Positions 1 through 64,000 of a stretch of 64,000 nucleotides of DNA are shown here, in pieces; within the stretch, counting starts at the first letter, position 1; the number at the start of each line of letters is the position of its first letter. A program made the position numbers and the translations under genes. The stretch spans positions 62,001 through 126,000 of the forward strand of contig NZ_FOCX01000004.1 in NCBI RefSeq assembly GCF_900110215.1, written 5' to 3'. Source of the DNA: Halorientalis persicus (lineage in GTDB: Archaea; Halobacteriota; Halobacteria; Halobacteriales; Haloarculaceae). Under the pieces are notes generated by a model. It made no database searches and was not told where the DNA came from. It saw only the letters and a program-made list of their open reading frames with translations.

Positions 1-8
1 TTGGCGAC

Positions 9-1421
9 CTACCCGAGCTGGTCGCCGACGATTTCGTCGGCCACTTCGACGAACTCCTGCTCTCGACCCGTGGGGACGGTCGCGCCGGCGGCCACGTCGT
101 GACCACCCCCGCCGCCGCCGACGGCCTCGCTGGCCTCGCCCATCACCGCCGAGAGGTCCAGTCCCTGGGCCACGAGGCGGCCGGTCCCTCGCGCCGACAC
201 CTTCGTCTCCTCGTCGTTATTCCGGGCGAAGGCGACGATGGGGCGGTTCCGATCGACGCCGTCGACGCCGACGGCCATTCCAGCCACGATGCCGACGATG
301 GTCTCGCGGATCTCCTCGCCCGCGTCGAACCACTGGAGGTTCTCCTCCTGGGTGACGCCGGTCTCTTTGACCCACTGGAGCCCTTCCGAGAGGTTCCGGC
401 GGTGGTTCCGCAGGAGTTTGCGCGCTCGGTCGAGGCCGTCGGCGCGGTCGCCGAGACAGACCGCCAGGCCCACGTCGGCCCGCTCGTAGCGAGCGGTCGC
501 GTTCAGGAGAGTGGAAAACTCGCTGGCGTCGCGCAACTCGGTCCCCTCGGGTTCGGCCAGCAGCGTGTAGGTCGTCCCCACGAGGCCGTCGACCTTGTCG
601 GCCGGGACGCCCTTCTTGAGCGCCTGCTGGACGAGCGAACTGGCGACGGTCCGGCGCTCCTCGTGGTCGAGATCGACCCAGCGCCGCCACTCGCCGTCGC
701 GTTTCAGGTCCAACCCCAGTCCGTCGAGAAACCGGATTGCCCCGTTCCCGTCGTTGGAGATCCCCGGAATCCTGACTTCGCTGGCGTATTCGAGCAGCTT
801 GGGGAGTGGGCGGGTCTGTTTCCCGTAAAAGGCGAGGTCGGTCCCCTCTTCGAGGACGCCCGCCTCGACGCCCTCGGCGACGATCTCGCGGTTGGCTCCC
901 ACCAGTTCGCCACCGACTGCCTGCATATCGCCGACGGCACCGACGACCGCCAGACGGGCCAGATCGCGGTTGTCCACGTCCTCGCCCTCCAGCGCCCGCG
1001 CGAGGACGTAACTCGCGCCCGCCCCGGAGAGTTCCGAGGCCCCGTCGAGTCCCTCGAGGAGCGGATTCAGGTGGTACTCGGTGTCGCTCTCGGCGGGCTG
1101 GTGGTGATCGGCGATCACGGGCGTGAAATCGCCCGCGGCCTCGTGGGCGGCGATGGCGTCGAGCTGGCCGCTCCCGAAGTCGGTAAAGAGGACAGTCTCT
1201 TCCTCGCGGGCCGCGATGGTCGCGATCTCGTTGTCGTCGAGCTGTTTCTTGAAGACGACCTCGAACTCGATCCCGGCCCGTTCCAGAGCCGTCGCGGCGA
1301 TTCCCGCGCTCGTCAGTCCGTCCGCGTCGATGTGTGAGGCGAGCAACACCCGTTCGGCGGACTGCAGGCGGTCTGCACACGCCACGGCGCGATCTTCGAG
1401 CGCTTGCACTGGGCCGGCCAT
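9..1421 (-). CDS. DHH/DHHA1 phosphoesterase, GAN/RecJ-like single-strand exonuclease
   Basis: Predicted single-stranded DNA (or RNA) 5'-3' exonuclease of the archaeal RecJ/GAN family, which works with the GINS/MCM replisome and in repair. The 470-residue protein has the DHH catalytic core: SHIDADGL (His30, Asp32, Asp34), FTDFGSGQ near residue 80 and the signature DHH at 105-107. The C-terminal DHHA1 domain has a glycine-rich GGGGGGHDVAAG stretch near residue 450. Length fits the family. The ATG at 1421 lies about 27 nt downstream of a TTTAAA box (1448-1453), so a leaderless transcript is likely. The family is certain; the choice between GAN and other haloarchaeal RecJ paralogues is inferred. 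Confidence 0.93.
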   Translation of the reverse strand: MAGPVQALEDRAVACADRLQSAERVLLASHIDADGLTSAGIAATALERAGIEFEVVFKKQLDDNEIATIAAREEETVLFTDFGSGQLDAIAAHEAAGDFTPVIADHHQPAESDTEYHLNPLLEGLDGASELSGAGASYVLARALEGEDVDNRDLARLAVVGAVGDMQAVGGELVGANREIVAEGVEAGVLEEGTDLAFYGKQTRPLPKLLEYASEVRIPGISNDGNGAIRFLDGLGLDLKRDGEWRRWVDLDHEERRTVASSLVQQALKKGVPADKVDGLVGTTYTLLAEPEGTELRDASEFSTLLNATARYERADVGLAVCLGDRADGLDRARKLLRNHRRNLSEGLQWVKETGVTQEENLQWFDAGEEIRETIVGIVAGMAVGVDGVDRNRPIVAFARNNDEETKVSARGTGRLVAQGLDLSAVMGEASEAVGGGGGGHDVAAGATVPTGREQEFVEVADEIVGDQLG

Positions 1422-1445
1422 CGCGCGTTTCTTATCGCGGTCTCC

Positions 1446-1455
1446 GGTTTAAACC
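1446..1455 (-). promoter_or_regulatory. TATA box of the DHH nuclease gene, inside palindrome GGTTTAAACC
   Basis: A perfect 10-bp palindrome contains TTTAAA, centred about 29 nt upstream of the minus-strand ATG at 1421. That is the right distance for a haloarchaeal TATA box driving a leaderless mRNA. Because it is symmetrical it could also bind TBP toward the HEAT-repeat gene, but that start (1566) is 110 nt away, so I assign it only to the nuclease. Confidence 0.5.
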
Positions 1456-1565
1456 TCCGGTCCGCGACCCGACCTATCGGCCATGGATCGGACTGCTGTC
1501 CGGTGGTTTCCCCGGTTTCCGGAAGACTTAGGCTCGTGTGGCGGGACCACGTACCACGGATTGGC

Positions 1566-2978
1566 ATGACCACCGACCTCCCGTTGCGGGCGTTGAGCGA
1601 GGGTAGCGAGACCGAGCGGCGGCTCGCGGCCCGGACGATCAGGGAGGCGGCCGCCGAGCAACCGTTGCGGTTGCAGGGCTCGCTCGCGCGGCTCGTCGAC
1701 GCGCTCGGCGACGAGCAGGAGTCGGTGCGCCGGGACGTGGCCAACGCGCTGTTCGAGGTCGGCGTCGCCGAACCGACCGCTATCGCGCCCGTGGTCGACC
1801 CGCTGGTCGGGGCATTGGACGACGAAGTGACCGCCGTGCGGGCCTGCGTCGCCCGCCCGCTGGCGGAACTGGCCGCCGAACGCCCACGACGCGTCCGGTT
1901 TGCCGTCCCCGCGCTGATCGCACCGCTCTCCGACGTGAAAAGCGTCCGGAGCAACGTGGCCTGGGCCCTGTCCTCGCTGGCGCCGTCCTATCCCGAACTG
2001 CTCGAACCCCACGCGGACGAACTCACCCGGGCGTTGCTCGACGAACACTACCCCGTGCAGGTGTCCGTCCTGCGGACACTGCGCCCGCTCGAACGCGCCT
2101 ATCCTGGCCTGTGTGACGTGGTGTCGGACCGCCTCCGCGAACTCGTGACCGCGGCGGTGGCCAGCGTTCGCCAGGCCGCCTGCCGTCTGGCCGCCGTCAC
2201 CGACCAGTCCTGGGTCGACGAGGCGCTCCGGGAGCGCGCCCGGGCGGACAGCCACCCGCTGGTTCGGGAACGGGCCCGCGCCGCCAGAGCGGCCGCCGCG
2301 ACTCACACCGACCCCACCGTCCCCGACTCGGCGTTCGAGAGTGCGACCCTGGGGACGTGGGTCGCGGTCCGGACCGACGCCGTCGGGGTGGATTCGGGTG
2401 ACGGCGGGGACACGACCGACGCTCAGAGCGACCGACACGGCACACCGTTTCTCGTCGGCAAGACCACCAGCGTCGTCCGGGACTACACCGCGACCGACGA
2501 GGCGGCCATGGCGTCACACAGTGTCCGCCGTGAGGACTTCGAGACGCGCCAGGAGTGGCTCGCCGCCCCGCGATTCCCGCCCTCCGGCGACCGCGCCGTC
2601 GTCCACCTCCACAACCCCGCCGCCGATTACGGGATCACGCTCCACCGGGCGACCGACGGCATCGAGGCGACCCACGTCGACGGCGAGGACTGCCACGACT
2701 ACCGCGTCGAAGACCTGCTGGCACTCGAACCCGGTCGCGCCCGCCTGCTCGCCGCCACACCCGGCGACCGCCTCGCCTTCGAACTCGAAGGCGCGACCCA
2801 CGACGTGCGGGTCGGGACCGCCGGCTACCGGAACGGCCGCTACCGGGTCACCGGCGAGAACGAACACCAGGGCTACCGTATCACCTTCCGCCCGTTCGGG
2901 ACCGAACCGATGATGGCGGTCTTCGAGGAGGGCCGCGCGTTCCGGGCACGAAACGTCTCACTGACCGTCGACGAGTAG
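1566..2978 (+). CDS. HEAT-repeat protein with a haloarchaeal C-terminal domain
   Basis: 470-residue protein. Residues ~1-240 are a run of ~35-40-residue helical repeats (for example LVDALGDEQESVRRDVANAL), the HEAT/armadillo pattern of protein-protein interaction scaffolds. A central acidic linker follows. The last ~170 residues are a beta-rich domain I do not recognise, beginning near the TSVVRDYTATDEAAM segment. The first ATG that gives a repeat-compatible N-terminus is at 1566; the frame is open upstream to 1404 but that part looks non-coding. It is convergent with hemD, 17 bp apart. No enzymatic motif is visible; the partner is unknown. Confidence 0.8.
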   Translation: MTTDLPLRALSEGSETERRLAARTIREAAAEQPLRLQGSLARLVDALGDEQESVRRDVANALFEVGVAEPTAIAPVVDPLVGALDDEVTAVRACVARPLAELAAERPRRVRFAVPALIAPLSDVKSVRSNVAWALSSLAPSYPELLEPHADELTRALLDEHYPVQVSVLRTLRPLERAYPGLCDVVSDRLRELVTAAVASVRQAACRLAAVTDQSWVDEALRERARADSHPLVRERARAARAAAATHTDPTVPDSAFESATLGTWVAVRTDAVGVDSGDGGDTTDAQSDRHGTPFLVGKTTSVVRDYTATDEAAMASHSVRREDFETRQEWLAAPRFPPSGDRAVVHLHNPAADYGITLHRATDGIEATHVDGEDCHDYRVEDLLALEPGRARLLAATPGDRLAFELEGATHDVRVGTAGYRNGRYRVTGENEHQGYRITFRPFGTEPMMAVFEEGRAFRARNVSLTVDE

Positions 2979-2995
2979 AATTGCCTTCGTGTAAA

Positions 2996-3733
2996 TCAGT
3001 CCGAACTGGCCGCCGCGACCGCGTCGCGAGCCAGTGTCTCGAAGTCCGCTTGGTCGGGAACCACGTCGACCGAGAGTCCGTGTGCGCGGGCCGTCTCGGC
3101 CGTCGGCTCGCCGATGACGGCGACCACGGCGTCCGCGAGGCCCGCCACTGCGTCGTCCTGGACCCCCCGGTCGTCGGCCGCGTCCAGGAAGTGTTCGACG
3201 GTCAGCGAGGAGGTGAAAAGCACCGCGTCCAGCTCGCCGGCGGCCGCCAGCTCGGCGGACTCGCCGGCCTCGGCAGGTCTGGTGAGCCGGTACAGCACCG
3301 TCTCGTGGACGTACGCCCCGGCGTCGTTCAGCCCGTCGAGCAACACCGAACTCCCGTGGTCGCTCCGGGCGACCTCGATTCGTGCTCCGTCACAGGTTCC
3401 TTCGAGGGTATCGACAAGTCCGGACGACGAGAACTCCGCAGGTACCAGATCGACGGAGTAGCCTTCGGCCGCCAGCGCGGCCGCGGTGGGGTCGCCGATG
3501 GCACAGACCGTCGTCTCGCCCGGAGTCCAGTCGGCCTCGGCGATCAACTCCGCGCCGGTCTTGCTGGTGAAGACGGCGTAGTCGGCGTCGGAGCGGGGGA
3601 CGGCTCCGGTCGGGTCGACTTCGAGCATCGGGTCCGGGACCGGATCGGCTCCCAGTTCGTCGAGCAACTCGACCGCCTCGGTGATGCGCTCGTCGTCGGG
3701 CCGGAAGGCGGCGATGCGGGGGCGGTCGGTCAC
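2996..3733 (-). CDS. hemD: uroporphyrinogen-III synthase
   Basis: Predicted to cyclise hydroxymethylbilane to uroporphyrinogen III with inversion of ring D, the step between HemC and SUMT. The 245-residue length matches HemD. The two-lobe pattern fits: an N-terminal PRIAAFRPDDERITEAVELL start, a central VFTSKTGAELI, and later VLFTSSLTVEHFLDAA and AVIGEPTAETARAHG segments typical of the second lobe. HemD is poorly conserved, so the assignment rests partly on context: its start overlaps the SUMT stop by 4 nt and hemC lies just upstream in the same operon. Confidence 0.9.
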   Translation of the reverse strand: MTDRPRIAAFRPDDERITEAVELLDELGADPVPDPMLEVDPTGAVPRSDADYAVFTSKTGAELIAEADWTPGETTVCAIGDPTAAALAAEGYSVDLVPAEFSSSGLVDTLEGTCDGARIEVARSDHGSSVLLDGLNDAGAYVHETVLYRLTRPAEAGESAELAAAGELDAVLFTSSLTVEHFLDAADDRGVQDDAVAGLADAVVAVIGEPTAETARAHGLSVDVVPDQADFETLARDAVAAASSD

Positions 3734-4509
3734 GACTCGGCCCCGTTTTGCAGGAACTTGACGACGCGCTGGCGCTCGCGAGCCACGTCGCCGATGACGG
3801 TGACTGCGGGCGGTTCGATCCCGATATCGTCGCGGGCGTCGACGATGGTGGAAAGCGTCCCCGTGGCGACCTGCTGGTCGGGCCAGGTTCCCCGTTCGAC
3901 CAGTGCGACGGGCGTGTCCGGGTCCATGCCCGCCTCCCGGAGTTCGCGGGTGTACTCGGGCAACTTCCCGACGCCCATCAGGACGACGATGGTCCCGCCG
4001 GTGTCGGCCAGCGCCCCCCAGTCGACCGCCGAGTCCTCTTTCGTGGGATCCTCGTGGCCGGTGACGAACGACACCGAGGAGGCGTAGTCGCGGTGGGTAA
4101 CCGGAATCCCCGCGACGCCCGGGCCGGCGATGGCGGCGGTCACGCCGGGGACGACCTCGAAGGGAACGGCGTGCTTGGCGAGGTACACCATCTCCTCGCC
4201 CCCGCGGCCGAAGACGAACGAGTCGCCGCCTTTCAGCCGGACGACGGTCTTGCCGTCGTGGGCAAGTTCCGCCATGCGTTCGTTCGTGTACTGCTGGGAG
4301 GTGCGTTCGCCGCGGGCGCGCTTGCCCACGTCCTCGCGGATCTCCTCGGGGATCATCCCGATGATGTCGGGGCCGGGGAGTTTGTCGTGGAGGACCACGT
4401 CGGCCTCCTCGAGCAGGCGTTTCGCCTTGACCGTCAGGAGGTCGGGGTCGCCAGGGCCGCTCCCGACGAGGTAGACTGTCCCCGGTGCGATGTCGGCGTC
4501 GGCTGTCAT
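3730..4509 (-). CDS. cobA: uroporphyrinogen-III C-methyltransferase (SUMT)
   Basis: SAM-dependent methylation of uroporphyrinogen III at C2 and C7 to precorrin-2, the branch point to sirohaem, cobalamin and, in archaea, haem by the sirohaem-dependent (Ahb) route. Family hallmarks in the 259 residues: the N-terminal loop VGSGPGDPDLLTVKA, VVRLKGGDSFVFGRGGEE in the middle, VPGVTAAIAGPGVAGIPVTH and a C-terminal TVIGDVARER. There is no CysG-type dehydrogenase fusion. It lies 25 nt after hemC and overlaps hemD by 4 nt, so the three genes are probably cotranscribed. Confidence 0.95.
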   Translation of the reverse strand: MTADADIAPGTVYLVGSGPGDPDLLTVKAKRLLEEADVVLHDKLPGPDIIGMIPEEIREDVGKRARGERTSQQYTNERMAELAHDGKTVVRLKGGDSFVFGRGGEEMVYLAKHAVPFEVVPGVTAAIAGPGVAGIPVTHRDYASSVSFVTGHEDPTKEDSAVDWGALADTGGTIVVLMGVGKLPEYTRELREAGMDPDTPVALVERGTWPDQQVATGTLSTIVDARDDIGIEPPAVTVIGDVARERQRVVKFLQNGAES

Positions 4510-4534
4510 GATGAGCGGCCTTTCGTGTCCCCGA

Positions 4535-5674
4535 TTAAGAGTCCTCTCGTTTCCGTTCGTCCGGTTCCTCGCGTTTGGCTCGCTCGATCAGGTCGGCGGC
4601 TCCCTGCTCGCGGAGTTCCGCGGCCAGATCGCTGGCGGCCCGTGCGTGGCGTTCGACGGGGAGATCGCGCGAGGCGGCCACTTCCTCGGTCCCGTCCCGG
4701 CTGAGGACGCGGACGACCGTGTGGACGACTGACCCCTGCACCGTGGCGTGGACGCCGATGGGCGCGACACAGCCCCCACCCAACTCGTCTAAGACGATCC
4801 GTTCGACGCTCGTCGCCACCCGCGTCGACGGGTGATCGAGCCGGTCGTGGATCTGGGCACCCACGTCGTCGTCCAGCGCCGTCACCGCCAGCGCGCCCTG
4901 GCCGGGTGCGGGCACGAACGTATCCGTCGGCAACCGCTCGAATTCGACGGCGTGGAGCAGGCCCGTCCGGTCCAGCCCCGCCTCCGCGAGGACGATGGCG
5001 TCGTACTCGACTTCGACCTCGCGCTCGGTCGCGCGGCGCTCGATCTCGTGGAGCCCGTCGAACCAGTCCTCGATCTCGGCCATCACGGCCGCAGAGAGGT
5101 TCTCGGGGTCGAGGTCGTCGGCGTCCACGTCGTCGTCGTTTTGCTCCCCGACAGCACGCTCCAGTCGCCGCTCGTGTTCGCGCTGGAGCGACGGGGCGAG
5201 TAACTTCTCGACGCGCGTGTCGACGTTGCCCCGGAGCGGTTCGATCTCCAGGTCCGGGCGCTCGGCCCGAAGCTCCGCTGCCCGCCGGAGGCTGGCGGTA
5301 CCGACGGTCGCGCCCTCGGGGAGGTCTGCCAGTCCTGTGCCGTCCGGCGTCAGGAGCACGTCACCGGCCGGGCCGCGTTCGGGGACGCCGGCGACGATCA
5401 GGTCCGGCGGGCTCTCGGTCGGAACGTCCTTCATCGAGTGGATGGCGGCGTCGACCTCCCCGTCGAGTACCTGCTGGTCGAGACTGCGGACGAAGGCCCC
5501 GGTCTTGCCGAGGCGGTGGATGAGTTCGTCCTGTATCTGGTCGCCGGTGGTCTCGACCTCGACGAGGTCGACCGACTGCCGCCGGCTCGCCAGGGCTTCC
5601 TCTACCGTGGCGGCCTGCCGCAGAGCGAGGTCGGACCCCCGGGTCGCCAGCCGGAGCGTCCTGTCTGTAGTCAT
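4535..5674 (-). CDS. hemC: hydroxymethylbilane synthase (porphobilinogen deaminase)
   Basis: Polymerises four porphobilinogens into hydroxymethylbilane. Conserved features: RLATRGSDLALRQA at the N-terminus, HSMKDVPTE (residues 79-87), GTASLRRAAEL, RGNVDTRVEKL, and the dipyrromethane-cofactor cysteine in LGGGCVAPIG (Cys302). At 379 residues it is ~70 longer than bacterial HemC. The excess is mainly an acidic insertion at about 161-221, between TRVEKLL and EYDAIVLAEAGL. It starts the hemC-SUMT-hemD operon; carS ends 45 nt upstream on the same strand and may be cotranscribed. Confidence 0.95.
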   Translation of the reverse strand: MTTDRTLRLATRGSDLALRQAATVEEALASRRQSVDLVEVETTGDQIQDELIHRLGKTGAFVRSLDQQVLDGEVDAAIHSMKDVPTESPPDLIVAGVPERGPAGDVLLTPDGTGLADLPEGATVGTASLRRAAELRAERPDLEIEPLRGNVDTRVEKLLAPSLQREHERRLERAVGEQNDDDVDADDLDPENLSAAVMAEIEDWFDGLHEIERRATEREVEVEYDAIVLAEAGLDRTGLLHAVEFERLPTDTFVPAPGQGALAVTALDDDVGAQIHDRLDHPSTRVATSVERIVLDELGGGCVAPIGVHATVQGSVVHTVVRVLSRDGTEEVAASRDLPVERHARAASDLAAELREQGAADLIERAKREEPDERKREDS

Positions 5675-5719
5675 ACCCGCCCCTCGTCGGCCTGGGGTGA
5701 AAAGTACATCAGTTCGGCC

Positions 5720-6262
5720 CTACCACGGCTCGCTCTTCAGCGAGAGCTTGTAGGCCACGAAGTTCGTCCCGACGTGCAGGACGGGCGTGATGACCAGCAC
5801 GACCACCAGCACGGGAACCGTGAAGGTCGCGAAGAACCAGTCCGGTGCGAACACGACTGTGAGCCCTAGCGACCCGACCACGAAGTCGAGCTGGTCGAGG
5901 CCGGGGAACGCCGCCCCGCGCTCCCGCCCCGTCCGGCGTTTCAGGAACGACGCCCCGATGTCGCCCAGCAACGCGCCGGCCGGGAGCGTGACAGCGGCGA
6001 CGAGCGTGAACTCCGGGAGCCCGCCGACCGTCCCCGAGACGACCGGGTGGATCGCATTCAAAAGCAGCGCCAGCGCCGCGCCGGCAGCGATCCCTCCGGC
6101 GGTCCCCTGCCAGGTCTTCCCGTCGCCGAGCAACCGTTTCCCGTTCCAGGTCCGCCCGCCGTCTATCGGTGGCCCCCCACCCACCAGGACTGCGGCGTTG
6201 TTGGGTACGTACGCGGGCAACATCGCCCAGAACGCCACCGCGAGTACGCCGACGATGTCCAT
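5720..6262 (-). CDS. carS: CDP-archaeol synthase
   Basis: Integral membrane CTP:2,3-bis-O-(geranylgeranyl)-sn-glycerol-1-phosphate cytidyltransferase, which activates archaeol phosphate for polar head-group attachment. The 180-residue protein starts at the ATG at 6262. It shows the archaeal CarS motif NGKRLLGDGKTWQGT near residue 42 and the CdsA-like LPAGALLGDIGASFLKRR. Several hydrophobic segments are visible (residues ~3-20, 58-75, 90-115, 140-170). The frame is open further upstream, but that sequence is arginine/serine-rich and lies in the divergent promoter region. It works in the same lipid pathway as the prenyl synthase at 38.9 kb. Confidence 0.93.
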   Translation of the reverse strand: MDIVGVLAVAFWAMLPAYVPNNAAVLVGGGPPIDGGRTWNGKRLLGDGKTWQGTAGGIAAGAALALLLNAIHPVVSGTVGGLPEFTLVAAVTLPAGALLGDIGASFLKRRTGRERGAAFPGLDQLDFVVGSLGLTVVFAPDWFFATFTVPVLVVVLVITPVLHVGTNFVAYKLSLKSEPW

Positions 6263-6347
6263 TCCTGCCCCGTTCTGGGTCAGCACCGTCCTTAAGGGTC
6301 CCGAACTGGGCGACAGACTCAGTACCGTGGGGGCAATATTTGCCAGT

Positions 6348-7178
6348 ATGATCCCGCCGATCGCGAGTCGGTTCGTCGCCGGGGAGTCCGAGGCCGTGGC
6401 GCTGGAGCGGGCGCGGCGACTCGACGAGCGGGGCATCGGGACGATCTGCAATCTCCTGGGCGAACACTACGACGAGCGCGGGCCGGCGGACGCGGACACC
6501 GCGACCTACTGCACACTGCTCGAAGACATCGCCGGCACGGACCTCCGGGCCTGTCTCTCGGTCAAGCCCTCGGGGATCGGTCTCGACGTGGACGAGTCGG
6601 TCTTCCGGGAGAATCTCGCCCGTATCGTCGACCACGCCGACGCGGCGGGCGTGTTCGTCTGGCTCGACATGGAGGATCACACGACGACCGACGCCACTCT
6701 GGACGCCTACGAGGCCGAGGCCCGTGCCCACGACGGCGGGGTCGGCGTCTGTCTCCAGGCGAACCTCCGGCGCACCCCCGACGATCTCTCGCGGCTGGCC
6801 GACTGCCCCGGGAAGGTGCGGCTGGTCAAAGGCGCCTACGACCCGCCGAAAGAGGTGGCGCTGCCGAGCGAGCAGGTCGACGACGCCTACCGGACGCTGC
6901 TGGCACAGGCCTTCGCCGAGCGCGAGGGCGGCATCGCGGTCGGCAGTCACGACCCGGCGATGATCGCGACCGCCGACCGACTCCACGCGGAGTACGGGAC
7001 GCCGTTCGAGATCCAGATGCTGATGGGCGTGCGCGAACCTGCTCAGGAGCGGCTGGCCGCCGACCACGAGGTCTGGCAGTACGTCCCCTACGGGGAGAAG
7101 TGGCTGTCGTATTTCTACCGGCGCGTCGCCGAACGCCGGGGGAATCTGACCTTCGCCTTGCGGGCAATCGTCAACTAG
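6348..7178 (+). CDS. proline dehydrogenase
   Basis: FAD-dependent oxidation of proline to pyrroline-5-carboxylate. The 276-residue TIM-barrel protein has family signatures: LSVKPSGIGLDVD, FVWLDMEDHTTTDATLDAYE, CLQANLRRTPDDL, VRLVKGAYDPPKEVA, GSHDP, FEIQMLMGVREP, and the C-terminal substrate loop YFYRRVAERRGN. Length fits stand-alone PRODH without the P5C dehydrogenase half. The start is the ATG at 6348, just after an AT-rich stretch, divergent from carS across 85 bp. P5C dehydrogenase is not in the window. Confidence 0.93.
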   Translation: MIPPIASRFVAGESEAVALERARRLDERGIGTICNLLGEHYDERGPADADTATYCTLLEDIAGTDLRACLSVKPSGIGLDVDESVFRENLARIVDHADAAGVFVWLDMEDHTTTDATLDAYEAEARAHDGGVGVCLQANLRRTPDDLSRLADCPGKVRLVKGAYDPPKEVALPSEQVDDAYRTLLAQAFAEREGGIAVGSHDPAMIATADRLHAEYGTPFEIQMLMGVREPAQERLAADHEVWQYVPYGEKWLSYFYRRVAERRGNLTFALRAIVN

Positions 7179-7213
7179 TAAAGGGAGGCACAAGAACCAC
7201 TTCCCACCGCAAT

Positions 7214-7867
7214 ATGGCCTCCTGGAAGCGGGACATCGCGAGCGGACTCATCGTCTTGCTGCCCGTCATCGTCACCCTGTACGTCATCGCGTACCTCTAC
7301 GGGATCATCGCGAGTTCGACGGCCATCTTCAACATCGACTTCGAGGTGCTGGTGAGTCTGGGGGTGCCACGGCAGGCACTGGGGCTGATCCGCGTCTTCA
7401 CGACGCTCGTGGTCTTTTTCTTGCTGGTACTGTCCGTGGGGTATCTCAGCCGGACGGCCTTCGGCGACATCTTCGAGGACATTCTCGACAACCTGATGAA
7501 CCGCCTGCCCGGCCTGCGGGTGGTCTACAACGCCTCGAAGATGGCCGTCGAAACCGCCGTCTCGGGTACCGACGACCTCCAGAAACCAGTCAAGATCGAG
7601 ACCTGGGACGGCCTGCGCATGACCGCGTTCAAGACCGGCAAGACGACGCCCGACGGCCGCGACGTCCTCTTTCTCCCGACCGCGCCCAACATCACCACCG
7701 GATTCGTCGTCGAGGTCGAACCCGACGAGTACGAGGAACTGGACGAACGCGTCGAGGACGCCCTGACGCGCATCCTCAGTGCCGGGTTCGGCGAGTCACG
7801 CGACGACAGCGTCGCGATCAGTGTCACCGAGGAACTGTCGAGCGACGGGGACGGCAGCGACGACTAA
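7214..7867 (+). CDS. DUF502 family membrane protein
   Basis: 217-residue membrane protein of the DUF502 (COG2928) family. Two strong transmembrane segments lie at residues ~8-34 (GLIVLLPVIVTLYVIAYLYG) and ~55-78. The conserved motifs LMNRLPGLRVVYNASKMA and FLPTAPNITTGFVVEV follow. The C-terminal ~40 residues are acidic and probably cytoplasmic. Function is unknown. The start chosen (ATG 7214) puts the basic residues just before the first membrane helix. It is 35 bp downstream of the proline dehydrogenase gene on the same strand. Confidence 0.88.
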   Translation: MASWKRDIASGLIVLLPVIVTLYVIAYLYGIIASSTAIFNIDFEVLVSLGVPRQALGLIRVFTTLVVFFLLVLSVGYLSRTAFGDIFEDILDNLMNRLPGLRVVYNASKMAVETAVSGTDDLQKPVKIETWDGLRMTAFKTGKTTPDGRDVLFLPTAPNITTGFVVEVEPDEYEELDERVEDALTRILSAGFGESRDDSVAISVTEELSSDGDGSDD

Positions 7868-7959
7868 GCAGAGCTTACCCGTACTGAAGCCGGGCTTACT
7901 CTCCGTGACGCGTCCAAGCGGTGGGTAACTAAACCCGTCCTCACACAATTCTCGCGGGC

Positions 7960-8238
7960 ATGGCAACGAGCACTCCCGAACGGGAAGTCACCGAGGCGGC
8001 ACAGAAAACCGGCACTGACCCCTGGGTCATCGCCGCCGGTGCGTCGGTGATCCTGTCGTGGTACGAGTTCTTCCTCCGTGACAACAAGGAGATGGGCCTG
8101 TTCGTCGGGCTGTGGCCGCCGACGTTCCTGGCTTTCGCCAGTTACTTCGAGCAGCGACGGATGGGAAGCGTGCTGGACCGGATAACGGGTCGCAGCGGCG
8201 TCATCGACTCCGTCGAGCGGATGATTCAGAACCGCTAG
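7960..8238 (+). CDS. small conserved haloarchaeal membrane protein
   Basis: 92-residue protein with two hydrophobic segments (residues ~24-41 and ~49-66) separated by a charged turn (RDNKEMG), followed by a basic amphipathic tail. It has no motif I can name. Start ATG 7960 is about 90 bp after the DUF502 gene. Its stop is immediately next to the ilvE stop on the other strand, so the two genes are convergent with no space between them. Likely a real gene from its codon pattern and hydrophobicity; function unknown. Confidence 0.7.
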   Translation: MATSTPEREVTEAAQKTGTDPWVIAAGASVILSWYEFFLRDNKEMGLFVGLWPPTFLAFASYFEQRRMGSVLDRITGRSGVIDSVERMIQNR

Positions 8239-9168
8239 TTAGAGGTAGTCGAACCACGCTTCGTACTCGTCGGTCCGGCGCTCGATGACCTCGAAGAACT
8301 TCGTCTGCAACTCGTCGGTGACCGGGCCCTTGGTCCCGCTGCCAATCTCGTTGTCGTCGACGCTCCGGATCGGCGTGACCTCCGCCGCCGTCCCCGTGAA
8401 GAACAGCTCGTCGGCGGTGTACAGTTCGCCCCGCGAAATCGTCGCGTCGTCGTGGACGGTGTAGCCCAGATCCTCGGCGATGGTGATGAGCGACTGGCGC
8501 GTGATGCCGTCGAGGATCGACTCGGCGAGCCCGGTGGTGTAGAGTTCGCCGTCCCGGACGAGGAAGATGTTCTCACCCGGTCCCTCGGCGACGTTGCCCT
8601 CGCCGTTGAGCACGATGGCCTCCGTGTAGCCGTTGCCCGTCGCCTCCAGGTTCGCGAGGACGCTGTTGACGTACGGCCCGGTCGTCTTGGCGTTGGTTGG
8701 GATCTGATCGGACCCGTACTTGCGCCACGAGGAGATCGACACGTCGACGCCCTCTTCGAGCGCTTCCTCGCCGAGGTACGCGCCCCACGGCCAGACGGCG
8801 ATGGCGACCTCGACCGGGCAGTTCGACGGGTTCAGGCCGAGTTCCTCGTACCCGTAGAACGCGACCGGCCGGATGTAACAGGACTCCAGATCCTGCCGGC
8901 GGATCAGTTCCTTCGTGGCTTCGGTCAGTTCCTCCCGGCTGAACGGGATGTCGATGTCGTAGGGCTTCCCCGACTGGTAGAACCGGTCGAGGTGTTCCTC
9001 CCAGCGGAAGATCGCGGGGCCGTTCTCGGTGTCGTAACACCGGACGCCCTCGAAGATCCCGGTGCCGTAGTGGAGCCCGTGTGTGAGAACGTGAACCTGT
9101 GCGTCCTCCCAGTCGACGAACTCACCGTCCTGCCAGATCGTGTCGACGTCCATCTCGTCGAATCCCAT
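8239..9168 (-). CDS. ilvE: branched-chain amino acid aminotransferase
   Basis: PLP-dependent fold-IV transaminase for the last step of leucine, isoleucine and valine synthesis. The 309 residues begin with the class motif YGTGIFEGVRCYDTENG. The PLP lysine is Lys161 in IPTNAKTTGPYVNS. EGPGENIFLVRDGELYTT and ILDGITRQSLI complete the fold-IV signature, with FTGTAAEVTPI near the C-terminus. D-amino acid transaminase or ADC lyase are alternatives in this fold, but length and motifs favour IlvE. A TTAAGAG TATA-like box lies ~30 nt upstream of the ATG. Confidence 0.93.
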   Translation of the reverse strand: MGFDEMDVDTIWQDGEFVDWEDAQVHVLTHGLHYGTGIFEGVRCYDTENGPAIFRWEEHLDRFYQSGKPYDIDIPFSREELTEATKELIRRQDLESCYIRPVAFYGYEELGLNPSNCPVEVAIAVWPWGAYLGEEALEEGVDVSISSWRKYGSDQIPTNAKTTGPYVNSVLANLEATGNGYTEAIVLNGEGNVAEGPGENIFLVRDGELYTTGLAESILDGITRQSLITIAEDLGYTVHDDATISRGELYTADELFFTGTAAEVTPIRSVDDNEIGSGTKGPVTDELQTKFFEVIERRTDEYEAWFDYL

Positions 9169-9318
9169 TGCTCATTGGTTGGCCCAATCCGCTCTTAACA
9201 GTTTTCGTGCCGTGCCGACGGCTCACGTGGCGACCGCCGGCCTCTAACTATCATTGAAACGTCACTTGTGGGACCAATACGCCGGACACGGCCCGTGATC
9301 GAAGTCCCCGATCGCACC

Positions 9319-9349
9319 CGATAAACCGATATTCGCGATATAGAAATGG
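9319..9349 (+). repeat. left 31-bp inverted repeat bracketing the GT87 gene
   Basis: Begins CGATAAACC and ends CGCGATATAGAAATGG with six variable bases between. The reverse complement is found at 10812-10842, with 26 of 31 bases identical. It begins 12 bp beyond the stop codon of the glycosyltransferase gene. I found no third copy in the window. See the findings for interpretation. Confidence 0.75.
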
Positions 9350-9361
9350 GGCGTCGGGTGC

Positions 9362-10660
9362 TCAGCTCTCTCCGGGTGGCCGCCGCTGTCCGCTCGCACT
9401 CGTGGGCTCGGCGGTGGTTTCCTGGCGTCCGTGCAACCGCCAGACTCCCGCCAGCAGGAGACATAGCGTCCCCCACAGAACGGGCGTCCCGAACGTGTAG
9501 GCCGTTCGAGCGCCGGCCAGAACGGCGACCCTGGCTGGGATCGGCAACCCAGCGAATTCGAGTACCTGCACGACGTCGTCGAATTTCAGTGTCAGCGTCA
9601 GGAGGGCGGCCCCGGTGGCAAAGACGGTCGACTCCGGGCGGTCGAGGAGATACAACAGCGGAAGCAACGGGTAGAACAGGAGCACGAAGTACATACTGTA
9701 CGACGGCACGACCAACAGTACGGCACTGAGCGTCGCGAGCACCGCGACCATCCTGTCGACCGGGCCGCGACTCCGGGTGTACGTGTAGTACAGGGCGGGT
9801 GCAACGAGGAGCACTGCCCCGAGGGCCAGTTCGGCCGCCGTCGCACGGGGAACGACGACCGACAGTGGCCGACGGAGCGAGACGTACACGCTCGACGGTG
9901 GTAACCCGCCGGCGAACACGTCGGGTGTCGACCGCGGGAGGAGTTCGTGCGTGACGTAGTTCCTGGTCCGTGCCGGCCCGAACAGAACCGCCCCGGCGAC
10001 GAGACAGCCGACGCCCGTCGTGACGGCCGCTGCGATCGCCCGCCACGCACGTCGCCAGAGGAGCCAGATGCCGATCGCCGCCGGGAACACCTTCGGGAGA
10101 GCCGCCAGCGCGAGCGCCACACCGGCACGGCCCTGTTTCCCGCTGTCGAGCCAGACGAGCCCGAGCCCCATCGCCACCGCCATGTAGTGGTTCACGTTCC
10201 CGAAAAACAGCGACGGCGCGCCGATGGGACTGACCGCGACGAACCCGACGATCAGGGCGCGATCGAGGCGGTACAGATCGGGACCGTATCGCTCGATCTG
10301 GCGGATCAGGGTCCACCCGAGAACGCCGCTGAGACACAGCGCGACGGCGGTGTGGAGGGCGAACCCGATCGCTGGCGGCACGCCCAGGAACAGCGAGAAC
10401 CACAGCAACAGGAGGGGTGGATAGCGATACGTGAGTCCGGGCACGCCGATCGGCGATTCCCCGTACACCGGCTCCCCGCCCCAGAGATGGGCCGCGGCGG
10501 CCCGGTAGATCTCGAAATCGAGCGCGAGTCCATCCGGCGTCACCGTCGTCCGATAGCACAGGTAGCCGAGTCCGAAGAGTATCCCCACCCCGAGAACACA
10601 CCGTGCGAGCCATCGCTGTCTCTCGGCTCTCTCTCGCGCCACTGTCTCCGACTGGTCCAC
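9362..10660 (-). CDS. polytopic glycosyltransferase (GT87/DUF2029-like)
   Basis: 432-residue membrane protein with about ten hydrophobic helices. It resembles GT87/DUF2029 mannosyltransferases, which use polyprenyl-phosphate sugars to extend lipoglycans or glycoproteins. Visible features: an N-terminal basic stretch, a first helix at ~18-40, an extracellular loop with DFEIYRAAAAHLWGGEPVYG (typical of this GT-C group after TM1), then RYPPLLLLWFSLFLG. The C-terminus is short and cytoplasmic. It stands alone, with ~150-250 bp of non-coding DNA on both sides and 31-bp inverted repeats outside it. Sugar and acceptor unknown. Confidence 0.8.
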   Translation of the reverse strand: MDQSETVARERAERQRWLARCVLGVGILFGLGYLCYRTTVTPDGLALDFEIYRAAAAHLWGGEPVYGESPIGVPGLTYRYPPLLLLWFSLFLGVPPAIGFALHTAVALCLSGVLGWTLIRQIERYGPDLYRLDRALIVGFVAVSPIGAPSLFFGNVNHYMAVAMGLGLVWLDSGKQGRAGVALALAALPKVFPAAIGIWLLWRRAWRAIAAAVTTGVGCLVAGAVLFGPARTRNYVTHELLPRSTPDVFAGGLPPSSVYVSLRRPLSVVVPRATAAELALGAVLLVAPALYYTYTRSRGPVDRMVAVLATLSAVLLVVPSYSMYFVLLFYPLLPLLYLLDRPESTVFATGAALLTLTLKFDDVVQVLEFAGLPIPARVAVLAGARTAYTFGTPVLWGTLCLLLAGVWRLHGRQETTAEPTSASGQRRPPGES

Positions 10661-10811
10661 TGGCTAGTAAGTGTCTTGTGGTTTTGACAATGAATCGACC
10701 TGTAATTCGTGCGTGATGGCTCCCCTCCCGCTCTGGGCCTGGGACGAACCGTCTCGAACGTCCCGTCGAACCCATCACCCACCTCCCGAGCCCGTGCTGT
10801 GCGCGCCACCG

Positions 10812-10842
10812 CCATTTCTATATCGCGGTATTTGGTTTATCG
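10812..10842 (-). repeat. right 31-bp inverted repeat bracketing the GT87 gene
   Basis: Reverse complement of 9319-9349 with 26 of 31 matches; the 16 inner bases and the 9 outer bases are identical. Together with the left copy it bounds a 1,524-bp segment containing only the glycosyltransferase gene. No flanking target duplication is obvious. The 10661-10913 interval otherwise holds no gene I can support. Confidence 0.75.
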
Positions 10843-10913
10843 AAGGGTCGACGACGAGTCTGTGTCGGGCAGGTGAAACGCGGCAAAACGCGCGAAAAAG
10901 AGTGGCAGGCGAC

Positions 10914-11573
10914 TTAGCGAAGGCGGTCGACGATCTCGCTCCCTTCGACGTAGGGGATGTCGTTGCGCTCGCCGTAAGCGCGGGCGGCTGCGGGCGGGAG
11001 GGCCTCACCGGTCTCGTCGTCGAGCATCTCACAGACGACGACGGCCGGGGACTGGTCGGCGGCGGCCGCGAGCGCGACGCCCAACTCGGTGTGGCCGAGC
11101 CGATCGTCCAGCAGGTTCGGTGCGGCTCGGAGCAGGTGGACGTGGCCGGGAGCGCGGAACGCCTCGGCGAAGTCCGCGTCGGCGGGGTCGCCCGCGGCCT
11201 GGGCCAGTTCGGTGATGGTCAGGGCCCGGTCCTCGTCGGTGATGCCGGTGAACGTGTCGCGGTGGTTCACCGTCAACGAGAACGACGACCGTTCGTCGTA
11301 GTCCAGATCGTGGTCGGCCGCGACGGGGTGATCGATGACTTCCTGCAGGAAGGGCAGGTCGAAGGCCTCGGCCACCTCGTCGCTCAACGCGGTGCAGATC
11401 AACCCGCCTGCGTCGTTGCGCATCCGGGCGACGGCGTCGGGGGTGACGGCCGCCGCGGGATACACCAGGTCGGTCTCGCCTTCGCGGTCGGCGGCGTCGT
11501 GGATCAGGACCGGCTCGCCGTCGCGGAAGGCCGCGAGCGCGTCGTCGACGCCGGTCCGGGATTCCGTGTGCAT
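10914..11573 (-). CDS. ribB: 3,4-dihydroxy-2-butanone-4-phosphate synthase
   Basis: Converts ribulose 5-phosphate to DHBP and formate, supplying the xylene ring carbons of riboflavin. Conserved sites: DAADREGETDLVYPA (acidic metal loop), RMRNDAGGLICTALS, SLTVNHRDTFTGI, PGHVHLLRA and RLGHTELGVALA. Stand-alone RibB without a GTP cyclohydrolase II domain. I chose the ATG at 11573, 1 nt after the rbkR stop; an alternative start 18 nt upstream would overlap rbkR. Co-directional with rbkR, whose product is expected to regulate this gene. Confidence 0.94.
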   Translation of the reverse strand: MHTESRTGVDDALAAFRDGEPVLIHDAADREGETDLVYPAAAVTPDAVARMRNDAGGLICTALSDEVAEAFDLPFLQEVIDHPVAADHDLDYDERSSFSLTVNHRDTFTGITDEDRALTITELAQAAGDPADADFAEAFRAPGHVHLLRAAPNLLDDRLGHTELGVALAAAADQSPAVVVCEMLDDETGEALPPAAARAYGERNDIPYVEGSEIVDRLR

Positions 11574-11574
11574 C

Positions 11575-12276
11575 TTATCGCTCCGTGACATTGATCGTGA
11601 CCTCGTCGTCGTCTTCGAGCCCGATCGCTTCGCGGAGTTTCTCCGGGGCGATCACTTCCAGCTGGTCCTCGTCGTGGTGGGTCCGTTCGGGCGCGATGAC
11701 GTGGGCCGGCTCGTAGATGGAGTCGCCCACCTCGACGCTGGCGGGATAACAGAAGGCCGGGCCGTAGGTACGTTCGTCGTCCTCCCAGCCCTCGATGGTG
11801 ACCGGTTCCAGCGAAGCCATCCCGGCGCGGGCGCGAACGCTCTCGTCTGTCAGATCGACGTTTAGCGTGCCGGCGAAGGGCTCGTACCCGAGTTTCTCGA
11901 TGAACTGCTCCATGTAGCCCGGCAGCGAGATGTAGTGGCGACCCTCGCCCATCCCGCTGGTCACGAACCCCTGCAGTTCGATGGCCGCGTCGCGCTCGAA
12001 GATCCGCCGATAATCGGCGTACTCGCGGCGCAGCGCCGACTCGCCTTCGCCGGTAATCTCGACCCACTGCCCGTCGCTGACCATCTCCCGCTCGACGTAG
12101 TCGGCGTCGTCGAGCCGCTGGAGTCGGCGGGAGGCGGTCTGGTTCGACGCGTCGAGGTCCTCGGCCAGCACCGAACACGACACCTTCTCCTGACCCTCGA
12201 GTGCGCCCTCGAGCGCCAGCAATTTCAACGTCGCCAGCTCGTCGTATCCGACCGTCCCCTCACTCGCCTGTGCCAT
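11575..12276 (-). CDS. rbkR: RbkR: transcriptional regulator fused to CTP-dependent riboflavin kinase
   Basis: 233 residues in two parts. Residues ~10-85 are a winged helix-turn-helix ([25 protein letters not shown]). Residues ~95-225 are the archaeal CTP-dependent riboflavin kinase: [35 protein letters not shown], and a C-terminal [13 protein letters not shown]. RbkR proteins phosphorylate riboflavin to FMN and regulate riboflavin genes. Start ATG 12276 is preceded at -27 by a GCTTATCC box overlapping a repeated CGTTACGCT, a plausible autoregulatory operator. ribB follows after 1 nt. Confidence 0.94.
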
Positions 12277-12300
12277 ACTCCAATCTTGGACTGTCGCAGG

Positions 12301-12331
12301 GATAAGCGTAACGAATATGGGGAGCGTAACG
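12301..12331 (-). promoter_or_regulatory. rbkR promoter with two 9-bp direct repeats (candidate operator)
   Basis: On the coding (minus) strand CGTTACGCT occurs twice, at 12323-12331 and 12305-12313, exactly 18 bp apart. The copy nearer the gene overlaps a TATA-like CTTATC about 27 nt before the ATG. Two identical sites one and a half helical turns apart over the core promoter fit a repressor binding site. That RbkR itself binds here is inferred. Confidence 0.5.
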
Positions 12332-12351
12332 TCTTTGGAACGCAAAGGAAC

Positions 12352-12366
12352 GGAAACAGTGTTTCC
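12352..12366. repeat. perfect 15-bp palindrome upstream of rbkR
   Basis: GGAAACAGTGTTTCC, 7-bp arms around one central base, 76-90 bp upstream of the rbkR start. It sits in the 235-bp interval between taw1 and rbkR (12277-12511), which contains no gene. The rest of the interval (12367-12511) is AT-richer near 12370-12415, then GC-rich sequence next to the taw1 stop. Confidence 0.5.
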
Positions 12367-12511
12367 TGATTCGATATTTGGAGGTAACGATGTAAAGGCA
12401 TTGTTTCGAAGGTGTTCGGGAACCGGTGGTCGGTATGGTCGCGTCAGACCTCGCTAACCGGGTCTCGCTACTCGCGGCTCACTGCGTTCACCGCTCGCCG
12501 ATCCCGCCTCG

Positions 12512-13477
12512 CTACTCCCAGAACTCGCTGTCTTTCTGCAGTTTCGGCACCAGCGTGTTCCGCTCCGTCGCGAGCAGCGCGACGCGAGAGGCGGGAACCT
12601 GCTTGAGCACGTCGTGGGGCATATGTTCCATCACGTCCTCGGCGAACTCGACGACGCGCTCGTGGTCGGGCATCGAGTCCCGGTCCAGCCGCCCCCGCGA
12701 GTGGCCGACGTGCATATACGCTTTCAGTTCCACGAAGTCCGGATCGGCCCGCTCGTACATCGATGCGTACCAGCCGGGATTGTGCATATTCAGTCCCTCG
12801 ATGCAGGTCGTCCGCAGGACCGTCCGGGTTTCGTCTTTCTCGGCCAGCACGTCCAGCGTGTCGATCAACCGTTCCCAGGCGTCGTCCTCGACGGCTTTGA
12901 CAGTTTCATCGAAGGTCGCCCGGTCGGCGGCGTCGACGCTGACGTAGAGCTGGGTCGGGTCACACTCGGCCAGTACCTCTGGACGGGTCCCGTTCGAGAC
13001 GAGGAAGGTCGTGATGTCGCGGTCGTGGAACGCCTCGATGAGTTCCGGCAGGTAGGGGTAGAGGGTGGGCTCGCCGTCGAGGGAAATTGCCACGTGGCGG
13101 GGCTCCATGGCCTCCTCGAACATCTCGCGGGGCACCTCGTCGTTGCCGCCGAAGCCGCTGAGGAGTTTCGTCTGGAGTTCGATGCTGGCGTCGACGACGG
13201 CCTCGGGATCGTCCCACTCCACCTCGTCCATCTCGTAGGCGTGGCCCTGGTGATCCCGCCAGCAGAAGACACACCGCTCGTTGCACTTCACGACCGGCGT
13301 CATCTGAATACACCTGTGGGATTCGATCCCGTAGAATATTTTTTTGTAACATTTCCCCTCCCCACGGAGCGCGTTTTTGGTCCACCCGCAGGTCTGGGCG
13401 GCGGTGTGGTTCTCGCTGTGGTAATCTGGATTCGAGACCTGCTTGGGGCCCCCGCTCCCGGACTCGGAGTCGCTCAT
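12512..13477 (-). CDS. taw1: tRNA 4-demethylwyosine synthase (TYW1/Taw1), radical SAM
   Basis: Makes the tricyclic wyosine base from N1-methylguanosine-37 of tRNA-Phe using pyruvate and SAM. The 321-residue protein has the radical SAM triad CNERCVFC (Cys65, 69, 72) and three upstream cysteines (30, 43, 56) with the spacing of the second [4Fe-4S] cluster of archaeal TYW1. AISLDGEPTLYPYLPELI and STRG-like segments follow, and the conserved VELKAYMHVGHSRGRLDRD. No flavodoxin domain, as expected for archaea. Start ATG 13477; a longer frame upstream runs into the divergent promoter. Confidence 0.95.
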   Translation of the reverse strand: MSDSESGSGGPKQVSNPDYHSENHTAAQTCGWTKNALRGEGKCYKKIFYGIESHRCIQMTPVVKCNERCVFCWRDHQGHAYEMDEVEWDDPEAVVDASIELQTKLLSGFGGNDEVPREMFEEAMEPRHVAISLDGEPTLYPYLPELIEAFHDRDITTFLVSNGTRPEVLAECDPTQLYVSVDAADRATFDETVKAVEDDAWERLIDTLDVLAEKDETRTVLRTTCIEGLNMHNPGWYASMYERADPDFVELKAYMHVGHSRGRLDRDSMPDHERVVEFAEDVMEHMPHDVLKQVPASRVALLATERNTLVPKLQKDSEFWE

Positions 13478-13663
13478 GTTGAAACTCCGTTGCGCGCCCG
13501 CGGGCAAAAGCCCCCGGGTGTCGCGTCGTTTCGATGCTCGCCCCACACCTCCGCGTCTGTTCCTCGAAACTCTGAATGATAATACAAACACTGTAGAAAT
13601 AGGATCAGAAGTCTACGATCGTTGTGAGCAAAGACTATTAGTGTTATTTCCCAAAGTCTGTGT

Positions 13664-14206
13664 ATGGCTACGAACGTCGTGAACGAACGCGGCGGCGAGC
13701 AGGGAGAGACCGAGCGCACGACCGAGACCGAACCGGAAACGGCGGTCGAGACCGACTGTACGGTGACGCTGCATCTGCGGTCCTCGGCTCCGGCGGCCGC
13801 GACGCGGCGGCAACGGACCGTGCTGGACCGGTTGCGGTCGCTCGCGTCCGACGGTGTCGTCCCCGAGCTTCGGGTCGAGCGCTGGAGTTCGAAGGTGACC
13901 GTTCCCTCGGACGGTGACGACGGTGACCGGGCCCCGGTCGAACTGTACGAGGAGTTCGAGACAACCGCCGAGCGCGCGGACGCGCGTCTCGAACCCTTTT
14001 TCGAGACCCGGGAGGCCGTCGGCGGTCTGCTCTCGGCGGGGCCACCGACGGATCGGGTCATCGTGTTCCCGGTGGTCTGTCTGACCGTCCGCCGGGACGG
14101 TGACCTCACAGGGCTGTACCCCTGCTGGAAAGACGGTGACCATCATAGCGTGGAGGACGGGCTCTCCGCGCTCGCGACGGAACCGGGCGACCCGGAGAAC
14201 CTCTGA
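13664..14206 (+). CDS. haloarchaeal HTH-type protein, copy 1 of a tandem pair
   Basis: 180-residue protein; paralogue of the next gene. Shared segments: TVTLHLRS near residue 33, RRQRTVLDRLRSLASDG, ELYEEFETTAERADARLEPFF, and the strongly conserved block FPVVCLTVRRDGDLTGLYPCW followed by HHSVEDGLSAL. Similar haloarchaeal proteins are often labelled HTH-domain proteins, but I see no clear helix-turn-helix. The N-terminal 30 residues are Glu/Thr-rich and differ from the partner. A CTATTAG box ~27 nt before the ATG suggests a leaderless transcript. Function unknown. Confidence 0.75.
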   Translation: MATNVVNERGGEQGETERTTETEPETAVETDCTVTLHLRSSAPAAATRRQRTVLDRLRSLASDGVVPELRVERWSSKVTVPSDGDDGDRAPVELYEEFETTAERADARLEPFFETREAVGGLLSAGPPTDRVIVFPVVCLTVRRDGDLTGLYPCWKDGDHHSVEDGLSALATEPGDPENL

Positions 14207-14253
14207 GTGAATGATCGAGTCGTCGGGACTACCGTGACGGAGGGCCGGATACC

Positions 14254-14805
14254 ATGACAGCACGCAAATCCGACGTTGCATCGACGATTCCGGACGGACC
14301 GACGACGGTGACGCTCCGACTTCGCTCGGACCCGTCGTCGGTCGCACGACGCCGACAGCAACGCCTCGCCGAGCGACTGGAGACGATTGCCGAGGGGGCC
14401 GACGAGACGACACTCCGGACCGGGCACTGGAGTGACCGCGTTCGAGTGCCTGCCCCCGAGGGGACTGCGGCCGTCGAAGCGGTCTCCCTCTACGAGGAGT
14501 TGCGCGCCGCCGTCGACGAGGCCGGCGGTCGCCTCCATCCGTTCTTCCAGGAGCAAGAGACACTCGATTCCGTCACACCGGCCGATCTGACCGACGGTGC
14601 GACCGACGAGGGCGAGCGTGACATTGTGTTCCCGGTGGTCTGTCTCACGATCAGGCGGCGCGGCCGCCTCACCGGTGTCTATCCCTGCTGGCTCGACGGC
14701 GAGCACCACAGCGTCGAGGACGGACTCGCTCGCCTCGAAGCCGCGACGGACGGGATCCGATGCCTGGCGCCGACGGTCTCGGGCGACGCCGAAAACCTCT
14801 GGTAA
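14254..14805 (+). CDS. haloarchaeal HTH-type protein, copy 2 of a tandem pair
   Basis: 183 residues, clearly homologous to the preceding gene over nearly all its length: TVTLRLRSDPSSVARRRQQR, SLYEELRAAVDEAGGRLHPFF and FPVVCLTIRRRGRLTGVYPCW. The shared C-terminal block GLYPCW/GVYPCW-x-D-G-x-H-H-S-V-E-D-G-L may bind a metal or ligand (Cys, two His), which is inference. It lies 47 bp after copy 1. Its last codons and stop are repeated twice downstream in a 106-bp tandem repeat. Confidence 0.75.
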   Translation: MTARKSDVASTIPDGPTTVTLRLRSDPSSVARRRQQRLAERLETIAEGADETTLRTGHWSDRVRVPAPEGTAAVEAVSLYEELRAAVDEAGGRLHPFFQEQETLDSVTPADLTDGATDEGERDIVFPVVCLTIRRRGRLTGVYPCWLDGEHHSVEDGLARLEAATDGIRCLAPTVSGDAENLW

Positions 14806-15016
14806 ACGGTTTCGGGCCCGGCTTCGCAAAGCTCAGCCGGACGCCAGGAGAGCAAGGCTCTCCTGAGCCCCCGCTCGCTTCGCTCGCGGGGACGCCGAAA
14901 CCCTCTGGTAAACGGTTTCGAGCCCGGCTTCGCAAAGCTCAGCCGGACGCCAGGAGAGCAAGGCTCTCCTGAGCCCCCGCTCGCTTCGCTCGCGGGGACG
15001 CCGAGAACCGCTGGTG
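14785..15016 (+). repeat. 106-bp tandem repeat carrying copies of the gene's last codons
   Basis: Two full units (14785-14890, 14891-14996) and the first ~20 bp of a third. Each unit starts with GACGCCGAAAACCTCTGGTAA-like sequence, i.e. the final codons (DAENLW or a close variant) plus the stop codon of the gene ending at 14805. The remainder holds a hairpin (AGGAGAGC-aag-GCTCTCCT) and a second GC-rich dyad (CCCGC...GCGGG). The third gene-end copy has changed to TGA. Stems could act as terminators between this gene and argS. Confidence 0.85.
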
Positions 15017-15071
15017 AACACGCGGCAGACAGTTCGTCATCCCTTTATTCGGCGACCGAGGAGAGGCGGGT

Positions 15072-16835
15072 ATGTTCCTTGCCGCTCGCCGGGAGGTCGA
15101 AGCCGCTGTCGAGGGGGCACTCGACGCACTCGACCTCCCCACCGACGACCTCGGGATCGAGGAGCCGCCGGAAGACGTCGACGCCGTCCTCGCATCGAGC
15201 GTCGCCTTCCGGCTGGCCGGCGAAGTCGGTGCCGCCCCACCCGAGGTGGCCGCCGACATCGCCGCCGAGATCGACCCCGCCGACTACGACTACGTCGGCG
15301 ACGTGACCACGCAGGGGCCGTACCTGAACTTCCTGCCCAGCGACGCCTACTTCGCGGCGACACTCGAAGCTGCCCAGGACGACGAGTACGGCCGACTCGA
15401 CCCGAAGGGGGCCTCGGTCGCCGTCGAACACACGAGCGCCAACCCCACGGGGCCGGTCCACGTCGGTCGTGCGCGCAACCCCATCATCGGCGACGCGCTG
15501 GCGAACGTCCTCGATTTCGCCGGGTACGACGTGGATCGCCACTACTACGTCAACGACGCCGGCCGCCAGATGGCCGTGTTCACCTGGGCTTACGAGACAT
15601 TCGACGAAGCGGAGTTGCCCGAACCGGAACGGGACCGCGCCGAGTACGACATGGTTCGGTACTACCGTCGGGGCAACACCTTCCTCGACGAGGCTCCCGA
15701 GTCCGAGGTCGAGGCCGCCGAAGCCGAGATCCAGTCGATCATGCAGGGTCTGGAGGCGGGCGACGAGGCGACCTACGAACGCGTCAGCGAGGTCGTCGAC
15801 ACCGTCCTCGGCGGGATGCAGGAGTGTCTGGCCCGTCTCCCCGCCGAGTTCGACGAGTTCGTCAAGGAGACCCGCTTCATGCGCAACGGGGCGACCGACG
15901 ATCTGGTCGAGCGTCTACAGGACCTCGACGAGGCGGTCTACGAGGAGGACGCCTGGCAGCTCGAACTCGACGACCACGGGATCGACAAGAACCTCGTCTT
16001 CCTGCGGTCGGACGGCACCAGCCTCTACGCCACGCGGGACCTGGCCCACCACGAGTGGAAGTTCGAGAACTACGACCGCGCCGTGACCGTACTCGGCGAG
16101 GACCACAAGCTCCAGGCCCAGCAGGTCCGGACCACCCTCGACCTGCTCGGGCACGACACCGACCCGCTCGATCAGGTCCTCTATTCGTACGTCAACCTCC
16201 CGGAGGGGAAGATGAGTACCCGCGAGGGGACCGGGATCGACCTGGACGACCTGCTGGACGAGGCCATCGACCGCGCCCGCGAGGAAGTCGAGGACCGCCT
16301 CGAAGACCGGCTCCGGAACGACGACCTGGACGAGGACGATGTCGAACGGATCGCCCACCAGGTCGGGATCGGCGCGGTCCGGTACGACATCGTCTCGAAA
16401 CAGCCGGCCAAGGCCATCACCTTCGAGTGGGACCGGGCGCTGGACTTCGAGGCCCAGTCCGCGCCGTACGTCCAGTACGTGCACGCGCGCGCCTGTGGCA
16501 TCCTGGGGGAAGCCCGAGAGGCCGGCCACGAGGTGCCCGAGGTCGCCGATTTCGACGCCGACGCCCTGGACACGCCGGAAGCACGTCGCCTGCTCGCGAC
16601 CATCGCCCGGTTCCCGGCGGTGATCGAGGACGCGGCCGACGACCACCACCCACACGTCGTCGCGACCTACACCCGGGAGTTCGCGGAGGCGTTCAACGCC
16701 TTCTACCGGGAGTGTCCGGTGCTCGATGCCGACACCGAGACACGGGACGCACGGCTCGCGCTGGTGGCCGCTGCACGCCACACCGTGGGCAACGCTCTGC
16801 GTGTCCTCGGCGTCGCTGCGCCCGAGTCGATGTGA
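15072..16835 (+). CDS. argS: arginyl-tRNA synthetase
   Basis: Class I aminoacyl-tRNA synthetase charging tRNA-Arg. 587 residues. The HIGH-type signature is HVGR (130-133) within [19 protein letters not shown], and the KMSKS counterpart is GKMSTREG near residue 379. The N-terminal Add-1 domain (residues ~1-110) and C-terminal DALR anticodon-binding domain, ending [19 protein letters not shown], are present. A conserved [10 protein letters not shown] lies after the HIGH region. Start ATG 15072 follows GGCGGGT. Complete and ordinary. Confidence 0.97.
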
Positions 16836-16958
16836 CTATACCGGGAACAGCGTCGGAAGCACTGATCCCCCGGCGAACTGGACCGCCGCGAGACCGAGTC
16901 CGAGCGCCAACAGCAGGAAGATCAGCACCCAGCTCAGTCGGATCGAGTCGTCTGCCAT
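16836..16958 (-). CDS. 40-residue single-pass membrane protein
   Basis: An ATG at 16958 opens a 40-codon frame ending at TAG (16836-16838), next to the argS stop on the other strand. The product has a polar N-terminus (MADDSIRLS), one strong hydrophobic helix (WVLIFLLLALGLGLAAVQF, residues 10-28) and a short tail GGSVLPTLFPV. The charge pattern and helix length fit a real micro-protein rather than chance sequence. It lies between argS and minD; no partner is evident. Function unknown. Confidence 0.55.
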   Translation of the reverse strand: MADDSIRLSWVLIFLLLALGLGLAAVQFAGGSVLPTLFPV

Positions 16959-17045
16959 ACCGAGACGTGGCAGGAGGGACGGTTTAGATGTACCGCTTCG
17001 AAAGAACGGGCGTGCGGCCCCGACGGGGGTGGCGGGTACAAATGG

Positions 17046-17888
17046 TTAGTTGAACAGGCCGAACACGCCTTCCTCGTCGTCCTCGTCGTCATCGCCGTCG
17101 TCGTCGCCCTCGCTCTCGTCGAGTGACTCTTCGTCCGTGTCGGGCGTCGCGCTCGGCTCGAACTCCTTGTCGGGTTCGACGCCGCCCTCGGTGTTTGCCT
17201 CGTAGATCTCTTCGAGCGTGGAGGCGAGGCGGCGGTAGGCCTCGGCGGCGTAGCTGTCCGGGTCGTTGATGAGCAGCGGTTCGTTCCGGGTCGCGTCCTG
17301 ATCCTCGGGGACGACCGCCAGCATCTCCATGTCGAGTTTGTCGGCGACCTCGGAGACGTTGGTATCGTCGTCGGCCCGCGTCAGCACTGCGCCGACGACG
17401 TCGCCGTCGATCCGCTCGGCCAGCTGGGCAGTCTTGATCGTGTCGCCGATGGCGACCTCGTCGGCGGTGGTGACGAGCAAGACGCCGTCGGCCAGTCCCA
17501 GTGGGACGGTCGTCTCGTGGCTCAACCCGGCTCCGGTGTCGATGAGGACGATCTCGTAGGCGGTCGAGAGCGCCTTGACGACCTTTCGGAGCTTCGCGGG
17601 GTCGGCGTCGGCGAAGGCCTCCAGGTTGCGCTCACCGGGGACCACGGTGATCCCGCCGGGCCCCTCGATAATCGCGTCGCTGACGGCCGCCTTGCCAGCG
17701 AGCACCTGATGGAGGCTCGGTGAGTGGTCCACGTCGAGCATCGCCCCCAGGTTCGCCATCCCCAGGTCGGCGTCGACCACGACCACGTCGTGGCCGGCGT
17801 CCTGGAGCGACACGGCGACGTTGATCGCCGTCGTGGTCTTCCCGACGCCGCCCTTCCCGCCTGCGATTGTGTAGACGTATCCCGTCAT
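17046..17888 (-). CDS. MinD/ParA-family ATPase
   Basis: 280-residue deviant Walker A ATPase (KGGVGKTT at residues ~10-17), with Walker B-like VVDADLGMANLG and VLIDTGAGLSHETT. This is the MinD/ParA family; haloarchaeal MinD homologues position chemoreceptor arrays and archaella rather than FtsZ (known for MinD4). Residues ~235-272 form an acidic Asp/Glu tail that ends in hydrophobic GVFGLFN, possibly a membrane or partner-binding tip (inference). The start is the ATG at 17888, giving the family N-terminus MTGYVYTIAGGKGG. A TTTATATG box lies ~35 nt upstream. Confidence 0.9.
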   Translation of the reverse strand: MTGYVYTIAGGKGGVGKTTTAINVAVSLQDAGHDVVVVDADLGMANLGAMLDVDHSPSLHQVLAGKAAVSDAIIEGPGGITVVPGERNLEAFADADPAKLRKVVKALSTAYEIVLIDTGAGLSHETTVPLGLADGVLLVTTADEVAIGDTIKTAQLAERIDGDVVGAVLTRADDDTNVSEVADKLDMEMLAVVPEDQDATRNEPLLINDPDSYAAEAYRRLASTLEEIYEANTEGGVEPDKEFEPSATPDTDEESLDESEGDDDGDDDEDDEEGVFGLFN

Positions 17889-17918
17889 ACTTCCTGTTAA
17901 CTTGGTACAGACAAGGGA

Positions 17919-17930
17919 AACATATAAACC
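17919..17930 (-). promoter_or_regulatory. TATA region of the MinD-like gene
   Basis: On the minus strand GGTTTATATG lies about 33-40 nt before the ATG at 17888. The flanking sequence to the ATG is AT-richer than the local average. Spacing predicts a short leader of roughly 5-10 nt. Confidence 0.5.
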
Positions 17931-18038
17931 CGTGCGTCTGACGGGCTTTATCCCTCGTCTACGACTGCGCCCCGCCCGGGACAACGGAACCGCCGCCACC
18001 GACACCCGGACGTCTGCTAGGTAGATACACGCCCGCAA

Positions 18039-18070
18039 TGGTTGAAAAGCGCCACGGTCCATTTCAACCA
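18039..18070. repeat. 9-bp perfect inverted repeat between minD and aRF1
   Basis: TGGTTGAAA (18039-18047) and TTTCAACCA (18062-18070) are separated by 14 bp. It lies about 90 bp upstream of the aRF1 start and 150 bp upstream of the divergent MinD gene. It could be an operator or an RNA stem. The rest of the 269-bp divergent interval (17889-18157) holds no gene I accept. Confidence 0.6.
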
Positions 18071-18157
18071 GTGATCATATGAAGGTATGTGACGCACTCG
18101 CGTGGCCGGCCCGCCCGGTCAACAGTTACTTACCGCCCATTCGGCTATACTGGAGTA

Positions 18158-19411
18158 ATGAGTAGCTCCGAGCAGGATCAGACGGACAAACAAAAATACG
18201 AGTTCAAGAAGGTCATCGAGGACCTGCGGGAGTACGAGGGGTCGGGGACGCAGTTGGTCACCATCTACATCCCCGACGACCGCCAGATCAGCTCCGTCGT
18301 CGAACACGTCACCCAGGAACACAGCGAGGCATCCAACATCAAGTCCAAGCAGACCCGGACGGCCGTGCAGGACGCCCTGACCTCGATCAAGGACCGCCTG
18401 CGCTACTACGACGTGTATCCGCCCGACAACGGGATGGTCATCTTCTCCGGTGCCATCGACACCGGCGGCGGCCGCACCGACATGGTGACGAAGGTGCTGG
18501 AGTCGCCGCCCCAGCCCATCGAGTCGTTCCGCTACCACTGCGATTCGGATTTCCTCACCGAACCGCTGGAGGAGATGCTCGGCGACAAGGGGCTGTTCGG
18601 CCTCATCGTGCTGGACCGGCGGGAGGCAAACGTCGGCTGGCTCAAGGGCAAACGGGTCGAACCCGTCAAGTCCGCCTCGTCGCTGGTCCCCGGGAAACAG
18701 CGCAAAGGTGGCCAGTCCGCACAGCGATTCGCCCGCCTGCGGCTGGAAGCCATCGACAACTTCTACCAGGAGGTCGCCGGCATGGCCGACGACCTGTTCG
18801 TCGACCAGCGCCACGAGATGGACGGCATCCTCGTGGGCGGCCCCTCCCCGACCAAAGACGAGTTCCTCGACGGCGATTACCTCCACCACGAACTGCAGGA
18901 CATGGTGCTGGGAAAGTTCGACGTGTCCTACACCGACGAGTCCGGCCTCTACGATCTCGTCGACGCCGCCCAGGACATCTTAGACGAGTACGAGGTGATG
19001 CAGGACAAATCGGAGATGGAGGAGTTCTTCAAGGAACTCCACGACGGCGATCTCGCGACCTACGGGTTCGAGGCCACCCGCGAGAACCTGATCATGGGCG
19101 CGGTCGACCGCCTGCTCATCTCCGAGGACCTGCGCCAGGACGTGATCACCTACGAGTGTCCCAACGGTCACGAGGAACGCGAGGTCGTCGAGCGCCGCGA
19201 GGACACACCCGATCACGACTGCTCGCGCTGTGGCGAGACCGTCGCCGCCGACGACGCCGAGCGTGAGGACCTCATCGACCACCTCATGGAGATCGCCGAC
19301 CAACGGGGCACCGAGACGAAGTTCATCTCCACCGACTTCGAGAAAGGCGAACAGTTGCTGAACGCCTTCGGCGGCGTCGCCGGCATCCTCCGGTACGACA
19401 CTGGCGTCTGA
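18158..19411 (+). CDS. prf1: peptide chain release factor aRF1
   Basis: Recognises all three stop codons and releases the nascent peptide. The 417-residue protein has the decoding loop NIKS (in ASNIKSKQT), the peptidyl-tRNA hydrolysis motif GGQ (KGGQSAQRF), and a C-terminal eRF3-contact domain with a zinc-ribbon-like CPNGHEE...CSRCGE pattern. Length matches archaeal aRF1. The start is the ATG at 18158; an in-frame region upstream has no family similarity. A GTTACTTA box ~30 nt upstream suggests a leaderless mRNA. Confidence 0.97.
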   Translation: MSSSEQDQTDKQKYEFKKVIEDLREYEGSGTQLVTIYIPDDRQISSVVEHVTQEHSEASNIKSKQTRTAVQDALTSIKDRLRYYDVYPPDNGMVIFSGAIDTGGGRTDMVTKVLESPPQPIESFRYHCDSDFLTEPLEEMLGDKGLFGLIVLDRREANVGWLKGKRVEPVKSASSLVPGKQRKGGQSAQRFARLRLEAIDNFYQEVAGMADDLFVDQRHEMDGILVGGPSPTKDEFLDGDYLHHELQDMVLGKFDVSYTDESGLYDLVDAAQDILDEYEVMQDKSEMEEFFKELHDGDLATYGFEATRENLIMGAVDRLLISEDLRQDVITYECPNGHEEREVVERREDTPDHDCSRCGETVAADDAEREDLIDHLMEIADQRGTETKFISTDFEKGEQLLNAFGGVAGILRYDTGV

Positions 19412-19533
19412 TCCCGGAACCTGCTCCACGGGACGCCTGCCCCGCCCGCCGCCTCGATCACGGACTGTTCTCGACGTGTCGCTCAGCGATAAAGTCGAAA
19501 TACTGATAGCAGTGCGCAGTCCACTCCTCGCCG

Positions 19534-20445
19534 ATGCCGACGTTTCCACACGGGGAACGGCCGTCGGTCGTCGTGGGACGGTTGGGGACGCCCGACGAGT
19601 CCGCAGTGCAAACGGTGGCGACCGCTTACGAGGACGCGTTCGGGGCGACGGTTCGGACCGAACCGGTCGACTTACCCGAGGAGGCGCTCGAAGACGGCGA
19701 GATCATGTACTACGACCGGGCAGTCAGGGAGGTGGCGAATCAGGTCGATGCGGACCAGTGTCTCGCCGTCACGGACCGGCGGATCTGGCGACACGACGAC
19801 GAGACGCAGTTCACACTGTCGCGCCAGGGCGGCGAGGCCGCCGTCGTGTCCACCGCTGGACTCCCCGACGACGGTCGGCGGACGGAGCGGCTGGGGAAGC
19901 TGACCCGGGCAGTCGCCGGCGCGCTGTACGGCAGCGACTGGCACGAGGGCTGCGTCGTCGACGACGTGACGACCCTCGCCGAACTGGACGGCAACCCGGA
20001 GTCGTACTGTTCGACCTGCCGAACCGCCTACGAGTCCGACGAGTGGGCACCGACCGCGCCGGCCTGGATCGTCGGCCCCCACGACTCCGTCCGGGCCAAC
20101 CACGAGTGGGCGCAGTCGCTCGACGACGGCGGTCTGCGGTCGAAACTGCCGTGGCTGCCGGAGCTCCCCTCGCTCCCGCGCTCGGTGCGAGCGACGATCC
20201 ACGAGGGCTATCGGGTCGTCCGGTTCTGGTGGCTCGTCCTGACGTACTTCGCCGCGGTCCTGCTGGTGCTGGTCGCGCTGATCGGCGGCTACGAGACGCT
20301 GATCGGCTCGCCGTCCGACCAGATCACGTGGGGGCTGGCCGTCGCGAGTCTGCTCCTCGGGTTTTTCGTCCACGCCGTCCTCCGGGGGCTGGCCGAGGGC
20401 GTCTATTTGGGGCTGGTCGGTGACGTCGAGGAGCTAGAGGAATAG
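19534..20445 (+). CDS. membrane protein resembling an inactivated archaemetzincin
   Basis: 303 residues. The first ~165 resemble the archaemetzincin (AmzA) zinc-protease fold: a beta-strand start, YDRAVREVANQV, AVTDRRIW, and a helix followed by a YCSTC pair. The zinc motif HExxHxxGxxH is replaced: aligning the Lys before it puts Ala126, Ala130 and Trp136 at the three histidines, while both glycines (129, 133) are kept. Two hydrophobic helices follow (~230-252 and ~266-290), absent from ordinary archaemetzincins. Homology is my inference from pattern; function unknown. Confidence 0.6.
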   Translation: MPTFPHGERPSVVVGRLGTPDESAVQTVATAYEDAFGATVRTEPVDLPEEALEDGEIMYYDRAVREVANQVDADQCLAVTDRRIWRHDDETQFTLSRQGGEAAVVSTAGLPDDGRRTERLGKLTRAVAGALYGSDWHEGCVVDDVTTLAELDGNPESYCSTCRTAYESDEWAPTAPAWIVGPHDSVRANHEWAQSLDDGGLRSKLPWLPELPSLPRSVRATIHEGYRVVRFWWLVLTYFAAVLLVLVALIGGYETLIGSPSDQITWGLAVASLLLGFFVHAVLRGLAEGVYLGLVGDVEELEE

Positions 20446-21183
20446 CTGCGCGATGCCGGTGAGCCAGAGGAAGGCGGCGAGGCCGCCGGTCCCGACGACG
20501 GCCCCCACGGTGACCGACTTCGCCAGCGTGAACCGTCGCTCGCGGAGGAGCGTCGCCGTGGACTTGTTCGAGAGGAACCCGTCGTCGCCGGCGACCAGCA
20601 CGACCCCCTTCTCGCCCGCGCCGGCCTCGCGCTCCGGGTCCGGTTCGACCGTCCCGTAGGCGTACACCTCGTCCCCGTCCCGGAGGAACTCGTATCGGAA
20701 CTCCCGGTCACGGCGCATCCCCTGGTCGGGCAGGTCGTGTTCCTCGGCGAACGCGACGGCTCCCTCCGGCGGATCGTCGTAACTCTTGACCGACAGGGAG
20801 CCGGTCCGATCGTCCGTCAGGTCGAACTCGAACCCGTCGAGGTCGACCCGGATCCGCCCCTCGTCGGTCGTCACGAACAGTCTGGCCGCCTCCCGCTCCT
20901 CGTGGACCGGGAGCGTGTCGGTGCTGTCGACCACCTCGAGGTCGTAGCAGACACACTGCTGGTCCGCGACGGGAACGGCACAGTCCCGCTCGGCCCCCGC
21001 CAGTCGACCGACCACCGCGGCCTCGCCGATCGAGACGGCGTCGAGCGACGCGATCGGGACGTCGTGCAGTGCGGTCGCCTGCCGCCACCGCCGGAACCCC
21101 TCGCCGACGCGGGCCAGCCCGAACAGGACCGCGAGCAACGACCCGCCGATCAGGCCCAGATACAGGGCGTACGCGAACACCAT
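20434..21183 (-). CDS. GIDE-domain (E3-ligase-like) membrane protein
   Basis: 249 residues. An N-terminal membrane helix (YALYLGLIGGSLLAVLFGL) is followed by a GIDE/MULAN-type domain (SIGEAAVVGRLAGAE near residue 50, then a YDLEVVDS strand and FEFDLTDDRTG) and a C-terminal membrane segment (GAVVGTGGLAAFLWLTGI). Despite the family name in eukaryotes there is no RING domain here. The start ATG overlaps the lemA stop by 1 nt (TCATGA-type junction), so the two are translationally coupled. Its 3' end overlaps the end of the convergent gene at 19534-20445 by 12 bp. Confidence 0.78.
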   Translation of the reverse strand: MVFAYALYLGLIGGSLLAVLFGLARVGEGFRRWRQATALHDVPIASLDAVSIGEAAVVGRLAGAERDCAVPVADQQCVCYDLEVVDSTDTLPVHEEREAARLFVTTDEGRIRVDLDGFEFDLTDDRTGSLSVKSYDDPPEGAVAFAEEHDLPDQGMRRDREFRYEFLRDGDEVYAYGTVEPDPEREAGAGEKGVVLVAGDDGFLSNKSTATLLRERRFTLAKSVTVGAVVGTGGLAAFLWLTGIAQLFL

Positions 21184-21776
21184 CAGTCCTCGTCGGACAG
21201 CGAGAGTCGGTCTCCCACGTCGACGCCCTCGCGGGCCGACGCCGACGCCACGAACGGCGTCTTGGACGTGTACCCGTAGTAATCTGCGACGAAGCGCTCG
21301 GGAACCCGTTTCAACCGCGTGTTGTACGCCCGGACCGCGTCGTTGTACTGCTCGCGCCGGTTCTCGATGCGCTGTTCGATGGTCCGGATGCTGTCGCTGA
21401 GTTCGTCGAACCGCTCGCTCGACGCCAGATCCGGGTACTCCGTCGAGAGATCGTACACTTCGTCCAGCGACGATCGGAGCGCGACGACGGCGTCCGCAGC
21501 CTCGTCGGGATTGCTCGCTTCGACCACTCGCTCCCTGGCTTCGATGACGTCCTCCAGCACGTCCTGTTCGTGGGAGACGTGTTCGCGCGTCAGGTCGATG
21601 AGGTCCCCTACTTCCCCCGCTCGCCGCTCCAGTAGCACGTCGATGTCGCTCCACGCTTTCTCGCAGCGCTCGTGTGCCTCGACGACGTTGTTGTGTGCGC
21701 TCCCGAGGTACTTGACGACGCTGTAGGCGAGCACGACGAGCCCGAATCCCAGCACGACGGTGGCGAAATCGACCAT
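21183..21776 (-). CDS. lemA: LemA family protein
   Basis: 197 residues. One N-terminal transmembrane helix (VVLGFGLVVLAYSVVKYL), then the long helical LemA domain with the hallmark HNNVVEAHERCEKAWSDIDV and the C-terminal YNDAVRAYNTRLKRVPERFVA. LemA proteins are membrane-anchored helical bundles, often next to GIDE-like or HtpX-like genes; their role is not settled. Here the GIDE-like gene overlaps the stop codon, so they probably act together at the membrane. Confidence 0.92.
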   Translation of the reverse strand: MVDFATVVLGFGLVVLAYSVVKYLGSAHNNVVEAHERCEKAWSDIDVLLERRAGEVGDLIDLTREHVSHEQDVLEDVIEARERVVEASNPDEAADAVVALRSSLDEVYDLSTEYPDLASSERFDELSDSIRTIEQRIENRREQYNDAVRAYNTRLKRVPERFVADYYGYTSKTPFVASASAREGVDVGDRLSLSDED

Positions 21777-21908
21777 TCCTACCGGACGATTACGGGTAGG
21801 ATAGTTGAAAGTTTCCTCGATTCCGTGTATCGACTCGCGGCGTCCCGGCTCCCGGGGTGTCTTCGAGACGTGTCACCCGCCGGCATTCGTGCCGGCGGCG
21901 GCGAGCCG

Positions 21909-22301
21909 TCACTCCAGCAACTGTTCGAGCTGCTGTCGCCGCCCCTGCAGGTCGATTCGGCTGTCGACACTCCCCGTCGTCGCGAGTCGGTCCAGCACCA
22001 GCAGTGGATCAGTCCCGGCTTCCTCGACCGCCGCGAACAGCTCCGCGATCTCCGAGCGGTTGAGCGCCAGCGAGTCCAGCAGCCCGATCGCGATCACCAT
22101 CGGTACCGCCGCGTCACCCTCGGGGAACGGCTCACCGATCTCCCCGAAATCGGGCGTCGTCGACGGCGGCTCCGGGTCCGGTTCGAGTGTGAGACAGGTC
22201 GGACAGATCGCCGCGCCCGGCGAGTCCTCCGGGAGGTGTGGTCGCCACTCGTCGGCCACCGGGAACCGCAACAGCGGCGTCTGACAGTGTGGACAGTTCA
22301 T
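21909..22301 (-). CDS. zinc-ribbon DUF6276-type protein
   Basis: 130 residues. The N-terminus has two Cys pairs (MNCPHCQTPL and ICPTCLTL) that form a likely zinc ribbon. The remainder is a helical haloarchaeal domain (PMVIAIGLLDSLALNRSEI) ending in a Gln-rich helix. It looks like the haloarchaeal DUF6276 family; function unknown. It lies between lemA and atpD on the same strand, 39 bp after atpD ends. Confidence 0.75.
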   Translation of the reverse strand: MNCPHCQTPLLRFPVADEWRPHLPEDSPGAAICPTCLTLEPDPEPPSTTPDFGEIGEPFPEGDAAVPMVIAIGLLDSLALNRSEIAELFAAVEEAGTDPLLVLDRLATTGSVDSRIDLQGRRQQLEQLLE

Positions 22302-22340
22302 AACTCCAAAAGGACCGGCCAGCGGAAAAGGCTATCCCGA

Positions 22341-23033
22341 TTAATCGTCGGCCGGAACGGTCTCGGCCTCTTGCTCGGCCGCCTCGGCCTCGCGTTCTTC
22401 TTTCTCCTCCTCTTCTTTCTTGGCCTTGATCTTTTTCATCCGGAAGATCTCCTCACGTTCCTGCTCTTCGAGTTTCTGCTCGATGTACTCCTGATTCTCC
22501 TTGAGTTCGGGCAGGAGCTTGAACTCCAGAGCGTTGACGCGGCGCTTGGTGGTCTCGATCTCCTCGAGCATCTTCTTCATCGCCGTCTCGACCTCCGCGG
22601 CGAGGATGATCGTCTCCAGCAGTTCCTCGTAGGCCTCGGCGGTCTCGTCGATGCGCGCGCTCGTCCCGAGGACGCCGTAGCCCCGCTCGTCGAGGCTCTT
22701 TTTGACCTTGGAGGACTCGATCTGGGGGACGACCACGCCCATGATGTTCTTCGATTCAGTCGTGAGTTCCGGGTGTTCCTTCAGCGCGGCGGCCGCCCCT
22801 CGCACGGCCACGTCGCCCTCCATCGCGCGGGCCATGTTGATCTTGCGCTGGGCCTGCTCGTAGTTCTCGTTGAGGTCCGAGCGCACGTCCTGGGCCTGGT
22901 CCAGAATGTCCATGAACTCCATGATGAGGCCGTCACGCTTCTTCTCGAGCGTGTCGTGACCCTGCTCGGAGAGTTCGATCCGGTCCTCGATCGCCATGAG
23001 GTTCTTCCGGGTCGGTTTGACGTCCTTAGCCAT
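22341..23033 (-). CDS. atpD: A-type ATP synthase subunit D
   Basis: Central-stalk subunit that rotates inside the A3B3 headpiece. 230 residues, almost wholly helical coiled coil, starting with the conserved [32 protein letters not shown]-type N-terminus (only partly quoted here: [14 protein letters not shown]). The long C-terminal Lys/Glu coiled coil ends in an acidic tail. It is last in the operon, 152 bp after atpB; this interval contains a TGTAAAGAG box ~35 nt before its ATG and so perhaps its own promoter. Confidence 0.95.
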
Positions 23034-23185
23034 TACCGGGCGTTACCGACCCAGGCGGTTAACTCTTTACAGACCGCGCGCACGCGGGAACGACGGCCGC
23101 TCGCCTCCGAACCGCGGACCCCCGTCTCGATTCGGGCCGTGATCGTCCGACGCCGCGAAAGATACGAAAAGTGGAACGAAGACGG

Positions 23186-24607
23186 TTACTCCTCGGCTTC
23201 GACGGTTTCGGCCGACTCGCCCTCGACGTAGTGTTCCTCGATGAGGTCCTCGTCGACGCGGTTGAGCTCTTCTTTGGGGAACATCGAGAGCAGTTCCCAG
23301 CCCAGGTCCAGCGTCTCTTCGAGGTCGCGGTTCGTCTGGAAGCCCTGCTGGACGAACTCCTCCTCGAAGCGGTCGGCGAAGTCGAGATAGAGGTTGTCAC
23401 GTTCCGAGAGGGCCTCGCGGCCGACGATGTTCACGAGGTCGCGCAGGTCCTCACCTTCCGCGTAGGCGGCGTACATCTGGTTGGAGATGTCACCGTGGTC
23501 CTCGCGGGTCAGGCCCTCGCCGATCCCGTCGTCCATCAGCCGCGAGAGGCTGGGCAGGACGTTGACCGGCGGTTCGACACCCTGACTGTTGAGGTCACGG
23601 TCGACGTAGATCTGTCCCTCCGTGATGTAACCCGTCAGGTCCGGGATCGGGTGGGTGTCGTCGTCGCCGGGCATCGTCAGGATCGGGATCTGCGTGACAG
23701 AGCCCTCCTTGCCCTCGATACGGCCGGCCCGCTCGTAGAGCTGGGCCAGGTCCGTGTACATGTACCCGGGGTAGCCACGGCGGCCGGGGACCTCCTCCCG
23801 TGCGGCACCGATCTCGCGCAGTGCCTCACAGTAGTTGGTCATGTCCGTCAGGATGACGAGGACGTGGTAGTCCTTCTCGAAGGCGAGGTACTCGGCGGTG
23901 GTCAGCGCGAGTCGCGGCGTGACCGTCCGCTCGACCGCGGGGTCGTCCGCGAGGTTCATGAAGACGACCGAGCGTTCCAGCGCGCCGGTGCGCTCGAAGT
24001 CGTCCATGAACTCGTTGGCCTCCTCCTGGGTGATACCCATCGCGCCGAAGATCACTGCGAACTCCGACCCTTCGTCGTCGTCGCCCTCCTCCTCTTCCGG
24101 CACGGTCGCCTGCCGGGCGATCTGGAGTGCGAGGTCGCTGTGGGGCAGTCCCGACGCCGAGAAGATCGGGAGCTTCTGGCCCCGGACCAGCGTGTTCATA
24201 CCGTCGATGGCGGAGACGCCGGTCTGGATGAACTCCTCGGGGTACTCCCGGGAGTAGGGGTTGATCGCCTCGCCGACGATCGGTCGTTCCTCGTCCGGTT
24301 CGATCTCGGGGCCGCCGTCGATGGGCTCACCGGTCCCTGAAAGGACGCGCCCGAGCAGGTCCTCGGTGAGCTTCATCTGCATGGTCTCACCGAGGAAGCG
24401 GACCGACGAGTTCCGGTCGATCCCTTCGGTTCCCTCGAACACCTGGATCGCGACGAACTCGCTCGTGCTCTCGAGTACCTGGCCGCGACGGGTCTCGCCG
24501 TCGCCGGTCTCGATCTCGACGATCTCGTCGTACCCGACGGGTTCGTCGACCTCGGCGAACACTAGCGGACCGCTGATCTCCGTGATGGTCTGGTATTCTT
24601 TCTGCAT
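23186..24607 (-). CDS. atpB: A-type ATP synthase subunit B
   Basis: Non-catalytic nucleotide-binding subunit alternating with A in the headpiece. 473 residues from the ATG at 24607. The P-loop position carries [19 protein letters not shown], the degenerate form typical of B. Also [24 protein letters not shown] and the C-terminal [16 protein letters not shown]. The start overlaps the atpA stop by 1 nt (TAATG). Confidence 0.97.
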
Positions 24608-26367
24608 TAGTAGAGCTCCCTGAGCTGTTCGGTCATGTCGTCTTCCAGTTCCTCGACGTACGCTTCCCACTCTTCCTGCACACCGATACGGTTGAGCCGC
24701 GGCGCGGCGTCGATGTCCGTGATCTCCTCGACCGGAACGCCGGCCTCGAGCGCCTCGAAGGCCTCGTCGTTGAGGGTCTTGATGGCACCGAGGATGGCGT
24801 AGGTCTTCTCGGGCTCACAGAAGGTGTCGGTGTCGTGGAACGCGTCCTGCTGGAGCCAGGCTTCACGCAGGTAGCGTGCGATCTCCAGCGTCAGCTGTTG
24901 ATCCTCCGGCAGGGCGTCCTTCCCGACGAGCTGGACGATCTCCTGCAGTTCCGTCTCCTCGTCGAGTACGTCGATGGCCCACTGGCGCTGTTCGGCCCAG
25001 TCGCCCGCGACGTTGTCCTCGAACCACGGGTCGAGCTGATCCCGGTACAGCGAGTAGGACTCGTTCCAGTTGATCGCCGGGAAGTGCCGACGCTCCGCGA
25101 GGTCGGCGTCCAGCGCCCAGAACGTCTTGACGATCCGCAGGGTGTTCTGGGTGACCGGCTCCGAGAAGTCTCCGCCCGGCGGGCTGACCGCGCCGATCGC
25201 CGAGACCGAGCCCTCGGTGCCGTTGATGTTCTGGAAGTAGCCGGCCCGCTCGTAGAACTCCGCGAGGCGGGCGGCCAGGTACGCCGGGTACCCCTCCTCG
25301 CCGGGCATCTCCTCCAGCCGCGAGGAGATCTCCCGCATGGCCTCGGCCCACCGTGAGGTGGAGTCGGCCATCAGCGCCACGTCGTAGCCCATGTCCCGGA
25401 AGTACTCCGCGATGGTGATCCCGGTGTAGATACAGGACTCACGGGCTGCCACGGGCATATTCGAGGTGTTCGCGATGAGGCACGTCCGGTCCATCAGCGC
25501 GTTCCCGGTCGTGGGGTCTTCCAGTTCCGGGAAGTCCTCGATCACTTCTGTCATCTCGTTGCCACGCTCGCCACAGCCGACGTAGACGACGATGTCCGCG
25601 TCGGCCCACTTGGCGAGCTGGTGCTGGGTGACCGTCTTCCCGGAGCCGAACGGACCGGGAATCGCGGCCGTCCCACCCTTCGCGATGGGGAACAGACCGT
25701 CGAGGATGCGCTGGCCCGAGACCAGCGGGGTCGTCGGGGTCTGTTTCTCGTCGGCGGGGCGCTGGGAGCGGACGGGCCACTCCTGGTGCATCGTAATCTC
25801 CTCGCCGTTGTCCAGTTCGACGACGGTGTCCTCGACGGTGTAGTCGCCCGACTGTACGTCGACGACTTCCCCGCCCTCGTAGTCGGGGGGCACCATCACC
25901 TTGTGGTCGATGCTGGGCGTCTCGGGCACGATCCCGACGATGTCGTTGGGACCGACTTCGTCGCCTTCGGCGACCTCGGGGTTGAACTCCCAGGTCTTCT
26001 CCAGGTCGATCCCCGGCGCGTCGACACCGCGGTCGAGGAACGCACTGCCCATCTTCTCTTCGAGCACGTCGAGGGGCCGCTGGACGCCGTCGTAGATGGC
26101 GTCGAGCATTCCGGGTCCGAGGTCGACGCTGAGGGGCGCGCCCGTCGACTCGACGGGTTCGCCCGGGGAGACCGCGGAGGTCTCCTCGTAGACCTGGATG
26201 GTCGTGATGTTGCCCTCGATCTCGATGACTTCGCCCATCAGTCCCTCGTGACCGACGTAGACCACGTCGTTCATCTTCGCGTCGAGGTCTACCGCCGTCA
26301 CGACGGGACCGCTTACGCTCTCGATCTGTCCGTCTTCGCGGACGTCGGATTCTGTCGCTTGACTCAT
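24607..26367 (-). CDS. atpA: A-type ATP synthase catalytic subunit A
   Basis: Catalytic subunit of the proton-coupled ATP synthase. 586 residues with Walker [16 protein letters not shown], Walker B-type [19 protein letters not shown] and the A-subunit-specific non-homologous region (residues ~110-200). No intein is present. It follows atpF by 3 bp and overlaps atpB by 1 nt. Confidence 0.98.
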
Positions 26368-26370
26368 AAT

Positions 26371-26697
26371 CTAATCTTCCTCCATGAGGTCGATACCGAT
26401 AGCTCGTTTGATCTGCTCGCGCAGGCCGCCGCTGCCGGCACCCTCGCCGCCGAGGGTGACGAGCACCGGTTCGACGCTGGTCTCGACGTCGTTGCGGACG
26501 CCTCGCGAGAGATGCTCCAGATCGTCCTCGTGCATCACGAGGATGCCGACCTCGTCGTCGGTGAGCATCCCCTGCACTGCGTCGTCCAGCTCGGCCGCCT
26601 TCTCGTCCTCGGTCACGTCCGCGAACTTGCGGACGCCGGCCAGCCGGAAGCCCGTCGTGAAGTCCGGGCTGCCGATCACCGCGATCTCCTGGCTCAT
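26371..26697 (-). CDS. atpF: A-type ATP synthase subunit F
   Basis: Small central-stalk subunit, 108 residues, with a Rossmann-like fold: IAVIGSPDFTTGFRLAGV at the N-terminus and DDEVGILVMHEDDLEHL in the middle. It overlaps the end of atpC by 4 nt. Confidence 0.95.
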   Translation of the reverse strand: MSQEIAVIGSPDFTTGFRLAGVRKFADVTEDEKAAELDDAVQGMLTDDEVGILVMHEDDLEHLSRGVRNDVETSVEPVLVTLGGEGAGSGGLREQIKRAIGIDLMEED

Positions 26698-27758
26698 AGT
26701 ATCACCAGTTCGTTCTCGATCTCTTCCTGTGAGAGGCCACCTTCACGGCCGCGGGCGATCGCGCGGATGTTGTCGACCTCCCGCTCCTTTGCGAGTACGT
26801 ACGCCAGGACCGGACAGATCGACAGCGGATACCGGCTCGACAGCCGCCGGGAGTACTCCAGCAGTGCCGCGTCGACGGCGCGCTCGAACTCCAGCAGGCT
26901 CCCGGCCTCCTCGAGTGCGTCGAGCCCGTCGCGCAACTCCTCGCCGTAGCGGCTCTGCCGGACGTGCTCGACCAGCCGATCCATGTCGCCGGCCAGCTGG
27001 CGGATCTCGGCCGGGGTGAACAGATCCCCGCCCTCGATGTAGTACTCGGCGGCCTCCATGTCCGCACCGCTCCGGGCGATCCGGAAGGCGTTCCGGAGGT
27101 TCCGGAAGTCGACTTCCGCGCTGAGGAACTCGACGTACAGCTCCATCGGCCGACTGGGTTCGGTCGGGAGCCCGGTCAGCAGATCCTCGTAGAACGCCCG
27201 GTCGAGGGCGTTCTCGATTGGCACCAGCACGTCGGTCTCCTCGTACTCCTCGTAGGCCGCTGCGAGCGCGTCGCCGTATCGCGTCGAGTCGAGGCGTTCG
27301 ATCACGCCCTGGATCGAGCCGGCCGCCAGCAACTCGTCCAGCAGTCCCTCGTCGAACTCGCCGGCCCTGATGAGGTCGGTCTCGACGTTCTCGCGGCTCT
27401 CGCCGGAGTATTTCCCGCGGACGATCGTCTTGACGTTCCAGACGTCGAACTTCCGGAGGTAGCGGGCGATGTACCCGTACAGCTCGCCCTCCGACCAGCG
27501 AAGCAGATCCTCGAAGTGTTTGGCGACGTTGCGGTTCAGCGCGTACTCGATGAGGTCGACCCCCGAGTGACGCGCGCCGAGCGCGTTCATCTCGCTCTCG
27601 TACTCGCTTTCCTCCATGAACCGGGCGATCTCGCCCGGTCCCATTCGGGTCAGCTTCCGGTAGTCGTCGTCGTCGAACAGCGACGCCCGGCGCGAACGGA
27701 CCCGCGCGATCACGTACTCGTAGTTCCCGGGGCCGCTCGTTTTTTCGGTGTCGATCAT
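26694..27758 (-). CDS. atpC: A-type ATP synthase subunit C
   Basis: Links the central stalk to the proteolipid ring. 354 residues, all-helical, with the family pattern YEYVIARVRSRRASLF at the N-terminus, PSRPMELYVEFLSAEVDFRN in the middle and a C-terminal YVLAKEREVDNIRAIARG. It overlaps atpE and atpF by 4 nt each. Confidence 0.96.
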   Translation of the reverse strand: MIDTEKTSGPGNYEYVIARVRSRRASLFDDDDYRKLTRMGPGEIARFMEESEYESEMNALGARHSGVDLIEYALNRNVAKHFEDLLRWSEGELYGYIARYLRKFDVWNVKTIVRGKYSGESRENVETDLIRAGEFDEGLLDELLAAGSIQGVIERLDSTRYGDALAAAYEEYEETDVLVPIENALDRAFYEDLLTGLPTEPSRPMELYVEFLSAEVDFRNLRNAFRIARSGADMEAAEYYIEGGDLFTPAEIRQLAGDMDRLVEHVRQSRYGEELRDGLDALEEAGSLLEFERAVDAALLEYSRRLSSRYPLSICPVLAYVLAKEREVDNIRAIARGREGGLSQEEIENELVIL

Positions 27759-28339
27759 TGCTCGAACAGTTCGTCGCTGATCTCGCCCAGGTTCTCCTCC
27801 CAGACGTCTTCGAGGATGGCGTCGAAGGTGTTGTTCACCCGAACGCGGGACCCCTCGCTGGTGACGACGACGCCACCGAGGCAGTCGTACTCGCCGGCGT
27901 ACTCCCCGTCGTAGTCCATCTCCGAAAGCAGCGACTCGATCAGTTCCTCGTCGTCGGCCCGGCCCTGCACTTCGAGGGTCGCGTCGTCCTCGAACTCCGC
28001 GACGGTTCCCTCGAGCAGCGCGGCGGTCAGGTCCTCGCGGTCGTCGCCCTCGATGCCGGCGATCTCTTCCTCGACCGTCTCCCGCACGTCGCCGAGGACG
28101 TCCCGGCGCGCCTCGAGGCGAGCCTGTTTGGCCTCCAGCTTCGCGCTGGAGAGGCGCTGTTCGCGCTCCTGTTCGATAGTCGATTCTACGTCAGCCTCGC
28201 GCTCGCTGCGGATCTCCTCGGCGTCGCGTTCGGCCTCGGCGAGGATCTCCTCGGCCTCGGCCTCCGCTTCGGACCGAATGTCCTCCGCACGCGCGCGGGC
28301 TTTCTCCCGTATGTCCTCTGCAACTGTATCAAGGCTCAT
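27755..28339 (-). CDS. atpE: A-type ATP synthase subunit E
   Basis: Peripheral-stalk subunit, 194 residues. Residues ~1-110 are a long Ala/Glu/Arg coiled coil (ARARAEDIRSEAEAEAEEI). The C-terminal globular part contains CLGGVVVTSEGSRVRVNNTF, the conserved E-subunit motif. It would pair with AtpH as a stator. It overlaps atpC by 4 nt and begins 21 bp after atpK. Confidence 0.96.
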   Translation of the reverse strand: MSLDTVAEDIREKARARAEDIRSEAEAEAEEILAEAERDAEEIRSEREADVESTIEQEREQRLSSAKLEAKQARLEARRDVLGDVRETVEEEIAGIEGDDREDLTAALLEGTVAEFEDDATLEVQGRADDEELIESLLSEMDYDGEYAGEYDCLGGVVVTSEGSRVRVNNTFDAILEDVWEENLGEISDELFEQ

Positions 28340-28360
28340 CGTTAGAAATGGGAAGGCGGT

Positions 28361-28633
28361 TTAGACGAAGACGACGACCAGCGCCAGGATCACGAGCGTC
28401 TCCGGCAGGACTGTCAGGATGAGCCCACGACCGAACATCTCGTCGTTCTCGGCGATGGCCCCGACGGCCGCCGCACCGATACCCCGCTCCGCATAGCCCG
28501 CGCCGAGCGCCGCCAGACCGACCGCCAGCGCGGCTGCCGCGCCGGTCGGAATGGCAGGGGCTGCCTCTACCGTCTGTCCGCCCTGTTGAAGAAGCGTTAC
28601 CAGCACCGTCGTGAGTTCGAGTGCTTCGATCAT
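28361..28633 (-). CDS. atpK: A-type ATP synthase proteolipid subunit K
   Basis: Membrane rotor subunit. 90 residues from the ATG at 28633. The two transmembrane helices are at ~26-46 (GAAAALAVGLAALGAGYAE) and ~67-88 (LILTVLPETLVILALVVVF). The ion-carrying glutamate is the one in LPETLVIL. A short leader-like N-terminus (LVTLLQQGGQTVEAAPA) precedes the first helix. It is separated from atpI by 199 bp containing a TTTTAT box (~28688-28693), so it may have its own promoter to raise proteolipid output. Confidence 0.92.
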   Translation of the reverse strand: MIEALELTTVLVTLLQQGGQTVEAAPAIPTGAAAALAVGLAALGAGYAERGIGAAAVGAIAENDEMFGRGLILTVLPETLVILALVVVFV

Positions 28634-28832
28634 AGTTGGGTCCTCAAGTGGCTCTCCGAACAACCGGATATGGCCCTAGCGCCCCCATAAAACTTCTCAA
28701 ATACCGTCGTCAGTGCGTGAGCGAGCCGTGCGAGACGGTCTCACGGCTCCTCGGCGTTCGGTCGGACGACCGTCTGCGCGTTGTGATACCGTCAACATTC
28801 ACACCGGCGACCGACGGCGGAAACGGGGGGAC

Positions 28833-31100
28833 TCAGTCCTCGGCGGTGTACTCCCGCTCGTAGCCGAACGGCATATACTTCCGGCCGCCGCCCTCGTAGA
28901 ACTTCCCGAAGAACTCGACGTACTCGAGACGCACACCCTGCAGACCGGCGCTCGTGACACCCAGCGCCAGCACGAGGATGTGCCCGATCACGAGGATCAG
29001 GATGCCGGCCAGGACGCCAGCGATCCCCGAGTGGACTAGCCCGCCGAACATGTGGCCGACGACCTCGTGGCCGTGGGACATCGACCCGACTTCGGGCATC
29101 CCGCCGATCCCGAAGTGCCAGACTTCGTCACCGTGGTCCATGGTGATGTAGACGCCGAACACCAGCAGGTTGACCACGAAGGCCATCGCGGCCTTGGCCA
29201 GCAAGACCGCGGCGATCCGGGTGTACGACAGCACGTTGACCAGCACGTTCAGGAACTCGACGGTCTCGATCGGGTCCGCCCGGACCAGCAAGACGAGTCC
29301 GACGAAGAAGACACCCAGGCCGACGGCCCCCACCGGGTCCGGGAAGCCGGTGAACCCGAGCGGGAGCGGGTTGCCGTTGAAGACGCTCCCGGATCCGTAC
29401 AGCAGGCCGGGGGCGCTCCCGAAGGCACCGCCGAAGATCCACGCCCAGATGCCAAAGAGCATCAGCAGCCAGGACCCGCTCTCGCCGATCGCGTCGCCGA
29501 GGCCGTGGCCCTGGAGGTTCTGGATGAAGTCCAGAATCCACCCGATCGCGAGGTGGACGACGCCGGCCAGCAGGCTCAACACGAGCCAGGCCTGCGCCCA
29601 GCTACTGTGGTACGGCTGGAGGCCCTTATGGATGGGCGCGGAACCGCCCCACAGGTACGTTGCGACCATGTGAGTGCCGAATATCTCGCCGTAGAGGATC
29701 CCGAATATCGCGGTGAACGCACCGGCCCAGATGCCGACGCCACCGAGACTCCGGATCATGTCGCTGTCGAAGCTACTGTACAGCCAGTAGCCGAGCGCGA
29801 CGTAGAGGATCCCGTACCCGAGGTCCCCGATCATGAACCCGAAGAAGGCCGGGAACGTCAGGAACAGGAGAACGGTCGGGTCGAACTCCGAGTACTTGGG
29901 TCGGTTGATGACCCCGACCAGTGCCTCGAACGGCTTGGCGGCACCGGGGTTCTTCTGGACGACCGGCGGCTGGTCGTCGCCCATCGTGACCGACCCGCCG
30001 TCGGCGACTGGCTCTTTTTCCTTCTCTTGTTCCTGTTCGCTCTCGGTACTCTCGGGCGACTCGGTGCTGACCGGCGAGCCGACTTCGGCTCCGCCCGATC
30101 CGCCGCGTTCCTCGGTCACGTCCTCCGTGTGGTGGACGTGCCCGTCGTCGTCGTACTCGGCGCGTTCGAGTTCCTCGACCTCGACGCGGTCGCCGACGGC
30201 CTGCCGAAGGGCCGATTCGAGGCGATCGTACTCGTCGGTCGGGAGCCACCCTTCCGCGACGAAGGCGTTCTCGGTCGTCGCGAACGAGAGCGGTGCCTCG
30301 GCCTTCTGGGCCTCGATGGCCAGCGTCTCCTCGGCGGCCAGCAGGAAGCCGGCCACGTCGAGTCGCAGGTCCTCGAGTTCGTCCTCGACCGTGTCGAGTT
30401 TGGATTCGAGTTGCTGTTTGCGGTGGTTCAGCTCCGAGATGTACTCCTCGGGACTGCCCTCGGCGTCGGGAATCTCGTAGGCCTGGAACCGGGCCCCGAC
30501 CAGGAGATCCTGCACGGAGAGGTCGGTGCCGGGTTCGGTGGGTGAGGCGTCTTCGGGGTAGACGAAGACGGCGACGGCGTCACCCTCCGAGAACACCTCG
30601 AAGGCCGCCACGCCGTCGGCCCCAGTCAGTTCGGCCTCGATGGCCTCGGCGTCACCTTCCCCGACGGCGACCGAGACCGAATCGTAGCCGGTCAGCAGGT
30701 CGAGATCGATGCCTAGCGCCGCGAACGGCTCGACGCTGTCGATGCGTTCCTCGACGGTCCGGAGTTCGTCTTTCAGTTCCTCCCGGCGGTCGTCGAGGTC
30801 GTTCACTTCCTCGCGGATGTCCTCGAGTTCCTCGTCGAGGGCCTCATCGGTCACCAGCCGGGTCGGGCCGGCGTCGGCCTCGTCGACGCCGAGGATGGAC
30901 TTCAGCGAGCGGACGGTAACGAGTTTCTCCGAGGCCTCGTCGCCGCCATCGGCCGGTTGGCCGGGCTCGAAGCCGTCCCACGCGCCGTCGTAGTCGCTGA
31001 GATCGACCAGTCGCAGTTCGTGTACGGTCTCGACGACGGTCTCCATGACCTGTTTGGAGCCGGTCACCGAGACCCGGCTCATTCGCTCAGGTCTGAGCAT
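28833..31100 (-). CDS. atpI: A-type ATP synthase subunit I (a-subunit)
   Basis: Membrane stator subunit carrying the proton half-channels. 755 residues: an N-terminal soluble coiled-coil arm (~1-370) and a C-terminal part with seven or eight membrane helices (~400-740). PTVLLFLTFPAFFGFMIGDLGYG and the channel segment NVLSYTRIAAVLLAKAAMA (with the essential arginine) are visible. An acidic Ser/Glu-rich linker (~335-380) divides the halves and is longer than usual. The start overlaps the atpH stop by 14 nt; an internal ATG at 31082 is the alternative. Confidence 0.96.
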   Translation of the reverse strand: MLRPERMSRVSVTGSKQVMETVVETVHELRLVDLSDYDGAWDGFEPGQPADGGDEASEKLVTVRSLKSILGVDEADAGPTRLVTDEALDEELEDIREEVNDLDDRREELKDELRTVEERIDSVEPFAALGIDLDLLTGYDSVSVAVGEGDAEAIEAELTGADGVAAFEVFSEGDAVAVFVYPEDASPTEPGTDLSVQDLLVGARFQAYEIPDAEGSPEEYISELNHRKQQLESKLDTVEDELEDLRLDVAGFLLAAEETLAIEAQKAEAPLSFATTENAFVAEGWLPTDEYDRLESALRQAVGDRVEVEELERAEYDDDGHVHHTEDVTEERGGSGGAEVGSPVSTESPESTESEQEQEKEKEPVADGGSVTMGDDQPPVVQKNPGAAKPFEALVGVINRPKYSEFDPTVLLFLTFPAFFGFMIGDLGYGILYVALGYWLYSSFDSDMIRSLGGVGIWAGAFTAIFGILYGEIFGTHMVATYLWGGSAPIHKGLQPYHSSWAQAWLVLSLLAGVVHLAIGWILDFIQNLQGHGLGDAIGESGSWLLMLFGIWAWIFGGAFGSAPGLLYGSGSVFNGNPLPLGFTGFPDPVGAVGLGVFFVGLVLLVRADPIETVEFLNVLVNVLSYTRIAAVLLAKAAMAFVVNLLVFGVYITMDHGDEVWHFGIGGMPEVGSMSHGHEVVGHMFGGLVHSGIAGVLAGILILVIGHILVLALGVTSAGLQGVRLEYVEFFGKFYEGGGRKYMPFGYEREYTAED

Positions 31101-31419
31101 GCACCGCCTCCTCGAACAGGTCTGTCACGTGTTCGATCACCTCGTCACGATGCTGAGCGGCCTGGTCTTCGAGTTCCTCGCGTTCCTCGTCGCCCGCCGC
31201 GAGGATCTCCTCGCGCTCGGCCTCGATCTCCTCTCTGGCGTCTTCGAGTCGCTGTTGGGCCATCTCCTCGGCCTCTTCACGGGCCTGCTGGCGGATCTCC
31301 TCGGCCTCCTCGCGAGCCTCGGAGATCGTCGCGTCGGCCTCCTGCTCGGCCTCGGCGACGATTTCGTCGGCCTCCTCCTCGGTCTCTTTGATCCGATCGA
31401 GAACCTCTGGCCTTGGCAT
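31087..31419 (-). CDS. atpH: A-type ATP synthase subunit H
   Basis: Peripheral-stalk subunit that forms a right-handed coiled coil with subunit E. 110 residues, nearly all Glu/Ala/Arg heptads (EEADEIVAEAEQEADATISE), as expected for AhaH. First gene of the operon. The ATG at 31419 is preceded by a CATATAG box about 31 nt upstream. A frame upstream to 31593 is open but lies in promoter sequence and overlaps the divergent methyltransferase gene. Confidence 0.92.
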   Translation of the reverse strand: MPRPEVLDRIKETEEEADEIVAEAEQEADATISEAREEAEEIRQQAREEAEEMAQQRLEDAREEIEAEREEILAAGDEEREELEDQAAQHRDEVIEHVTDLFEEAVHAQT

Positions 31420-31446
31420 TTGAATCACCCGGAGATTACAGAAGCG

Positions 31447-31456
31447 GCTATATGGT
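31447..31456 (-). promoter_or_regulatory. TATA box of the ATP synthase operon
   Basis: On the minus strand ACCATATAGC lies about 28-37 nt before the atpH ATG, in the 173-bp divergent interval with the methyltransferase gene. Position suits transcription of the whole atpHIKECFABD operon with a very short leader. Confidence 0.5.
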
Positions 31457-31592
31457 AGTTGCGAAGTTTGCCGCCACAACCCACCCGTTCGTAGCTGTGT
31501 GACACGTTCACGGCACCTCGCCCCGTCGACCCGTCCCGCTGGCGGCCGGAAATCCGGGGAATTATGACTCTCAGCGCCCAACCGTCGAGCCA

Positions 31593-32216
31593 ATGGGAGT
31601 CCTCGAGAACAAGTCCCGGGCCCGGCTCTTCTACAAGTACCTCTCGAAGGTGTACGACCAGATCAATCCGTTCATCTGGAACGAAGAGATGCGTACGGCG
31701 TCCATCGACCTGCTCGACATCGAGCGTGACGACCGTGTCCTCGACATCGGGTGTGGCACCGGCTTCGCGACCGAGGGCCTGCTCGACCGCGTCGATACGG
31801 TGTACGGCCTCGATCAGAGCCCCCACCAGCTGGAGAAAGCCTACGAGAAGTTCGGCAAACGGGACGGCCCCGTGAAGTTCCACCTCGGCGACGCCGAACG
31901 GCTCCCCTTCCGCGAGAACACCTTCGACGTGGTGTGGTCCTCGGGCTCTATCGAGTACTGGCCCAACCCCGTCGACGCCCTCGAGGAGTGTCGCCGCGTC
32001 GCCAAACCAGGCGGCCAGGTGCTGATCGTTGGCCCCAATTACCCCAACTCCTCGGTGTTCCAGCGACTCGCCGACGCCATCATGCTCTTTTACGACGAGC
32101 GCGAGGCTGACCGGATGTTCCGCGAGGCCGGCTTCGTCGACTTCGAACACCACACGATGGGGCCCGATTACAACCCGGAGATCGCGATCACGACGGTGGC
32201 GACGGTGCCGGAGTAG
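31593..32216 (+). CDS. class I SAM methyltransferase, MPBQ/MSBQ-type
   Basis: 207-residue methyltransferase with the SAM motif VLDIGCGTGFATEGLLD (residues ~48-64), GDAERLPFRENTFDVVWSSGS and PGGQVLIVGPNYPNS. The N-terminal YKYLSKVYDQINPFIWNEEMR resembles the archaeal/plant VTE3 group that methylates quinone precursors, so a role in menaquinone methylation is plausible. The substrate is inferred. The last 51 coding bases plus the stop are repeated downstream at 32323-32375 after a two-hairpin element. Confidence 0.85.
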   Translation: MGVLENKSRARLFYKYLSKVYDQINPFIWNEEMRTASIDLLDIERDDRVLDIGCGTGFATEGLLDRVDTVYGLDQSPHQLEKAYEKFGKRDGPVKFHLGDAERLPFRENTFDVVWSSGSIEYWPNPVDALEECRRVAKPGGQVLIVGPNYPNSSVFQRLADAIMLFYDEREADRMFREAGFVDFEHHTMGPDYNPEIAITTVATVPE

Positions 32217-32375
32217 CGGGGTGTGGGCCCGAGCGCGAAGGACGTGAGCGCTCGGGTTTTTCGCCCACGTTTTTCGCCGAGTGGTCGTGAGCGCAGCGAA
32301 CGACCCGAGGCGAAAAAGGTGGGACTACAACCCGGAGATCGCGATCACGACGGTGGCGACGGTGCCGGAGTAGCG
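32166..32375 (+). repeat. two-hairpin element, site A, flanked by 53-bp copies of the gene end
   Basis: Copy 1 (32166-32218) is the last 17 codons and stop of the methyltransferase gene. Copy 2 (32323-32375) matches at 52 of 53 positions, and the one change (GAT to GAC) is synonymous. Between them lie hairpin 1 (32228-32261, CCCGAGCGC...GCGCTCGGG then TTTTT) and hairpin 2 (32264-32323, CCCACgTTTTTCGCC...GGCGAAAAAgGTGGG). Confidence 0.85.
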
Positions 32376-32391
32376 TCCGTATTCGGGCCGC

Positions 32392-32856
32392 TCAGGCTGT
32401 CGTCTCCAGTTCTGCCAGTTTCCGCTCGCCGAGATAGAGTGCGACGCTCACCTGTGACCCTGGGTCCAGCGCCGGATCGTTCGTGCCGGCCAGCCGGAGG
32501 CTCGTGCGCTCGCCGGCCTGCCAGTCGCCGTCGGCGGCGGTGTTGAACGGGCCGGTGGGGCCCGACTCGAAGCCGGTGGCGGCGAAGAAGGGGACCGGCG
32601 GCTGGTGGGCGAGCGGACGGCCGTCGATCCGAAGGCGGACGCGCAGGTCGGACACGGCAACGGTGTCGCCGCCGCGGTGGACGAGGGTGAGCCGGTCCGC
32701 GTCGGCGTCGACTCGGAGATCGAAAGTGGCCCGGGTCGGGCCGTCGTCGGGCGGTGCCGCGCCGAGTGCGGTCAGTCCGACGGCGGCGGCTGTGAGGACG
32801 GCGACCGCGAGCAACAGAACGACGCCGACGACGGAACCGAGCGCGCGGGTCGACAC
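32392..32856 (-). CDS. archaeal type IV pilin-like protein
   Basis: 154 residues with a class III signal-peptide/pilin N-terminus: basic STRALG followed by the hydrophobic stretch SVVGVVLLLAVAVLTAAAVG. The rest is a beta-rich extracellular domain containing DADADRLTLVHRGGDTVAVS, the pattern of haloarchaeal pilin-N (DUF1628/PF07790-type) proteins. Processing by PibD after the Gly is likely. It begins 27 bp after the secreted-protein gene on the same strand. A role in surface adhesion is inferred. Confidence 0.78.
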   Translation of the reverse strand: MSTRALGSVVGVVLLLAVAVLTAAAVGLTALGAAPPDDGPTRATFDLRVDADADRLTLVHRGGDTVAVSDLRVRLRIDGRPLAHQPPVPFFAATGFESGPTGPFNTAADGDWQAGERTSLRLAGTNDPALDPGSQVSVALYLGERKLAELETTA

Positions 32857-32883
32857 GCCGGCCGGTGGTCCCGGCTTCCTACT

Positions 32884-34146
32884 TCAACCTCCGGCGGCCG
32901 CGGTGGTGGCGGTGAGCGTGACGCGGTCCTCGCCGGCGACGGCCTCGATCGCTGTGGTGTCTTCGGTCTGTACCGTCCAGAGACGGCCGTCGACGCCGGT
33001 CGTGCCGACGAACTGACCGTCGATCTTGATCCGCGCGTCGACGGGGGCGTCGGTCGCCGTGTTTCGGACCGTGAGTTCCATCGGGCCGGTCGGGTGCGTC
33101 AGGTTCGCCTCGACGGCGAGGTCGGCGCTCTCGTTCTCGGCGGTGATGGTGTCGCTGACCGGGAGCCTCGACAGCCGCTTGTTCTGTACCTCCATGAAGA
33201 TCTCCGCGTTCGAGCCGTCGAGATAGGTCAGTAACTCACCGTGCTTGTGGTCGAAGCTGGCCTGATACACGCCGTCGAGTATCGAGTCGATGTCGTCGTT
33301 GCGCTGATTGCTGTCCCTGGCGGCCCACGGGTACAGGTCGTACACGAAGTCGATTGCCGTGGTGATGTCACCGTCGAACCGATCGGAACCGCCCTGCTGG
33401 AACCGGTTGTCGATGAACGATTCACGAAGGTACGTCTGCCGGCGGCTGTCGGTACTCGCCAGAACGACACCGCTACCGCCGGTCTGGACCAGGAACTGCT
33501 TCGTATTTCGCGTGCCGACGAGTGACGCCCGGATACTCTGCCGCGGGTCGGTGTAGTACAATCCGGCCCGCTGTCTGGCGTCGCTGAACCGATTGTCGAT
33601 CTCGAACGGGACGGTGTACTGTGGCGTGAACTGGGCGAGACCCTGGATGCGGACCGCACTCTCTTCGATCGCTCGAGCGCGGGAATCGATCACTGCGAAC
33701 CGTCTGAACACGACCGTGGCCGAGATCTGCCCGTCGTCGAACTGCTGGATGGTGCGCCGCTGGTACTGGCGTAGCGCGTTCGTCCTGTTTCTGAGGCTCG
33801 ACGCCGTCTCTCGAAGGACGGCGGTCTTGGCCGACGAGTTGGGTGCGGCGCGGAACTGCTCGACTTCCGTCTCGCTGGTGAACGTCTCCCGCAGTCTCGT
33901 GCTGTCGGCGGCCGCCGCAGCGCCGAGATCGAGCGACACGTTGCCGATCCGGCTCCGCCTGTCTCCAGTGGGGAGTTCCAGGTAGCTACTCGTGTTCTCC
34001 GTCGCCGTGACGGGAGCGGCGACGGCGTCGGGCGTGGCCTGTGTCGCCGTGGTCGACTGTGGCTCGGGGGAGAGGGCTGGCGTGCCGCCGGTCACCGCCG
34101 CGGTGACGACGAACACGACCACGAGCGCGGGGAGTGCGTATCGCAT
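32884..34146 (-). CDS. secreted haloarchaeal protein (DUF7096-like)
   Basis: 420 residues from the ATG at 34146, giving a clear Sec signal peptide (MRYALPALVVVFVVTAAVTG). The mature part has TTATQATPDAVAAPVTATENTSSYLELP, then helical stretches (LRQYQRRTIQQFDDGQISATVVFRRF) and a C-terminal beta domain. The general pattern is that of haloarchaeal DUF7096 exported proteins; I cannot name the function. It is divergent from a membrane-bound HTH regulator across 190 bp of AT-rich DNA. Confidence 0.7.
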   Translation of the reverse strand: MRYALPALVVVFVVTAAVTGGTPALSPEPQSTTATQATPDAVAAPVTATENTSSYLELPTGDRRSRIGNVSLDLGAAAAADSTRLRETFTSETEVEQFRAAPNSSAKTAVLRETASSLRNRTNALRQYQRRTIQQFDDGQISATVVFRRFAVIDSRARAIEESAVRIQGLAQFTPQYTVPFEIDNRFSDARQRAGLYYTDPRQSIRASLVGTRNTKQFLVQTGGSGVVLASTDSRRQTYLRESFIDNRFQQGGSDRFDGDITTAIDFVYDLYPWAARDSNQRNDDIDSILDGVYQASFDHKHGELLTYLDGSNAEIFMEVQNKRLSRLPVSDTITAENESADLAVEANLTHPTGPMELTVRNTATDAPVDARIKIDGQFVGTTGVDGRLWTVQTEDTTAIEAVAGEDRVTLTATTAAAGG

Positions 34147-34336
34147 AGCGAGTACCTGCCACATGGAGGTGCGACTACAAAAAACCCGACCGACTCTCGC
34201 CGTCGATCCCCGACATCTGTTACTGAGACTATCTTTCCATCGCCGTATGAGCGCCGCTTAGACCTTTCACAGCCGCTCCTGACGTTTTTTCACCTGATGG
34301 AAAGTGTTTTCCCCGAGGCGCGACCAGAGAGGACTA

Positions 34337-35542
34337 ATGTTGACGCGGGCACATGCCGTCCTGCTCGCCTCACTCGCCCTCCTCCTGACCGCAGGTCCGG
34401 TGGCGGCCCCGGCGCTCGCCGACGGGGCCGAGGCGCACCAGCCGGCGGTCTCGAGCGGTGCAGTCTCCCTCCAGACACAGGATACCGACCTCAACCGCAC
34501 CGACACGACGTTTCGAGTCGGGATCCGATCCGACGGTGACGCGGTGTGGACGATCAGGCGAAACTACACGCTCGGAACCGAGGCGCGGCGAGCGGCGTTC
34601 GAGTCGACGGCACAGGAATTCGAGAACGGACGCGAGTCCCGGACCGTACAGACAGTCCGTGCAGCCGGCGAACAGGCCAGCGCTGCCACGGGTCGGCAGA
34701 TGGAGATCAGCGACGTGACCCGGCGAAGTACCGTCGTCAATTCGACCGGCCAACTCGTGTTGACGTTCACCTGGTCCGGGTTCGCTCGCAAATCCGGGAC
34801 CTCCCTCTACGTCGACGACGTGTTCCTCTCGGCCGACCGGACGTGGTTCCCGACCCTGGGTGTGAACCAGACGCTCACCATCGTTCCGCCGACGACGTAC
34901 GATCTGATCAGCGCCTCGCCGAGGGGTTACTCGGTGACGAACGGATCGCTCCGCTGGGAAGGGACCGAGTCGGCGACCTTCGGAACCAGTCCGCCATCGG
35001 TCGTCTACCGGCGAACCGGGAGCGTCACGTCGCCGAACGGGACCGATGATTCCCAGTCGGGCGGCATCCCTCCGCTCGTGCTCGTGGGGATCGTGGTCCT
35101 CGTCGTCGCCGGTGTGATCGCGTACCTGCTCGCGACGCGGGAGTTCGACGTGCCGTCGCCGGCTTCCCCGACCGGCGGTGGTACCGACGGCGGCAGCGAC
35201 GGTGACGACCCGCCCCCGGCGGCGACTGGGACGGCCGCCTCGACGACCGACGGCGGGACGGCGGCCACGGCCACCGACACCGGCGACGACGAGATCGACG
35301 AGGAACTGCTGAGCGACGAGGAACGGATCGAGCGCCTGCTCGAACGGAACGGTGGGCGCATGAAACAGGCCAACATCGTCAAAGAGACCGACTGGTCGAA
35401 CGCGAAGGTGTCCCAGTTGCTGTCCTCGATGGACGACGAGGGCCGCATCGACAAACTCCGGATCGGGCGGGAGAACCTCATCTCGTTCCCCGACGAGGAC
35501 ATCACGGATACGAACGGTGAGGAGCCGGAAAACAGCGGGTAG
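34337..35542 (+). CDS. membrane-anchored winged-helix regulator with an extracellular domain
   Basis: 401 residues. Signal peptide or TM1 at ~5-27 (AVLLASLALLLTAGPVAAPA); an extracellular beta-rich domain (~30-235, with TFRVGIRSDGDAVWTIRRNY); a transmembrane helix at ~246-268 (PPLVLVGIVVLVVAGVIAYL); a low-complexity Gly/Thr/Asp linker; and a cytoplasmic winged helix (~335-395: RIERLLERNGGRMKQANIVK, WSNAKVSQLLSSMDDEGRI). This matches the haloarchaeal DUF7345-DUF7343 arrangement. It could relay surface signals to genes such as the divergent secreted protein and pilin (inference). Confidence 0.82.
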   Translation: MLTRAHAVLLASLALLLTAGPVAAPALADGAEAHQPAVSSGAVSLQTQDTDLNRTDTTFRVGIRSDGDAVWTIRRNYTLGTEARRAAFESTAQEFENGRESRTVQTVRAAGEQASAATGRQMEISDVTRRSTVVNSTGQLVLTFTWSGFARKSGTSLYVDDVFLSADRTWFPTLGVNQTLTIVPPTTYDLISASPRGYSVTNGSLRWEGTESATFGTSPPSVVYRRTGSVTSPNGTDDSQSGGIPPLVLVGIVVLVVAGVIAYLLATREFDVPSPASPTGGGTDGGSDGDDPPPAATGTAASTTDGGTAATATDTGDDEIDEELLSDEERIERLLERNGGRMKQANIVKETDWSNAKVSQLLSSMDDEGRIDKLRIGRENLISFPDEDITDTNGEEPENSG

Positions 35543-35651
35543 ATACGACGACCGGCCGCGATCGTCCCGGTCCGGTCGGAGATGAACAGTTTTCCGCGCT
35601 TACGCCGTTCGGAAACGTTTAACGGGGAGTAATTCCCAGAGTCGGGTGAGC

Positions 35652-36446
35652 ATGAAGATTCTCGTAACGGTAAAGGAGGTGGCGGAAGTCGAGGACGAGT
35701 TCGAGATCTCCGGCGGCGATATCGCCGAGCAGTATCTCGAATACGACCTCAACGAATGGGACGACTACGCCGTCGAGGAAGCCGTCCAGATCAGCGAGGC
35801 CGAGGACGACGTGGAGGTCGTCACGGCGACGATCGGTCCGGAGCGGTCCGAGGAGACCATCCGGATGGCGCTGGCGAAGGGTGCCGACCGCGCGATCCGC
35901 GTGTGGGACGACGACATCGAGAGCACGGGCAAGCTCGACGTCGACACCAAGGCCGAACTGCTCGCGGGCGTCGTCGAGGAGGAAGACCCCGATCTGGTCC
36001 TGACCGGCGTCCAGGCCGGTGACGAGTCCAACGGCGCGACGGGCGTCACACTGGCGGAAAAGATCGGCTTCGAGTGGGCTGCCGTCGTCAACCAGCTCGA
36101 TCTCGACATCGAGGGTGGCGTCGCGAACGTCCACCGCGAACTCGAAGGTGGTGTCGAGGAACTCACCGAGGTCGAGAGCCCCGCCGTGCTGACGATCCAG
36201 TCCGGGATCAACGAGCCCCGCTACGCCAGCCTGCGCGGTATCCGCCAGGCCCAGAGCAAGCCCCTCGACGTGCAGACGCTGGACGACGTCGGCCTCTCGG
36301 CTGACGACCTCGAGAGCCCGCTGGCCCAGACCGATATGTACGAGCCCGAGTCCGAGGGCGACGCGACGGTCTGGAGCGGTGACGCAGAGGAGACGGCCGG
36401 GCAGCTGGCTGAATTCCTCCGCGACAAAGGGGTGGTCGAAGGATGA
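35652..36446 (+). CDS. etfB: electron transfer flavoprotein beta subunit
   Basis: Binds AMP/FAD with EtfA and passes electrons from dehydrogenases to the quinone pool. 264 residues with N-terminal MKILVTVKEVAEVEDEFEI, the conserved NEWDDYAVEEAVQI and the AMP-binding LTGVQAGDESNGATG. I start at the ATG at 35652, preceded by GGTGAG 6 nt upstream; a GTG at 35646 is in frame. etfA overlaps by 4 nt. Confidence 0.95.
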   Translation: MKILVTVKEVAEVEDEFEISGGDIAEQYLEYDLNEWDDYAVEEAVQISEAEDDVEVVTATIGPERSEETIRMALAKGADRAIRVWDDDIESTGKLDVDTKAELLAGVVEEEDPDLVLTGVQAGDESNGATGVTLAEKIGFEWAAVVNQLDLDIEGGVANVHRELEGGVEELTEVESPAVLTIQSGINEPRYASLRGIRQAQSKPLDVQTLDDVGLSADDLESPLAQTDMYEPESEGDATVWSGDAEETAGQLAEFLRDKGVVEG

Positions 36447-37414
36447 CGGACGTTCTCGCCGTCACCGAGCACCGCCGTGGCGAACTGCGCGACGTGAGCC
36501 TCGAGATGGTCACGGCCGGCCGCGACCTGGCCGACCAGACCGGCGGCGACCTCCACCTGGCCGTCATCAGCGGCGACGTGGACGACTACGCCGAGCAGGT
36601 CAACCGTGAGGGCGTCGACGCCATCCACACCGTCGAGTACGGTGAGGAGTTCAACCACGACGTCTACACGCAGGCCATCGAACAGCTCTACGCCGAGGTC
36701 GACCCGCAGTACCTGCTGGCCCCCAACTCGGTCAACGGGATGGACTACGCCCCGGCCGTCGCCGAGGGCCTCTCCCTGCCGCTGGTCACCGACGCGGTCG
36801 ATCTGGCGGCAGACGACGGCCTCACCGTCACGCGCGAACAGTACGGTGGCAAGGTCGAAACGACCATCGACGTGGAAGAAGACCACGCCGCCGTGACGAT
36901 TCGGCCGGCCGAGTGGCCCCAGGCCGAGGGTGACGGCGACGCCGCCATCGAGGCGTTCGACGCCGACATCGACGAGAGCCAGATCCAGTCGACCGTCACC
37001 GGCTTCGAGGAAGTCGCCGGCGGCGACGTGGACATCAGCGAAGCGGACTTCCTGGTCTCCATCGGTCGTGGGATCGACGAGGAGGAGAACCTCCCGCTGA
37101 TCGAGGCGCTGGTCGAGGCGACCGACGCCACGCTGTCGTCGTCCCGTCCGATCGTCGACAACGGCTGGCTCCCCGCCAACCGGCAGGTCGGCCAGTCCGG
37201 GAAGGTCGTCACGCCCGACGTGTACATCGCCATCGGCATCTCCGGTGCCGTCCAGCACGTCGCCGGGATGAAGGGCGCAGACACCATCGTCGCGATCAAC
37301 ACCGACCCCAACGCACCCATCTGGGACCTCGCCGACTACGGCATCGAAGACGACCTCTTCGAGGTCGTGCCGGCCCTCATCGAGGAGTTCGGCGGCGACG
37401 TGCCGGACGTGTAA
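36443..37414 (+). CDS. etfA: electron transfer flavoprotein alpha subunit
   Basis: 323 residues. C-terminal FAD-binding part: SRPIVDNGWLPANRQVGQSGK, ISGAVQHVAGM and IVAINTDPNAPIWDLADYGIEDDLFEVVP. The N-terminal half has the ETF fold (VLAVTEHRRGELRDVSLEMV). Partner of EtfB; ATGA overlap with it indicates coupled translation. Its last codons, stop and following T-tract are repeated at 37586-37664. Confidence 0.95.
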   Translation: MTDVLAVTEHRRGELRDVSLEMVTAGRDLADQTGGDLHLAVISGDVDDYAEQVNREGVDAIHTVEYGEEFNHDVYTQAIEQLYAEVDPQYLLAPNSVNGMDYAPAVAEGLSLPLVTDAVDLAADDGLTVTREQYGGKVETTIDVEEDHAAVTIRPAEWPQAEGDGDAAIEAFDADIDESQIQSTVTGFEEVAGGDVDISEADFLVSIGRGIDEEENLPLIEALVEATDATLSSSRPIVDNGWLPANRQVGQSGKVVTPDVYIAIGISGAVQHVAGMKGADTIVAINTDPNAPIWDLADYGIEDDLFEVVPALIEEFGGDVPDV

Positions 37415-37664
37415 GTCGGGTAAATCTACTTCGTTTTTTCGCACGGCGACTGGTCGTGAGCCACTGCTGTCGTTGGGCTGATATTGTACCGGACGCGAGG
37501 CCGGAGGCCGAGTGTCCGGCTTTTTCGCCCACGTTTTTGCGCGAGTGGGTCGCCCCGCGACCCCGAGCGGAAAAAGGTGGCATCCGAGGAGTTCGGCGGC
37601 GACGTGCCGGACGTGTAAGTCGGGCCAACTCGATTCTTTTTCCGCGCGGCGACTGGTCGTGAGC
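37382..37664 (+). repeat. two-hairpin element, site B, flanked by ~80-bp copies of the etfA end
   Basis: Copy 1 (37382-37461) spans the last ten codons of etfA, the stop, a T6 tract and CGACTGGTCGTGAGC. Copy 2 (37586-37664) repeats all of this with several changes outside the coding part. Between them: hairpin 1 (37489-37525, CCGGAC...GTCCGG then TTTTT) and hairpin 2 (37528-37580, CCCACgTTTTTGCG...CGGAAAAAgGTGG). This fills most of the 355-bp gap before the alcohol dehydrogenase gene; no gene lies in it. Confidence 0.8.
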
Positions 37665-37769
37665 GGTAGCACTCTGGTTTCGGAGCCGTCGGCACGCTGT
37701 CCCCGATTTAGTAGGGTTCACACCCCCGCGTCAAGCTTTATCCCTGAACCGCCCGAGGGTATTGACGAT

Positions 37770-38831
37770 ATGCGCGCAGCAGTCATCGAGGAACACGGGG
37801 AGCCACTGGCTATCGAGGACGTGGACGCGCCGGAACCGGACCCCCACGGAGTCGTCGTGGACACCGAAGCCTGCGGGATCTGCCGGAGCGACTGGCACGT
37901 CTGGCAGGGCGACTGGGACTGGCTGGGCATCGACGCCGGCGCGGGTCAGATCCTCGGTCACGAGCCGGCCGGCCGCGTGGTCGCGGTCGGCGACGAGGTC
38001 GAACAGGTTCGGGAGGGCGACCATATCGCGATCCCGTTCAGCCTCGGCGACGGGTCCTGTCCGGAGTGTCGGACGGGCCACTCGAACACCTGCGAGAACG
38101 GTATTCCGCTGGGATTCGTCGAGCAGGCCCAGGGCGCGTTCGCCGAGCAGGTCCACGTCCCCTTCGCCGATTTCAACGCCGTCCAGCTCCCTGACGGGGT
38201 CACGTCGGTCGACATGGCGGGCCTGGGCTGTCGGTTCATGACATCCTTCCACGGGCTGGCCCACCGCGCGGACGTGGGCGCGGGCGACTGGGTCGCCGTC
38301 CACGGCTGTGGCGGCGTGGGGCTCTCGGCGGTCCACATCGCGGACGCGCTCGGCGCGAACGTGGTGGCGGTCGACCTGAAAGACGACAAACTGCGCCAGG
38401 CCGAGGAACTGGGTGCCGTCGAGACGATCAACGCGGCCGAGACAGAGCGCGTCCCCAAGGCGATCAAGGGGCTTACCGATGGCGGCGCGGCGGTCAGCGT
38501 CGACGCGCTCGGCGTGGCCGAGACGAGCCGCAACTCCGTGCTGAGTCTGGGTACTCGCGGTCAGCACCTCCAGATCGGGCTAACGACGGAAGAAGAGAAA
38601 GGGTCGATTCCCCTGCCCAGCGACGCGATGGTGATGGGGGAGATCGAGTTCCTCGGCTCGTACGGAATGCCGGTCTCCAGGTACGACGAGATCTTCCGGA
38701 TGGTGTCGACGGGCAAGATCGATCCGAGCGCGGTGGTGTCCGAGACTGTCGGACTCGAAGACGTCTCGGACAAGCTGGCGGCGATGACGGACTTCGAGAC
38801 GGACGGGATTCCGGTCGTCGACTCGTTCTGA
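37770..38831 (+). CDS. zinc-dependent alcohol dehydrogenase
   Basis: Medium-chain NAD(P)-dependent dehydrogenase, 353 residues. Catalytic zinc ligands: Cys37 in ACGICRSDWHVW and His in GHEPAG. The structural zinc loop is reduced: only two of the usual four cysteines appear in CPECRTGHSNTC-like sequence plus Cys at the end (three visible). Rossmann motif VHGCGGVGLSAVHIADALGA. Substrate unknown; short-chain or aromatic alcohols are possible. Start ATG 37770; the open frame upstream runs through element B and is not coding. Confidence 0.92.
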   Translation: MRAAVIEEHGEPLAIEDVDAPEPDPHGVVVDTEACGICRSDWHVWQGDWDWLGIDAGAGQILGHEPAGRVVAVGDEVEQVREGDHIAIPFSLGDGSCPECRTGHSNTCENGIPLGFVEQAQGAFAEQVHVPFADFNAVQLPDGVTSVDMAGLGCRFMTSFHGLAHRADVGAGDWVAVHGCGGVGLSAVHIADALGANVVAVDLKDDKLRQAEELGAVETINAAETERVPKAIKGLTDGGAAVSVDALGVAETSRNSVLSLGTRGQHLQIGLTTEEEKGSIPLPSDAMVMGEIEFLGSYGMPVSRYDEIFRMVSTGKIDPSAVVSETVGLEDVSDKLAAMTDFETDGIPVVDSF

Positions 38832-38922
38832 GCGGTCGCGGCGGGCGGTCGGCGGTCGCGCCCGTGTCCCACGACGCGTCGCTTCGTCAACCTCATTGGG
38901 CCCTGGTCCTAAGCCTCCAGCA

Positions 38923-39765
38923 ATGGAGTATCTGGAGCGCCGACGGGCGCGCGTCGAGGAGCGACTGGAGGCGGTCCTCGACGGGGTCGAGCCGGCGGAG
39001 CTGGCCGACGAGCTGGGCCACGTCACGCTCTCGGGCGGGAAGCGCGTCCGGCCGACGGTGACGGTGCTGGTCTGTGAGTCGCTGGGGGGTGATCCGGCGG
39101 ACGCGGTCGATTTCGCCGTGGGCATCGAACTCGTCCACAACGCGTCTCTGGTGATCGACGACATCATCGACGACTCGGAGGTTCGGCGGGGCGTCCCGAG
39201 CGCGTGGGCCGAATTCGGCTTCGGCCCGGCGATCATCGCCTCCGACGGCCTGCTCGGAGAGGCCTTTGCCCTCTTTTCCGGCGACGAGCGGGCGATGCAG
39301 GCCGTCGCCGAGTCGATGGTCGAACTCGGCGAGGGGGAAGCGACGGAACTGGTCGCCCAGCCGGAAAACGAGACCGAGTACATGGAACTGGCTCGCCGGA
39401 AGACAGGGGCGCTGTTTCGCGCCGCCGCCGAGTTGGGCGCGATCGCGGCCGACGCCGACGCCTACACGGTCGAGGCGTTCGGGCAGTACGCCGAGCGCGT
39501 CGGGATCGCCTTCCAGATGCGCGACGACGTGCTGGACGCGACCGCCGAGGCCGACGACCTGGGGAAGCCGACGGGTCACGACGCGGCGATGGATCGTCCC
39601 TCGCTGGTGCAGGTGACCGATCTGACGCCCGAGGAAGCCAACGAGCGCGCACGCGAGATGTCCGACGAGGCGCTGGCGTCGCTGTCGACGGTCGACGCCG
39701 AGGACTCCGAGGCGCTGGCGTATCTGGAGGATCTGGCGGAGTTCGTGGTTGTACGGGAGCGGTGA
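38923..39765 (+). CDS. idsA: polyprenyl (geranylgeranyl/farnesyl) diphosphate synthase
   Basis: Condenses IPP with allylic diphosphates to make C15/C20 chains for archaeol, carotenoids and quinones. 280 residues. First Asp-rich motif DDIIDD at 79-84 and second FQMRDDVLD near 203-211; SGGKRVRP and a Lys-Thr-Gly-Ala segment (RKTGALFRAA) are also present. Start ATG 38923. Shorter than bacterial homologues but normal for haloarchaeal IdsA. Product length cannot be read reliably. Confidence 0.92.
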   Translation: MEYLERRRARVEERLEAVLDGVEPAELADELGHVTLSGGKRVRPTVTVLVCESLGGDPADAVDFAVGIELVHNASLVIDDIIDDSEVRRGVPSAWAEFGFGPAIIASDGLLGEAFALFSGDERAMQAVAESMVELGEGEATELVAQPENETEYMELARRKTGALFRAAAELGAIAADADAYTVEAFGQYAERVGIAFQMRDDVLDATAEADDLGKPTGHDAAMDRPSLVQVTDLTPEEANERAREMSDEALASLSTVDAEDSEALAYLEDLAEFVVVRER

Positions 39766-39938
39766 CCGAAGGGAACCGCGAACGCAGTTCGTGAGCGGTG
39801 GGCGTGCGGTCGAGCGAAGTGAGACCGCGAACGAGCGTGCCGCGAACGCAGTGAGAGAACGGTAACGAGGGCTCTGTCTCGCGGTTTCACCGCTCGCTGT
39901 TCCGAGGGACCGCTCCGTTCGTAAGTACCGAGGGCACC

Positions 39939-40187
39939 CTACTGCATGACGTCCGGGAGATCCCGGGGATCGGTGACTTCGGCCGGGTCGATCCCGTGGT
40001 CTTCGAGGTAGGCGACTTCGTCGCCGATGGCCGTGCCGTCGTCGTCGGTGTAGAGGGCGACGGCCTCGTCGAGCACTTCCAGCGCTTGCTGGCGGGTTTC
40101 GCCCTGGCTCACGACGCTGGTTTCGACGTCGACCGCGGACCACTGGCCGTCGTCCTCTTCGATGAGACGGATCTCCCGGCTGGACAT
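39939..40187 (-). CDS. HicB-family antitoxin-like protein, no HicA nearby
   Basis: 82 residues with the HicB fold pattern: IRLIEEDDGQWSAVDVETSV followed by SQGETRQQALEVLDEAVALY. The C-terminal ~30 residues are acidic and lack a ribbon-helix-helix. No HicA-type ORF (small, basic, with a conserved His) is present in the 173 bp downstream or 84 bp upstream, so it is an orphan. Start ATG 40187. Downstream (39766-39938) there are only imperfect GC-rich dyads. Many haloarchaeal HicB-like proteins stand alone. Confidence 0.8.
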   Translation of the reverse strand: MSSREIRLIEEDDGQWSAVDVETSVVSQGETRQQALEVLDEAVALYTDDDGTAIGDEVAYLEDHGIDPAEVTDPRDLPDVMQ

Positions 40188-40271
40188 ACGATCGCCTACG
40201 ACCGTGGGTGGAATAAGCGTTCTGTCGAACTCGACAGTGGTCACGCCGCCGGGCGGTTTCGGGGTGGTAGC

Positions 40272-41354
40272 TCAGGCCGGTGGCCGGTCCGCCCGGATCC
40301 GGGACTCGACGACGGCGAACGCGAGGGTGCTGACGAGGCCGAGGATAGTGCCGCCAGTGAGCGTCGCCGCGAGGAAAGAGAGGGTCACCAGATCGAGGAA
40401 GTAGGCACTCATGCCGTAGAGGACGGCCGAGATGGCGACGACGTAGAAGGGGGCGTTGAGGTAGTGCCACTCGAACTCGCCGGCGAGGAACTCGTCGGTG
40501 ACGCGGCCGAGGCTGGAGGTGATGCCGGCAGCGGCGAACCACCGGACGGCACCGATCACGAGTGCCGCCAGCACTTCGAGTGCACTCAGCGTCCCGCGGC
40601 TGGTCTGGGCGGTTTCCAGCGACTGGACGCCCTCGACACCACCGATGAGCAGGAGGGCAGCGGCGACGACGGAGGTGATGAGCGTCACGCGACCGGCGTA
40701 GAATACCGACCGGAGGCGGTCGATGGCCGAGTCAAGCGCCCGCTCGACGCCGAGGCCACGGCCCAGGATGTAGAGGCCGAGCAGGCCCGACGTGATGCCG
40801 AAGACCGCGCCGGGCAGGCCCAGCTGGTCGGCGATGATCGCCAGCGGATAGATCAACAGGAGAATCCCGAGGGGGACGAGGATCGTCCCGCGGGTCTCGG
40901 GGTCGTCGAGCACCTGCTTGATGGTGTAGTACATCGATTCGAGGTCCTGTGCCTGACGGACGACGACGCGCTGGACGCCGTCGATGTAGACCCGCGACCG
41001 GATGACGGGGACGACGCTCTCGTCCTGGGCTCCGTCGGTGACGACGATGGCGCGCACGTCGTCGCTGGCGGAGATGCTCGCCAGCACGGTGTCGACTTCC
41101 TCGCCGACTTTGCGGTTTGCGGCCACGTCTTTGCCGTCGACGCCGGTCACTGCGGCGACCTCGACGTCCTCGTCGTCGATCGATTTCTGGATGTGAAGCC
41201 CTTCGAACAGGACGTTCACGTCGGAGTCCTCGGGGTCTGCGGTCGCGAGCGCCACGGCGGCCTCTTCGACGGCGTCACGGCCGATAACCGGCGTGTCGAC
41301 ACCGGTCTTGCGTCCGAGGTCGTCGTCGAGGTCCACACACAGGACCAGCAGCAT
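40272..41354 (-). CDS. DUF373 family membrane protein
   Basis: 360 residues from the ATG at 41354. The soluble N-terminal part (~1-155) begins MLLVLCVDLDDDLGRKTG, a pattern typical of archaeal DUF373 (COG2237) proteins. It contains DDVRAIVVTDGAQDESVVPVI. Six or seven membrane helices follow (from LVPLGILLLIYPLAIIADQL onward). Predicted membrane protein of unknown function; the Asp-rich VDLDDD start may bind metal (inference). It faces the PsiE-like gene on the same strand, 93 bp downstream of it. Confidence 0.88.
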   Translation of the reverse strand: MLLVLCVDLDDDLGRKTGVDTPVIGRDAVEEAAVALATADPEDSDVNVLFEGLHIQKSIDDEDVEVAAVTGVDGKDVAANRKVGEEVDTVLASISASDDVRAIVVTDGAQDESVVPVIRSRVYIDGVQRVVVRQAQDLESMYYTIKQVLDDPETRGTILVPLGILLLIYPLAIIADQLGLPGAVFGITSGLLGLYILGRGLGVERALDSAIDRLRSVFYAGRVTLITSVVAAALLLIGGVEGVQSLETAQTSRGTLSALEVLAALVIGAVRWFAAAGITSSLGRVTDEFLAGEFEWHYLNAPFYVVAISAVLYGMSAYFLDLVTLSFLAATLTGGTILGLVSTLAFAVVESRIRADRPPA

Positions 41355-41447
41355 CACCCGATAGTTCACCGCTGTCGCTTATCTGCTTTTGGGGGACGGA
41401 CCGATCCGGCAGGTGGATCGACTCCCGTCGATCCGGCGATCACTGTC

Positions 41448-42008
41448 TCAGAGCCCGGCCGGTTCGTTGCCCTCGCTGCCGACGTACTGGTAGCTGACGA
41501 ACAGCAGTACCGCGAGCGTCAGCGTGAGCAGGGCGTAGGCGGCCGCGACCATCAGTGCGTCCGCCTTCGTCGCGAACTCGCCGGTGCGGAAGACGATTGC
41601 CTTCCGGACCAGCGCGATCACCCCCGTGAAGATCACCAGCCGAAGGATCCGGGCCGTCTCGTCGGAGCGCGCGTAGGCGATGACCGTGTTGTACACCTCG
41701 ACGATGATGAAAAGCAGGAGTGCGGTGTCGATGAACCCGATGACGACAAGCGGGTCGCTGATGTCGCCGCTCCGGATCTCGTTTACGATCTGGAGACCGA
41801 GATCGAACACGCCGATGGCGAACAGCACGACGAGGACGAACCCCGCGATCAGTTCGACGAGTTGCATCACCCGTTCGGAGAAGTCGACGAACGGGTCGAC
41901 TCGCCCTCCAAGGGTTCCGGCCGTCGATCCCGCCGCGACGGCGGGCGACTCGTCGGCCTCGTCGGTGGACCCCTCGTCACGGTCCGAGTCCTCGCCACTC
42001 ATACCCAT
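41448..42008 (-). CDS. PsiE-like membrane protein
   Basis: 186 residues. Disordered acidic N-terminus (~1-40), then four membrane helices: VELIAGFVLVVLFAIGVFDL, VIGFIDTALLLFIIVEVYNT, a third in RLVIFTGVIALVRKAIVF and a fourth in ALMVAAAYALLTLTLAVLLF. The layout and FIIVEVYNTVIAYARSDE resemble the phosphate-starvation-inducible PsiE family. Function unknown. Either of two ATGs (42008, 42002) may be used. Confidence 0.75.
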   Translation of the reverse strand: MGMSGEDSDRDEGSTDEADESPAVAAGSTAGTLGGRVDPFVDFSERVMQLVELIAGFVLVVLFAIGVFDLGLQIVNEIRSGDISDPLVVIGFIDTALLLFIIVEVYNTVIAYARSDETARILRLVIFTGVIALVRKAIVFRTGEFATKADALMVAAAYALLTLTLAVLLFVSYQYVGSEGNEPAGL

Positions 42009-42107
42009 ACCAACGTCCGGAGACCGAAAAGGTCCGTGTCGACGGGGGACATCCCCGGTTCAGTTTCGCACGGCTTTTGCCCGTGGACGGGAAAACAGGG
42101 GTAACCG

Positions 42108-43103
42108 ATGATATCCAAGGGCTGTGAACAGTGCGCCGAGGGCGGCAAGCTCGTCCTCTTCGTCTACGGCTATTGCGACCAGCGTGACTGTTTCTACTGC
42201 CCGCTCGGCGAGAACCGCAAGAACGTCACCGACGTGTATGCCAACGAACGCCTCGTCGAGGACGACCAGGACGTAATTGAGGAGGCCGAGCGCATGGACG
42301 CCCTCGGAGCCTCGATCACCGGCGGCGAACCCCAGGAGGCGATGGAGCGGACCACTCGCTATCTCTCCCTGCTCAAAGACGAGTACGGCGAGGACTTCCA
42401 CACCCACCTCTACACCGGTATCACGGGTGGCCGCGAGAATATGCGCCGCCTCTCGGCGGCCGGCCTCGACGAGATCCGCTTTCACCCACCCTTCGAGCAG
42501 TGGGGCGACCTCCACGGCACCGAGTGGGAAGACATCCTCTATGTCGCCCGCGAGGAAGGGCTGACGCCTGCCTTCGAGATCCCCGGCATTCGCCCGGAGA
42601 CGGAGTTTCTGGAGTTCCTGGAGGAGGGCGCGGCCGACTTCTGCAACATCAACGAGTTCGAGATGTCCGACGGCAACTACCGGCGGATGCAGGAGGAAGG
42701 GTACGAGCGGAAAGAGGGGCACATGAGCGCCGTCGAGAACTCCCGCGAGGAGATTCTGGAGGTCATGGGCGATCACGAGAAGGTCTACTTCTGTACCTCC
42801 GTATTCAAAGACGCTGCCCAGCACCGGCGGCGGCTCAAACGGATGGCTCGCACGATCCGCCGACCGTTCGACGAGGTGACCGACGACGGGACGCTCGTCT
42901 ACGGGAAGACCTGGGCCGATCCCGAGCGCTTCGAGAACCTGGGCGTGCCCGAGGAGTTCTATACTGTGAAATCCGACCACGTCGAGGTGGCGTGGTGGTT
43001 GCTCGAAGAGATGATCGCCGACGGCGATCTGGACGAGGGTGAGATCGTCGAGCAGTATCCGTCCTACGACGGGCAGGTCGTAGAGCGGACGCCGGTTGCC
43101 TGA
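42108..43103 (+). CDS. radical SAM protein, COG2108 type
   Basis: 331-residue radical SAM enzyme related to pyruvate formate-lyase activases; reaction unknown. N-terminal CEQC (Cys6, Cys9) precedes the cluster motif GYCDQRDCFYCPLG. Here the spacing is C-x4-C-x2-C (Cys23, 28, 31), one residue longer than the standard C-x3-C-x2-C. SITGGEPQEA gives the SAM-binding GGE, and FHTHLYTGITGGRENM follows. The last codons and stop occur three times downstream, separated by two copies of the two-hairpin element. Confidence 0.88.
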   Translation: MISKGCEQCAEGGKLVLFVYGYCDQRDCFYCPLGENRKNVTDVYANERLVEDDQDVIEEAERMDALGASITGGEPQEAMERTTRYLSLLKDEYGEDFHTHLYTGITGGRENMRRLSAAGLDEIRFHPPFEQWGDLHGTEWEDILYVAREEGLTPAFEIPGIRPETEFLEFLEEGAADFCNINEFEMSDGNYRRMQEEGYERKEGHMSAVENSREEILEVMGDHEKVYFCTSVFKDAAQHRRRLKRMARTIRRPFDEVTDDGTLVYGKTWADPERFENLGVPEEFYTVKSDHVEVAWWLLEEMIADGDLDEGEIVEQYPSYDGQVVERTPVA

Positions 43104-43402
43104 CGCGAGCGACCGGCGGGAGCGAGCGTTTTTGGTGCAGCTTTTTCGACGAGTGGTGGTCGAGCGACTGCGAGACCACCCGCGGAGAAAAAGGTGCTCG
43201 CGGCAGTATCCGTCCTACGACGGGCAGGTCGTAGAGCGGACGCCGGTTGCCTGACGCGAGCGACCGGCGGGAGCGAGCGTTTTTGGTGCAGCTTTTTCGA
43301 CGAGTGGTGGTCGAGCGACTGCGAGACCACCCGCGGAGAAAAAGGTGCTCGTGGCAGTATCCGTCCTACGACGGGCAGGTCGTGGAGCGGACGCCTGTCT
43401 AA
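43052..43402 (+). repeat. two-hairpin elements, site C: two 151-bp units and a third gene-end copy
   Basis: Gene-end copies begin at 43052, 43203 and 43354 (exactly 151 bp apart). Copies 1 and 2 are identical and end with codons for TPVA then TGA. Copy 3 ends TPV then TAA (43400-43402). Elements lie at 43104-43200 and 43255-43351: a GCGAGCG...CGAGCG segment then TTTTT, followed by GCAGCTTTTTCG...GGAGAAAAAGGTGC. The remaining 43403-43523 holds the transducer promoter. Confidence 0.88.
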
Positions 43403-43523
43403 ATCTTTACTGCAGGGAGATTCACGCTCCGCGCGAACCCCCTGACTCCCGCTGGTCCGAGCACATTATCAACTCTGAGTACGTTGGCCGAAGTTTCTTA
43501 TTTGCAGTACTGATGGTAGAGCT

Positions 43524-45470
43524 ATGTCAGGGGCATCTGGTACAGCCGGGGCGAGTGCGCCAGGGGACGAGAGTCTCCGGGACGCGCTCGCGACGTTCGT
43601 ATCGTACATTCCGGACGGGACGACGATTCCCGAGTCGACGTGGCGGGCGCGCCACCGAAACGTGATCGCCGCGACGCTGTTGCAATTGCCGATCTGGTTT
43701 CTCCTCGGAATCTACAGCGGCACGACGCCCATCGCGGAGGCACGGATTCCGGCGACGCCGCTTCCGTTGATCCTGCTGGAGATCGGGATCGTGTTCGGGC
43801 TCGCCGCACTGGCCTGGGCCGGTCCGTTCTCGCGGCGCGTCCGGACCGCACTGGCGATAACCAGTCTTCTGGCCTCGTCGGTTGTCCTCGTGCAGTTCTC
43901 GGGCGGGTACATCGAGGCGCACTTCCACTTCTTCGTCGCGATGGCGGTCGTCGCGACCTACGAGGACTGGCTCCCGTTCGCGCTCGGCCTGGGATACGTT
44001 GTCTTCACTCACGGTGTCTTCGGAACCATCGAGGCCAGTCGCGTGTACAACCACACGGCCGCGATCAACAACCCGTGGGTCTGGGGGCTCATCCACGGGA
44101 TCTTCGTCCTCTTTCTGGCGCTCGCGCTCATGTCGAACTGGGTGTCGACCGAACGCTCCCGCGAGGACGCCCGCGAACAGCTGGCACAGGCACGAGACCG
44201 CGCCCAGCAGATCGACGATCTGGAGGCCAAGCAGGCCGAGATCGAACGGAAGCGTGAGGAGGCAGAACAGGCACAGGCCGACGCCGAACGCAAGATGGGC
44301 GAGGTACGCGAGCGCAACGAGCGCCTCGAACGGGTCGCCAACCGGTACCGGACCCAGATGGATCGGGCGGCGGACGGCGACCTGAGCGCCCGTGTCGAGG
44401 TCGACGACGAGAACGATGCGATGGGCGAGATCGGGACGGCGTTCAACGAGATGCTCACGGAACTGGAGTCGACGGTCGACGAGATCCAGGCCTTCGCCGA
44501 CGAGGTCGTGACGGAGAGCGATCAGGTCTCGACCGAAGCCGCCGAGGCACGGACTGCTTCGGAGTCGCTCACGGAGTCCGTCCAGCGGATCACGTCCGCC
44601 ACCGACCAGCAGCGCGAGAAACTCGAAGCCACGGCCGACGAGATGACCGATCTGTCGGCGACCATCGAAGAAGTGGCCGCCTCGGCCGAGACCGTCGCCG
44701 AGAGTTCACAGGCGACGGCCGACGTGGCCGACCGCGGCGAGCAGACCGCCCACCGTGCCCGCGAGCAGGCCCAGGACGTACGGGCGGCCATCGAGACGAC
44801 CGTCGAACGTGTCGAGTCACTCGACGCGCAGATGGACGAGATCGGCGAGATCGTCGAGTTGATCGGCGACATCGCCGAGCAGACGAATATGCTCGCGCTG
44901 AACGCCAATATCGAAGCCGCCCGTGCCGGGAACGGTGGCGGTGGGGACGCTGGCGAGGGCTTCGCTGTCGTCGCGAACGAGGTGAAGAACCTCGCGGAGG
45001 AGACGCGGTCGGCCGCGGGCGACATCGAAGGGCTCATCGAGGGCACCCGTGCGGAGAGTCAGGCGGCAGTCACGAAAGCACAGGAAGCCGAATCGAGCGT
45101 CGTCGAGGGGATCGACGCGATCAACGACGCCGTGGCGGCGTTCGAGGACGTCGCCGAGAACGCCGCCGAAACCGACAGCGGCGTCCAGGAGATCAGCGAC
45201 ACGGTCGACGAGCAGGCCGCGTCCACGGAGGAGGCCGTCGCGATGATCGACGAAGTGACGGATCTGAGCCGGGAGACGGCCGAGGAGACGGACACGGTGT
45301 CGTCGGTCGCCCAGAGACAGTCCGCGTCGATCTCGGAGGTCGACACCGCCGTCTCGACGCTGCGGACCCGCGCCGAGGATCTGCAGTCGCTGCTGTCGCA
45401 GTTCACGGTTCAGCCGGGGAGTCGAGACGCGACGGGCTCGAAACCCACAGCCGGCGACGGTGGTCGGTGA
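43524..45470 (+). CDS. haloarchaeal transducer (methyl-accepting chemotaxis protein)
   Basis: 648 residues. A membrane domain with about six helices (~45-205) contains [11 protein letters not shown] (His133, His135) and FTHGVFG (His163), residues that could bind a metal or haem. A HAMP domain follows (~275-325, [17 protein letters not shown]), then the long methylation/signalling coiled coil with hairpin tip [19 protein letters not shown] and [20 protein letters not shown]. It would signal through CheA/CheW. The ligand is unknown. A TTATTTG box ~25 nt upstream of the ATG suggests a leaderless start. Confidence 0.93.
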
Positions 45471-45554
45471 GACGCTGAATTTTCCCTGCTGAACTTTCAC
45501 TCAGTCGGGTGCCACGTTCCGAGACGGGGATACTTTCTAGTCAGCACAGAGAAA

Positions 45555-45563
45555 ATATTTATA
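45555..45563 (+). promoter_or_regulatory. TATA box before a leaderless GTG start
   Basis: ATATTTATA lies 22-30 nt upstream of GTG 45585 in an AT-rich stretch (45541-45575). The spacing places the transcription start at or next to the GTG, supporting that codon as the real start. Confidence 0.55.
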
Positions 45564-45584
45564 GGATTGAAATAACGGGTAACC

Positions 45585-46340
45585 GTGGATTCGAGAACCG
45601 AGACCGCGATCTACGTCGTGGTGGGGTTGCTCGTCGTCGGAATTGCTGTGACGGCACTCTCGGCGGCGGGAGATCGAACGATGGTTTCGGAAGTCGTCAG
45701 TGAGGGCGAGCCACCACGTAATGCGACAGTGACGGCGTATTCAGATCTGCCTCGGTCCGCTCAAGTAGTCGTCGATGCGGTAGTCAAACAGGGTCGGACG
45801 ACGCTTTCGACCTACGACGATTATCGGGCCGTCGACGCTCTCGAAGGGGACAGATATATCCGGACAGACGAGGGCGTGTTCTACATCAGAACGACGTCTG
45901 TCGACGGTAGCGGAGGGCTTTTCGAGGGAATCGTGCTCGATTCTCTCCTGGCTATCGGCGGGATACTGATCGGGGCTGGTCTCGTGGTCCGAGATCGGAG
46001 TCGTCACTTCCTCACTCTGATCGCACTCCCGACAGGGGCAACCGTCGCACTCGTGAGTGCGAACGCTCTCGCCGCCCCGACGCTGTCGGTCGTCGACTGG
46101 TTCGGCAACGTTTCGTTCGGTCTCGCAGCCGGAGTCCCCGTGTTGACTGGCATCGCACTTCGACGGCGAGAGTACGACGTTGGTGTGATGGCGATGAGCA
46201 CTTTGCTCCTCTCGGTGGCAGTGCTTCTGTCGGGGAACACGCTTTCCGCGCTCTATCTGCTACTGCCACTACTTCTGCTCGGGCTTCCCGGAACGGGATT
46301 CGGCTGGTGGCTCGAGAATCGGAGCGCCGAGAGGGCGTAG
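45585..46340 (+). CDS. multi-pass membrane protein of unknown function
   Basis: 251 residues from a GTG start. One N-terminal helix (IYVVVGLLVVGIAVTALSA), an extracellular domain of ~90 residues (ATVTAYSDLPRSAQVVVDAV; YDDYRAVDALEGDRYIRTDE), then five hydrophobic helices. The middle domain resembles haloarchaeal extracellular DUF7979-like segments; this is a weak impression. Codon use is less GC-biased than its neighbours, which may indicate later acquisition. No operon partner. Confidence 0.65.
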   Translation: MDSRTETAIYVVVGLLVVGIAVTALSAAGDRTMVSEVVSEGEPPRNATVTAYSDLPRSAQVVVDAVVKQGRTTLSTYDDYRAVDALEGDRYIRTDEGVFYIRTTSVDGSGGLFEGIVLDSLLAIGGILIGAGLVVRDRSRHFLTLIALPTGATVALVSANALAAPTLSVVDWFGNVSFGLAAGVPVLTGIALRRREYDVGVMAMSTLLLSVAVLLSGNTLSALYLLLPLLLLGLPGTGFGWWLENRSAERA

Positions 46341-46455
46341 CTCGGCAGTTGTACTACCCGAATGTTCGATCAGGTCACACTCCCACTGTAGCCGCCGTTG
46401 CACACGCCTCTCGTCGAAACTAGCATCCGCGCGAGTGAAACGAGCGCGGTTCACC

Positions 46456-46627
46456 GTCAGAGCAAAGCTCTGACGAGCGCCCCCTCGTTCCCTGCGGTCA
46501 CTCGCGGGCACACTCGACGCGACCGCTGGTCGCGTCGAGGCAGTTTTTATACTAAATTTTTGCGAGGAGTGGTTCGGGCGGAGCGCGAACCCGACGAAGT
46601 AAAAATTCAGTCGATGAAAATTCAGTC
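46456..46627 (+). repeat. two-hairpin element, site E, downstream of the DUF5786 gene
   Basis: Hairpin 0: GTCAGAGC-aaa-GCTCTGAC (46456-46474). Hairpin 1: CTCGACGCGACC-gct-GGTCGCGTCGAG (46513-46539), followed by TTTTT. Hairpin 2: 46551-46611, ACTAAATTTTTGC...AAAAATTCAGT around the shared GAGTGG...CCCGA core. An 11-bp repeat AAAATTCAGTC (46602-46612 and 46617-46627) includes the stop codon region of the minus-strand gene. The rest of 46341-46621 has no gene. Confidence 0.75.
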
Positions 46628-46792
46628 CTCTTTCATGTGCTGGAGCTGGTCGACCAGCTCCTCGGTGTCCTTGTCGGACTGGAACTCGACGTCGCCGGTG
46701 TCGTGGTCCTCGTGGACGTTGACGGCCTCGTCCTCGTCGGCTTCGACGCTCTGATCTTTCTGCTCGCTTTCGTCGTAGCTTCCAAAGCCCAT
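46622..46792 (-). CDS. DUF5786-type small acidic protein
   Basis: 56 residues from the ATG at 46792, starting MGFGSYDESEQKDQ, a start typical of haloarchaeal DUF5786 proteins. Very acidic with no cysteines, no membrane segment; ends VDQLQHMKED. Function unknown. Its 3' end abuts the site E hairpins. Confidence 0.82.
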   Translation of the reverse strand: MGFGSYDESEQKDQSVEADEDEAVNVHEDHDTGDVEFQSDKDTEELVDQLQHMKED

Positions 46793-46905
46793 TGTGTACA
46801 ACCGCAGAGACTCCCGGAGTAAAACTGCCCCGGTCTCGCGGTGCTGTGAGTGTGACTCCCCACCACGCCACCGGGACTTTTGAGCGGGCCCGTCCAAGCG
46901 AGGCT

Positions 46906-47745
46906 ATGTCACGAAGTGACGAGTTCGTCACCGTCGATGGGATCGAGATCCACTACTCGGCGTGGGGCAACTCCGCCGATCCCCCAGTGCTGTGCGTTCA
47001 CGGGCTCTCCCGGAACGGACGGGACTTCGATCCGCTGGCCCGCGACCTGCAGGACGACTACCACGTCATCTGTCCGGACATACCGGGGCGGGGCTGGAGC
47101 GAGTGGGCAGACGAACCGGCCGAGCGCTACACCAACGCGGCGCTGGTCGAGACGCTTGTCGGGTTCTGTGACGCCTTGGAACTCGAATCGCTCCGGTACG
47201 TCGGCACGTCCATGGGCGGTGGACTGGGGATGGCGCTGGCTGGGGGGCCACTCGCCGACCGGATCGAGCGGCTGGTGGTCAACGACGTGCCGCCGAACCC
47301 GGAGGCAGACGCCGAGCCCGAAGCGATGGGCCGGATCGTCGAGTACGTCCCGAACCCGCCGACGGTCGGGACGCTCTCGGAACTGGAGGACTACTTCAGA
47401 GACCTGTACGAGGGGCGGTTCAGCGAGATGACCGACGACGAGTACCGCCGGTTGACGATGACCTCGGCGCGGCGGACCGGGGACGGCGACTTCGCGCCGG
47501 CGTACGACCCCGAGATTCTCGTCTCGGGCGAGGACGACGGGCCGGACCCCTGGGACGTGTGGGCGGCCATCGACGTGCCGATCCTGCTGTTCCGTGGCGT
47601 CGACTCCGACATCCTGCCGGCGGATGCCTACGAGCGAATGCTCGACGTGCAACCGGACGCCGAGACGGTCGAGATCGACTGCGGGCACGCGCCGGCGCTG
47701 AACACGCCCGAACAGATCGAGCCGATCCGGGAGTTTTTCGCCTGA
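46906..47745 (+). CDS. alpha/beta hydrolase
   Basis: 279-residue alpha/beta-fold hydrolase. Oxyanion region VLCVHGLSRNGRDF, nucleophile elbow GTSMGGGLG (Ser), acid in FRGVDSDIL (Asp) and His in CGHAPAL. Cap domain residues ~150-205. Likely an esterase or lactonase; substrate unknown. Start ATG 46906 fits the family N-terminus (FVTVDGIEIHYSAWG). A second hydrolase follows 77 bp later but is only distantly similar. Confidence 0.88.
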   Translation: MSRSDEFVTVDGIEIHYSAWGNSADPPVLCVHGLSRNGRDFDPLARDLQDDYHVICPDIPGRGWSEWADEPAERYTNAALVETLVGFCDALELESLRYVGTSMGGGLGMALAGGPLADRIERLVVNDVPPNPEADAEPEAMGRIVEYVPNPPTVGTLSELEDYFRDLYEGRFSEMTDDEYRRLTMTSARRTGDGDFAPAYDPEILVSGEDDGPDPWDVWAAIDVPILLFRGVDSDILPADAYERMLDVQPDAETVEIDCGHAPALNTPEQIEPIREFFA

Positions 47746-47822
47746 GTCGTGGCGGTACTTCAACACTCCAAGTAGTGAGAGAAGGGGTTATTCTGGTCAC
47801 CCCACAACGCGGAAGCCCGCTC

Positions 47823-48590
47823 ATGTTCACGGTCGAATCCGCAGATGGAACGGAGATCGCGTGCGAACGAACCGGTGACGGCCAGCCGCTCGTGCTGGTC
47901 CACGGTGGGTCCGGGACGCACCACAGCTGGGACGCGCTGGTGCCCCTTCTCACCGAGGCGTTCACGGTCGTCGCTCCCGACCGCCGGGGACGGGGCGAGA
48001 GCGGTGACTCGGACGCGTACAGCCTCGACCGCGAGGTCGCGGACGTACGGGCGGTCGTCGAGGCGGTCGAGGGGGAGCCGATCCTGTTCGGGCACTCTTT
48101 CGGTGGACTGGTCTCGCTGGAAGTCGCCAGCGACGGCGGGCTCGCCGGTACCATTCTCTACGAGCCGGCCATTCTGGTTGGCGAGCATCGCGGTGACGAC
48201 CTGGCCGCCCGGATGGACGCCCACCTCGACGAGGGCGAGCGCCGCGAGGCGATGGCAGCGTTCTTCCGAGATTCGGGGGAGGTCGATGATCCCGAACGGC
48301 TTCCGTTCTGGCCAGAGGGGGTGAACTTCCACCTCGCGGAGACGGTCGTGCGGGAGAATTACGCCGTCGAGGACTACCGGCTGGCCGACGACCTCACACT
48401 TCCACAGCGGACGCTTCTCCTGACGGGCGAACGCGGGCCGACACACCTGCGGGACGCGGTACGGGAACTGGACGACCGGCTGGCCGACGCCGAGGTGGCT
48501 GAGCTGGAGAGTGTGGGCCACACGGCGATCTTCTCGGACCCCGCGCAGGTCGCCACGGAAGTCAGGCGGTTCGCGGCGGCGGTGCGGTAG
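47823..48590 (+). CDS. alpha/beta hydrolase
   Basis: 255 residues. VLVHGGSGTHHSWDALVP (oxyanion), GHSFGGLVSLE (nucleophile Ser), and the C-terminal SVGHTAIFSDP (His). The acid residue is less clear (Glu or Asp near LLTGERGP). Small cap domain. Substrate unknown. The gene is followed immediately by site D hairpins. Confidence 0.87.
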   Translation: MFTVESADGTEIACERTGDGQPLVLVHGGSGTHHSWDALVPLLTEAFTVVAPDRRGRGESGDSDAYSLDREVADVRAVVEAVEGEPILFGHSFGGLVSLEVASDGGLAGTILYEPAILVGEHRGDDLAARMDAHLDEGERREAMAAFFRDSGEVDDPERLPFWPEGVNFHLAETVVRENYAVEDYRLADDLTLPQRTLLLTGERGPTHLRDAVRELDDRLADAEVAELESVGHTAIFSDPAQVATEVRRFAAAVR

Positions 48591-48619
48591 CGGAGGCGGT
48601 AGCGAAAGATGTCGAGCAT

Positions 48620-48741
48620 CCGCGCGCCTGTGGCGCGCGGTTCTACGCGAGCGCGGCATCGCCGCGCTCGCGCCTTTTTCGCCCACGTTTTTGCAAGCGG
48701 GGGTGGCGGCTCGCCGCCACCCCCCGCAGTAAAAAGGTGGG
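48620..48741 (+). repeat. two-hairpin element, site D
   Basis: Three hairpins: CCGCGCGCC-tgt-GGCGCGCGG (48620-48640), CGAGCGCGGC-atc-GCCGCGCTCG (48648-48670) followed by TTTTT, then 48682-48741: CCCACgTTTTTGC...GCAGTAAAAAgGTGGG with a near-perfect GGTGGCGGC/GCCGCCACC inner stem. The gene-end repeat is only nine bases (GCGGTAGCG around the stop at 48590 and again ~12 bp on). It fills the 189-bp gap before the TRAM gene. Confidence 0.8.
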
Positions 48742-48779
48742 TCGTAAGCGTTTAATTGCCCCTCTGACTACGCCTCAGT

Positions 48780-49256
48780 ATGCCGGATTGTCCACTGGCC
48801 GACGACTGCCCCAGTTTTAGCGAACGAATCGAAGGCATGGGGTGCCAGCACTACGGGGACCGTGGCGGCGCGGAGTGGTGCAATCACTACAACCAGCCGA
48901 TCCGCGACCTGAAAGAACAGCCGGTCCAGCCGGGCGAGGAAGTCGTCGTGACGGTCGAAGACATCCACGAGAGTGGGGCCGGCGTTGGCCGCACCGAGGA
49001 CGGGTTCATCGTGATGGTCGACGGCGTTCTGCCGGAGGCCCGGTCTCGCGTACAGATCACGCGCGTCCACTCGAACCACGCCAAGGCCGAGGAGATCGAG
49101 CGGCTGCCACTGGAAGACGAGGACGAGGAGGCAGACGACGACGCGGAAGCGGCCGAGGTCGGCGACGAGGCCGAGACCGACGAGGTCGACGAGGACGAAG
49201 ACGAAGACGAGGACGATCCACACCTCGGGAGCCGGGACAACTTCTGGGGCAGCTAG
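48780..49256 (+). CDS. TRAM-domain protein with Cys-rich N-terminus
   Basis: 158 residues. Four N-terminal cysteines (4, 10, 22, 34) probably bind zinc or a cluster. A TRAM domain (~50-110: PGEEVVVTVEDIHESGAGVG, GFIVMVDGVLPEARSRVQI), an RNA-binding beta barrel. The last ~45 residues are an acidic tail. Archaeal TRAM proteins bind tRNA/rRNA and act as RNA chaperones. Likely cytoplasmic RNA binder; partner unknown. Confidence 0.87.
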   Translation: MPDCPLADDCPSFSERIEGMGCQHYGDRGGAEWCNHYNQPIRDLKEQPVQPGEEVVVTVEDIHESGAGVGRTEDGFIVMVDGVLPEARSRVQITRVHSNHAKAEEIERLPLEDEDEEADDDAEAAEVGDEAETDEVDEDEDEDEDDPHLGSRDNFWGS

Positions 49257-49392
49257 GGCGGTCCGCGGGGTCGTGACCGGCAGGACTGTGGACAATCCAG
49301 TCCGCCGGCGGTCGCAGTTCGGTGGCCGTTCGGACGGTGGGTTTTTCGCGGGGGCGGTGCTACGCTGTGCAACGGACGCGTGGGAGACACGA

Positions 49393-49866
49393 ATGACTGA
49401 CGACGAGATCGACGTCGACGGGATTCTCGACCGGGCGGGATTCGATTCCGCGGAGAACGTTCTGACGCGGCGACAGGCGGAAGTGCTGGCACTGCGCGAG
49501 CGCGGGCTGGCCCAGGCCGAAATCGCCGACCTGCTGGGTACGTCACGAGCGAACGTCTCCAGCGTCGAGTCCAGCGCTCGTGACAACGTCTCGAAGGCGC
49601 GCGAGACGATCGCGTTCGCGGAGACGCTGCGCGCGCCGGTCCGGATCACCGTCGAGCCGGGGACGGACCTCTACGACGTGCCGGCGCGGGTGTTCGCGGA
49701 GTGTGACGAGGTCGGTGTGAAGGTGAACCACACGGCCCCGGAACTGATGAAGCGGATCAGCGACGAGGCGGGCGACGCGGTGGTCGGGCGCAACGTCGAG
49801 CGGCGGCTGTTCGTCGGCGTCACCAGCGACGGGGCAGTGCGGGTGCGCCAGCGGCCCGAGGAGTGA
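49393..49866 (+). CDS. Tfx-family DNA-binding protein
   Basis: 157 residues. N-terminal LuxR/Tfx helix-turn-helix: LTRRQAEVLALRERGLAQAEIADLLGTSRANVSSVESSA (key part RGLAQAEIADLLGTSRANVS). The C-terminal domain (PVRITVEPGTDLYDVPARVF) matches Tfx, which regulates molybdoenzyme genes in methanogens. Targets here are unknown. Start ATG 49393 begins MTDDEIDVDGILDRAGF. Confidence 0.85.
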   Translation: MTDDEIDVDGILDRAGFDSAENVLTRRQAEVLALRERGLAQAEIADLLGTSRANVSSVESSARDNVSKARETIAFAETLRAPVRITVEPGTDLYDVPARVFAECDEVGVKVNHTAPELMKRISDEAGDAVVGRNVERRLFVGVTSDGAVRVRQRPEE

Positions 49867-49899
49867 GCCTTTTAGCCGTCGGCGCTCGTCGGCCCGGAT

Positions 49900-50685
49900 A
49901 TGGATCTCGAACTCGACGGGAACGCGGTACTGTGCACGGCAGCCAGCAGCGGCCTCGGGCTGGCCAGCGCCGAGGCGTTCGCCCGCGAGGGCGCGGACGT
50001 GGCGATCTGTGGCCGCTCGGCCGACCGACTCGACGAGGCCGAGGCCGACCTGCAGGAACTCGGCGACGGCGACGTGCTGGCCGTCGAGGCCGACATCACC
50101 GAGGCCGACGACATCGAGCGCTTCGTCGCCGAGACGGTCGACGCGTTCGGCGGGCTGGATCACGTCGTCACGAGCGCAGGCGGCCCGCCGAGCGGCCCCT
50201 TCCTCGACATGGACGACGAGGACTTCTACTCGGCGTACGACCTGCTGGTGATGAGCGTCGTGCGGACCACTCGCGAGGCCTATCCGCACTTGCAGGACAG
50301 CGACGCCGGGACCGTGGTCAACATCACCTCCCGGTCGGTCCAGGAGGTCATCGACGGCCTGGTCCTCTCGAACTCGGTCCGCCGGGCGGTGATCGGGCTG
50401 ATGAAGACCCAGGCTCGGGAGTTCGCGCCCGACGTGCGGGTCAACGCGGTCCTGCCGGGGGCCCACGAGACCAGTCGGATCGAAGAGCTGATCGAGCAGA
50501 ACATCGACCGCGGCGAGTACGACGATTACGACGAGGGGCTGGACGACTGGTCGGACGGCATTCCCCTCGAACGGATCGGCGACCCCGAGGAGCTGGGCGA
50601 GACGGTGGCGTGGCTCTCCAGCGAGGCGGCGAGTTACGTCACCGGCGCGGCGGTGCCGGTCGACGGCGGGAGTCTGCGGAGTTAA
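49900..50685 (+). CDS. SDR-family protein lacking the usual Tyr-x3-Lys
   Basis: 261-residue Rossmann-fold protein. Cofactor loop TAASSGLGLA and C-terminal YVTGAAVPVDGGSLRS are typical of SDRs. The catalytic Ser is in VNITSRSV (Ser144), but the Tyr-x3-Lys site reads LVLSNSVRR (154-162), with no Tyr or Lys. Such LxLSN-type SDRs form a recognisable subgroup, often labelled oxidoreductases; activity is uncertain. It overlaps the convergent guanylyltransferase gene by 4 bp (shared TTAA). Confidence 0.85.
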   Translation: MDLELDGNAVLCTAASSGLGLASAEAFAREGADVAICGRSADRLDEAEADLQELGDGDVLAVEADITEADDIERFVAETVDAFGGLDHVVTSAGGPPSGPFLDMDDEDFYSAYDLLVMSVVRTTREAYPHLQDSDAGTVVNITSRSVQEVIDGLVLSNSVRRAVIGLMKTQAREFAPDVRVNAVLPGAHETSRIEELIEQNIDRGEYDDYDEGLDDWSDGIPLERIGDPEELGETVAWLSSEAASYVTGAAVPVDGGSLRS

Positions 50686-51680
50686 TACCGGTCTTCCTCG
50701 CGCAACTGCGCAACAACCTCGCGGACTTCCTGTGCGCGGTCTTTTGGGATCACCAGCGTTCGGTCACCGTAGCTGGCGATCACCAGGTCTGAGACGCCGA
50801 CGGCACTGACGTGGCCGTCGGTGGCGACGACGTTGTCGGTGGCGTCGGAACGTAGCGCGTCACCCAGCACCACGTTGCCCGCCTCGTCGGCCTCGAAGAG
50901 GCGTTCGACGGCGTCCCACGACCCGAGGTCGTCCCACTCGAAACTCGCGGGGACGACGTAGGCCTTGTCGGTGCGTTCGAGGACGGCGTAGTCGACGCTG
51001 ACGGGATCGACGGCCGCGAAGCCCCGCTCGGGGTCGCCGTCGTCCATGGCCTCGACGAGCGGGCCCAGCGGGGACTGGCGGGCCTCGCCGAGGAAGGCGT
51101 TGGGCGTCCACGCGAAGATGCCAGCGTTCCAGTAGTAGCCCTGATCGACGTACTGCTCGGCGGTGTCGCGGTCGGGCTTCTCTGTGAAGGAGGCGACGGT
51201 GTGGTAGCCGTCTCGTCTTTCCCCTGGTTCGATGTACCCGTAGCCCGACGCGGGGCGGGTGGGTTCGACGCCGACGGTGACGAGGCCGCCGGTGCTGTCG
51301 GCGACCTCGGCGGCGGTGCGGGCGGTGCCGGCGAAGTCGCCGTCGATTCGGTGGTCGCTGGGCAGGGTGACCATGACGGCCTCGCTCAGCTGGTCGCGGA
51401 TGCGGTGGGCCGCGTACACCATGGCTGGGCCCGTGTCTCGCGGTTCGGGCTCGGTGAGGACGGCGGCCTGGGGCGCGTGCTCCCGGACGGACTCGGCGAA
51501 CTCCGGGCGGGTGAGGACGTACACCTCGTCGGCGAAGCCGGCGCGGTCGACGGTGGCCGAGAGCAACGACTGCTCGTGGCCGAACGACTGGAACTGCTTG
51601 GGCCGGTGGCTCCGGCTGGCGGGGTAGAGCCGCGTGCCGGTGCCGCCGGCGAGGACGACGGCGACGAGCGGACGGTCCAT
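50682..51680 (-). CDS. mannose-1-phosphate guanylyltransferase
   Basis: Makes GDP-mannose from mannose-1-phosphate and GTP for surface glycans. 332 residues: VVLAGGTGTRLYPASRSHRPKQF (pyrophosphorylase signature and PKQF), VMVTLPSDHRI, SGYGYIEPGE, FTEKPDRDTAEQY and YYWNAGIFAWTPNAF; SFEWDDLGSWDA near the end is typical of ManC-type enzymes. There is no fused isomerase. Start ATG 51680. Confidence 0.93.
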   Translation of the reverse strand: MDRPLVAVVLAGGTGTRLYPASRSHRPKQFQSFGHEQSLLSATVDRAGFADEVYVLTRPEFAESVREHAPQAAVLTEPEPRDTGPAMVYAAHRIRDQLSEAVMVTLPSDHRIDGDFAGTARTAAEVADSTGGLVTVGVEPTRPASGYGYIEPGERRDGYHTVASFTEKPDRDTAEQYVDQGYYWNAGIFAWTPNAFLGEARQSPLGPLVEAMDDGDPERGFAAVDPVSVDYAVLERTDKAYVVPASFEWDDLGSWDAVERLFEADEAGNVVLGDALRSDATDNVVATDGHVSAVGVSDLVIASYGDRTLVIPKDRAQEVREVVAQLREEDRY

Positions 51681-51711
51681 ACCGGCGTGACGGCCGCTCG
51701 GGGGAAAAAGC

Positions 51712-51993
51712 CTACCAGGTCTCGACGATGCCCTCGCGCACGTCCTCGACACAGCCCCGGCAGTCGCGGTGGTCGGGGTCGAAACACTCCGGGCGGCCGT
51801 CCTCGTCGAGCGTGACGGCGCGTCTCTCGGCGTAGCGGCGACAGACGAGCTTCGCGCGGCCCCGGTCGTCCTGCGGGAGGTCGGCCAGCGCGGCCCGCTT
51901 GGCGTCGCTGTAGGCGCGTCTGGCCTCGGCGAACTGGTCGCCGGCCGACCGGAGGTTCTCGACGAACCGACTGAGTCGCCCGTCATCGTCCAT
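51712..51993 (-). CDS. DUF7091-like small haloarchaeal protein
   Basis: 93 residues, helical N-terminus (FVENLRSAGDQFAEARRAYSD) and a C-terminal cluster of three Cys (CFDPDHRDCRGCVEDV) plus one upstream (KLVCRRYAERR), possibly metal-binding. Function unknown. It lies 31 bp before the guanylyltransferase gene on the same strand. Confidence 0.75.
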   Translation of the reverse strand: MDDDGRLSRFVENLRSAGDQFAEARRAYSDAKRAALADLPQDDRGRAKLVCRRYAERRAVTLDEDGRPECFDPDHRDCRGCVEDVREGIVETW

Positions 51994-52035
51994 ACTCGAA
52001 GTTGGCGGGCCGGCTACTAAGGGACGGCGTTCGGG

Positions 52036-52794
52036 CTACCAGCCCGCGGTGCCGACGAGACTGCTCAGGTAGATGCCGCCGAACAGCGTCGCGTTGTAGA
52101 GGCCGTGGACCAGCGCCGGGACGGTGAAGTTGTCCGTAATCTCGTAGACTGCACCGAAGATCAGGCTCGGGACGGTGAGGATGCTGATCGTGACCAGCGC
52201 CGCCTGTGGGGTGGCACCCACGAAGGAGACGACGTGGATCGGCGCGAACATCAGCGTGGCCAGCACGATGGCGGCCGCAGGGCCGAACTCCTCGCGGAAC
52301 CGACCCTGGATGACCCCGCGGAAGAGGAACTCCTCGCCGGGGCCGTTGAGCAGGAACACGAAGGGCAACAGGTAGGGGACGAACTCGGGATTCTCGGTGA
52401 CGACCTGTCCGGCCTGGTTCTCCGCGGCCGTCGTGCCGGTGATCTGGATGATGACACCGGCGATGCTGACGAGGACGAGCGCTCCGATCCACCCGGCGAC
52501 GATCACGCCGATCTGGCCGAGACTCGGGACGGTGGTCGGCACGAACTCCCGAACGCGCCGTCCACGGTACCGGAGGTAGGCGTAGCCGGCGACGGGAAAG
52601 CCCACGCCCTGGACGGCGATCAGGTTCAAGATCAGGAGACTCTGACTCGACAGTTCGAGTCCGAGACCAAAGATGAGAACGGCCATGAGGGTGAACAGCA
52701 CGGCCAGGCCGAGAACGATGCCGCCGATCGTGAGGCCCAGACCCGCCGTGAGCAGCCCGAGGCGTCGCCAGGGCAGCGCCGTCGATACGTCCAT
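52036..52794 (-). CDS. CPBP-family intramembrane metalloprotease
   Basis: 252 residues, about eight membrane helices. Motif 1 EEFLFRGVIQGRFREE contains the catalytic Glu-Glu and Arg; motif 2 lies in FAPIHVVSF (His) and motif 3 in FTVPALVHGLYNATLF (His). These are the active-site residues of CPBP (CaaX-type/Rce1-like) proteases. Substrate unknown; could process lipoproteins or pilin-like proteins. Start ATG 52794 gives MDVSTALPWRRLGLLTAG. Confidence 0.88.
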   Translation of the reverse strand: MDVSTALPWRRLGLLTAGLGLTIGGIVLGLAVLFTLMAVLIFGLGLELSSQSLLILNLIAVQGVGFPVAGYAYLRYRGRRVREFVPTTVPSLGQIGVIVAGWIGALVLVSIAGVIIQITGTTAAENQAGQVVTENPEFVPYLLPFVFLLNGPGEEFLFRGVIQGRFREEFGPAAAIVLATLMFAPIHVVSFVGATPQAALVTISILTVPSLIFGAVYEITDNFTVPALVHGLYNATLFGGIYLSSLVGTAGW

Positions 52795-52941
52795 ACCGAG
52801 TGTTCGTGTGACCGACCAAAATACCGGCGAGTTCTCATCGCCTGCCCGACGGTTTTGCTCGGGCGAGCGAACCGCCCGGCTCGCGGGCAAGGCCCGCTCG
52901 CATTTCGAGACTCTCCGTTCGGTCGAGTCTCGCGGCCCTCG

Positions 52942-54105
52942 TCAATCGTCCTCGGTGGTTACGTCGGCGGGCGACGGGTCACGACCATCGGGTGTGGTCC
53001 CAGTCCAGTCGAACCGCCGCTGGAAGTACAGCGCGACGTTGACTAGCGCGAGCAGGACGGGGACTTCGATCAGCGGGCCGACGACGGTCGTGAAGGCGAC
53101 CCCGGAACCGACGCCGAACACCGCGACCGCGACGGCGATGGCCAGCTCGAAGTTGTTCGAGGCGGCCGTGAAACCGATGGCCGTCGTCGTCGAGTAGTCC
53201 GCGCCGATGCCCTTGCCCATGCCGAAGCTGACGAGGAACATCACGACGAAGTAGATCGTCAGCGGGACGGCGATGAGCAACACGTCACCGGGCGCGGCGA
53301 CGATGTTCTCGCCCTGCGTCGCGAACATCACGATCACCGTAAAGAGGAGCGCGACCAGCGTCAGGGGATCGATCTTCGGGACGAACTGTTCGTCGTACCA
53401 CCGCTCGCCCTTCCACCGGGTCCCGGCGTAGCGGGTGAGGAAGCCGCCGGCGAAGGGGATGCCGAGGAAGATCACGATGGCCTCGAACACCTGCATCGGC
53501 GTCACGTCGAAGGTCTGGATGCCGGCGACCAGCGCGTCCATGCCCAACAGCGGCGGCAGGAACAGGCCGAAAAACCAGACGTAGACCCCGTAGGTGAGGA
53601 TCTGGAAGAGGCTGTTGAACGCGACGAGGCCGGTGACGTACTCGGTCGAGCCCTCGGCCAGTTCGTTCCAGACCAACACCATGGCAATACAGCGAGCCAT
53701 GCCGATGAACACGAGCCCGAGGAAGTACTCCGGCCGCGCGGGCAGGCCGGGGACGAGGCCGCTGAAGAACACGACCGCGAGCCCGAACATCAGCGTCGGG
53801 CCGATGAGCCAGTTCTGGACGAGGCTCAGACTCAGCACGCGCCAGTTGCTGAAGACCGCGCGCAACTGGGAGTAGTCGGCCTTGGCCAGCGGCGGGTACA
53901 TCATCGCGATCAGCCCGATCTCCACGAGATGGAAGTCCTGGATCGGACTCGTTACCTCGGGCGCGACGAAGCCCAGACCGACCCCGGCGGCCATCGCGCC
54001 GAAGATCCAGACGGTGAGGTACTTGTCGAGAAAGTCCATCGACCGCGGGTCGCCACAGCTCTCACACTCACAGTCCGGGCCGTGGTCGTGGGCGGCGTTA
54101 CTCAT
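52942..54105 (-). CDS. acr3: arsenite efflux transporter, ACR3 family
   Basis: Exports arsenite produced by ArsC. 387 residues, ten membrane helices. Conserved ACR3 Cys in GMARCIAMVLVWNELAEG and FTAASNNFELAIAVAVAVFG. The N-terminus has a haloarchaeal HDHGPDCECESCGDP extension with three Cys and two His, a possible As(III) or metal-binding site (inference). Start overlaps the arsC stop by 8 nt. Last gene of arsR-arsC-acr3. Confidence 0.95.
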   Translation of the reverse strand: MSNAAHDHGPDCECESCGDPRSMDFLDKYLTVWIFGAMAAGVGLGFVAPEVTSPIQDFHLVEIGLIAMMYPPLAKADYSQLRAVFSNWRVLSLSLVQNWLIGPTLMFGLAVVFFSGLVPGLPARPEYFLGLVFIGMARCIAMVLVWNELAEGSTEYVTGLVAFNSLFQILTYGVYVWFFGLFLPPLLGMDALVAGIQTFDVTPMQVFEAIVIFLGIPFAGGFLTRYAGTRWKGERWYDEQFVPKIDPLTLVALLFTVIVMFATQGENIVAAPGDVLLIAVPLTIYFVVMFLVSFGMGKGIGADYSTTTAIGFTAASNNFELAIAVAVAVFGVGSGVAFTTVVGPLIEVPVLLALVNVALYFQRRFDWTGTTPDGRDPSPADVTTEDD

Positions 54106-54550
54106 CGGCAGCCACCTCCGTCGCACCGTCCCGTTCGACCACTCGTTCGATCTCGTCGAAGAGGTCACCGACGCGGCTCTCGATCTCGTCACGGATCTCG
54201 CGCACGTCGTCGAGGTCCTGTCCGTCCGGATCGTCGAGTGCCCAGTCGCGGACGTCCGGCCCGTCCGCGTCCAGTTCGAGCGTCGAACAGCCCATCGTCG
54301 CGACGTAGTCACAGGCGTGCAACTCCTCGGTGCCGATCTCGCGGGGCTCCCGGCCCGAGAGGTCGAATCCGGCCTCGTCCATGATCTCGATCACTTCGTC
54401 GTGGACTTCCTCGGCTGGGTGGGTGCCGCCGGTCAGAATCTCGACCTCGTCTTCGAGTCCGCGCTCCTCGCGTTCCCGTTCGGCGAAGGCCGTCGACATC
54501 TGGGACCGGCCGGCGTTCTGGACGCAGACGAAGGCGACGCGGACGGTCAT
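54098..54550 (-). CDS. arsC: thioredoxin-coupled arsenate reductase
   Basis: Reduces arsenate to arsenite. 150 residues; low-molecular-weight phosphatase-type fold with P-loop CVQNAGRSQ (Cys9) and a redox pair Cys80/Cys88 in HACDYVATMGCS, matching the staphylococcal-type ArsC triad. Overlaps arsR by 4 nt and acr3 by 8 nt. Confidence 0.93.
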   Translation of the reverse strand: MTVRVAFVCVQNAGRSQMSTAFAEREREERGLEDEVEILTGGTHPAEEVHDEVIEIMDEAGFDLSGREPREIGTEELHACDYVATMGCSTLELDADGPDVRDWALDDPDGQDLDDVREIRDEIESRVGDLFDEIERVVERDGATEVAADE

Positions 54551-54942
54551 CGCTCACCCCGCGTGTCGTCCAGCGCGGCGAGCAGTGCCTCGGCCCGCTC
54601 GGTCGCCTCGTAGTAGCGCCAGGTGCCGTCCTTCCGCCGGGTCACGAGCCCGGCCTCCCGGAGGTCCGAGAGCGCGTGACTGATCGCGCTGTCGCTCACG
54701 TCGACGACGGGGTCGATCTCACAGACACAGAGTTCCCGCCCGGCCGCCGTCAGCAGCCGCACGATCTCGTAGCGCGTGTCGTCGCCCAGCGTCTTCAGCG
54801 CGTTCAGATCGCCCGTGTAGTCGTCGCCGGCCACGGACGACCGATACTCCCTGAGCGTGTCCAGCCGTTCCTCCACGTCGGCGGCACAGCACTCCCCCGA
54901 CTCCTCGGTGATGAGCCGCTCGATCCGCTCGGTCTCGCTCAC
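54547..54942 (-). CDS. arsR: ArsR-family arsenic-responsive repressor
   Basis: 131 residues from the GTG at 54942. Winged helix with metal-binding ELCVCEID (Cys72, Cys74) and the DNA-recognition helix SDSAISHALSDLREAGLV. An N-terminal GECCAADVEE adds Cys18/Cys19. I chose the GTG because a TCTATATG box lies about 28 nt upstream (leaderless); a TTG 18 nt further up is the alternative. Controls the arsC-acr3 operon that follows. Confidence 0.92.
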   Translation of the reverse strand: MSETERIERLITEESGECCAADVEERLDTLREYRSSVAGDDYTGDLNALKTLGDDTRYEIVRLLTAAGRELCVCEIDPVVDVSDSAISHALSDLREAGLVTRRKDGTWRYYEATERAEALLAALDDTRGER

Positions 54943-54953
54943 ACTTGCATATC

Positions 54954-54975
54954 TGAGCAACTGTTCATATAGACT
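54954..54975 (-). promoter_or_regulatory. arsR promoter and candidate ArsR operator
   Basis: TATA box AGTCTATATG on the minus strand (54966-54975) followed by an imperfect dyad TGAACAGTTGCTCA (54954-54967; 5 of 7 pairs match). The dyad sits between TATA and the start codon, where a bound ArsR would block transcription start. Confidence 0.5.
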
Positions 54976-55070
54976 TGTCGGATCGCGGGGCGGGCCGTCG
55001 CGACAGCCGCCCGGTCGTCACGCCATACGGCTCCTGTCTCTCGGTTACACTTTCACTCCGGGTGGGGCGA

Positions 55071-55080
55071 GCCTTTATGA
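55071..55080 (+). promoter_or_regulatory. TATA box of the rpa3 operon
   Basis: CTTTATGA lies about 27 nt before the ATG at 55102. That distance favours leaderless initiation at 55102, though the family-conserved start is at 55141. Confidence 0.45.
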
Positions 55081-55101
55081 CCGAAGGCGACCAACCGTCG
55101 A

Positions 55102-56073
55102 ATGCCTCCCATTGAAAACGACGCGGAGGCAGTGAGAGCAATGACAGATTTGCGTACCCAGGCGGAAGAGATACACGAGCAGTTTTCAGATCAGCTGGAG
55201 ATCGACGTGGACGACGTCCACGAGCGACTGGAGACGCTGGTCGACGAGTACAAGGTGCCCCTCGACGAGGCGCGGCGCAGCGTCACGAGCACGTACCTCG
55301 ACGAAGCGGGCATGGACCGCGAGGAGCTGTCGGGCGGCGGCGGCAACGAGCAGGTCCAGGTCAGCGACGTGGACGCGGCCGAACAGTGGGTCGACCTGAC
55401 GGCGAAGGTCGTCGAACTGTGGGAGCCAAACAGCGACGCGGTGGCACAGGTCGGCCTGCTCGGCGACGAGACGGGCACGATCAAGTTCACGAAGTGGTCG
55501 AAGTCGGACCTGCAGGAACTCGAAGAGGGGGAGGTCTACCACCTGCGGAACGTCGTGACCGACGAGTACCAGGGTCGGTTCTCGGTCAAACTGAACCGGA
55601 CGACGGTGATCGAGGACGCCGAGGAAGACATCGAGGTCGGCGACGACGACACGACCGTGGAGGGCGCGCTGGTGGACATCCAGAGCGGCTCGGGGCTCAT
55701 CAAGCGCTGTCCCGAGGAGGACTGTACGCGCGTGCTCCAGAACGGCCGCTGTTCGGAACACGGCGAGGCCGAAGGCGAGTTCGACCTCCGGATCAAGGGG
55801 GTGCTCGACGACGGCGAGGACGTCCACGAGGTGATCTTCGACAAGGAAGCCACGGAGGACTTCACGGGGATCACGCTCGAAGAGGCCAAAGAGATGGCCA
55901 TGGACGCGCTGGACACCACCGTCGTGGCCGACAAGATGCGCAAGGAGACGCTGGGTCGGTACTACCGGGTGACGGGGCCGACCTTCAGCCGGTACGTCCT
56001 GGCCGACGAGGTCGAGGAGCTGGACGGGCCGGTCGATGCCGAAGAGACGCTCATCAAAGCGAGGTCGATCTAA
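55102..56073 (+). CDS. rpa3: RPA3-type single-stranded DNA-binding protein
   Basis: Coats ssDNA in replication and repair. 323 residues: an N-terminal helical domain, one OB fold (~95-190: TAKVVELWEPNSDAVAQVGL, KFTKWSKSDLQELEEGEVY) and a zinc finger CPEEDCTRVLQNGRCSEH, the layout of haloarchaeal RPA3. The start is ambiguous: ATG 55102 is leaderless from a TATA box, while ATG 55141 gives the family N-terminus MTDLRTQAEE and has GGAGG 10 nt upstream. The partner rpap3 follows by 1 nt. Confidence 0.93.
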   Translation: MPPIENDAEAVRAMTDLRTQAEEIHEQFSDQLEIDVDDVHERLETLVDEYKVPLDEARRSVTSTYLDEAGMDREELSGGGGNEQVQVSDVDAAEQWVDLTAKVVELWEPNSDAVAQVGLLGDETGTIKFTKWSKSDLQELEEGEVYHLRNVVTDEYQGRFSVKLNRTTVIEDAEEDIEVGDDDTTVEGALVDIQSGSGLIKRCPEEDCTRVLQNGRCSEHGEAEGEFDLRIKGVLDDGEDVHEVIFDKEATEDFTGITLEEAKEMAMDALDTTVVADKMRKETLGRYYRVTGPTFSRYVLADEVEELDGPVDAEETLIKARSI

Positions 56074-56074
56074 C

Positions 56075-56692
56075 ATGGCAGCAGTCCCATCCCGCGAGGT
56101 CGCACGGCGCGTGTTCGCCCGCGAGTTCAACGACGCGAGCTACACGTTCAAGGAATCGGACGACGAACGCGCGCCGGTCTACCTGTTGCTCCCGACGGGC
56201 GAGCGGGCCAATCGGATCTTCCTGGTCGGCACGCTCACCGAGACCGAGGACGTGGGCGAGGACAGCGAGTACTGGCAGGGTCGGGTCGTCGATCCCAACG
56301 GTAACACGTTCTTCATGTACGCCGGGCAGTACCAGCCCGACGCCGCCTCGATGCTCCGGGAACTCGAACCGCCGGCGTACGTCTCGGTCGTCGGCAAACC
56401 CCGGACCTACGAGACCGACGACGGCGAGGTGAACGTCTCGGTTCGGCCCGAATCGATCACTACCGTGGGCGAGGCCACCCGCGACCGCTGGGTCGTCGAG
56501 ACCGCCGAGCGAACGATCGAGCGGATCCAGGAGTACCAGGCCGCCGACGGGGAAGACGGCGCGGCCGTCGACGAGTACGTCTCGATGGCCCGCGAGGAGT
56601 ACGACCTGCCGGTCGAGAACTACCGGCGGGCCGCCACCGAGGCCCTGGAGAGTCTCGAAGCGGACGACGAGCAGGTCGAAGCCTCTCCCTGA
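56075..56692 (+). CDS. rpap3: RPA-associated protein RPAP3
   Basis: 205 residues, COG3390-type RPA-associated protein that forms a complex with RPA3. Conserved segments: REVARRVFAREFNDASYTF at the start, RIFLVGTLTETEDVG, YWQGRVVDPNGNTFFMYAGQ and PPAYVSVVGKPRTYE, an OB-like fold. Start ATG 56075 is directly after the rpa3 stop. Confidence 0.93.
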   Translation: MAAVPSREVARRVFAREFNDASYTFKESDDERAPVYLLLPTGERANRIFLVGTLTETEDVGEDSEYWQGRVVDPNGNTFFMYAGQYQPDAASMLRELEPPAYVSVVGKPRTYETDDGEVNVSVRPESITTVGEATRDRWVVETAERTIERIQEYQAADGEDGAAVDEYVSMAREEYDLPVENYRRAATEALESLEADDEQVEASP

Positions 56693-56789
56693 CACGACCG
56701 GGCCGCGCTCGACTTTCTTTCACCCGCCACGGTGACGTGCGAGCGTCTGACAAACCTTCAAGTAGGAGTAGTGACGAGTTGGGCATACG

Positions 56790-57236
56790 ATGGGCAACAA
56801 GAACAAGACGATCTCCTTTCGCGTGAGCCAGGAGAAGTTCGAGACGCTCCGCGAGATCGCCGAGGAGCGGGATCTCTCGCTCTCGGCCGTCTTCCGCGAC
56901 TACGTGGACCTGCTCGTTGCCCACGACGGCCAGGTCGAGGTCGTCCCGGAACACGAGATCACGGAGAGTACAGACACGAGCGACGGGACGAGCTTCCCGC
57001 CGAAAGTCGAAGTGCCAAAGAGTTTCGTCCGCGAACACGAGCGGCTGGAACTGGAGGCCGAACACCTCCGCGAGCAACTGGAGGAACACAAACGCTACGT
57101 GACGAAGCTCCGGCAGGAACTCGACGCCCACGAGGACGGTGAAGAGGTCATCCAACTCGAAGATTTAGACGGCGAGGAGGAAGAAGACGACGAACCGTCC
57201 TATCGGATCGGCAGTAGCTTCGACGAGTCGCTCTGA
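56790..57236 (+). CDS. ribbon-helix-helix protein with coiled-coil tail
   Basis: 148 residues. An N-terminal RHH DNA-binding motif (KTISFRVSQEKFETLREIAE, LSLSAVFRDYVDLLV). A linker, then a coiled coil (~80-115: EHERLELEAEHLREQLEEHK) and an acidic tail. Dimeric or oligomeric DNA-binding protein of unknown target; widespread in haloarchaea. Its stop is 19 bp from the stop of the convergent sensor gene. Confidence 0.82.
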   Translation: MGNKNKTISFRVSQEKFETLREIAEERDLSLSAVFRDYVDLLVAHDGQVEVVPEHEITESTDTSDGTSFPPKVEVPKSFVREHERLELEAEHLREQLEEHKRYVTKLRQELDAHEDGEEVIQLEDLDGEEEEDDEPSYRIGSSFDESL

Positions 57237-57255
57237 CCCGGCTGTCTCGGTTCTA

Positions 57256-60200
57256 TCACTCGATATTTCCTGTGCCGGTCGAGAACAGTTGTTCCATGAG
57301 CCGTTGCTGGGCGAGTCTGAGGTGGCGGTTGATGGTGGGCTGTGCGACACCTAGCATCGCGGCGAGCTCCTCGCCCGTCGTCTCGCGGGGCTGTTCGAAA
57401 AAGCCCGCGAGGTAGGCGGTTTCGAGCACTTCGCGCTGGCGGTCGGTGAGTGTCTCGAACAGCGTCGTGACGAGTTCCCGCCTGGTGTGGGTGCTGCGCT
57501 CGACGTGTCGCCGGGCGACGAGTTCGACGCTGGGGTGGTCCTCCTGGAGCATCTCGACGAACTCGCGCACGTCGGTGCCGGTCGGGAGGTCGACGACCAC
57601 GTCCATGCCGGTGTGGTCGGCGGTGATGGACTGGGGGCGGCCGCCGTGGCTGACGAGTTTCGCGGCGACCAGCGGGGCGGCGGTCGTCACCTCGAACAGG
57701 GAGCCGTCGGCGTCGCTGATCAGGCGACTGTCGGTCACGGAGACGAGGCCGTCCAGCACGTCGCGGACGGCGTCGGGGTCGGCGTCACGCGCGACGAAAA
57801 AGACCCGGTCGTCGTCGTCGGGGACGCTGGCCAGTCCCTCGTACTCGACGCGGCAGTCGGCCTCGCGGGCGATGCGGGCCAGCAGGTCGTCGGCGTCCTC
57901 GAACCGGAGGTCGAGTTCGAGCAGGGTCTCGGCGTGGAGCGCCTGGCGGGTCTTGGCGGCGGTGATCGAGTTGGCGATGGTCTCGCCGAGTTCGGCGAAC
58001 ACGGAGCGTTCGAGGTCGCCGAATGCACCGGGTTCGGTGGCGTAAACCCCGAGGACGCCGTAGGAGTACTCGTCGAAGACGAGGGGGACGGCGATCGCCG
58101 AGTGGAAGTCGTGAGCGAGTGCGGGCTTGCGCCATCCCTCCCGTCGGAGGTCGTCGACGACGTTCTCGACGACGACGGGGGAGTCGGTCCGGGCGGCCTG
58201 CCAGGCCGGTTCCGGGGTGGCCGCACTGCCGTCGGCGGCGATGGCATCGAGGTAGCTCTCGCCCTCGCCGGCCCACTGGCGGGCGGTGACGGACTCGCCG
58301 TCCGGAGCGAGTGTGCCGATCCAGGCGAAGCCGATGGTGTCGTCGGCGACCAGTCGCTCACAGACCGCACGCTCGATCTCTTCGTGGGTGTGCGTGCCGA
58401 TCAGCGACTGGTCGATCGAGCGGATGATCTCGGTGATCTGGATCTGTCGGCGGAGACGCTCGTTTTGCGCTTTGAGTTCGGCGTCACGTTCTCGGAGCGT
58501 CGCCTCGCTGTCCAGTCGGTCCAGCGCGGCCTCGGTGGTCGCCACGAGCGTCTCGACGAGCTGGCGAGTGGTGCCGTCGATCCGTCCGTCCCGCGAGAGG
58601 GCGACGAACACGCCGTGGTCGCCGATGGGGACGAGGACGCCGTTCCGGACGCCGTCGTCGAACAGCCCCGTGTCGTCGGTCGCCTCACCGTCCTCGACCA
58701 CGGTCCGGGTCTCGGTGACGAAGGTGTCCCAGACGAGCGAATCGTCGTCGCCGACGGTGACCGCGGGCGGCCCGTCGTAGAGGTCGGTGAATGACTCGGT
58801 GCACGCGACCGGTTCGAGCGTGTTCGTCTCGTCGTCGAGCAGGTAGATGCCGACGGTGTGCGTGTCGACGACCTCGGTCGCAACGTCGAGGACCAGTTCG
58901 GTCACGTCGCTCTCGGTTTCGGTTCCTAGCAGGCGGCGGGCCGCGTCGTGGAGCGACTGCAGGGCCAGCTCGCGCTCCTTCCGGTCGGTGACGTCCATGA
59001 TGACGCCCTCGAGCGCCTGGAGGTCGCCGTCGTCGAACACACCGCGGCCCTGTTCCCAGAGCCAGCGGCGCTCGCCGTCGGCGTCCTCGATCCGGTAGGT
59101 GACCTGGAAGGGGTCCCGGCGGTCGATGGCGCGCTGGACTTCGGCCCAGATTTCGTCGTTGTCGTCGTCGATGACCTCTTCGGCCCAGTTTACGTCGCTG
59201 TCCTCGATCGCCTCGGGCTCGTAGCCGGTCACGGCGCGACACCCCTCGCTGACGAACTCGAAGGGCCAGTCCGGTTCGTTCGCACAGCGATAGACCATGC
59301 CGGGGATGTTGCCGATCAGCGTCGAGAGTTCCCGTTCCCGTTCGCGGAGCTGTGCTTCGCGCGCTTCGCGCTCGCTAACGTCCCGGCCGATGCCGGCGAT
59401 GGCAGGTTCGCCGTCGGGGGTCTGTACCTGCGTCGCCACGAACTCGTAGGGGAGTCGTTCCCCGTCGCTGGTCAGGAGGTCCGCTTCGAAGCGAGTGCGC
59501 CCGGTTTCGGCCACTTCGTCGACTGCCGTCTCGATCTCGCTCCGGTCGCTCTCGGCGAAGAAGTCGGTGGCGTGCATCGAGGCGATCGCCGCGTCGTCGT
59601 AGCCGGTCACGTCCACCAGGCTCTCGTTCCACCGATCGAGGGTGCCGTCCCGGTCGAGCGCGTAGAACACGTCGTCGATGGCGTCGAGGATGTCGTCCGT
59701 GAACTCTTTGTAGCGTTCGAGTTCTCGCTCTTTGGCCTTGCGCTCGGAGATGTCCCGGCTGATTCCGATGGTGCCGACGATCTCACCGTTCTCGTCGCGG
59801 AACGGATACTTGTTGTCGAGGAAGACGGCTTTCTCGCCGTCGATACGCCGGATCCGCTCGACGACGATGGACTCGCCGGTTTCGAGGATCTCCCGGTCGT
59901 CCTCGCGGATCGAGGCCGCACTCTCCTCGTCGAACAGATCGTGGTCGGTCTTGCCGACGATCTCGTCCCGGTCGAGGCCGAAGAAGTCGGCGCTGGCCTC
60001 GTTGGCGAACTGGTAGTTGCCCTCGCGGTCTTTGATGTATATGGGGTCGATCGTGTTCTCGACGATGGCCTTGAGCTGGCGCTCGCGTGCTCTGCGCTCT
60101 GTCACGTCGCGTGCGACCGCGACGACACCCTCGAATTCACCGTCGACGGTCAGGCGTGTCATCCGGTACTCGACGACTGCGTGCCCGGCGTTCGGATACG

Positions 60201-61212
60201 CCGACTCGTACTCCCCGCGAATCTCCGCTCTCTGCCCGTCGACCAGTTCCTGGTATGGGTCGCCGTCGGCGTCCGCTCGGACCTGCTCGACGAGGTGGCT
60301 CTGCCTGCCCTCGAGGTCCTCGGGGGTCGTCCCGTAGAAGTTCGCGAGCGCCTGGTTGGCGACTTCGAACCGCCCGTCCGCGTCGTAGATACAGGCTGAG
60401 TCCCGCATCGCGTTCACCATGCTCCGGTACCGTTCGAGGGTTCGCTCGTGTTCTTTGCGCTCGGTCACGTCACGGGCCGAGACGACCAGCGACACCACCT
60501 CGCCGTCCTCGGTGACGGGTCGAATCGTCCCTTCCCTGCTGAACCGCTCGCCGTTCGCGTCGGTGAGGTCAGCCCCGTACCCGACGTACTCGCCGCTGGC
60601 CGCCCGTTCGATCTTTCTCCGGATCATCGACTGTGCCTCCTCGTCCCCCGCCCACCACGGCGTCTCCCAGAAGGGAACGCCAGCCACGGCGTCCGCGTCC
60701 GCGTCGATGTAGGACATCGCGGTGTCGTTGCTCCGCCGGTGGGTCCCGTCGGGATCCAGCAGTCCGACGAGCATCTCCGGGTCCTGAAAGACGGCCTCGA
60801 ACCGGCGCTTGTCACGTGGGACCGCTGGCACTTCGCGGTCGGTGGCTGTCTCTGGGTCGTCAGCGGCTGCCAGTGCCGTCGCCAGTTCGTCGAGTTCGGT
60901 CGCGAGTTCGCCGACGCTGTCGTCACGGTCGGTCGGCAGGTCGAGGTCGTAGTTGCCGGCTTCGAGCCGTCGCACCTGTTCGATCAGGCGGTCGATGACG
61001 CCATCGGCGTCGTGATCGACCGCGAGCCCCACGAACAGTACCGGGACGATACCCTCACCGGCGGCTCTCCCGGCGAGCCATCGGAGCCACGCCCCGCCGG
61101 AGACCGCCAGCCACACACTCCCGACGGCCACGAGTATGACCGCCAGGACCCAGTGCCATCCTCGTCCCGGTCGCCCCCAGCCGACCGGATGACAGCGAAC
61201 GCGAGCGCACAC
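57256..61212 (-). CDS. giant membrane-linked PAS/GAF sensor with Bat-HTH output
   Basis: 1,318 residues from a GTG at 61212. Two close hydrophobic segments (~18-58), a HAMP-like region (~62-105), five PAS modules (each ending RDVTERK-type: RDVTERK, RDVTERR, RDISERK, RDVSERE, MDVTDRK), two GAF domains (~710-860 and ~890-1040), a Bat/BAT domain and a C-terminal HTH_10 (LTDRQREVLETAYLAGFFEQ; GVAQPTINRHLRLAQQRLM). There is no histidine kinase. It probably senses redox, light or gas and directly regulates transcription. The start is uncertain: no in-frame ATG lies before the first helix; GTG 61212 is the best candidate. Confidence 0.85.
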   Translation of the reverse strand: MCARVRCHPVGWGRPGRGWHWVLAVILVAVGSVWLAVSGGAWLRWLAGRAAGEGIVPVLFVGLAVDHDADGVIDRLIEQVRRLEAGNYDLDLPTDRDDSVGELATELDELATALAAADDPETATDREVPAVPRDKRRFEAVFQDPEMLVGLLDPDGTHRRSNDTAMSYIDADADAVAGVPFWETPWWAGDEEAQSMIRRKIERAASGEYVGYGADLTDANGERFSREGTIRPVTEDGEVVSLVVSARDVTERKEHERTLERYRSMVNAMRDSACIYDADGRFEVANQALANFYGTTPEDLEGRQSHLVEQVRADADGDPYQELVDGQRAEIRGEYESAYPNAGHAVVEYRMTRLTVDGEFEGVVAVARDVTERRARERQLKAIVENTIDPIYIKDREGNYQFANEASADFFGLDRDEIVGKTDHDLFDEESAASIREDDREILETGESIVVERIRRIDGEKAVFLDNKYPFRDENGEIVGTIGISRDISERKAKERELERYKEFTDDILDAIDDVFYALDRDGTLDRWNESLVDVTGYDDAAIASMHATDFFAESDRSEIETAVDEVAETGRTRFEADLLTSDGERLPYEFVATQVQTPDGEPAIAGIGRDVSEREAREAQLRERERELSTLIGNIPGMVYRCANEPDWPFEFVSEGCRAVTGYEPEAIEDSDVNWAEEVIDDDNDEIWAEVQRAIDRRDPFQVTYRIEDADGERRWLWEQGRGVFDDGDLQALEGVIMDVTDRKERELALQSLHDAARRLLGTETESDVTELVLDVATEVVDTHTVGIYLLDDETNTLEPVACTESFTDLYDGPPAVTVGDDDSLVWDTFVTETRTVVEDGEATDDTGLFDDGVRNGVLVPIGDHGVFVALSRDGRIDGTTRQLVETLVATTEAALDRLDSEATLRERDAELKAQNERLRRQIQITEIIRSIDQSLIGTHTHEEIERAVCERLVADDTIGFAWIGTLAPDGESVTARQWAGEGESYLDAIAADGSAATPEPAWQAARTDSPVVVENVVDDLRREGWRKPALAHDFHSAIAVPLVFDEYSYGVLGVYATEPGAFGDLERSVFAELGETIANSITAAKTRQALHAETLLELDLRFEDADDLLARIAREADCRVEYEGLASVPDDDDRVFFVARDADPDAVRDVLDGLVSVTDSRLISDADGSLFEVTTAAPLVAAKLVSHGGRPQSITADHTGMDVVVDLPTGTDVREFVEMLQEDHPSVELVARRHVERSTHTRRELVTTLFETLTDRQREVLETAYLAGFFEQPRETTGEELAAMLGVAQPTINRHLRLAQQRLMEQLFSTGTGNIE

Positions 61213-61442
61213 CCGTTCCTCTACGGACAGCAGGTTGAAAAATCTACACGATCGTTGAACGAAATCGACACGGAACCGCCGAGAAGTGGCAACCGGTGCA
61301 GCACACTCCCGTGCAGGTGCCGACCGAACCCGACGAACCCGCCGCAATCGACAGCCCAGCGCCGACGGATCGGCCGACGGAACGGCCGTCGACACGGTGG
61401 GGCTATACACATAGCGTCCGGATCGGACCGGTGGCTCGGCAT

Positions 61443-61739
61443 ATGTTGGAGAGACGGATGGTGACGGGTCCCCTTCGAGCGTGTATGGGAGCGCACTCTC
61501 GACCGAAGACGGCCGAGCGGTTCAGCACGCGGGTGATCGAGGCAATCGCGGACGTACGTGGTGTCGACCCGACCGAACTCGACGTTCCGCTGTACTGGGA
61601 GATCGACCTCGAAGCACTGGACCGGCTCTGTGGCGGCGACACCGACGACATCGCAGTCACCTTCACCTACGACGGCACGACGGTGACGGTCCACGGCGAC
61701 GGTCGTATCGAGGTCGGCGGCGCGGTCTACGAGGCCTGA
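61443..61739 (+). CDS. HalOD1-domain protein
   Basis: 98 residues from the ATG at 61443, with the HalOD1 output-domain pattern STRVIEAIADVRGVDPTELD, YWEIDLEALDRLC and VTFTYDGTTVTVHGDGRIEV. HalOD1 domains are haloarchaeal signalling outputs of unknown mechanism. A GCTATAC box (~61402-61408) sits ~35 nt upstream, favouring this start over in-frame ATGs at 61296 and 61458. First gene of a three-gene operon. Confidence 0.8.
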   Translation: MLERRMVTGPLRACMGAHSRPKTAERFSTRVIEAIADVRGVDPTELDVPLYWEIDLEALDRLCGGDTDDIAVTFTYDGTTVTVHGDGRIEVGGAVYEA

Positions 61740-61743
61740 TACC

Positions 61744-61884
61744 ATGTACGACGACTTCCGACAGCGGATGGGCGATATCTACGAGGAGTACGAACTCGGA
61801 TCGGTCACGGTCGCTATGATCTCGGACAGCGAGAACGAACACGCCTGGATCCAATCGAACGTCACCCGGCCGGTCGAACCATGA
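61744..61884 (+). CDS. 46-residue conserved-looking small protein
   Basis: ATG 61744 opens a 46-codon frame with MYDDFRQRMGDIYEEYELGS and VTVAMISDSENEHAWIQSNV, the acidic pattern of haloarchaeal proteins. The stop overlaps the next ATG (ATGA at 61881), and the start is 4 nt after the HalOD1 stop, so it is part of the operon. Function unknown; I recall similar short haloarchaeal proteins but cannot name a family. Confidence 0.65.
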   Translation: MYDDFRQRMGDIYEEYELGSVTVAMISDSENEHAWIQSNVTRPVEP

Positions 61885-62681
61885 GCCGGCACTGGCACGA
61901 CGGGACGGCGGCGGGACCGGCACCGGACCAGCTTCCGGGCCCGGGTTTGACTGCCTCGTCCGCGCCGATCAGGGTCCTTTACGCCGACGACAACGCGGAG
62001 TTCGCCTCGCTGGTCGACGCGACACTCGGGGCCGAGGAGGGGCTCGACGTGGTCACGGTCGGCTCTGTCGAGGCGGCACTCGAACACCTCGACAGCGTCG
62101 ACTGCGTCGTCAGCAACCTCGACGGCTCGACCCCGGACGGTGACGACCTGCTCGCGGCCGTCCGGGACCGGGACGAGACGCTCCCGTTCGTCCTCTTTAC
62201 GGTCAAATCGCTCCGTGACGTGCCCGGGACCACGTTCGACGGGCTCTGGACTGACTATCTCGAAAAGAACGGCCTCCGGTCGCTGGAACTGCTCGACCAG
62301 CGCGTCCGCCGACTCGTGGCTCACCAGACCACCAGGATCACGGCCCAGCGGGGGCTGGCAGCGGCCCAGGCCGCAGGGGAGGGAATCGCCATCGTCGACC
62401 CGGACGGCATCGTCGAGTTCGTCAACACCGTCTATGCCACACGGCTCGGCTACGAGCCCGGCGAGATCGAGGGGCGGCCGTGGCAGGACTGTTATACCGA
62501 CGCCGAGGCCGACCGGATCGCCTCGTCGGTCCTACCGGCCGTCGCCGACGACTGGCGCTGGACCGGCGAGTGCGTCGCCCGCCGGAACGACGGCGACACG
62601 GTCGCCGTGCAGGCCCGCATCGTTCGCCTGGAAGACGCGAGCCTCGTGATCGTTCACGACGGCGACGCAGCACAGTCCTGA
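61881..62681 (+). CDS. receiver-PAS protein with an altered phosphorylation site
   Basis: 266 residues. Residues ~29-130 are a response-regulator receiver domain: acidic pair in VLYADDN (Asp36, 37) and the conserved Lys109 in FTVKS. The phospho-acceptor position, normally Asp in the SDxxMP loop, is Asn79 in CVVSNLDGST. Residues ~150-262 are a PAS domain (EGIAIVDPDGIVEFVNTVYA; GYEPGEIEGRPW). No kinase domain. Likely a partner of the HalOD1 protein. Confidence 0.83.
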   Translation: MSRHWHDGTAAGPAPDQLPGPGLTASSAPIRVLYADDNAEFASLVDATLGAEEGLDVVTVGSVEAALEHLDSVDCVVSNLDGSTPDGDDLLAAVRDRDETLPFVLFTVKSLRDVPGTTFDGLWTDYLEKNGLRSLELLDQRVRRLVAHQTTRITAQRGLAAAQAAGEGIAIVDPDGIVEFVNTVYATRLGYEPGEIEGRPWQDCYTDAEADRIASSVLPAVADDWRWTGECVARRNDGDTVAVQARIVRLEDASLVIVHDGDAAQS

Positions 62682-62724
62682 ACCGACCCCGTTATACCGT
62701 CCGCTGGGCGAGTACTACACACCG

Positions 62725-62931
62725 ATGTCTGACGAACAGCCGTCCGTTCCGGTCTTCTGTGACGACTGCGGGACCACGACGCGAGTGCCGCTGGACGACG
62801 TGGGCGAGGCCATCGAGCGCCACAACGACCAGCTCCACGACGGCGAGGAGATCGCACAGGTCGACCCCGACATCGCCGATCACCTCGCCGACCTGGTGGT
62901 CGACGACCTCGGACTGCTCGACGAGGAGTAG
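62725..62931 (+). CDS. small acidic protein with a Cys pair
   Basis: 68 residues. N-terminal FCDDCGTTTRVPLDD has one CxxC and a conserved RHND-type segment; the rest is acidic. Possibly a small zinc protein, but only two cysteines are present. Convergent with the following gene, with the stops adjacent. Function unknown. Confidence 0.7.
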   Translation: MSDEQPSVPVFCDDCGTTTRVPLDDVGEAIERHNDQLHDGEEIAQVDPDIADHLADLVVDDLGLLDEE

Positions 62932-63387
62932 CTACCGAACCAGATCCTGTCGGAGTCGCCGCGCCCGGTCGGCCATCTCGGGGGCGTCGTCCACGTCGGC
63001 CAGCGCCTCGACGGCCTCTAGCGTCCGGACGGAGTCGTCGAGAAAGGAGAGGATGTCGCCCGGATAGGCATAGAGCATATAATCGTCACCCATCACGTCG
63101 ACGATGGCGTCGGGCCCCAGTCCCTGGGCACGCAACTCCAGCAGGTAGTCGACGAACTTCTCCTCGGGGTGGCCACAGTGGGGGTTGGCCTCACAGTCAC
63201 AGTCCAGGAAGTCCTCCGCGAACTCCAGTACCCGGTCGCGGGTGGCGTCGTCGAGTTTGGCCAGCCCGTCGCCCTGATAGAGGATGTCCAGCGTCGCCCC
63301 GGAGAAGGCCCCCTTCGGGATGGAGGTCTCTAGCTGGGAGGCGATCTGCCGGTGGTTCTTCACGTAGATCTTGTCCGTGATGGCCAC
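62932..63387 (-). CDS. DUF5814-like haloarchaeal protein
   Basis: 151 residues. Features: VKNHRQIASQLETSIPKGAF, a FLDCDCEANPHCGHPEEKF Cys/His cluster (three Cys, one His), and YMLYAYPGDILSFLDDSVR. This resembles the haloarchaeal DUF5814 domain, also found at the C-terminus of some helicases. It may bind zinc and nucleic acid (inference). Function unknown. Confidence 0.75.
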   Translation of the reverse strand: MAITDKIYVKNHRQIASQLETSIPKGAFSGATLDILYQGDGLAKLDDATRDRVLEFAEDFLDCDCEANPHCGHPEEKFVDYLLELRAQGLGPDAIVDVMGDDYMLYAYPGDILSFLDDSVRTLEAVEALADVDDAPEMADRARRLRQDLVR

Positions 63388-63436
63388 GCGTACCCCTTCG
63401 TTGACGGCTGACGCGCAAAAGTGTCTCGGACCGCCC

Positions 63437-64000
63437 CTACGTCGTCGTCCAGCCGCCGTCCACGGTCAGCACGCTCCCGGTACAGTAGGCCGAGGCCTCG
63501 CTGGCGAGAAAGAGCGCGACGCCTTTCAGGTCCTCGGGCTCGCCCAGCCGGCCCATGATGGTCTCCTCTTCCATCTGCTCGTGGAGGTGGTCCATGCCCG
63601 AGTCCTTGCGGAAGGCACCGCCGCCGATACCGGTGTGGACCCAGCCCGGCGCGATGGCGTTGACCCGGATACCTTGCGGGCCCAGATCGGCGGCGGCCTG
63701 TTTCGTCAGCTGGGCGACCCCGCCCTTCGAGGCGACGTAGGCCGCGACGCCGGGGAAGTCAGAGGCGATCTGGCTGAGAACCGACGCCGTGGTGACGATG
63801 CGGCCGCCCTCCTCCATCACCGCGGCGGCCTCCCGGATCGTGTAGAACACGCCGTCTAAGTTCACGTCCATCACCTGGTGCCACTGGTCGATGTCGTAGT
63901 CGTCGACGGTCGCACCGAGCCGGCCGATGCCGGCGTTGGCGAAGGTCACGTCCAGCCCGCCGAACTCCTCGACGGTCTCCTCGACCATCGCGACGACCTG
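63437..64000 (-). CDS. SDR-family oxidoreductase (5' end beyond the window)
   Basis: Only the C-terminal ~188 residues are in the window. Typical SDR motifs: NAG (FANAGIGRLG), Ser in TTASVLSQI, catalytic Tyr-x3-Lys in YVASKGGVAQLTKQAA, the PGWVHTGIG loop and the end CTGSVLTVDGGWTTT. The N-terminal cofactor loop is missing because the coding frame continues past position 64000. Most like 3-oxoacyl-ACP reductase or glucose dehydrogenase-type SDRs; substrate unknown. Confidence 0.88.
   Translation of the reverse strand, partial: QVVAMVEETVEEFGGLDVTFANAGIGRLGATVDDYDIDQWHQVMDVNLDGVFYTIREAAAVMEEGGRIVTTASVLSQIASDFPGVAAYVASKGGVAQLTKQAAADLGPQGIRVNAIAPGWVHTGIGGGAFRKDSGMDHLHEQMEEETIMGRLGEPEDLKGVALFLASEASAYCTGSVLTVDGGWTTT

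Follow-up and report, generated by a model that had tools for sequence, protein, structure and literature searches.

The window, i.e., the entire stretch of 64,000 nucleotides of Halorientalis persicus DNA that was analyzed, harbors a radical SAM gene whose 3' end is present three times. The locus comprises the following features:

42108–43103, plus strand: radical SAM gene, 331 amino acids, now ending TPVA-TGA (Pfam PF04055, E = 3.2e-07)
43052–43096, plus strand: gene-end copy 1, used by the radical SAM gene and running on with TTGCC-TGA to 43103
43097–43202, plus strand: element copy 1, composed of the stop codon, a hairpin-1 region, T5 (43129–43133), N8 GGTGCAGC (43134–43141), T5 (43142–43146), hairpin 2, A5 (43188–43192) and GGTGCTCGCG to 43202
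43203–43247, plus strand: gene-end copy 2, same sequence as copy 1
43248–43353, plus strand: element copy 2 (T5 43280–43284, A5 43339–43343)
43354–43402, plus strand: gene-end copy 3 with stop codon TAA, the displaced native end, matching the empty site of genome G004 including the downstream DNA

The three 45-bp gene ends (43052–43096, 43203–43247 and 43354–43398) follow each other at start-to-start distances of 151 and 151 bp. Over their 45 bp, copies 1 and 2 do not differ, and both then read GTT-GCC-TGA (stop codons at 43101–43103 and 43252–43254); copy 3 is 96% identical to them over 45 bp and then reads GTC-TAA (43400–43402). Sequence comparison thus confirmed the preliminary description of this locus with respect to the two different endings, TPVA-TGA in copies 1 and 2 and TPV-TAA in copy 3, and to the 151-bp spacing. 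Its statement of identity between copies 1 and 2 is correct for the gene ends but not for the whole 151-bp units, which are 99% identical and differ in one base (unit 1 closes with GCTCGCG, unit 2 with GCTCGTG). Chance is excluded as the source of these repeats. Tandem units of this type are also present elsewhere in the genus (assemblies G002, at 1685310/1685461, and G003, at 1764882/1765030). The true number of units at the radical SAM locus could exceed two, because the H. persicus assembly is a draft of 121 contigs.

The native end of the radical SAM gene

The radical SAM gene is present in all seven other genomes of the genus, and none of them has an element at that site. In G004, the closest relative, the element-free gene ends with CGGACGCCGGTC-TAA followed by ATCCGTACTGCATGGAGATTCGCGCTCCGCG. 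Copy 3 reads CGGACGCCTGTC-TAA-ATCTTTACTGCAGGGAGATTCACGCTCCGCG and matches both the gene end of G004 and its downstream DNA; therefore, copy 3 is the native end, and two units of gene end plus element lie upstream of it. The empty site supports the earlier proposal that copy 3 is the original end, and the evidence also fits the proposal that an element plus a gene end was placed upstream and then doubled. As compared to G004, copies 1 and 2 have GTA instead of GTG and copy 3 has CCT instead of CCG, each being about one base off in the remaining shared stretch. A serine codon TCC occurs in all three copies and in no other member of the genus. Since TCC is common to all three copies, the shared 45-bp stretch belongs to the lineage of H. 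persicus itself and is mostly not foreign.

Furthermore, the element-free gene of G007 ends with GTC-GCC-TGA-CGC, which corresponds to the form of copy 1 (GCC-TGA-CGC), and the endings TPVA and TPLA are common in the genus and the family. Judged from these sequences, the ending of copy 1 likely stems from a different natural allele and was brought in with the element, rather than being a newly gained codon. The gene has gained a codon and a different stop, as had been suggested, at this locus only; as a general statement this does not hold, because TPVA/TPLA endings are common and G007 carries the copy-1 end without an element. The comparison of orthologues proposed earlier gave a divided answer: element-free G007 in the copy-1 form speaks against copy 3 as the ancestral form, whereas the syntenic empty site of G004 points the opposite way. 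The radical SAM gene tree resolves G000, G004 and G007 too poorly to polarize TPV versus TPVA.

Hairpin elements and duplicated gene ends

The DNA between the radical SAM gene ends consists of TTTTT-N8-TTTTT, a hairpin and AAAAA-GGTG. This arrangement is not confined to one locus, as the preliminary description had assumed, but belongs to a pattern found across the class. The window contains two further duplicated cases:

32166–32218, plus strand: end of a methyltransferase gene (ORF 31593–32216), presumably UbiE-like, as named by reading the sequence and not by family search; working copy
32219–32322, plus strand: second element (T5 32257–32261, A5 32313–32317, GGTGG)
32323–32375, plus strand: duplicate methyltransferase gene end, 52/53 identical, stop codon kept
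37381–37461, plus strand: end of the electron transfer flavoprotein alpha (ETF-alpha) gene (ORF 36443–37414; Pfam PF00766) and its 3' flank; working copy
37521–37580, plus strand: third element (T5 37521–37525, A5 37571–37575, GGTGG)
37585–37664, plus strand: second copy of the ETF-alpha gene end with its 3' flank

The general plan of the family is hairpin, T5-N8-T5, hairpin, A5-GGTGG, and full copies read AGCATCC-hairpin-GGTTCAC-hairpin-T5-CGCCCACG-T5-hairpin-A5-GGTGG. Complementary ends pertain to hairpin 2 only and not to the whole unit. The pattern was detected at 36 places in the H. persicus genome and at 16–57 places in each of the seven other genomes, with a single hit in total for the reversed pattern. 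Elements were located by an exact T5/A5 pattern search, which overlooks elements whose T or A tracts are shorter (as at L247, a methyltransferase locus recognized by eye); the counts of elements and duplicates are lower bounds. In element copy 1, N8 pairs with the bases after A5. N8 varies by subtype along with these bases and pairing is retained (CCCACG/GGTGG, CTAAA/TTTAG, CCATG/GATGG, GTAGA/GGTAC), with a mean of 4.68 pairs of 6 as compared to 4.22 (sd 0.04) after shuffling.

In 249 of 263 copies, the element strand (the one given here) has a better fold than the complementary strand. Symmetric GA/GA internal loops are present in many stems, and only on the element strand (e.g., window 37486–37520). 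These loops suggest selection on an RNA-type structure. Better folding of one strand together with the GA/GA loops points to an element that would work in one strand, as RNA or as single-stranded DNA. T-tract terminators of Haloferax volcanii carry the motif T5C (PMC7237163). Among the 228 elements of the genus, sequence and folding revealed T5C downstream of genes, often after a hairpin; as in haloarchaeal terminators, the T5 tracts follow hairpins next to stop codons, and T5C is present on both strands in many copies. The element likely acts as a transcription terminator, because its T5C tracts match the efficient Haloferax motif (PMC7237163). Descriptions of known haloarchaeal terminators, in contrast, mention neither a duplicated gene end nor the fixed T5-N8-T5-hairpin-A5 plan. 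The family consists of haloarchaeal, strand-specific hairpin elements of about 80–130 bp which resemble transcription terminators. No known structured RNA family was recognized: Rfam 15 gave no gathering-score match in six element loci and chance-level matches only at the radical SAM locus.

Elements within one genome are no more similar than elements of different genomes, and hence there is no sign of recent transposition bursts; elements at the same gene resemble each other more than other elements. Two identical elements lie near both ends of one 3.38-Mb contig (G006:C1, 11103–11174 and 3372833–3372904). At 46590–46625 of the window, the element end AAAAATTCAGTC recurs a few bases on (GATG-AAAATTCAGTC), and similar doublets occur at L020 and L098.

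When the flanks of 228 elements of the genus (eight genomes) were compared, 51 elements had a direct repeat across the left and right flank, as against 24 of 4,525 mispaired controls; a score of at least 34 was required, and this threshold, the T5/A5 pattern and a 90-codon gene rule were our choices. The right copy begins 0–14 bp after A5 in all 51 cases. Nearly all of these repeats correspond to the end of the protein gene upstream; in two, the end of a tRNA gene is repeated. The repeat starts 24–105 bp ahead of the last base of the stop codon (55 loci, median 55), and the flanking repeats are gene ends of about 25–140 bp. Homology often halts at the stop codon, in many near-identical pairs within two bases of it, and sometimes extends up to the T-tract (e.g., L104, L121, L299). 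Analysis of base composition at 67 gene-internal junctions revealed no strong target motif; ACAT was weakly enriched (8 of 67 versus 1.7 elsewhere). Elements situated immediately behind a gene, on its strand, are joined closely to the end of that gene, and the foot of hairpin 2 (A5-GGTGG) is joined to another, incomplete copy of this end.

Among repeat-free elements, the stop codon of a convergent gene lies at most 11 bp from A5, on the GGTGG or TTTAG side, in 101 of 177, versus 0 of 51 in the duplicated class. Two elements of the window (46544–46605 and 48675–48735) abut a convergent stop codon, and the ATACTAAA subtype contributes part of the stop codon of the convergent gene. Beside the elements at L003 (1316–1700), L067 and L070, tRNA genes (Arg, Lys) have extra copies of their last 22–38 bp, in an orientation opposite to that of the protein-gene cases.

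Distribution and divergence of the duplicated ends

Two genes were traced through the family (55 radical SAM and 35 methyltransferase loci). A gene-end copy was present in 20 of 22 loci with a recognized element and, by the same test, in 0 of 68 loci of these two genes without a recognized element. Occurrence at radical SAM loci is patchy (13/55), and at one and the same gene the element type (N8) and the junction vary between genera. Element-free counterpart sites were seen in relatives. Of 59 genomes sampled from the class, 31 contained the element pattern (21 of 31 genera), with zero hits for the control. Gene-end copies are also present in other families, where seven of eight distinct duplicated genes are orthologous to genes hit in this genus, namely those of the radical SAM protein, ETF-alpha, M29 peptidase, IlvD, a GST/glutaredoxin-like protein, phosphate acetyl/butyryl transferase and PheT. 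Genes hit repeatedly across genera or families are ornithine carbamoyltransferase, ETF-alpha, NuoI, HisH, IlvD, PheT and radical SAM. Some junction oddities are common to several species (CATCCGAGG in L047, L211 and L082; GGGACTGGGAC in L262, L266 and L323).

Identical tandem units lie behind the same radical SAM gene in another species (L271), and the L036 array combines different elements with different gene-end versions; such arrays of mixed units or of identical ones, as at L271 and the radical SAM locus of H. persicus, fit recombination through the repeats. Behind an M29 peptidase gene in another family, three (L339; G078:C2, 11074–11331) and two (L340; G081:C1, 1544892–1545043) tandem units of about 100 bp were observed.

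Working and displaced copies differ at codon positions 1, 2 and 3 in 20, 17 and 89 cases. The third-position share of 89/126 has P = 2e-6 against one half, with related loci counted separately, so that the counts are not independent. A functionless, decaying copy is expected to show at most about 1:1:2 over the codon positions. The excess at third positions therefore suggests that the two copies descend from two coding lineages, not from decay of one copy. Stop codons are unlike in 9 of 42 pairs in which the stop is retained. The displaced copy shows 95.5% identity to its own gene versus 70.5% to the same gene elsewhere, and of 148 ordered pairs, 143 (including 40/40 across genera or families) place the downstream copy nearer to its own gene than to the orthologue of a different genome. 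This likeness to the own gene fits recurrent insertion or continuing homogenization.

Origin of the triple end and relation to known systems

The triple end is probably one instance of a family of terminator-like elements joined to gene ends, in which the resident end was displaced and the unit multiplied. A unit of the alternative end TPVA-TGA plus an element would have entered the resident gene within its final ~50 bp; the new end would then serve the radical SAM gene, with the native end (copy 3, TPV-TAA) pushed downstream, and unequal recombination between the direct repeats so formed would have doubled the unit. It is established that the native end was displaced, that the elements form a family with a precise junction at the hairpin foot, that they are linked to gene-end copies and that they recur at orthologous genes. 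Gene end and element presumably arrived together, and the tandem pair was presumably made by unequal homologous recombination. This explanation is favored by the match of copy 3 and its downstream DNA to the empty site of G004, by the copy-1 motif GCC-TGA-CGC in the element-free G007 end, by the flank repeats (51/228 versus 24/4,525) and the family loci (20/22 versus 0/68), and by the differing stops (9/42), the third-position excess, the mixed L036 array and the tandem units of L271. Against it stands TCC in all copies, so that donor and recipient would have been conspecific or the copies homogenized. No mobilizing gene or intermediate was identified, with TnpA/TnpB searched for in the immediate flanks, and the missing strong motif at gene-internal junctions and the missing sign of recent transposition bursts count against it as well.

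Alternatively, the element alone might transpose with a very long target-site duplication, 25–140 bp between staggered cuts being copied; both ends would then be the host's own, and differences in stop codons and C-termini would have arisen later. The shared TCC codon, the difference of about one base that separates copies 1/2, and likewise copy 3, from the empty site of G004 in the remaining shared stretch, the repeats passing the stop to the T-tract (L104, L121, L299) and the duplicated tRNA 3' ends agree with this. However, a staggered cut is blind to the position of a stop codon, and homology often ends within two bases of the stop and stops often differ; the third-position excess (89/126) also goes beyond the decay of one copy. 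We regard this explanation as rather unlikely.

The modules might also be ancient at a fixed set of genes and inherited vertically, with gene conversion or unequal crossing-over matching each duplicate to its own gene. Such homogenization would account for the 143/148 ordered pairs (40/40 across genera or families) nearest to the own gene, the 7/8 orthologous targets in other families, the greater likeness of same-gene elements and the junction oddities common to species. It is difficult to reconcile with the patchy occurrence (13/55 radical SAM loci), with N8 types and junctions that differ at one gene and with a radical SAM locus empty in G004 and without an element in the rest of the genus, and appears decidedly unlikely. 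A simple tandem duplication, or slippage, involving a gene end plus its terminator and no mobile element would agree with the tandem units at several loci; it is rejected as very improbable, because it would leave an element after the last copy, where none is present at the radical SAM locus or most single-element loci, and the G004 site is wholly element-free. An assembly artefact is hardly conceivable despite the 121-contig draft, as the units differ by one base and the same anatomy occurs in many assemblies, including some of one to five contigs.

Short non-coding repeats are known from haloarchaea: the SMR-A and SMR-B of Haloquadratum, of which SMR-A has about 110 bp, possess inverted terminal repeats, make no target duplication, target PATEs and IS605 elements and are mobilized in an enigmatic way, and Haloquadratum MITEs have terminal repeats in common with a transposon (PMC3119063). 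Our elements are likewise short, non-coding and haloarchaeal, but they are flanked by the end of a host gene and lack the combination of inverted terminal repeats with no or a few-bp target duplication. Elements of the IS605 type make no target duplications and need a 4–6 bp target (PMC3119063). Palindromes near the termini are shared with PATEs and the IS200/IS605 group, but the 67 gene-internal junctions contain no fixed short target, and the duplicate spans tens of bases. SMRs, MITEs and PATEs have not been described with gene-end duplication (PMC3119063).

A closer parallel exists in integrative elements with att sites of the tRNA type. Here, an element-borne gene end replaces that of the host, the displaced end forms a direct repeat, and tandem integration is possible. 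In our family, too, the direct repeat is the end of the target gene and the reading frame is restored; in contrast, the unit of about 100–150 bp has no integrase gene, being too small at ~150 bp to encode one, and many protein genes are involved, each with its own end. Integron attC cassettes place a folded element at a gene 3' end, and TnpB omega-RNA consists of a scaffold followed by a target-matching stretch; both are analogies only, as our elements have no demonstrated integrase or nuclease partner. The arrangement does not fit a CRISPR-like array, because conservation resides in the 'spacer', i.e., the element, whereas the repeat changes with the gene. A search of the open-access literature yielded no description of gene-end duplication by such elements; apparently, the pattern is undescribed and widespread in salt-loving archaea.

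Returning to insertion of gene end and element together, it is possible, and we propose it tentatively, that the family represents a new gene-end-targeted mobile module of Halobacteria. A structured element would carry or copy a specific gene end, re-target orthologues across families, multiply as arrays of gene end plus element and rewrite C-termini and stop codons by an undescribed recombination or RNA-templated mechanism. If so, many haloarchaeal genes carry terminator-like elements which arrived with a copy of the gene's own end; this would provide a route for the exchange of C-termini, stop codons and 3' flanks and would account for short duplicated pieces of genes located behind genes. 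That the same genes are preferred, with a duplicate that nearly always matches the host gene best, would have to be explained by site-directed re-insertion or long-term concerted evolution.

Four plasmid elements of Natrialbaceae are without a gene-end repeat. Unannotated related elements of the AGCGTAGA type occur on closed plasmids of Natrinema, Natronococcus and Natrononativus (L353–L356), and several of these share the left part GGCGGAGGCGTTACCGCTG.
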